IMG/VR virus record: IMGVR_UViG_3300013101_000124
Location: 1 to 21,182 of that record
Direction: 5' to 3' (one strand)
From: a virus
DNA length: 21,182 nucleotides
Shown: positions 1-21,182 of the stretch, in pieces
Position numbering within the stretch: the first letter of the stretch is position 1
Layout of the letters: each line of letters opens with the position of its first letter
Made by a program: the position numbers and the translations under genes
The notes under the pieces: model-generated
The model's input: the letters and a program-made list of their open reading frames with translations, nothing else
Databases searched by the model: none
What the model was told of the DNA's origin: nothing

Positions 1-2
1 AC

Positions 3-107
3 GCAGCGCTTTTTACATTGAGTAAGAGGGGAGTTCAAGTTAGTGGAACCAATGCAGAACCGTTGACTTATCTTGTAGATTTAATATTAAAAAAGGCTTT
101 GAAATGA
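3..107 (+). CDS. C-terminal end of an upstream gene (partial)
   Basis: Frame 3 is open from the left edge of the window and stops at TGA 105-107. It encodes about 34 residues ending in DLILKKALK, a basic, probably helical tail. The stop overlaps the next gene's start as ATGA, the usual arrangement for co-transcribed, translationally coupled phage genes, and that supports this being the real frame. Frames 1 and 2 close within the first 24 bases. Too little of the protein is present to assign a family. By position it could be the last gene of a DNA-metabolism block, but nothing in the sequence shows this. Confidence 0.55.
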   Translation, partial: AALFTLSKRGVQVSGTNAEPLTYLVDLILKKALK

Positions 108-649
108 AATTAAGAATATATACGGACACGCATCTTTTCTCACCGATGCGAGATATCACATCAATAAACAAAATAGAGAAGTCATATTTTATAGGTGATA
201 TCGTTGATCTTGCGAATGTAAAAAAGAAAGATTATAAAAACGCTATGCTAAACTATTCACATCTAAAGCCGAATTCTAAAGGTTGGATCGACGGAAATCA
301 TGAACGGGTGTCTATAACAAATGATGTTATTAGAATAGAAAACACTCTTTTAGTCCATGGGGATTTTGAAGCATGGGGTGATAAACGGGCAATTAAGTAT
401 AGATCTAAAAAACACACTGCAGGTTGGTTTAAGCGTAACATTTGGGTTAGAGCTTTAAAGAACTTTGAAAAGTTAGTTAAGCATGTACCTAAGAAAAAAA
501 TGATTGATAGATTGGTCTCACACGCTAAGTTTAGAAATTGCGACACTATCATTTGCGGACACAGGCATCCAAGAACTACTTATGATAAAATGAATGAAGG
601 TGTTAGGGTGGTAGTCTTAAAGCGTGGATTAAGTGAGATAGATGTTTAA
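104..649 (+). CDS. Calcineurin-like metallophosphoesterase
   Basis: A 181-residue protein with the full series of metal-binding motifs of the calcineurin-like phosphoesterase superfamily: DTH at residues 8-10, GDIVD at 31-35, GNHE at 64-67, a VHGD motif at 84-87 and GHRHP at 152-156. These residues normally bind two divalent metal ions and hydrolyse a phosphoester. The family includes nucleases, protein phosphatases, cyclic-nucleotide phosphodiesterases and UDP-diacylglucosamine hydrolases, so the substrate cannot be named. The length matches a minimal catalytic domain, and residues 95-140 form a basic, Lys/Arg-rich insert that might contact nucleic acid or a phosphorylated surface. The gene starts inside the stop of the upstream gene and ends in a TAATG overlap with the next, so it is probably co-expressed with the genes leading to the terminase. 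The fold call is firm; the role is unknown. Confidence 0.88.
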   Translation: MKLRIYTDTHLFSPMRDITSINKIEKSYFIGDIVDLANVKKKDYKNAMLNYSHLKPNSKGWIDGNHERVSITNDVIRIENTLLVHGDFEAWGDKRAIKYRSKKHTAGWFKRNIWVRALKNFEKLVKHVPKKKMIDRLVSHAKFRNCDTIICGHRHPRTTYDKMNEGVRVVVLKRGLSEIDV

Positions 650-867
650 TGGAGCATAAGTTAAAAACCTTAATTGAAATAGAAAACGAAGCTATAGAAT
701 CGAGGCTAATAGAGTGTGGATATGACACGGGCCTTACTGCTAAGACTTTAGGAATTGCTAGGAAAACGGTTTATAATAGATTATATTCAATAGGGCTCAC
801 GGCTGAAGACCTCGAAGCGGGGCGAAAAGGTTCTAGTTTTGATTTACATAAATTATATAAATATTAG
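649..867 (+). CDS. Small Fis-type helix-turn-helix DNA-binding protein
   Basis: A 72-residue protein. Residues about 28-50 (TAKTLGIARKTVYNRL and flanks) match the C-terminal helix-turn-helix of Fis and of NtrC-type activators: a helix, a glycine turn, then a recognition helix with the K-T-V-Y-N-R-L pattern. The N-terminal 25 residues are a charged helix that could dimerise. The start overlaps the stop of the phosphoesterase gene (TAATG), so translation is probably coupled. Two roles are possible: a transcriptional regulator of late genes, or the DNA-recognition subunit of the terminase, since small terminases use helix-turn-helix domains and lie just upstream of the large subunit. At 72 residues it is short for a small terminase. 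The DNA-binding call is good; the role is inferred. Confidence 0.75.
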   Translation: MEHKLKTLIEIENEAIESRLIECGYDTGLTAKTLGIARKTVYNRLYSIGLTAEDLEAGRKGSSFDLHKLYKY

Positions 868-889
868 TTAACATCTAGGTAGGGGATAC

Positions 890-1162
890 ATGGCAAAAAG
901 GATTAAAGAGGGATTAAAGGAGATGTGTCGTAAATGTGGCGCGAGTGAATTTTCTATAAGTGATAGCGCAAGTCAGAATAGGTATTGCACAAAATGCAAT
1001 AATGTTTGGGCACCTATGACTAAAGAGCAGTTAGAAGTTGAAGGGGTTAGAAACGACAACGCCGTTTTAAAGGGGCAAGTCGATTCTCTTAAAAAAGAGA
1101 TTCAACTCTTAAAGAAAAAATATATGTCAGCGGTCCCTAAAAATACAGACCTGTTTAACTAA
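890..1162 (+). CDS. Zinc-ribbon / coiled-coil protein next to the terminase
   Basis: A 90-residue protein with two CxxC pairs (C13/C16 and C33/C36), 16 residues apart, as in a zinc ribbon. A charged heptad-like helix follows at about residues 44-78, rich in Leu, Lys and Glu and likely a coiled coil. The gene has its own ribosome site (AGGGG, about 8 bases before ATG) and ends in a TAATG overlap with the large terminase gene. The tight coupling makes a role in packaging plausible, for example as an unusual small-terminase or terminase-associated protein, because no standard small terminase is visible in the window. A transcription-related zinc protein is also possible. The motifs are seen directly; the function is inference. 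Confidence 0.7.
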   Translation: MAKRIKEGLKEMCRKCGASEFSISDSASQNRYCTKCNNVWAPMTKEQLEVEGVRNDNAVLKGQVDSLKKEIQLLKKKYMSAVPKNTDLFN

Positions 1163-2712
1163 TGGCTAGGACTAGGACTGAGTCCCCTTACAGTGTAAAA
1201 GACGAACAACTTTTAATGACCGAACTATGGGACCCTCAAATTGCAGAGAGTCCATTAAGTTATGTGAGGTTTGCGTTTCCTTGGGGTAAAGACGGAACAC
1301 CTTTGCAGACGTTTAAAGAGCCCAGGAAATGGCAGATAGAAGAGCTAGAACAGGTCTACCAACACATATTAGATAATAAGCATAGAATTGCTAAGGGCGA
1401 ACCACCGTTAGTATATCAGAGTGCTACGGCATCAGGACGGGGGGTTGGGAAATCAGCACTTACAGCGTGGATTAACTTGTGGGCTATGTCGTGCATATTA
1501 GGGGTTACATGCATTACAACCGCTAATACTGAAACTCAACTTAAGACTAGAACTTGGGCGGAGCTAGGGAAATGGCATACATTAGCTATTAATGGGCATT
1601 GGTTTGAAAGAACGGCGCTATCTTTAAAGCCGACAGACTGGTTTGAAACTGCGCTTAAAAAACAATTAAAAATCGATACAGGTTACTATTACGCTCAGGC
1701 GCAGATTTGGTCTGAAGAAAACCCAGACGCTTTTGCAGGGGTTCACAATCATAACGGAATCATCGTGACGTTCGATGAAGCTTCAGGGATTCCAACGCCA
1801 ATTTGGACCGTAACAGAGGGGTTTTTCACAGAGCCAGTATTGCATAGATATATGTTTTGCTTTTCAAATCCTAGACGAAATGAAGGGGAGTTCTACGAAT
1901 GCTTCCATAAGTCTAGAAAGTATTGGCTTAGAAGAAATCTAGACTCTAGAAACGTAGAAGGGACCGATGTAAACAAACTAAATCAGATAGTTGAAAAGCA
2001 TGGCGACGATTCGGACGCTGCGAGGGTTGAAGTAAAAGGTGAATTCCCAAGGCAAGGAGATAAACAGTTTATATCTCGGGAAATAATAGACGGCGCTATC
2101 GATAGAGAAATAAATAACGATTCCTACGCGGCACTTATAATGGGTGTGGATATAGCTAGGTATGGGGACGATTGCACCGTTATTAGATTTAGACGTGGAA
2201 GAGATGCGAAGTCTATTCCGTCTATAGAGTTAAAAGGTAAAAACAACATGGAAGTCGCAAACGAATGTGCGTTTTGGATAGAGGACTTAGACCCGGACGC
2301 AGTTTGTATAGACGCAGGGAATGGAACGGGAGTTATAGATAGGCTTAGAGAAATGGGTTACAAAGTCCATGAGATATGGTTTGGATCTAAAGCCGAAAGT
2401 CCAGAATGGGCAGATTTAAGGACTGAGATGTGGGCTAGAATGCGCGATTGGCTTTCAGGTGGTACAATCGACGACAATCAAGAACTGAAAGACGATTTAG
2501 TAGGACCAAGGTATGAGTTCGATAAAGTGGAAAGAGTTAAATTAGAAGCTAAAGAAAAAATGAAAAAGCGTGGTGTGGCGAGTCCAGACCATGGGGATGC
2601 TCTAGCATGTACGTTTGCGGTTAAAGTTGCTAGGCGAGATAAAAAAACCGCGAGATTTGGGCGCAAAGGGCGCATGACCGCAAAAGATGTGGACTATAAT
2701 ATTTTCGGGTGA
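1162..2712 (+). CDS. terL: Terminase large subunit
   Basis: A 516-residue two-domain packaging motor and nuclease. The N-terminal ATPase has a Walker A loop at residues 91-98 (SGRGVGKS), a Walker B strand with catalytic DE at 200-206 (IIVTFDE) and a coupling motif with SNP at 235-237. The C-terminal RNase H-like nuclease has the first acidic strand at 327-337 (MGVDIARYGDD), the second at 382-390 (CIDAGNGTG) and the last at 474-480 (SPDHGDA). All key acidic residues are present, so the enzyme looks intact. It would drive DNA into the procapsid through the portal encoded downstream and cut the concatemer. The gene overlaps the preceding zinc-ribbon gene (TAATG) and ends in TGA 34 bases before the next gene. 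In T7 the large terminase lies after the fibre gene; here it precedes the portal. Confidence 0.97.
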   Translation: MARTRTESPYSVKDEQLLMTELWDPQIAESPLSYVRFAFPWGKDGTPLQTFKEPRKWQIEELEQVYQHILDNKHRIAKGEPPLVYQSATASGRGVGKSALTAWINLWAMSCILGVTCITTANTETQLKTRTWAELGKWHTLAINGHWFERTALSLKPTDWFETALKKQLKIDTGYYYAQAQIWSEENPDAFAGVHNHNGIIVTFDEASGIPTPIWTVTEGFFTEPVLHRYMFCFSNPRRNEGEFYECFHKSRKYWLRRNLDSRNVEGTDVNKLNQIVEKHGDDSDAARVEVKGEFPRQGDKQFISREIIDGAIDREINNDSYAALIMGVDIARYGDDCTVIRFRRGRDAKSIPSIELKGKNNMEVANECAFWIEDLDPDAVCIDAGNGTGVIDRLREMGYKVHEIWFGSKAESPEWADLRTEMWARMRDWLSGGTIDDNQELKDDLVGPRYEFDKVERVKLEAKEKMKKRGVASPDHGDALACTFAVKVARRDKKTARFGRKGRMTAKDVDYNIFG

Positions 2713-2746
2713 TAACTTTTGGGTTCACACTAAGGGGATTTAATCA

Positions 2747-3028
2747 ATGGGAAATAACAGTGTATTCGATGATTTAGGTTTTGGAGCTTCAGACTTAGGA
2801 CTAGCACCCGACCCGGACGATTTAGCTAGAGAAAACCAAGTCAAATTAAACGCACAACAAGCGGAGATAGATGCTGAAGAGTCTAAATCGGAAACCGAAG
2901 CTGAAGCAAGGGCTACAAAAGAACGTCTTGCAGGGCCCGGAAGTAGGTCTAGAAGAGCTCTTACAGGTCAAGGAGGCTTGACGGCTACGGATTCAGGCTC
3001 AGCACGAAAAACTTTATTAGGGAGCTAA
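2747..3028 (+). CDS. Small acidic protein between terminase and portal, possible minor virion protein
   Basis: A 93-residue protein with an acidic, Ala/Glu-rich helical middle (residues 25-60) and a Gly/Ser/Arg-rich flexible tail ending in ARKTLLGS. It is preceded by an AGGGG ribosome site and lies 3 bases before the portal ATG. Small proteins with disordered Gly/Arg/Ser C-termini occur at this position in many podoviruses. T7 gp7.3, a tail-assembly virion protein encoded just before the T7 portal, has a comparable position and low-complexity composition. The match is by position and composition, not a proven homology. A head or tail assembly role is the best guess. Confidence 0.65.
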   Translation: MGNNSVFDDLGFGASDLGLAPDPDDLARENQVKLNAQQAEIDAEESKSETEAEARATKERLAGPGSRSRRALTGQGGLTATDSGSARKTLLGS

Positions 3029-3031
3029 ATA

Positions 3032-4663
3032 ATGGCGGTAGGTGAAAGAGATATTGCAGCGGATATAGTTAATCTTTTCGAACAACTTTCTGGAAATCGC
3101 GGGACTTGGGAAGGTCACTGGGAAGAAATAGCGAGGCGTATCTACACAGACCACGCAAGATATTTTAGAAACCGTCAAGTTGATCTTACAAAAGGCGACA
3201 AAAGAACAGAAGAGCTTTTTGATTCTACAGGCGCGATAGCTCTTAATAGATTTGCAGCCATACTTGATTCACTACTAACGCCTAGAAACCAAACTTGGCA
3301 TAGGGTATTATCCTCAGACGCAGAGTTAAATAAAGACAGAAGTGTTAGACTTTGGTTTGACGATGTTAATGCGCTTTTGTTTAAACACAGATACTCACCT
3401 AAAGCCAATTTCGCTTCACAAAACCAATTAAATTTTAAGTCCCTCGGGGCGTTTGGATCTGGAGCTTTATACATAGATGCTCTAGACGACATTCACGGTG
3501 AGAAAGGCTTGAGATATAAAAATTGCCATTTAGGTGAAATATATTTTATGGAAAATCATCAAGGAGTTATAGACACTGTTATACGACATTTTAGTATGAC
3601 TGCGAGGCAGGCAGTTCAAAAGTGGGGACCTGAAAGAGTCCCTGATAAAATCAACACGGCAATGGGAGATAACGAAAATCAGGAATTTTATTTCCTACAT
3701 TTCGTAGGACCCAACCCTACTGTAGACCCATCTAGGGTTGATTTTAGAGGTATGCCTTTTATATCTTACTATGTTTCTATCACAGAAAAACAACTTATAG
3801 ACACGGGCGGCTACGGCACAATGCCTTATGCAACGTCCAGATACGAACAAGCCCCTAACGAGGTTTACGGTAGATCACCTGCAATGGAAGTCCTACCTGC
3901 GATTAAGACTTTAAACGAACAGAAAAAAACATTACTTAAGCAAGGCCATAGAGCCGTAGATCCGGTGTTATTAGTCCACGACGACGGAGTTTTAGATTCA
4001 TTCTCTTTACGTCCAGGAGCTATAAACGCAGGCGGAGTGAGTAAAGACGGTAGGCCATTAGTCCACACTCTTCAAACAGGAAACGTCCAAGTTGGAAAAG
4101 ATCTAATGGACGACGAGAGACAGATTATAAATGATACTTTTTTAGTTACTATTTTCCAAATATTAGCTGAAACCCCTGCGATGACGGCTACTGAAGTTAT
4201 GGAGCGCACTAGAGAAAAAGGCATATTACTTGCCCCTACTTTAGGTAGGCAGCAATCCGAAAGACTAGGGCCTCAAATAGAAAGAGAAGTTGACGTTTTA
4301 TCTCAATTGGGAATTCTACCCCCATTGCCCCCGATCTTAGAAGAGGCAGGCGCAGGTTTTAAAATAGAATATGATTCACCACTTTCAAGATCTCAAAGAG
4401 CTGAAGAGGCTTCAGGATTAATGCGGACCGTAGAGGCTACAATGAATGTAGTTAATGTAACTCAAGACCCTAGCCCCCTTGACCATTTTAATTGGGACGT
4501 TATTGTACCTGAGTTATCAGACATAAATGCGGTACCTGCTAAATGGAGAAACGGTCCAAATGCGATAGCACAGATTAGAAACGCAAGAGCTAAACAGGCT
4601 CAGAAACAACAAGCTATCGAGGCGGCACCTGCAGCGGTTGGGTTAGCTAAAACTTTAAAATAG
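3032..4663 (+). CDS. Portal protein (head-to-tail connector, T7 gp8 type)
   Basis: A 543-residue protein of the T7-like head-tail connector family, which forms the dodecameric ring at the packaging vertex. The N-terminus shows the family pattern: an opening helix (residues 8-30), a WEEIARRIYTD-type segment around 30-40, and the stretch RTEELFDSTGAIALNRFA (about 58-75) followed by LDSLLTPRNQTWH (78-90). The central part carries the YGRSPAMEVLPAIKTLN segment typical of the connector core. The C-terminus (about 500-543) is Ala/Gln/Lys-rich and helical, fitting the crown that enters the capsid. The length is normal for the family. The gene lies 3 bases after the small acidic protein gene and 7 bases before the next gene. 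It acts as DNA channel, docking site for terminase and attachment site for the gp11-like gatekeeper. Confidence 0.95.
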   Translation: MAVGERDIAADIVNLFEQLSGNRGTWEGHWEEIARRIYTDHARYFRNRQVDLTKGDKRTEELFDSTGAIALNRFAAILDSLLTPRNQTWHRVLSSDAELNKDRSVRLWFDDVNALLFKHRYSPKANFASQNQLNFKSLGAFGSGALYIDALDDIHGEKGLRYKNCHLGEIYFMENHQGVIDTVIRHFSMTARQAVQKWGPERVPDKINTAMGDNENQEFYFLHFVGPNPTVDPSRVDFRGMPFISYYVSITEKQLIDTGGYGTMPYATSRYEQAPNEVYGRSPAMEVLPAIKTLNEQKKTLLKQGHRAVDPVLLVHDDGVLDSFSLRPGAINAGGVSKDGRPLVHTLQTGNVQVGKDLMDDERQIINDTFLVTIFQILAETPAMTATEVMERTREKGILLAPTLGRQQSERLGPQIEREVDVLSQLGILPPLPPILEEAGAGFKIEYDSPLSRSQRAEEASGLMRTVEATMNVVNVTQDPSPLDHFNWDVIVPELSDINAVPAKWRNGPNAIAQIRNARAKQAQKQQAIEAAPAAVGLAKTLK

Positions 4664-4670
4664 GAAATTT

Positions 4671-4931
4671 ATGAATTTAATACCAAGTAATGTTAGAGAC
4701 TTTTTTGTTAGTAAAAAAGTTTCTTATCAACGTGTTTTTATCGAGGACAATAGAGACGTGAATGCGGTATTAAAAGATCTTGCAAAGTTTTGTAGAGCTC
4801 ATGATTCTACGTTTGATAAAGACCCTAGATCCCATGCGATTTTAGAGGGTAGGCGAGAAGTGTATTTGCGAATTCAAAAATATTTGAAACTAACTCCCGA
4901 TGAATTGTGGGACAACTACAGAAAGGATTAA
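4671..4931 (+). CDS. Bbp19-like small phage protein
   Basis: An 86-residue protein resembling the conserved small phage protein typified by Bbp19 of Bordetella phage BPP-1. It has an aromatic start region (YQRVFI, 19-24), a DLAKFCRAHDSTF segment (36-48), a DPRSHAILEGRREVYLRI block (51-68) and a short C-terminal helix ending in LWDNYRKD. The pattern of an early cysteine, then a DPxxxAxxEGRR block, is what I recognise. The function of this family is not established to my knowledge. Its position between portal and scaffold, with an AGGA ribosome site, suggests a role in head assembly or maturation. The assignment is by remembered sequence pattern, without a search. Confidence 0.72.
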   Translation: MNLIPSNVRDFFVSKKVSYQRVFIEDNRDVNAVLKDLAKFCRAHDSTFDKDPRSHAILEGRREVYLRIQKYLKLTPDELWDNYRKD

Positions 4932-4934
4932 TAC

Positions 4935-5825
4935 ATGAGTGAAGCACCAGGAAGCACACCTGCAGGCACAGAAGGGGCGGCACCCGCTGCGGCAGCGAGT
5001 CCAGACGTACAAATCGGAGTCATAGACCAAGGCGTGGCAAAAGGCCTAGACGCGGGTGGGGCTAGTATATCTAAAGATTGGACAAATAATTTCTCTGAAG
5101 ACCAAAAAGCTTTTGTGACTAATAAGGGTTTTAAAGATGCAGCTTCGGTTTTAGATTCGTATGTTAATTTAGAAAAGTTAAGAGGAGTTCCACAGGATAG
5201 ACTTTTAAAGCTTCCTGAAACTGCGGACGCGCCGGAATGGGCGGACATCCATACTAAATTAGGAAAGCCCGCAAGCGCCGACGGTTACGGAATTAAGTCT
5301 GAAGGGGATAACACTGCTTTTTCTGACTGGGCGAAAGACGCGTTTTTTAAAAATAATATTACTAAAACTCAAGCTGAAGGTTTACTTGCTAACTTAGCTG
5401 ATTTTTCTACAGGACAAGAGACCAGTAATGCCGAATCATACGAGACCGAAGTCGCGAATGCAGACATTCAATTGAAAAAAGATTGGGGTACGGCGTACCA
5501 CCAAAACATAGCATCAGCTCAAAGAGCGGCGAAAGAATTCGGAATTCCTGAAAACGCTATAGATGCTTTAGAAATAGCTATAGGCTTTGATGGGACTATG
5601 AAGTTCATGCATTCAATAGGTACAAAATTGGGTGAAGCTGGGTTTGTGGCTGGGAATCCTATGACGGGTTTTGGAGAGTCAGCGGTTTTAACGCCTCAAC
5701 AAGCCATTGCTCAAATTGGAATTTTGAAAAAAGATTCAAGTTTTGTAGCGAAATATACTACCGGAGATTCAGACGCTAAAGCAAAAATGTCTAGATTACA
5801 TCAAATGGCATATCCGAGCAGTTGA
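4935..5825 (+). CDS. Probable capsid scaffolding protein
   Basis: A 296-residue acidic protein immediately before the major capsid gene, the standard scaffold position (T7 gp9). Residues 1-45 are a disordered Ala/Gly/Pro-rich segment. Residues 48-120 contain a module recognisable in podovirus scaffolds: NFSEDQKAFVTNKGFKD (52-68), a VNLEKLRGVPQDRLLKLPE region (77-95) and TKLGKPASADGYGI (107-120). The rest is mostly helical, including the KKDWGTAYHQN segment (181-191), and ends in a basic helix around residues 281-291 that could bind the capsid shell. No protease motif is evident. It would guide capsid assembly and leave before or during packaging. Translation starts 3 bases after the upstream stop. 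The stop at 5823-5825 is followed by the hairpin-containing capsid leader. Confidence 0.85.
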   Translation: MSEAPGSTPAGTEGAAPAAAASPDVQIGVIDQGVAKGLDAGGASISKDWTNNFSEDQKAFVTNKGFKDAASVLDSYVNLEKLRGVPQDRLLKLPETADAPEWADIHTKLGKPASADGYGIKSEGDNTAFSDWAKDAFFKNNITKTQAEGLLANLADFSTGQETSNAESYETEVANADIQLKKDWGTAYHQNIASAQRAAKEFGIPENAIDALEIAIGFDGTMKFMHSIGTKLGEAGFVAGNPMTGFGESAVLTPQQAIAQIGILKKDSSFVAKYTTGDSDAKAKMSRLHQMAYPSS

Positions 5826-5970
5826 CAAATATCGGGGATAGGGTTTAGCCTATCCCTACAAGTCGATAACCTCTTGGCCGACGATCTAAAAAGATTGAAA
5901 TTCTGGCCCTATATATTTAGACAAGCCCAAAAAGCAGCAAATTAATTCTAACTATATAAGGGGGCTTACA
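5826..5970. promoter_or_regulatory. 145-base leader before the major capsid gene
   Basis: This is the longest stretch without a gene in the window. It carries an 8-bp perfect hairpin near its 5' end and a strong ribosome site AAGGGGG at 5958-5964, about 6 bases before the capsid ATG. A second possible pairing is CCCTATATA (5907-5915) with TATATA-A-GGG (5953-5962), a 9-bp helix with one bulged A. It would cover the ribosome site and, if real, could modulate capsid translation. No convincing sigma-70 promoter was found: TTGACA at 5822-5827 and TTGAAA at 5895-5900 lack a correctly spaced -10. A phage-specific promoter cannot be excluded, since no phage RNA polymerase is available to define its motif. 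The length and structure fit a control region for the most abundant virion protein. Confidence 0.5.
5835..5856 (+). terminator. RNA hairpin after the scaffold gene (terminator or processing site)
   Basis: GGGATAGG (5835-5842) pairs perfectly with CCTATCCC (5849-5856) around a 6-base loop GTTTAG. An outer G-U pair (5834/5857) can extend it. It lies 9 bases after the scaffold stop. No run of T follows, so a classic intrinsic terminator is unlikely. It could be a weak terminator, an RNase III-type processing site as known between late genes of T7-like phages, or an mRNA-stabilising structure at the 5' end of a capsid transcript. The base pairing is seen directly; the role is inferred. Confidence 0.6.
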
Positions 5971-6858
5971 ATGTCAGCCAATATTCCAAATCATTACGCG
6001 CAAGAGTTCGCAACAAACATCGATCTTTTGTTACAACAAAAAGGTTCTAAGTTAAGAGGACTAGTTACTTCAGACACATACATAGGTGAGCAAGCTTCGC
6101 CAGTTGACCAATTCGGTGCAGTAGAAATGCAAGACGTTGTTGGTAGATTTCAAGCCATGGGCAGAGTAGATGCGTCTACCGATAGACGATGGGTTTTGCC
6201 GCAAGATAGTGATTTACCACAGCTTTTGGACAGTTTCGACAAATTAAGATTGTTAACTGACCCAGAATCTAAGTACGTTCAAAACGCTGTTTTTGCAGCC
6301 GGACGTAAAATAGATGACGTTATTATTGAAGCTCTTTTCGGAACTGCCAAAACTGGTAAGTCGGGATCAACTTCAACTACCCTTCCAGCATCACAACTTA
6401 TTGATGTTCAATATGGGGCTAGTGGAGATGTTGGATTAACAGTGGCTAAACTTCGTCAAGCTCGTAAGATCTTAAAAGCCGCTGAAGTCGATATGGATAT
6501 GGACGTTATCACTTGCATTGTTACCGCAGAGCAAGAGGACAATCTTTTAGCTGAAGCTCAAGTTATTAGCTTAGACTATAACGAAAAGCCTGTTTTAGTA
6601 GACGGTAAATTGAACAGATTCTTAGGAATGAACTTCGTTCATTGTGAGCGTTTAGCTGTTAACGCCCAAAGTGAAAGAAGAGTCCCTGTTTTCGCTAAAT
6701 CTGGAACTCATTTGGGTATCTGGAACGATATCACAACTGATATCTCTCAACGTAAAGATTTAACAGGTCTACCTTTTCAAGCTTATGTTTACATGACTGT
6801 AGGGGCTACTCGTTTAGAGGAAAAGAAAATGATAGAAATTCAGTGTGTAGAAGCGTAA
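5971..6858 (+). CDS. Major capsid protein
   Basis: A 295-residue protein at the major capsid position, after the scaffold and before a decoration-like gene. It resembles the capsid proteins of BPP-1-type podoviruses, with an NHYAQEFATNIDLLLQQKGSKLR opening (spread over residues 6-28), a DRRWVLPQDSDLPQ segment, FDKLRLLTDPESKYV, and a C-terminal half with GIWNDITTDISQR and VGATRLEEKKMIEI, as expected for the axial domain of an HK97-like fold. The fold is inferred from family, not visible in the sequence. The ribosome site is strong (AAGGGGG) and follows a structured leader. Codon use differs from the neighbours: by hand count 6 of 15 arginines are CGT, against 2 of 37 in the large terminase, which fits selection for high expression. 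Confidence 0.9.
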   Translation: MSANIPNHYAQEFATNIDLLLQQKGSKLRGLVTSDTYIGEQASPVDQFGAVEMQDVVGRFQAMGRVDASTDRRWVLPQDSDLPQLLDSFDKLRLLTDPESKYVQNAVFAAGRKIDDVIIEALFGTAKTGKSGSTSTTLPASQLIDVQYGASGDVGLTVAKLRQARKILKAAEVDMDMDVITCIVTAEQEDNLLAEAQVISLDYNEKPVLVDGKLNRFLGMNFVHCERLAVNAQSERRVPVFAKSGTHLGIWNDITTDISQRKDLTGLPFQAYVYMTVGATRLEEKKMIEIQCVEA

Positions 6859-6888
6859 TTTTAAAAAATTAAATAAGGAAGGTTTATC

Positions 6889-7389
6889 ATGGCAGTAAAT
6901 ATTTTAAAATCTGGGGTTATCACAAACCGTGATGCATCCCCAAAAGTTATAAGTGATTCGAGCTTATCCAAAGGTGACTTAATGGAGGCCGTTGGAACTG
7001 TTCAATCTGTGAGTGGTGATTCAATCGGATCTACTTACATTTTCGCAACGATTAGATCTAACGCTAGAGTATCTAGTCTTATAATGAGTTGTGACGGAGC
7101 TGGCACGACTACTATTGCAGATTTTGGTTTATACCAAACTACTTTAAACGGTAGCGCAGTTGTAGACGCTGATTTCTTCGCAAGTGCTCAGGCCTTGACT
7201 ACTGCTCTTAAAAATTCAGACATCACTCATGAGTCGGGTGTGTATGGAATTGAAGACGTAGAGAAGCCGTTATGGGAAGCTTTAGGTTTATCTGAAGATC
7301 CTCATATTGCATATGACGTTGTTGCCACATTGACGGCTGCGAGTGATGCAACGGACGATATCAGTGTGAAAATCGCATACGCTATGTAA
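6889..7389 (+). CDS. Probable capsid cement/decoration protein
   Basis: A 166-residue, beta-rich protein directly after the major capsid gene, with a strong ribosome site (AAGGAAGG). It consists of short Val/Thr/Ser-rich strands and ends in SVKIAYAM. In BPP-1-type phages the protein next to the capsid gene is a jelly-roll cement protein that sits on the outside of the shell and stabilises it; this gene has the matching place, size range and composition. It contains no signal peptide or membrane segment. The codon use is also relatively regular, fitting an abundant virion component. The cement role is inferred from position and general resemblance. A structural head protein of another kind is the main alternative. 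Confidence 0.75.
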   Translation: MAVNILKSGVITNRDASPKVISDSSLSKGDLMEAVGTVQSVSGDSIGSTYIFATIRSNARVSSLIMSCDGAGTTTIADFGLYQTTLNGSAVVDADFFASAQALTTALKNSDITHESGVYGIEDVEKPLWEALGLSEDPHIAYDVVATLTAASDATDDISVKIAYAM

Positions 7390-7405
7390 TTTTAATTTTA
7401 CGGCG

Positions 7406-7436
7406 GGCTCTTACTAGGGTGGGAGTCTTCTGTTTT
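7406..7436 (+). terminator. Probable intrinsic terminator after the capsid/cement genes
   Basis: GGCTCTTAC (7406-7414) and GTGGGAGTC (7419-7427) form a 9-bp RNA stem that includes three G-U pairs, closed by the tetraloop TAGG. The T-rich stretch TTCTGTTTT (7428-7436) follows directly. It lies 17 bases after the cement stop and 15 before the next start. Together with the hairpin before the capsid gene it brackets the two most abundant head proteins. T7 likewise has its main late terminator just after the capsid gene. Because of the G-U pairs, termination would be partial, allowing readthrough into the tail genes. Confidence 0.6.
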
Positions 7437-7450
7437 AAAAAGGAAATAAA

Positions 7451-7639
7451 ATGGCAGACAGAATTTACGGTCTCGATAGAGGCGACACAGAGTTTGACGT
7501 TTCAGAGGGGAGTTCGTCTCCAGCAAAAGACGTTGAGGTAGTGGTTGATTTAGCGGTTAGTTTAGAGAAATCTGAAGTCATCCGAAAATTAGAAGAGATT
7601 AAAAACCACATTGTAAAAGGCGACTGGCCTCCAGCTTAA
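7451..7639 (+). CDS. Small conserved-type phage protein of unknown function
   Basis: A 62-residue acidic protein starting MADRIYGLDRGD and containing a VEVVVDLAV strand (28-36), then an amphipathic helix KSEVIRKLEEIKNHIV (40-55) and a DWPPA end. I recognise this layout as a small phage protein repeatedly found near head genes, but no function is established to my knowledge. It follows the putative terminator and has an AAGGA ribosome site. The fold looks like a short beta strand plus one helix, suitable for binding a larger virion protein. A minor head or head-tail accessory role is the likeliest guess. Confidence 0.7.
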   Translation: MADRIYGLDRGDTEFDVSEGSSSPAKDVEVVVDLAVSLEKSEVIRKLEEIKNHIVKGDWPPA

Positions 7640-7649
7640 GGAGTGATAT

Positions 7650-7943
7650 ATGGGACACGCAAGAGCTGTTCAAATGATGGGGAATGTTAGCACCGTTGCC
7701 GCTACCGCAGGTGTTATGTGGGAAGGTGGGAGGTCTGTGCTCATGGTTGAAGGTGATACTTTTTCCACAGTGCTAATCTTACAGATTAAATCTAGAAGTG
7801 GAACTTGGGTTGATGTAGGTTCAAACATTACAGCCGATGGATTATCTGCAGGGATAGATTTACCCGCAGGGACTTATAGAATTAATTCTTCAGGTGGTAC
7901 AATTGCGGGAATGTATATAGATTTATGTAGAGTTATGCAGTAA
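7650..7943 (+). CDS. Hypothetical beta-rich protein near the head-tail junction
   Basis: A 97-residue protein with many Gly, Thr and Val residues arranged as short strands (for example STVLILQIKSRSGTW at 39-53 and AGIDLPAGTYRINSS at 67-81), consistent with a single beta-sandwich domain. It has a good ribosome site, AAGGAGT, 8 bases before ATG. No family is recognised with confidence. A lone small beta domain between cement protein and tail-tube genes could be a second decoration protein, a head-fibre domain or a head-completion factor. It shows no signal peptide, membrane segment or catalytic motif. Confidence 0.6.
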   Translation: MGHARAVQMMGNVSTVAATAGVMWEGGRSVLMVEGDTFSTVLILQIKSRSGTWVDVGSNITADGLSAGIDLPAGTYRINSSGGTIAGMYIDLCRVMQ

Positions 7944-7959
7944 ACAGGGGGTCTTTTAA

Positions 7960-8556
7960 GTGGCATCTAAAGTCGAAATCGCCAATAGAGCTTTGCAAAA
8001 ATTGGGGGCTCGACGAATAGTTAGTCTCGGTGAGGACTCAGTAAATGGCAGAGCAATTAACACGGCATATGAGCCTGTTAAGCTCGCAGAGTTAAGAAAA
8101 CACGCATGGAGTTTTGCGGTTAAAAGAGCTTCAATAGCTGCGGACGCTTCAGCTCCGCTTTTCAATAGAGAAGTTAGTTTTCAGCTTCCTAGTGATTTTA
8201 TAAAACTACTCGCGCAAGATCCTGAACAAAACGTAAATGATTTGGACTGGCAGATTGAGGGTAGAAAAATAATAACAAATGAACAAGCACCTTTAGAAAT
8301 AAGATATATTTACAACGTAGACGATCCAAACGAAATGGATGCTTTATTTAGAGAAACTTTATCGGCTAAATTAGCGTTAGAACTCGCGGAAGAGTTAACA
8401 CAATCTAATACAAAAAAAGCTGCGTTGCTTGAGGCATATAAAGATACAATTGCGGAGGCGAGAAAAGCGAATGCTTTTGAAAGAATTTCTCAGATGCCTA
8501 CTGCGGACAAGTGGATAACTGTTAGAAACGGAACTACTTTCGGATCGGGTTGGTAG
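7960..8556 (+). CDS. Tail tubular protein A (T7 gp11-like gatekeeper), GTG start
   Basis: A 198-residue protein with the hallmarks of the T7 gp11-like tail tubular protein A. The N-terminal helix is EIANRALQKLGARRI (6-20), followed by the short loop SLGEDSVNG, the helix NTAYEPVKLAELRKHAWSFA (34-53), a beta segment with FQLPSDFIKLL, and a C-terminal helical half. This protein forms the ring joining portal to tail nozzle. The start is GTG at 7960, chosen because AGGGGG (7945-7950) lies 9 bases upstream and the protein then begins ASKVEIANRAL exactly where family members do. The next gene's ATG follows the stop by one base, so they are coupled. Confidence 0.92.
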   Translation: MASKVEIANRALQKLGARRIVSLGEDSVNGRAINTAYEPVKLAELRKHAWSFAVKRASIAADASAPLFNREVSFQLPSDFIKLLAQDPEQNVNDLDWQIEGRKIITNEQAPLEIRYIYNVDDPNEMDALFRETLSAKLALELAEELTQSNTKKAALLEAYKDTIAEARKANAFERISQMPTADKWITVRNGTTFGSGW

Positions 8557-8557
8557 T

Positions 8558-10840
8558 ATGCCAAAAGTTTCAACCATACAAAACAATTTCGGAGCGGGAG
8601 AATTCAGTCCACTATTGAACGGTAGAAGTGACGTAAAAAGATATAAGCAAGGTCTTGCAAAGTGCTTAAACTATGCGCCTACGATTCAAGGCGGCCTTAC
8701 AAGACGGTCTGGGACTAAGTTTATTAATGAACTCTCTAGCGGTACTGCGGGTTTTAGACTAGTGCCTTTTGTTATAGATTCCGAAACGACATATCATTTG
8801 CTTTTTAGAGATGGGCTTAACAGTGCTAGAGTTTACGAAGACCGCGTAGACGTTGGTAGCTTCACTCATGTTAGTTTCCCGGATGTATCTAAGATAGATT
8901 ACGCCCAAACACCGGAAGGTCTTTTTATAGTTGATGGGACGCGAAAGCCTCAGTTAATTGTGAATGACGGGTCTGCAACTTTGTGGACAGTCGGGAATTT
9001 TGCTTTTGTAGGGGGGCCATGGTTGAGTCTTAACAATACTGCAACGACTGCGACGCCCGCAGGGACTACAGGGACTGTAAACGTAACTTTTTCGTCAGTT
9101 ACAGGAATTAATAACGGAGGGGGTTTCACCACTTCAGACCTTTTAAGGCTTATAAGGTACAAACCTACTTCGGGTGCGGCATGGGGCTACGGTCAGATAG
9201 TAGGGGTCACTTCGGGGGTTTTAGTTTCGGTAACAATAGCCGACACTTTAGCAGGTACCGCAGCGTCGGGTTTTTGGCAGTTAGGGGTTTATTCTCAAGA
9301 TTTCTACCCTTCGTCGGTAGAGTTCCACGACAGTAGAGTTTTCTACTCGGGTGTTGCTAGAAACCCGGATCATATAGACGCTAGTAGAGTTGACGACTAT
9401 GTAAACTTTTACCCTTCAGAGAATGACGGGTCGGTAACCGCAATTCACGGGTTATCTTTTGCTTTAAATTCGGTAGAGTTAAACATTGTTAAATGGATGC
9501 TATCAAGTAGCAAGGGTTTGATATTAGGAACGTCGTCAGGGGAGTGGTTGATAAAACCGTCGAATAACTCCGCAGCTCTTAGCCCGTCCGATATAACCGC
9601 AAAGAAACATACGAGTTGGGGAAGTGCTTCAGTCGGGGCTTTAGCGGTAGGAAGAGATGCGGTTTTTATACAAAAATCAGGAAGAAAACTAAGAGAGTTG
9701 AGATATTTCTTTGATGTGGACGGCCTTAATTCTGAAGACTTAACAGTTCTAGCAGAGCATATTTCAGAGACAGGAATAATATCTATAGCCTACCAGAAAA
9801 CCCCACAACCAGTGGTGTGGATGGTTAGGACCGACGGGACCTTAATAGGTGTGACTTACGAAAGGTCTCAGGACGCTTTTAAAGTTGGATGGCATAGACA
9901 CACAATAGGGGGCGTTAGCGACGCTGCGGGAAGTCCGGCAAAGGTGAAAGAAGTGTCGGTCATTGAGTCGGTAGACGGGTCAAGAGACGAAGTTTGGGTT
10001 GTAGTTCAAAGATATATCGACGGGGCTACGGTACAACAAATGGAGTATATAACGCCGGAATTTGAGGACACTATAGAACAAAAAGACGCATTTTTTGTGG
10101 ACAGTGGTTTAACCTACGATGATCCAAAAACAATTTCAGCGGCTACTAAAGCGGACCCAGGTGTAATAACCGCAACGTCTCACGGATTTAGTGACGGGGA
10201 CAAAGTTTTAATTTCAGACGTTTTAGGAATGACAGAATTAAATACAAATAGTTATCTAGTCGCAAATAAAACGACACATACTTTCGAGCTAACAGATCTA
10301 TTAGGAGCAGACATAGATACTACAGGTTTCACGGTATACGTCTCAGGCGGAGAAGTTAGAAAATATGTAACTACTATTTCAGGCTTAACTCATCTTGAGG
10401 GCGAAGAAGTAGCGATACTGGCAGACGGCGCGGTACAGCCAGATAAAACCGTTTCGAGTGGGGCTATAACTTTAACTGAAAGTGCTACTACGGTGCATGT
10501 AGGTTTTGGTTACAATAGTGATGCAAAACTTTTAAGAGCTGAAGCGGGCGCAGCGGACGGAACTTCTTTTGGTAAAACAAGACGAACAAATAGAATAGGG
10601 ATAATGTTTCATAGAAGCTTAGGACTAAAGGTTGGATTTTCTTTTGATGATTTGACACAACTAACTTTTAGAAAATCATCGGACCCTTTAAGTAGAGCCG
10701 TCCCATTATTTACAGGGATTGAGTCTTACCAAGTAGATGCTGATTATGATTTTGAAAATCAGTTTTGTTTCAGACAAGACCAACCTTTACCAAGTATAAT
10801 CTTAGCTATAATGCCTCAAATGCATGTCATGGATAGGTAG
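8558..10840 (+). CDS. Tail tubular protein B (T7 gp12-like nozzle) with inserted FCCH-like domain
   Basis: A 760-residue protein of the gp12-like tail nozzle family. The N-terminus has the signature NNFGAGEFSPLLNGRSDVKRY (9-29) followed by NYAPTIQGGLTRRSGTKFI (38-56), found in podovirus nozzle proteins. The middle is a long series of beta strands consistent with a propeller. Residues about 527-602 look like an inserted beta domain of the type annotated as ubiquitin-activating-enzyme FCCH-like in phage tail proteins: ITATSHGFSDGDKVLISDV, then GMTELNTNSYLVAN. This is only a fold resemblance, not ubiquitin chemistry. The C-terminus returns to the nozzle body. It would form the hexameric tail tip contacting gp11-like protein above and fibres around it. 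The ribosome site is weak (GGTAG) and start follows the upstream stop by one base, so translational coupling is likely. Confidence 0.9.
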   Translation: MPKVSTIQNNFGAGEFSPLLNGRSDVKRYKQGLAKCLNYAPTIQGGLTRRSGTKFINELSSGTAGFRLVPFVIDSETTYHLLFRDGLNSARVYEDRVDVGSFTHVSFPDVSKIDYAQTPEGLFIVDGTRKPQLIVNDGSATLWTVGNFAFVGGPWLSLNNTATTATPAGTTGTVNVTFSSVTGINNGGGFTTSDLLRLIRYKPTSGAAWGYGQIVGVTSGVLVSVTIADTLAGTAASGFWQLGVYSQDFYPSSVEFHDSRVFYSGVARNPDHIDASRVDDYVNFYPSENDGSVTAIHGLSFALNSVELNIVKWMLSSSKGLILGTSSGEWLIKPSNNSAALSPSDITAKKHTSWGSASVGALAVGRDAVFIQKSGRKLRELRYFFDVDGLNSEDLTVLAEHISETGIISIAYQKTPQPVVWMVRTDGTLIGVTYERSQDAFKVGWHRHTIGGVSDAAGSPAKVKEVSVIESVDGSRDEVWVVVQRYIDGATVQQMEYITPEFEDTIEQKDAFFVDSGLTYDDPKTISAATKADPGVITATSHGFSDGDKVLISDVLGMTELNTNSYLVANKTTHTFELTDLLGADIDTTGFTVYVSGGEVRKYVTTISGLTHLEGEEVAILADGAVQPDKTVSSGAITLTESATTVHVGFGYNSDAKLLRAEAGAADGTSFGKTRRTNRIGIMFHRSLGLKVGFSFDDLTQLTFRKSSDPLSRAVPLFTGIESYQVDADYDFENQFCFRQDQPLPSIILAIMPQMHVMDR

Positions 10841-10843
10841 GCT

Positions 10844-11281
10844 ATGGTTGAGACTGTAAGGTTTAAAGCTGAGCACCTAGCACAAATAGAAGAGCATAGC
10901 TTTAGGATGTGCGGGAGCATATCAGCCGGGATAACTGACGCTCAGTTAGAAAGACTAGAACAAAGGGGACACTCTTACTCAGTTATAGACGGAGATAAAG
11001 TCTTAGCTTGTGCGGGAGTGACTGAAGTATGGCCTGGAAGAGCTGAAGCATGGGCGCTTTTAGACAAAAATTTAAAAGACGATTTTATAAAAGTCCATAA
11101 CCAAGTTAAAAAGTTTTTAGAAAACGTAGACGTAGATAGGGTTGAAGCATTAGTAGATGCTGATTTTAAAGAGGGCCTAAGATGGGTTAAAGCTTTGGGA
11201 TTTAAAGTAGAGGCCCCTTGTATGAAAAAATTTGGAAAGCTAGGTGAGGACATGGTTCTTTTATCTAGAGTTAGGGAGTAG
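10844..11281 (+). CDS. T7 gp13-like protein with GNAT-type fold
   Basis: A 145-residue protein placed right after the tail nozzle gene, as gene 13 is in T7. The pattern resembles the phage gp13 GNAT-type family: an N-terminal strand and helix (VRFKAEHLAQIEEH, 5-18), a strand-turn pair SYSVIDGDKVLACAGVTEVWPGRAEAW (45-71), a helix with FLENVDVDRVEALVD (91-105) and the WVKALGFKVEAPCMKKFG segment typical of GNAT C-terminal halves. T7 gp13 is needed for normal virion ejection proteins, although acetyltransferase activity is not established for this group as far as I know. It starts 3 bases after the nozzle stop and ends 3 bases before the next start. The fold call is reasonable; enzymatic activity is uncertain. 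Confidence 0.8.
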   Translation: MVETVRFKAEHLAQIEEHSFRMCGSISAGITDAQLERLEQRGHSYSVIDGDKVLACAGVTEVWPGRAEAWALLDKNLKDDFIKVHNQVKKFLENVDVDRVEALVDADFKEGLRWVKALGFKVEAPCMKKFGKLGEDMVLLSRVRE

Positions 11282-11284
11282 TTT

Positions 11285-11716
11285 ATGTCGGGGGCAGCAT
11301 CATTACTATCAGCGTTTGGGGCCGCAGGTGAAGGCGACGCCGCCTCGGGAGCGGCTGAAATAAACGCACAGAATATTGAGTTTAACGCCGTACAAATAAA
11401 AAAGAAAAGAATAGAAGACGAACAGAATTTTTTATCAAATGTTAGACGTGACAGGGCTCAAAACATTTTATCTATTTCAGCTTCAGGTATAAGATTGGAA
11501 GGTTCGCCATTAGACGTGCTTAGAGAGAATACATCTAATGTAGAAAAAGATTTAGCTAATATTAGACTTGGGGCTTTAACCGAGCAACAAGCCTTTAGAC
11601 GACAAGCTTTTAATGAAAGACGTAGAGGGCGGGAAGCTTCTAGAGCGGCTAACATTAGAGCAGGGGCGAATCTATTACAAAGTGCTGAAGAGTTCGGCGC
11701 TTTCGGGGGTAAGTAA
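11285..11716 (+). CDS. Internal virion protein, T7 gp14-like
   Basis: A 143-residue protein with an Ala/Gly-rich N-terminus (residues 1-26) that could insert in a membrane, then long charged helices. The stretch ISASGIRLEGSPLDVLREN (64-82) is a pattern I recognise from podovirus internal virion proteins of the gp14 position, and the following helix NVEKDLANIRLGALTEQQAF is typical of the family. In T7, gp14 leaves the head first and forms the outer-membrane part of the DNA ejection channel. The gene is followed by the gp15-position gene with a TAATG overlap. The ribosome site is AGGGAG. The assignment combines pattern and synteny. Confidence 0.82.
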   Translation: MSGAASLLSAFGAAGEGDAASGAAEINAQNIEFNAVQIKKKRIEDEQNFLSNVRRDRAQNILSISASGIRLEGSPLDVLRENTSNVEKDLANIRLGALTEQQAFRRQAFNERRRGREASRAANIRAGANLLQSAEEFGAFGGK

Positions 11717-13269
11717 TGCCACTCATAAGATCATATACTAGACAGATATCGGCCCCCGGAGATCAAGGTTTTGAAAAAATATCAGGTGCTGAATTAGGTG
11801 GGGCAACGTCAAGAGCCTTAGGTCAATTCGGGTCTGCAGTTTCAGGCATAGCTAAACGAATCGAAAAGCGGCAGGAGCAACAAGAGCTCAGTGATACCAC
11901 AACTAAAATGGCTCAGGCCAATAACGCTCTTGCAAGTGATTTACAAAATGTAGTTAAGACGACTACGCCGGGAGATAGAAAACCTTTTGAGGCGTATAAT
12001 AAGCGAGTCGATGAGTCTCTTGCAAATATAGGAAACGATCTTTCATCTAGAAATGCTAAAAACTATCACGCTTTAAATTCTGAAAGAATAAAAGGTCATT
12101 TAGTAAGATCGTCGGTCCAACATCAAAGTGAGTCCGCAGGTATTAAAGCTGTCACTGATTATACGAATTCTATAAACGCATACTCGTCTACTGTGTTGTC
12201 TGACCCATCCTCACTAGATTTACAAAAACAACTTCATAGAGAAGGTGTGGATCAACTCATATTATCCGGGCAGATACCTACTAGTAAAGGTCACGAATTA
12301 AAAGCTCAAGGAGATAGACGAATTTCAAAGAATGCAGTTAGAGGTTGGATTAGATTAAATCCTGATTTTGCAAAAGAGAAATTAAAATCGGGAGAATTCG
12401 ACGAGGACTTAGGAGGTGAGGCAAAAATACAAATGTTTGCTGAAGCCGATCAAGCCATTAGAGGCAAAGAAATAGAAGCCGAAAGGCGTAGGAAAGAAGA
12501 CGAAAGAGTTAAACGCGCTAAACAAACTGAAACACAAAATAAGTTTGTGTCGTCGATGAGTGAAGGGTCTTTAACTTCTAAAGATATTTTAGAATCAAAC
12601 CTTGACCCTTTCGGATCGGGCAGTAAAGAGCAATTCTTAAGACTAATTCAAGCCAAAGGTGGCGGAGCTGCGGGACCTCCTAAAACAAGTTCTAGAGTAT
12701 TTACAAATCTATTTAATAGAATACATTTAAACCCAGAAGACCCTAATGCAATTCGAGACGAAAATGATTTAAACGCTTTTGTAGGAAAGGGTTTGTCATT
12801 TCCTGACATGCAGAAACTAAGAAAAGAGATTCAAGGCTTCGGCACCGTAGCAGGGGCAGATGAAAAAGCTCTTAAAACGAATTTCCTAACCATAGCTAAA
12901 TCCGCACTTGTAAAAGGTGACACACTTTCAGGAATTAAAGATCCCGTTGGAGATGAACAATTACAAAAGTTTTTAGGTGTATATTTAGACGAATATAATA
13001 GACTTAGAAAAGAGGGTAAATCCGCACAAGAGCTTTTAAATCCTACTAGTAAAGATTATTTAGGACATATGCTAGAGCCTTTTAGACGCTCACCTCAGCA
13101 AATAATGAAAGACATTGCTTCAGGTTTTACACGAAAAACCCCTGAGCAAATAGAAACCGAAAGGCAAGCTCAACCTGAAAAACCAGTACGAAAGCAGGGG
13201 GAGTCTTCAGTCGAATTTCTAGAAAGATTAAATACTTTCAACGCGACTAGTGGAAAGTCTGGTAATTAA
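11716..13269 (+). CDS. Internal virion protein at the T7 gp15 position
   Basis: A 517-residue, highly charged and mostly helical protein. It opens with MPLIRSYTRQISAPG, similar to other podovirus gp15-position proteins, followed by helices with many Ala, Lys and Glu residues. Residues about 242-278 form a particularly charged coiled-coil-like helix (EIEAERRRKEDERVKRAK). No enzymatic motif or membrane segment is seen. In T7, gp15 forms the hexameric periplasmic tube between gp14 and gp16 during ejection. Both ends of this gene overlap its neighbours by one base (TAATG), so the three ejection proteins are translationally linked. Sequence similarity to T7 gp15 itself is not visible; the call rests on order, size and helical composition. 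Confidence 0.78.
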   Translation: MPLIRSYTRQISAPGDQGFEKISGAELGGATSRALGQFGSAVSGIAKRIEKRQEQQELSDTTTKMAQANNALASDLQNVVKTTTPGDRKPFEAYNKRVDESLANIGNDLSSRNAKNYHALNSERIKGHLVRSSVQHQSESAGIKAVTDYTNSINAYSSTVLSDPSSLDLQKQLHREGVDQLILSGQIPTSKGHELKAQGDRRISKNAVRGWIRLNPDFAKEKLKSGEFDEDLGGEAKIQMFAEADQAIRGKEIEAERRRKEDERVKRAKQTETQNKFVSSMSEGSLTSKDILESNLDPFGSGSKEQFLRLIQAKGGGAAGPPKTSSRVFTNLFNRIHLNPEDPNAIRDENDLNAFVGKGLSFPDMQKLRKEIQGFGTVAGADEKALKTNFLTIAKSALVKGDTLSGIKDPVGDEQLQKFLGVYLDEYNRLRKEGKSAQELLNPTSKDYLGHMLEPFRRSPQQIMKDIASGFTRKTPEQIETERQAQPEKPVRKQGESSVEFLERLNTFNATSGKSGN

Positions 13270-16200
13270 TGGCGACTGGACTTGAGGATTTAGAATCATT
13301 ACGAGAAAATGGGTTTACTGAGATAGAAGTTTCAGCACACAAATCACAAGTGAGTAGCTCGTTAAATGAAGCCGGATTTAATGACAGAGAAATTAGAGAG
13401 CATTGGGGTGAAAAATTCCCGGATATGTCAGGTGTCGAAAACCAATTCAAAGAGAATTTCAAGAAAAATGCGGCAACAAAAAAAGAGGGAGAAGTTACAG
13501 GACAAACAGCCCCTGAAACCAAAGAGGGACAACCCGTCCCGATTCAAGACGAACCCGTGGACGAGGCGAAAACGTTTTTAGAAGCTGTAGAGGCTGGGTT
13601 TGATATGTCCGTCACAGGACTACTTATTGAAAAGCCCGACGTGGTTCTACCGGAAAATGCTGAAATGGCAATGCGAATAGCTGCGGGAGTTGGAACTCTT
13701 GCGGGAGATTTCCCGGCAATGGTAGCCGGATCTTTAGCGGGAGGTAGCATAGGCGGGGTCGCGGGGTCGGTAATTCCAGTAGGTGGAACCGCCGTAGGCG
13801 CAGTAGTCGGCGGTGGTGCCGGGGCGTTTGCACTCCCATCAGGGATGCGTCAATGGCTAATGGACGGTTATGAATCAGGCGACATAAATTCATTCGATGA
13901 TTTTTGGGAAAGAGCTTCAGCGGCTTTTATCGAAGGTGGTAAAGGTGCCGTCATAGGGGCAGCTACCGCAGGGGCAGGCGCAGCGGTCGGTGTAGCCGCA
14001 AAAACTGCAGCTCCTATAGTTAAGTCTACCGCAGCACTAACGACCGAGGTTACTACAATGACGGCCATTGGTGGGGCTATGAGAGGTGAGATTCCTGAGC
14101 CTGTAGAATTCCTAGAAGCTGCAATACTTATAGGTGGGCTAAAAGGCGCAAGTAAAATAACGTCTAAAACTGCGGGCAGGTTGTCTACAAAACTTAGAAA
14201 GATGTATGCAAAAGACAATGCAAAACCTACAGAAGTTTATGATCTTGCGTTAAAAGATCCGAAGTTTCATAAAGAACTGTTATCTGAAAATCAGCCCATA
14301 CCTAGTATGGATAGAACCATTTCTAAAGAAAAACTATTAAACACGCCGCCTAGTGAGTTTTTAGTTTCTAAAGATTTACCCAAACCAATTCTAAAAACGA
14401 GAAACACACCTGAAATGGCAAAGGTCCTAGAAAGTATTGGGATTAAATCTACTAAAACACCTAAAGACCCCGACGCACCTTCAGGATTTAGAGAGTTCTA
14501 TAGACAGTTTGTAGATAAACTAGACCCTATCAACTCGGCAACGAAGTTAGCTGAATCTAAAACAGGCGGTCTAAAAGCTGAAGACAATCCTTATGTGGCG
14601 GCAAGGATGATCCCGGATGCAAAAGCAAAAGCTTTAGTATTTTTTGAAAAAGAAACTTTCAACCAAAAAACTTTTAAGAAAAACGGTGAATCGTTAAATA
14701 GTATTTTACAAAAATCAAAAGACATAGAATCTCTAGAGGGTTTTATGGTATCTAAGCGAGCGTTAGAGAAAACGGCTCAAGAAAAAGTTACGGGGATTAA
14801 CATAGAAGCGGCTAAAAAAGTTGTTAAAAATCATGCTAAAGAATTCTCCGAAACTGCAAAAGCCGTAACTGAATTTAGCAATAGAACTTTAGAGTATGCA
14901 AAAGATTCAGGTCTTTTATCGGATAAACAATTCAAATCTTTTTTAGAATTGAATAAAGATTATGTACCTTTTAGAAGGCTATTAGAACCTGAAGCGGGAA
15001 TATTTAAATCTAGAGGTGGGAAAGCCGGGTCTCTAAAAGCTTTTAAAGGTAGCGAGAAAAAGATTCAAAGTCCTATAACGTCTATAGTTGAAAACACTGT
15101 AGATCTAATACAACTGGCCGAAGTAAATAACGCCAAAATAAAATTTGTTGAAATGATCGAAAGATCTGGGATGACTGACTTAGTTACTAGAGTTAAAAAC
15201 CCAGCAAAGCCAATACGAGTCAGTGCGAAAGAACTCTCTAAAAAACTAAACGTCTCAGAAGAATTATTAAACGACATTACTGTTTTTACAGCGGTGTCTA
15301 AGAACTTAGGTAAAAACCAATTCGAAGTTATAAGAGACGGTAAACGTCAAGTCTATGAAACAAAACCCGACCTTGCCGATGCTTTGCAAAAGTTAGGGGG
15401 AGACGTTAGCTCTTCCAACGTCCTAGTCAATCTCTCAAGGGGGGTTACTAGATTTAAAAAATTAACAATAACTTTCACTCCCGATTTTATAGCACGTAAC
15501 TTTTTTAGAGACGTTATAACCGCGTCTGTTTTCTCCGTTAAAAAAGGGGTTAGTCCATTTCAGGTAGCGGGTGCTATGAAAGACATGGTTGGTAAGTCAG
15601 ACACGTATTGGAACTGGTATAAATCCGGGGGTGCTAATGGCGCGTTTTTAGAATTAAATAATAAATACATTACTAAAAATATTACGTCCCTCCAAAAACA
15701 AACTAATTTTATGGACTCAGCTCTTAATGTTATGGGAAAGCCTATAGAAATGATGAGAGTGGGAGCTAATTTAGTTGAGCAAGGGGTTAGATTAGCTGAA
15801 TTTAAAAACGTCACTAAGGGTAGGTCTGATAAAACAACCTTGCTAGAAGGTGGTTTTGCAGCAAGAGAAATCACTTTAGACTTTCAAAGAATTGGGGCTA
15901 AGATGTCGGCCTTCAATGCGATTACTGCTTTCCAAAATGTAGCTATCCAAGGCCTTGATAAAACGATTAGAGCCTTTGAAGCGGACCCAATTAGAACGGG
16001 GACTAAGGCAATGGCATATATAACTACGCCTTCAGTTATTTTGTGGTGGGCTAATAAAGACGATTTGCGAGTCAGAGATTTACCGGGTTGGCAAAAAGCT
16101 GCGTTTTGGATAATCCCCACAGATTCTTGGGAGAATGTGGAACCCAGTGAAGCTGAAGGTTTATCCCCCCATTTGGTTAGGCAACAAGACGGTAAAACCC

Positions 16201-17078
16201 AGGTCAACAAAGGCATAATCTACAGACTACCAAAACCAATGGAGCTAGGGCTTGTTTTTGGGACTCTGCCTGAAATGGTTTTAGAAAAATTCTTTGGGGA
16301 TAACCCCGACGCCTTTGCAGAATTTAATGAGTCTATGTTAAACATGCTCACGCCTAGTATTTTACCGGACATATTAGTGCCTTTCACTGAGCAATACGCA
16401 AATAAGAATTTCTTTACAGGTAGGGACATAGTCCCCTCTCACATGGAACCTTTAATAAACGAATACGAATACAAAGACTATACTTCTGAAACGGCTAAGG
16501 CTTTAGGAAAGTTAATAGGAAGATTCGATAAGGATGCGTCGTTAGCTTCACCTTTAGTTATAAGTAATTATATTAGATCTTGGTCAGGGGCTTTAGGAAG
16601 TTACGCCGTTCAAGTGGCCGACGAAGCTTTAAGGCAAACAGGTGTTGCTAAAGACATCGTTAAACCGACTGCAACGCTTGCAGATATTCCGTTTATAAAA
16701 TCTTTTGTGATTAGGTACCCAAGCGCGGGCTCTGCGCAAATAGAAAGATTTTATAAAAACTTTGATAAAACTGAAACGGTTATGAAGACTATTAAAACCC
16801 TCGCAAAACGAGGAGACTTTGAAAACCTACAAAAAGAATTCGAAGACGAAGAGAATCAAAAATATATGGTCAATCTAAAAGGCGTTAGCAAAGCCCTATC
16901 TAGCCTTAGAGCTAGTATTTCAACTATATATAATAACCCAGATATGTCTAAAGATGATAAAAGGCAGTTAATAGATATATTGTATTTAAGGATGTCTCAA
17001 ACCGCTAGTATGGGAAACGGAATGTTAAAAATCAGAAGAGAAACTTTGGACGAAATTAAAAAAGAGAAAGGAAAATAA
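13269..17078 (+). CDS. Giant internal virion (ejection) protein at the T7 gp16 position
   Basis: A 1269-residue protein, close in size to T7 gp16. The N-terminal 50 residues form a small helical module ending in EIREHWGEKFPDM. Residues 135-190 and 222-250 are Gly/Ala-rich hydrophobic stretches with repeated GxxxG-like spacing, suited to inner-membrane insertion. From about 300 to 730 it is charged and helical. Residues about 740-930 (from ARNFFRD to a WW pair at 926-927) resemble a large polyvalent-protein-associated domain found in phage ejection proteins (LPD38-like), including REITLDFQRIGAKM. The C-terminus is helical and basic. I see no lytic transglycosylase motif, unlike T7 gp16. It probably forms the inner-membrane part of the ejection conduit. 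Start overlaps the previous stop (TAATG). Role by position, size and membrane-active segments. Confidence 0.82.
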   Translation: MATGLEDLESLRENGFTEIEVSAHKSQVSSSLNEAGFNDREIREHWGEKFPDMSGVENQFKENFKKNAATKKEGEVTGQTAPETKEGQPVPIQDEPVDEAKTFLEAVEAGFDMSVTGLLIEKPDVVLPENAEMAMRIAAGVGTLAGDFPAMVAGSLAGGSIGGVAGSVIPVGGTAVGAVVGGGAGAFALPSGMRQWLMDGYESGDINSFDDFWERASAAFIEGGKGAVIGAATAGAGAAVGVAAKTAAPIVKSTAALTTEVTTMTAIGGAMRGEIPEPVEFLEAAILIGGLKGASKITSKTAGRLSTKLRKMYAKDNAKPTEVYDLALKDPKFHKELLSENQPIPSMDRTISKEKLLNTPPSEFLVSKDLPKPILKTRNTPEMAKVLESIGIKSTKTPKDPDAPSGFREFYRQFVDKLDPINSATKLAESKTGGLKAEDNPYVAARMIPDAKAKALVFFEKETFNQKTFKKNGESLNSILQKSKDIESLEGFMVSKRALEKTAQEKVTGINIEAAKKVVKNHAKEFSETAKAVTEFSNRTLEYAKDSGLLSDKQFKSFLELNKDYVPFRRLLEPEAGIFKSRGGKAGSLKAFKGSEKKIQSPITSIVENTVDLIQLAEVNNAKIKFVEMIERSGMTDLVTRVKNPAKPIRVSAKELSKKLNVSEELLNDITVFTAVSKNLGKNQFEVIRDGKRQVYETKPDLADALQKLGGDVSSSNVLVNLSRGVTRFKKLTITFTPDFIARNFFRDVITASVFSVKKGVSPFQVAGAMKDMVGKSDTYWNWYKSGGANGAFLELNNKYITKNITSLQKQTNFMDSALNVMGKPIEMMRVGANLVEQGVRLAEFKNVTKGRSDKTTLLEGGFAAREITLDFQRIGAKMSAFNAITAFQNVAIQGLDKTIRAFEADPIRTGTKAMAYITTPSVILWWANKDDLRVRDLPGWQKAAFWIIPTDSWENVEPSEAEGLSPHLVRQQDGKTQVNKGIIYRLPKPMELGLVFGTLPEMVLEKFFGDNPDAFAEFNESMLNMLTPSILPDILVPFTEQYANKNFFTGRDIVPSHMEPLINEYEYKDYTSETAKALGKLIGRFDKDASLASPLVISNYIRSWSGALGSYAVQVADEALRQTGVAKDIVKPTATLADIPFIKSFVIRYPSAGSAQIERFYKNFDKTETVMKTIKTLAKRGDFENLQKEFEDEENQKYMVNLKGVSKALSSLRASISTIYNNPDMSKDDKRQLIDILYLRMSQTASMGNGMLKIRRETLDEIKKEKGK

Positions 17079-17081
17079 GTC

Positions 17082-20000
17082 ATGGCAATTACAACTTTAA
17101 ACAATAGAGTATCTTATGCAGGGGATGACGGAACGACCGTGTTTTCTTTTCCAAATAAGTTTCTATTAGATGCGGATTTAGTGGTTATAATTAGAGATGC
17201 TCTAGACGTTGAAACCGTTCAAACTATTACAACTCACTATACAGTTTCAGGTGCGGGCGTAGACGCGGGCGGCAACGTAACTATGATAACACCCCCTGCA
17301 ACGGGCGAGACCTTAATCATTTACAGAGACCCTAGCCCTACTCAGGAATTAGATTTAAGAGAAAATGATTCAGCTCCCGCTGAAGCGCAAGAAACGGCGT
17401 ATGACAAACTAACGATGCTTGTTCAAAGACTTATAGATATAGATGAGAGAACTATTAGTTTATCAGATGGGTTCACAGATACTTTTGATTTAACATTACC
17501 GTCGGAGTTAACTGCGGACACTGTGATAGGTGTTAACGCCGGCGGAACTGCTTTAGAAATGAAGACAGGCGACGATTTAATGTCACTTGCAGGGGCCTTA
17601 CTAATAGCAAATGATTTGAGTGATTTAAATTCAGTGTCTACAGCACTTGTTAATTTAGGAATTAATCTTTATGACTCTAGAATAACTACTAACGCTTCAG
17701 GGGTCTCAACAAATGTAACAGACATTAACGCTCTTGAAACTACTCTTTCAGGTGGTACGGGCGCAGTAGTTTGGACAACACTCGCGCAGACGCTATCAAA
17801 TAAAACTTTTTCAGATCCGATTATGGCAGCGGACGGAACCTCTAGTTTACCGAGTTATACTTTTTCAGCGGATTTAAACACTGGAATGTATAGGTCAACT
17901 GCAGATACTTTAGAATTAGTAGGCGGCGGGTATGCTGCTCTTCAAGTAAAAAAATCAACTGGGAGTTTTGCTAACATTGGAATGGGCGGTAACGCTTCAG
18001 TGAGTGATTCGTTTCCCTTATTAATAGAAAGAAATATTGCTGCAGGCATGACGATTCAAGCCGCTAATCCAAACGGCGGAGCTAGTGCGGCTAGTAAAAT
18101 AGTTTTAAAAGCGGGAATAGGAAGCGTTGATACCGGCGAGATTGCGCTTTGGCCTACGGCTCAAACACTCCATGCCTACCAAAATAGATTAGTAATTAGG
18201 TCGTCCGACTCCGCAGCGGGTATTTCTCTTGTAGGAAGTGGAAGTGGTGCCGACGATGTAAGAATATACAATGGTGGTGTTGCATCCACGAATGAAAACA
18301 TAAGATTTAATGCTGATTATTCAATGCAAATCATGCAAGAAATTTCAACCCCTGCAAGCCCTTCAGCGAATACGCATAAGCTTTACGCGAAATCTGATGG
18401 GAAATTATATAGACTTAATAGCGCAGGGGATGAAAAAGAATTAGGCGCGGGCTCAGGTAGTGGAGTTAACTTTATTACTAACCCGGATATAGAATCCAAT
18501 ACCAACGATTGGAATTTATATAAAGACGCCGCAGGCGCAGAGCCAGTAGACGGGACGGGCGGGACATCAACTTTAAATTTAACTAGAATAACAACCTCAG
18601 GGTTTGTTTTATCTGGGACCGGATCGCTTAACCTAGGACAAGTCGCAGGTACCGACCGACAAGGTGAGGGTGCGAGCGCGGACATAGTCATAGATAACGA
18701 GTATATGCTTAAAACAATTATAGTTAGATTTACCTACGCGACTAGTCTCACCTTTATAAGCGGAGAATTTAAAGCTTTTGTTTATGACGTTGATAATGCA
18801 ACGCTATTAGGGCCTTTAAGTAATGACAACGATGGTGAAATTATTAATGGGGGACTAGATTCTGGCGGGGTTGGCATTGAAAATTCTAGAAACTTCTTAG
18901 GGACCTTCACTGCGACAGACAGTTTAAATTATAGAATTATACTTCATAGACCTACTACCTCGACAGTGGGTTCCGAATTATATTTGGATACAATAAAAGC
19001 GGGTCCAGATACTTTTGGCCCTGGGTATATCGGTACAAACCCACAAGCCTACACCCCAACCTTTACAGGATTTGGAACCGTAACAGGCGTAGAAGTTTCC
19101 CATTGGAGAGAAGGTAAATTTTTAAAAATAAGGGGACGAGTTACCGCAGGAACACTTACCGCTGTAGAAGCGAGAGTTAGCTTTCCTAATAGTTTAGTAT
19201 CTGACCCGGTAGCACTACCAAATATACAGAAAGTTGGTATGGCGGGATATAGTCCCTCATTCGCTAGGGATTTATATACACTTGGTGAGCCTAGTGTAAG
19301 TTACTTCACCTTTTCTGTTCAATCAGGTGGGGCGTTTAATAAACTAACAGGAACATCTTTAGGGTCTCCTGGAGAAATATTTACTTTTGATGCTGAAATA
19401 CCTATTGAAACTTGGCAAGCTTCCAACCTAATCTCAACTCAAGAGGCTAATTACTTAACTATAAAGGCTAAATATATAACAACCGCAGGGCAATCAATTA
19501 CTAATGCGGCCCCTGCGACAAACATAGTTGACTATGGGACTTCAGATTATGACACCCACAGCTCGGTTACTACAGGAGCGGCTTGGAAATTTACAGCCGC
19601 AAGAGCGGGTAAATTTGACGTTAAAATATTTAATTTATTCGCAGCCACTTCGACGTTTGCAGTAGGTGAACGACTTATAGGCTACATATATAAAAACGGC
19701 GTACAAGATACCTATATCGCTTTTATGTTTGGCAGTGGGGCAACTAATAACGTCGCCGCGATAGGTAGTGCATCAGTATTACTCGCTAAAGATGACTATA
19801 TAGACATTCGACTGGACCAAAATAGCGGGGGGGCTTTAAGTTTATCCACTAACACCGGGGCTAACCATATATCTATAACAGAGGATGTGGATTTTAAAAC
19901 TTTTGGGGTTTATAAAGTCGATGAATTAGTTGAGTCTCAAGGCCAGCCGTTCACTTTTCCGGCTTGGGCGGGACCTGCTAACTGGCTTGATATAGTTAAT

Positions 20001-20327
20001 TTTGATCTAAGTTTCGGGACCTGGCAAGTCGAAATCATAGCTAGGCACAGAACGTCTTCCGGGGTCACGCCAGGAGCAGCAAGTGACGTTTATACTCACA
20101 TTCACACCGTAAGTGGAAACAACGCCGGAACTCTTCTGTATGGAGAAAATGCGTCCGTTGCCCCTATGCCTAACGCTATACTACAGTCTATGCACCATAC
20201 CTTTATATCCGAGATAACCGTTACGGATACCACAACATACTATTTAAAACAAAAATGTGATGTTAACCCGACGGCTAGTTCTCTAAGATTAGATTATTAT
20301 AAAGTAATAGCTAGAAGGATTAAATAA
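17082..20327 (+). CDS. Modular tail fibre / receptor-binding protein
   Basis: A 1081-residue fibre. Residues 1-150 resemble the T7 gp17-type virion-anchoring domain: NNRVSYAGDDGTTVFSFPNKF, a central strand set with YTVSG, an IIYRDPSPTQ strand, and an acidic helix ending in DIDERTISLSD. Residues about 249-275 carry a shaft motif common in phage fibres (DGTSSLPSYTFSADLNTGMYR). Residues 463-640 form a beta-rich module opening NFITNPDIESNTNDW, like carbohydrate-binding domains. Residues 657-760 contain YTPTFTGFGTVTG and RVTAGTLTAVEARVSFP, a recurrent phage fibre-tip module. Two further beta-sandwich domains, about 790-935 and 945-1080, look C1q/TNF-like. No chaperone-type peptidase end or C-type lectin variable region is seen. 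It probably forms trimers that bind a surface glycan. Ribosome site AAAGGA. Module boundaries are approximate. Confidence 0.88.
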   Translation: MAITTLNNRVSYAGDDGTTVFSFPNKFLLDADLVVIIRDALDVETVQTITTHYTVSGAGVDAGGNVTMITPPATGETLIIYRDPSPTQELDLRENDSAPAEAQETAYDKLTMLVQRLIDIDERTISLSDGFTDTFDLTLPSELTADTVIGVNAGGTALEMKTGDDLMSLAGALLIANDLSDLNSVSTALVNLGINLYDSRITTNASGVSTNVTDINALETTLSGGTGAVVWTTLAQTLSNKTFSDPIMAADGTSSLPSYTFSADLNTGMYRSTADTLELVGGGYAALQVKKSTGSFANIGMGGNASVSDSFPLLIERNIAAGMTIQAANPNGGASAASKIVLKAGIGSVDTGEIALWPTAQTLHAYQNRLVIRSSDSAAGISLVGSGSGADDVRIYNGGVASTNENIRFNADYSMQIMQEISTPASPSANTHKLYAKSDGKLYRLNSAGDEKELGAGSGSGVNFITNPDIESNTNDWNLYKDAAGAEPVDGTGGTSTLNLTRITTSGFVLSGTGSLNLGQVAGTDRQGEGASADIVIDNEYMLKTIIVRFTYATSLTFISGEFKAFVYDVDNATLLGPLSNDNDGEIINGGLDSGGVGIENSRNFLGTFTATDSLNYRIILHRPTTSTVGSELYLDTIKAGPDTFGPGYIGTNPQAYTPTFTGFGTVTGVEVSHWREGKFLKIRGRVTAGTLTAVEARVSFPNSLVSDPVALPNIQKVGMAGYSPSFARDLYTLGEPSVSYFTFSVQSGGAFNKLTGTSLGSPGEIFTFDAEIPIETWQASNLISTQEANYLTIKAKYITTAGQSITNAAPATNIVDYGTSDYDTHSSVTTGAAWKFTAARAGKFDVKIFNLFAATSTFAVGERLIGYIYKNGVQDTYIAFMFGSGATNNVAAIGSASVLLAKDDYIDIRLDQNSGGALSLSTNTGANHISITEDVDFKTFGVYKVDELVESQGQPFTFPAWAGPANWLDIVNFDLSFGTWQVEIIARHRTSSGVTPGAASDVYTHIHTVSGNNAGTLLYGENASVAPMPNAILQSMHHTFISEITVTDTTTYYLKQKCDVNPTASSLRLDYYKVIARRIK

Positions 20328-20328
20328 A

Positions 20329-20544
20329 ATGCAATTCAATGACTTTATATATTGGGCTTTTTTATCGGTTATTTCTGGTGCAGCGGTTTATGGTGTTGGC
20401 ATTTTAACAAAACTAAACGACTCTATAAAAAAACTTAATGTTACCGTGGCGCAAATGATAGTTAAGCATGAATATCACGACAAAGAGATTGAAGAGCTTA
20501 AAGGTGACTTAAAAGAGCTAAGACGTCTTTGTAGTATTAACTAA
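20329..20544 (+). CDS. Small membrane protein with coiled coil (holin- or spanin-like?)
   Basis: A 71-residue protein with one clear membrane segment at about residues 8-27 (YWAFLSVISGAAVYGVGIL) and a charged amphipathic helix at 30-66 containing KLNDSIKKLN and DKEIEELKGDLKELRR. The ATG lies one base after the fibre stop, and AAGGA in the end of the fibre gene can serve as ribosome site. In T7 the holin gene 17.5 occupies the place just after the fibre. The topology, one N-terminal membrane anchor followed by a coiled coil, also fits an inner-membrane spanin, although 71 residues is short. Without an endolysin in view neither role is shown. Confidence 0.62.
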   Translation: MQFNDFIYWAFLSVISGAAVYGVGILTKLNDSIKKLNVTVAQMIVKHEYHDKEIEELKGDLKELRRLCSIN

Positions 20545-20560
20545 ACAAAAAGGGGACATA

Positions 20561-20899
20561 ATGGGAAAAGGAATTAAAGAGATAAAAGAGCTATTAGTTT
20601 TTATAGCGTTACTAATTAATGCCTCAGACAGGGCCACAAAAGACGGTCTAGGAATCGACGACATAGTTCTTTATATGCCTGCACTTTTAAAAGCGCCTGA
20701 AGCTTTTATGGGAATGGCAGAAATGAACGCGGAGTTTAATGACTTAAGTCTTGATGAAGTAAAAGAGTTAGAAGTTCTTTTGTCAAAAGAGCTTGATCTT
20801 GTAGACGATAAGTTAGAGGGATTAGTTGAAAAATCATTAGGGCTATTAGTTCAGATAGTAGCGTTGATTAAAGAGATAAAAGGCTTAAGATCTGCGTAA
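20561..20899 (+). CDS. Helical phage protein of unknown function
   Basis: A 112-residue acidic, almost wholly helical protein. It contains KEIKELLVFIALLINASDRA (6-25), a DDIVLYMPALLKAPEAF segment and a long C-terminal hydrophobic-faced helix GLLVQIVALIKEIKGL. A ribosome site AAGGGGA lies about 6 bases before ATG. I recall small phage proteins of this general type, with an amphipathic N-terminal helix, a central linker and an acidic DLVDDKLEGLVEK region, near fibre and lysis genes, but no function is known to me. The hydrophobic helices could lie on or insert in a membrane. It is best called hypothetical, possibly linked to lysis with the preceding membrane protein. Confidence 0.62.
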   Translation: MGKGIKEIKELLVFIALLINASDRATKDGLGIDDIVLYMPALLKAPEAFMGMAEMNAEFNDLSLDEVKELEVLLSKELDLVDDKLEGLVEKSLGLLVQIVALIKEIKGLRSA

Positions 20900-20938
20900 A
20901 TCTATTTTAGTTTTATTAATTGTTAAATTTTTAATATA

Positions 20939-20963
20939 TGTGGGTAGGGATATCTTACCCACA
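20939..20963 (+). promoter_or_regulatory. Strong RNA hairpin before the lipoprotein gene
   Basis: TGTGGGTAGG (20939-20948) pairs with CTTACCCACA (20954-20963): ten pairs with one G-U and a 5-base loop GATAT. It ends 12 bases before the lipoprotein ATG and directly abuts the weak ribosome region GCGAAAG. No T-run follows, so it is not a classic terminator. It may terminate or process the upstream transcript, or limit ribosome access to the lipoprotein start. The 76-base gap holding it is otherwise AT-rich, with no convincing sigma-70 promoter. Confidence 0.6.
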
Positions 20964-20975
20964 GCGAAAGACTTT

Positions 20976-21182
20976 ATGAAACGACATGAGTTTATTTCTT
21001 TTATATTCCTTGCGCTTATTATGATCTTAATGGTTTTGTTGGCGACAAGTTGTTCGTTAGTAAATCAAAAACTAGATTACAATAAAGTTTACAGAAGAGA
21101 CATAAAACTAGAAGTAAATGGCGAGACTTTTGACGGTGTAGCTGTGCCTTCTAGATCAATTTCATATAGAATTAAAATGCAA
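20976..21182 (+). CDS. Putative lipoprotein, start of gene (cut by the window end)
   Basis: An open frame of 69 codons running off the right edge. It begins MKRHEF, a short basic n-region, followed by a hydrophobic core rich in Phe, Ile, Leu and Met and a lipobox-like LATSC with cysteine at residue 26, so a lipoprotein signal peptide is likely. The mature part starts CSLVNQKLDYNK and continues with a beta-rich segment (IKLEVNGETFDGVAV). The ATG was chosen for the best signal-peptide shape; the ribosome site is weak (GCGAAAG). The same frame stays open upstream to 20889 and would encode a second hydrophobic stretch, but with no ATG and only CTG or GTG (20940, inside the hairpin) starts. Candidates are an outer-membrane spanin or a superinfection-exclusion or receptor-masking lipoprotein; the visible part cannot decide. 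Confidence 0.65.
   Translation, partial: MKRHEFISFIFLALIMILMVLLATSCSLVNQKLDYNKVYRRDIKLEVNGETFDGVAVPSRSISYRIKMQ

Follow-up and report, generated by a model that had tools for sequence, protein, structure and literature searches.

The window, by which we mean the whole stretch of 21182 bases analysed, is a virus record with the gene content of a podophage as judged by PHROGs and Pfam, and it is probably a fragment of a podophage genome. Its 3' end carries a tail fibre gene followed by three ORFs, here called A, B and C, the last of which runs off the record. The features used below are:

Terminase, matching PHROG 2.
Portal, matching Head-tail_con (1.8e-108) and PHROG 332.
Capsid, matching Phage_capsid_2 (2.5e-73).
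Bbp19-like protein, by a Pfam match.
1269-aa protein with an LPD38 domain, termed internal virion protein in this analysis.
17082..20327, + strand: tail fibre gene (1081 aa), whose N-terminal ~118 residues match tail-fibre-type N-terminal families.
20329..20544, + strand: ORF A (71 aa), a membrane helix (9-27) and then a charged coil-like tail.
20561..20899, + strand: ORF B (112 aa), helical and lacking a clear membrane segment.
20939..20963, + strand: hairpin between B and the start of C, with a 10-bp stem and no U-tract.
20976..21182, + strand: ORF C, the N-terminal 69 residues of a lipoprotein, with signal peptide and lipobox.

The PHROG tail matches of the fibre (best 4.8e-32) cover residues 1-116. 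No endolysin was found by Pfam among 20 of the window's ORFs, no Rfam family reached its gathering threshold in the window and no tRNA was found there. Separately, a calcineurin-like phosphoesterase (3.9e-5) lies at window 104-649, ahead of an HTH protein and the terminase. The closest annotated genome found, through the 1269-aa protein (51 phage records), is that of podophage ct8d5349 (L002; MW202898; 38694 bases, circular), which shares the virion gene order of the window (TerL 69%, portal 63% and capsid 54% identity) and also encodes a lipoprotein of the family of C after its fibre gene. By contrast, ct8d5349 carries an SLT endolysin between its membrane protein and its helical protein, where the window has no gene. 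A search of the open-licence literature for ct8d5349, UOF83072 or MW202898 returned no paper. The capsids of two IMG/VR relatives, L007 and L011, are 80% and 77% identical, respectively, to that of the window.

The three ORFs that an earlier note had placed after the fibre gene are all present, in tight order and on the same strand as the fibre gene, with A beginning 2 bases past the fibre end. Their best matches reached only 0.006 in PHROGs (A), 0.041 in Pfam and 0.029 in NCBIfam, and PADLOC returned none, so that the statement that none belongs to a nameable family holds. A had been described as a one-pass membrane/coiled-coil protein, and it has indeed a single hydrophobic segment (residues 9-27, mean Kyte-Doolittle 1.67) and a charged tail that appears helical or coiled by eye. 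By the positive-inside rule the positively charged flank of a membrane helix lies inside, and since the positive charges of A come after the helix, an N-out orientation is suggested. The i-spanin of a two-component system has an N-terminal membrane helix, N-in, and a periplasmic coiled coil, whereas A has helix 9-27 and then the coil-like tail. We tentatively set A aside as an i-spanin, as no spanin PHROG matched it and its charges suggest N-out. Holins are small membrane proteins whose timed lethal lesions release the endolysin; the single helix of A is compatible with their one-helix class, although no holin family of PHROGs, Pfam or NCBIfam matched. In T7 the holin gp17.5 is encoded directly 3' of the gp17 fibre gene, and A resembles it, by description rather than by sequence comparison, as a small membrane protein immediately 3' of a T7-type fibre, but differs in having one membrane helix and a coil-like tail. 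From these sequence features, A is a candidate holin-like protein or inner-membrane partner. The description of B as a hydrophobic helical protein is fair, but B is not a clear membrane protein, as its best hydrophobic segment (residues 85-103) scores 1.59 on the Kyte-Doolittle scale against a usual cut of 1.6.

ORF C, called a lipoprotein in the earlier note, bears this out by a hydrophobic signal (2.92) that ends in the lipobox ATS|C, and by its homologues. From the ATG at 20976 the signal and 44 mature residues are visible, and the residue after the lipid cysteine is Ser; a GTG at 20940, inside the hairpin, is an alternative start. The frame is also open upstream of the ATG back to the end of gene B (20862-20978) and encodes a second hydrophobic stretch there, SILVLLIVKFLIYV, which is not preceded by ATG, GTG or TTG in this interval. 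Among 400 random 855-base sequences of window composition, one contained a + strand lipobox ORF of at least 40 aa, and 35 of 100 random 21182-base sequences had at least one lipobox ORF on either strand. Cores with a hydrophobicity of at least 3.0 averaged 0.05 per random window, and the core of C reaches 3.5.

Two-sequence comparisons relate C to P0001 of the IMG/VR record 3300035074_000025 (L009; 45% over 51 aa, E 3e-15) and to P0002 of ct8d5349 (28% over 53 aa, E 5e-9). A further member, in IMG/VR 3300005831_000008 (L047), was found by a motif scan for GRHxW and ATLxC at fixed spacing, and its lipoprotein matches P0002 at 36% over 222 residues (E 1e-40). These three full-length relatives (211 aa in ct8d5349, 225 aa in L047 and 228 aa in L009) keep the lipid cysteine and six further cysteines, a pattern that suits an exported disulphide-bonded protein; the scan motifs that they share reflect how they were selected. 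A weak match of C in L014 (E 0.005) was dropped, as it lies in an unrelated ORF without lipobox. Modelling of P0001 from its single sequence was poor (pLDDT 39), and a three-row alignment gave the best model (mean pLDDT 62.9), which is all-beta besides the signal and one short helix, with an immunoglobulin-like first domain. Foldseek and VIA-align 2 paired it with immunoglobulin-like chains (best Z 7.2, rmsd 3.3, 87 aligned), among them RbmA 4be6 (Z 7.0, rmsd 4.2, 168 aligned), and since Z values below 8 may indicate only a common arrangement, we take them as a hint of an immunoglobulin-like fold and read no function from it. The best match in BFVD is a large virion protein, several others there carrying Ig-like or BACON domain names, and no solved structure was related by sequence (best 0.047). 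By sequence and model, the C-terminus of all three full-length relatives is charged and beta-rich and has no membrane segment. A unimolecular spanin was rejected for C on account of the missing C-terminal membrane helix in these three relatives, the C-terminus of C itself lying beyond the record end.

The neighbourhoods of the full-length relatives are as follows:

ct8d5349 (L002): 58-aa protein with C-terminal membrane helix, SLT transglycosylase, 94-aa helical protein, 38-aa ORF, lipoprotein.
L047: 66-aa coil-plus-membrane-helix protein, NlpC/P60 enzyme, 109-aa helical protein, opposite-strand ORF, lipoprotein.
L009 (G002): homologue of the 58-aa protein (44% over 55), another ORF, lipoprotein.

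Thus, two of the three have the order small membrane protein, endolysin, helical protein, lipoprotein, the endolysins (SLT, 2.3e-14, in ct8d5349; NlpC/P60, 2.1e-15, in L047) being different enzymes and the helical proteins homologous (34%, E 3e-13). In L009, a GH108 endolysin is encoded on the opposite strand, ~5.6 kb beyond the lipoprotein gene; a phosphoesterase-like ORF, larger than that of the window, was noticed by eye shortly 3' of the lipoprotein gene. In L047, the 66-aa protein weakly matches a holin/anti-holin entry (E 0.042), and the membrane proteins of ct8d5349 and L047 are laid out as coil and then helix, that of the window as helix and then coil. The phage of L047 gave no BLAST match at E 0.01 to 22 tested ORFs of the window, and its capsid, nearest to SU10_MCP (0.00024, below Pfam's cut-off) and PHROG 14242, is of a different family; its terminase and portal match the broad PHROGs 2 and 332, as do those of the window, which makes it a distant relative rather than an unrelated phage. 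The retention of helical protein and lipoprotein while virion genes diverged beyond BLAST suggests that this pair moves between phages as a module. Whether B belongs to it is less clear: compared with the helical proteins that precede the lipoprotein in ct8d5349 and L047, B gave a BLASTP E of 0.057 and an hhalign E of 0.0056 (probability 6.5%, 27 columns), and 169 and 56 of 2000 shuffles reached its scores, values that are suggestive only of a relationship. Neither 25 pattern stretches of viral contigs nor a search of 50,697 phage records with E values up to 1 gave a relative of B.

Relatives of the window found through the internal virion protein comprise 24 IMG/VR loci and four phage records (L002-L005), and we inspected 12 post-fibre slots by eye (ct8d5349 and 11 IMG/VR loci with readable post-fibre genes), leaving out L003-L005 (two pelagiphages and BA3, all partial records), which had no + strand lipobox ORF in the stretches examined. 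With slot bounds set by eye, a lipobox widened relative to the stricter scan described below and a chance level computed for window composition only, nine of the 12 slots have a + strand lipobox ORF, two of them doubtful:

ct8d5349 (L002) and L009: members of the family of C.
L007 (69 aa), L011 (122), L031 (89), L033 (44) and L044 (77): slot lipobox ORFs.
L038: doubtful, as a GTA_holin_3TM-like gene runs across it in another frame.
L045: doubtful, as it overlaps a long opposite-strand ORF.

The seven outside ct8d5349 and L009 do not match the family of C. L010, L012 and L032 have no slot lipobox ORF, the records of L010 and L032 ending within about 720 bases. Pfam endolysin domains occur in 4 of the 12 slots (L002, L031, L012 and L038), and in 5 of 14 when the window and L047 are counted, the latter standing outside the 12 because it was found through its lipoprotein. 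In L007's phage, a CHAP endolysin (1.6e-7) is encoded directly before the terminase (L056 7262-7867), and its lysis genes may thus be split. A stricter lipobox scan (six frames, ORFs of at least 40 aa, minimum signal 10, as the lipoprotein of ct8d5349 was missed at 12) found this lipoprotein as the only lipobox ORF of the complete ct8d5349 genome, and extra weak minus-strand lipobox ORFs elsewhere (one in G001, two in G002). Widening the box raised these minus-strand counts to one for ct8d5349 (50 aa), two for G001 and three for G002, and in each case the core is less hydrophobic than that of the lipoprotein of the same genome. The two closest relatives also encode a second, different small lipoprotein outside the late genes (L056 1592-2062, - strand; L059 10456-10845, + strand), recognised by eye, with a shared GTWYNS...TTDT motif and without a Pfam match.

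Membrane-coil proteins of some relatives gave weak Rz-like matches (phrog_739, E 0.0088 in L038 and 0.047 in L031). A itself matches PHROG 3534, a family of unknown function, weakly (E 0.006), as does the post-fibre protein of L045 (2.2e-5); no relative of A was found among 60 pattern stretches of viral contigs. When A was compared with 12 post-fibre proteins, 2, 3, 4 and 14 of 1000 shuffles reached the score for L033, L045, L012 and L047, respectively, and at least 35 for the other eight, a likeness that may reflect coil composition only. Such weak homology of A, and likewise of B, together with the differing content of the post-fibre slot between close relatives, would be expected if A, B and C were unrelated small late genes that are neighbours by chance, B being a virion or assembly protein. 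We consider this quite unlikely, as helical protein and lipoprotein recur together beside an endolysin in two distantly related phages.

The interval before C bears on how the lipoprotein is expressed. The hairpin at 20939-20963 (-15.3 kcal/mol), whose inverted arms pair in 8 of 8 positions and which covers the alternative GTG start, stood out from shuffled sequence at 20930-20970 (z -4.8, 0/200 shuffles as good) and less so with the wider stretch 20900-20980 (z -2.3, 4/200). The corresponding gap of ct8d5349 has a longer G+C-rich stem followed by five T (z -2.0, 8/200 shuffles as good) that our terminator scan did not flag, and that of L047 has no notable hairpin (z -0.2) and an opposite-strand ORF instead. 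By eye, this ORF between helical protein and lipoprotein is RusA-like (5548-5886, - strand). Terminator-like sites, compared with shuffles, numbered 3 vs 3.0 at the window end, 2 vs 1.8 in ct8d5349 and 0 vs 1.3 in L047, and promoter-like sites 16 vs 10.1 (sd 2.9), 7 vs 3.4 (sd 1.6) and 3 vs 7.7 (sd 2.8), respectively. Hairpins or the opposite-strand ORF may mark separate expression of the lipoprotein; in L009, on the other hand, the lipoprotein gene begins before the preceding ORF has ended, which points against a transcription boundary.

Separate expression, which hairpin or opposite-strand ORF would permit in three of four loci, also fits a superinfection-exclusion or receptor-shielding lipoprotein that blocks the phage receptor, so that progeny avoid infected cells and debris, as with T5 Llp and Rtp45, A and B then being separate lysis or accessory genes. 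C shares with T5 Llp, T1 Cor and Rtp45 that it is a phage lipoprotein, probably of the outer membrane, able to form disulphides, and its place beside the fibre gene, its patchy occurrence and the six cysteines conserved in addition to the lipid cysteine would suit a receptor-facing protein. Phage lipoproteins that exclude superinfection are known and work at the outer membrane from its periplasmic face (PMC9586334, PMC12685063). By contrast, Rtp45 is about 6 kDa (PMC12685063), and the family of C is several times larger, has a beta-rich two-part model and lacks a match to known families. Moreover, closeness to endolysin genes in two of the three relatives would be unexpected for an exclusion gene, and a shared receptor is not evident, as the fibre matches of the window to ct8d5349 or L009 lie only within the N-terminal 192 residues at most (BLAST, one segment per pair). 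Exclusion is somewhat unlikely in our estimate, yet it stays a strong rival of a lysis role, because C's relatives are unlike spanins in size and build, no inner partner is fixed and there are signs of a transcription boundary.

The family of C is rare, with members in 1 of 50,697 phage records and in two viral contigs. Of eight scans of viral contigs, four were aimed at the lipoprotein family (yielding 1 of 106 stretches, a single stretch, 2 of 3 true and 2 of 44), and one motif-scan stretch, L046, was rejected as a member by sequence comparison; as pattern scans reach close matches only, these counts are lower bounds. P0001 had no match in 72,556 plasmids, and no member was found in five records of the closest relatives, L007 and L011. 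A genome pattern scan gave 14 stretches with no relative by tblastn at 0.01, and a profile search, run with no positive control, gave none in six genomes or in 398 genomes of the phylum of G004 (Zoogloea). Rarity and patchiness, along with integrases in relatives (xerD-type, as annotated, in ct8d5349; a tyrosine recombinase, Phage_integrase 7.6e-23, in L056), could mark C as a cargo gene (moron) that a prophage expresses and that alters the host surface for reasons besides lysis or phage exclusion. We regard this as decidedly improbable: by a simple consensus scan, the gap immediately ahead of the lipoprotein gene contains no + strand promoter-like site in the window, ct8d5349 or L047, and the bacterial genomes yielded no relative, although empty answers of this kind prove little.

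Two-component spanins (lambda Rz/Rz1 and the T4 type) pair an inner-membrane coiled-coil protein with a lipobox lipoprotein, often in a lysis cluster, a combination that A, with its coil-like tail, and C recall, and C has the lipobox followed by Ser of an o-spanin, as read from its sequence. According to a spanin survey (PMC6139136), o-spanins of the T4 type likewise contain conserved cysteines and a beta-alpha-beta stretch, and two spanins together average at most 250 residues, a length that a single full-length relative of C nearly reaches. Judged by these relatives of 211, 225 and 228 aa, C is thus not short as o-spanins are, and it differs further in that its gene stands apart from the membrane-protein gene and that neither C nor A matches a spanin PHROG. 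With relatives that are too long and, by a moderate-confidence model, beta-rich, and with upstream membrane proteins that form no conserved pair and include no identifiable i-spanin, A and C are not a standard spanin pair, and the earlier proposal of spanin-like inner and outer partners is not supported at the level of family. In that survey (PMC6139136), no spanin was found in about 13% of the surveyed phages (91 genomes), among them BPP-1, BIP-1 and BMP-1 of Bordetella and Thalassomonas phage BA3, with the question of how these breach the outer membrane; 31 genomes had a lipoprotein without i-spanin, and proteins of another topology might, it notes, take the spanin role. The internal virion protein of the window has BA3 among its matches; the link to BPP-1 is a Bbp19-like Pfam match only.

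On the basis that similar genes adjoin a cell-wall-cutting enzyme in two related phages, A, B and C probably help to burst the host cell, and position, nearby endolysins and a recurring slot lipoprotein favour a part for C in lysis at the outer membrane and one for A at the inner membrane. We therefore tentatively propose, as a possible reading, that A-B-C is the start of an exchangeable lysis or envelope module in which C serves the outer-membrane lysis step. The lysis set of the earlier note is thus supported by context, endolysin and small membrane protein adjoining the family of C in ct8d5349 and L047, but not by an endolysin in the window itself. Against a lysis module also count the lack of a fixed inner partner, the weak homology of B, the distant endolysin of L009 and the closest relatives L007 and L011 without a member. 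The open-licence literature yielded no report that joins three or more of four themes: a phage lipoprotein, superinfection, an immunoglobulin-like fold and a lysis cassette.

We infer the export, location, timing, partnership and function of the module proteins as follows. A would be a small protein of the inner membrane, either a holin type or an inner-membrane partner, and B a small helical accessory protein. C would be exported, lipid-anchored and beta-rich, perhaps with two immunoglobulin-like domains, and would probably sit on the outer membrane facing the periplasm, where it would most likely carry out or assist the outer-membrane lysis step, doing the job of a spanin lipoprotein by a different structure. 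Taken further, this lipoprotein of ~220 aa, probably with two Ig domains, might be a new outer-membrane disruptor that replaces spanins in kin of phages listed as spanin-less, accompanied by interchangeable small inner-membrane and helical proteins, in a module passed on together with varying endolysins among phages that are only distant relatives; we hold this extended version to be unlikely. A lipoprotein family of different build, found beside endolysins in two distantly related phages, nevertheless offers a concrete candidate for how the outer membrane may be breached in phages for which no spanin has been found.
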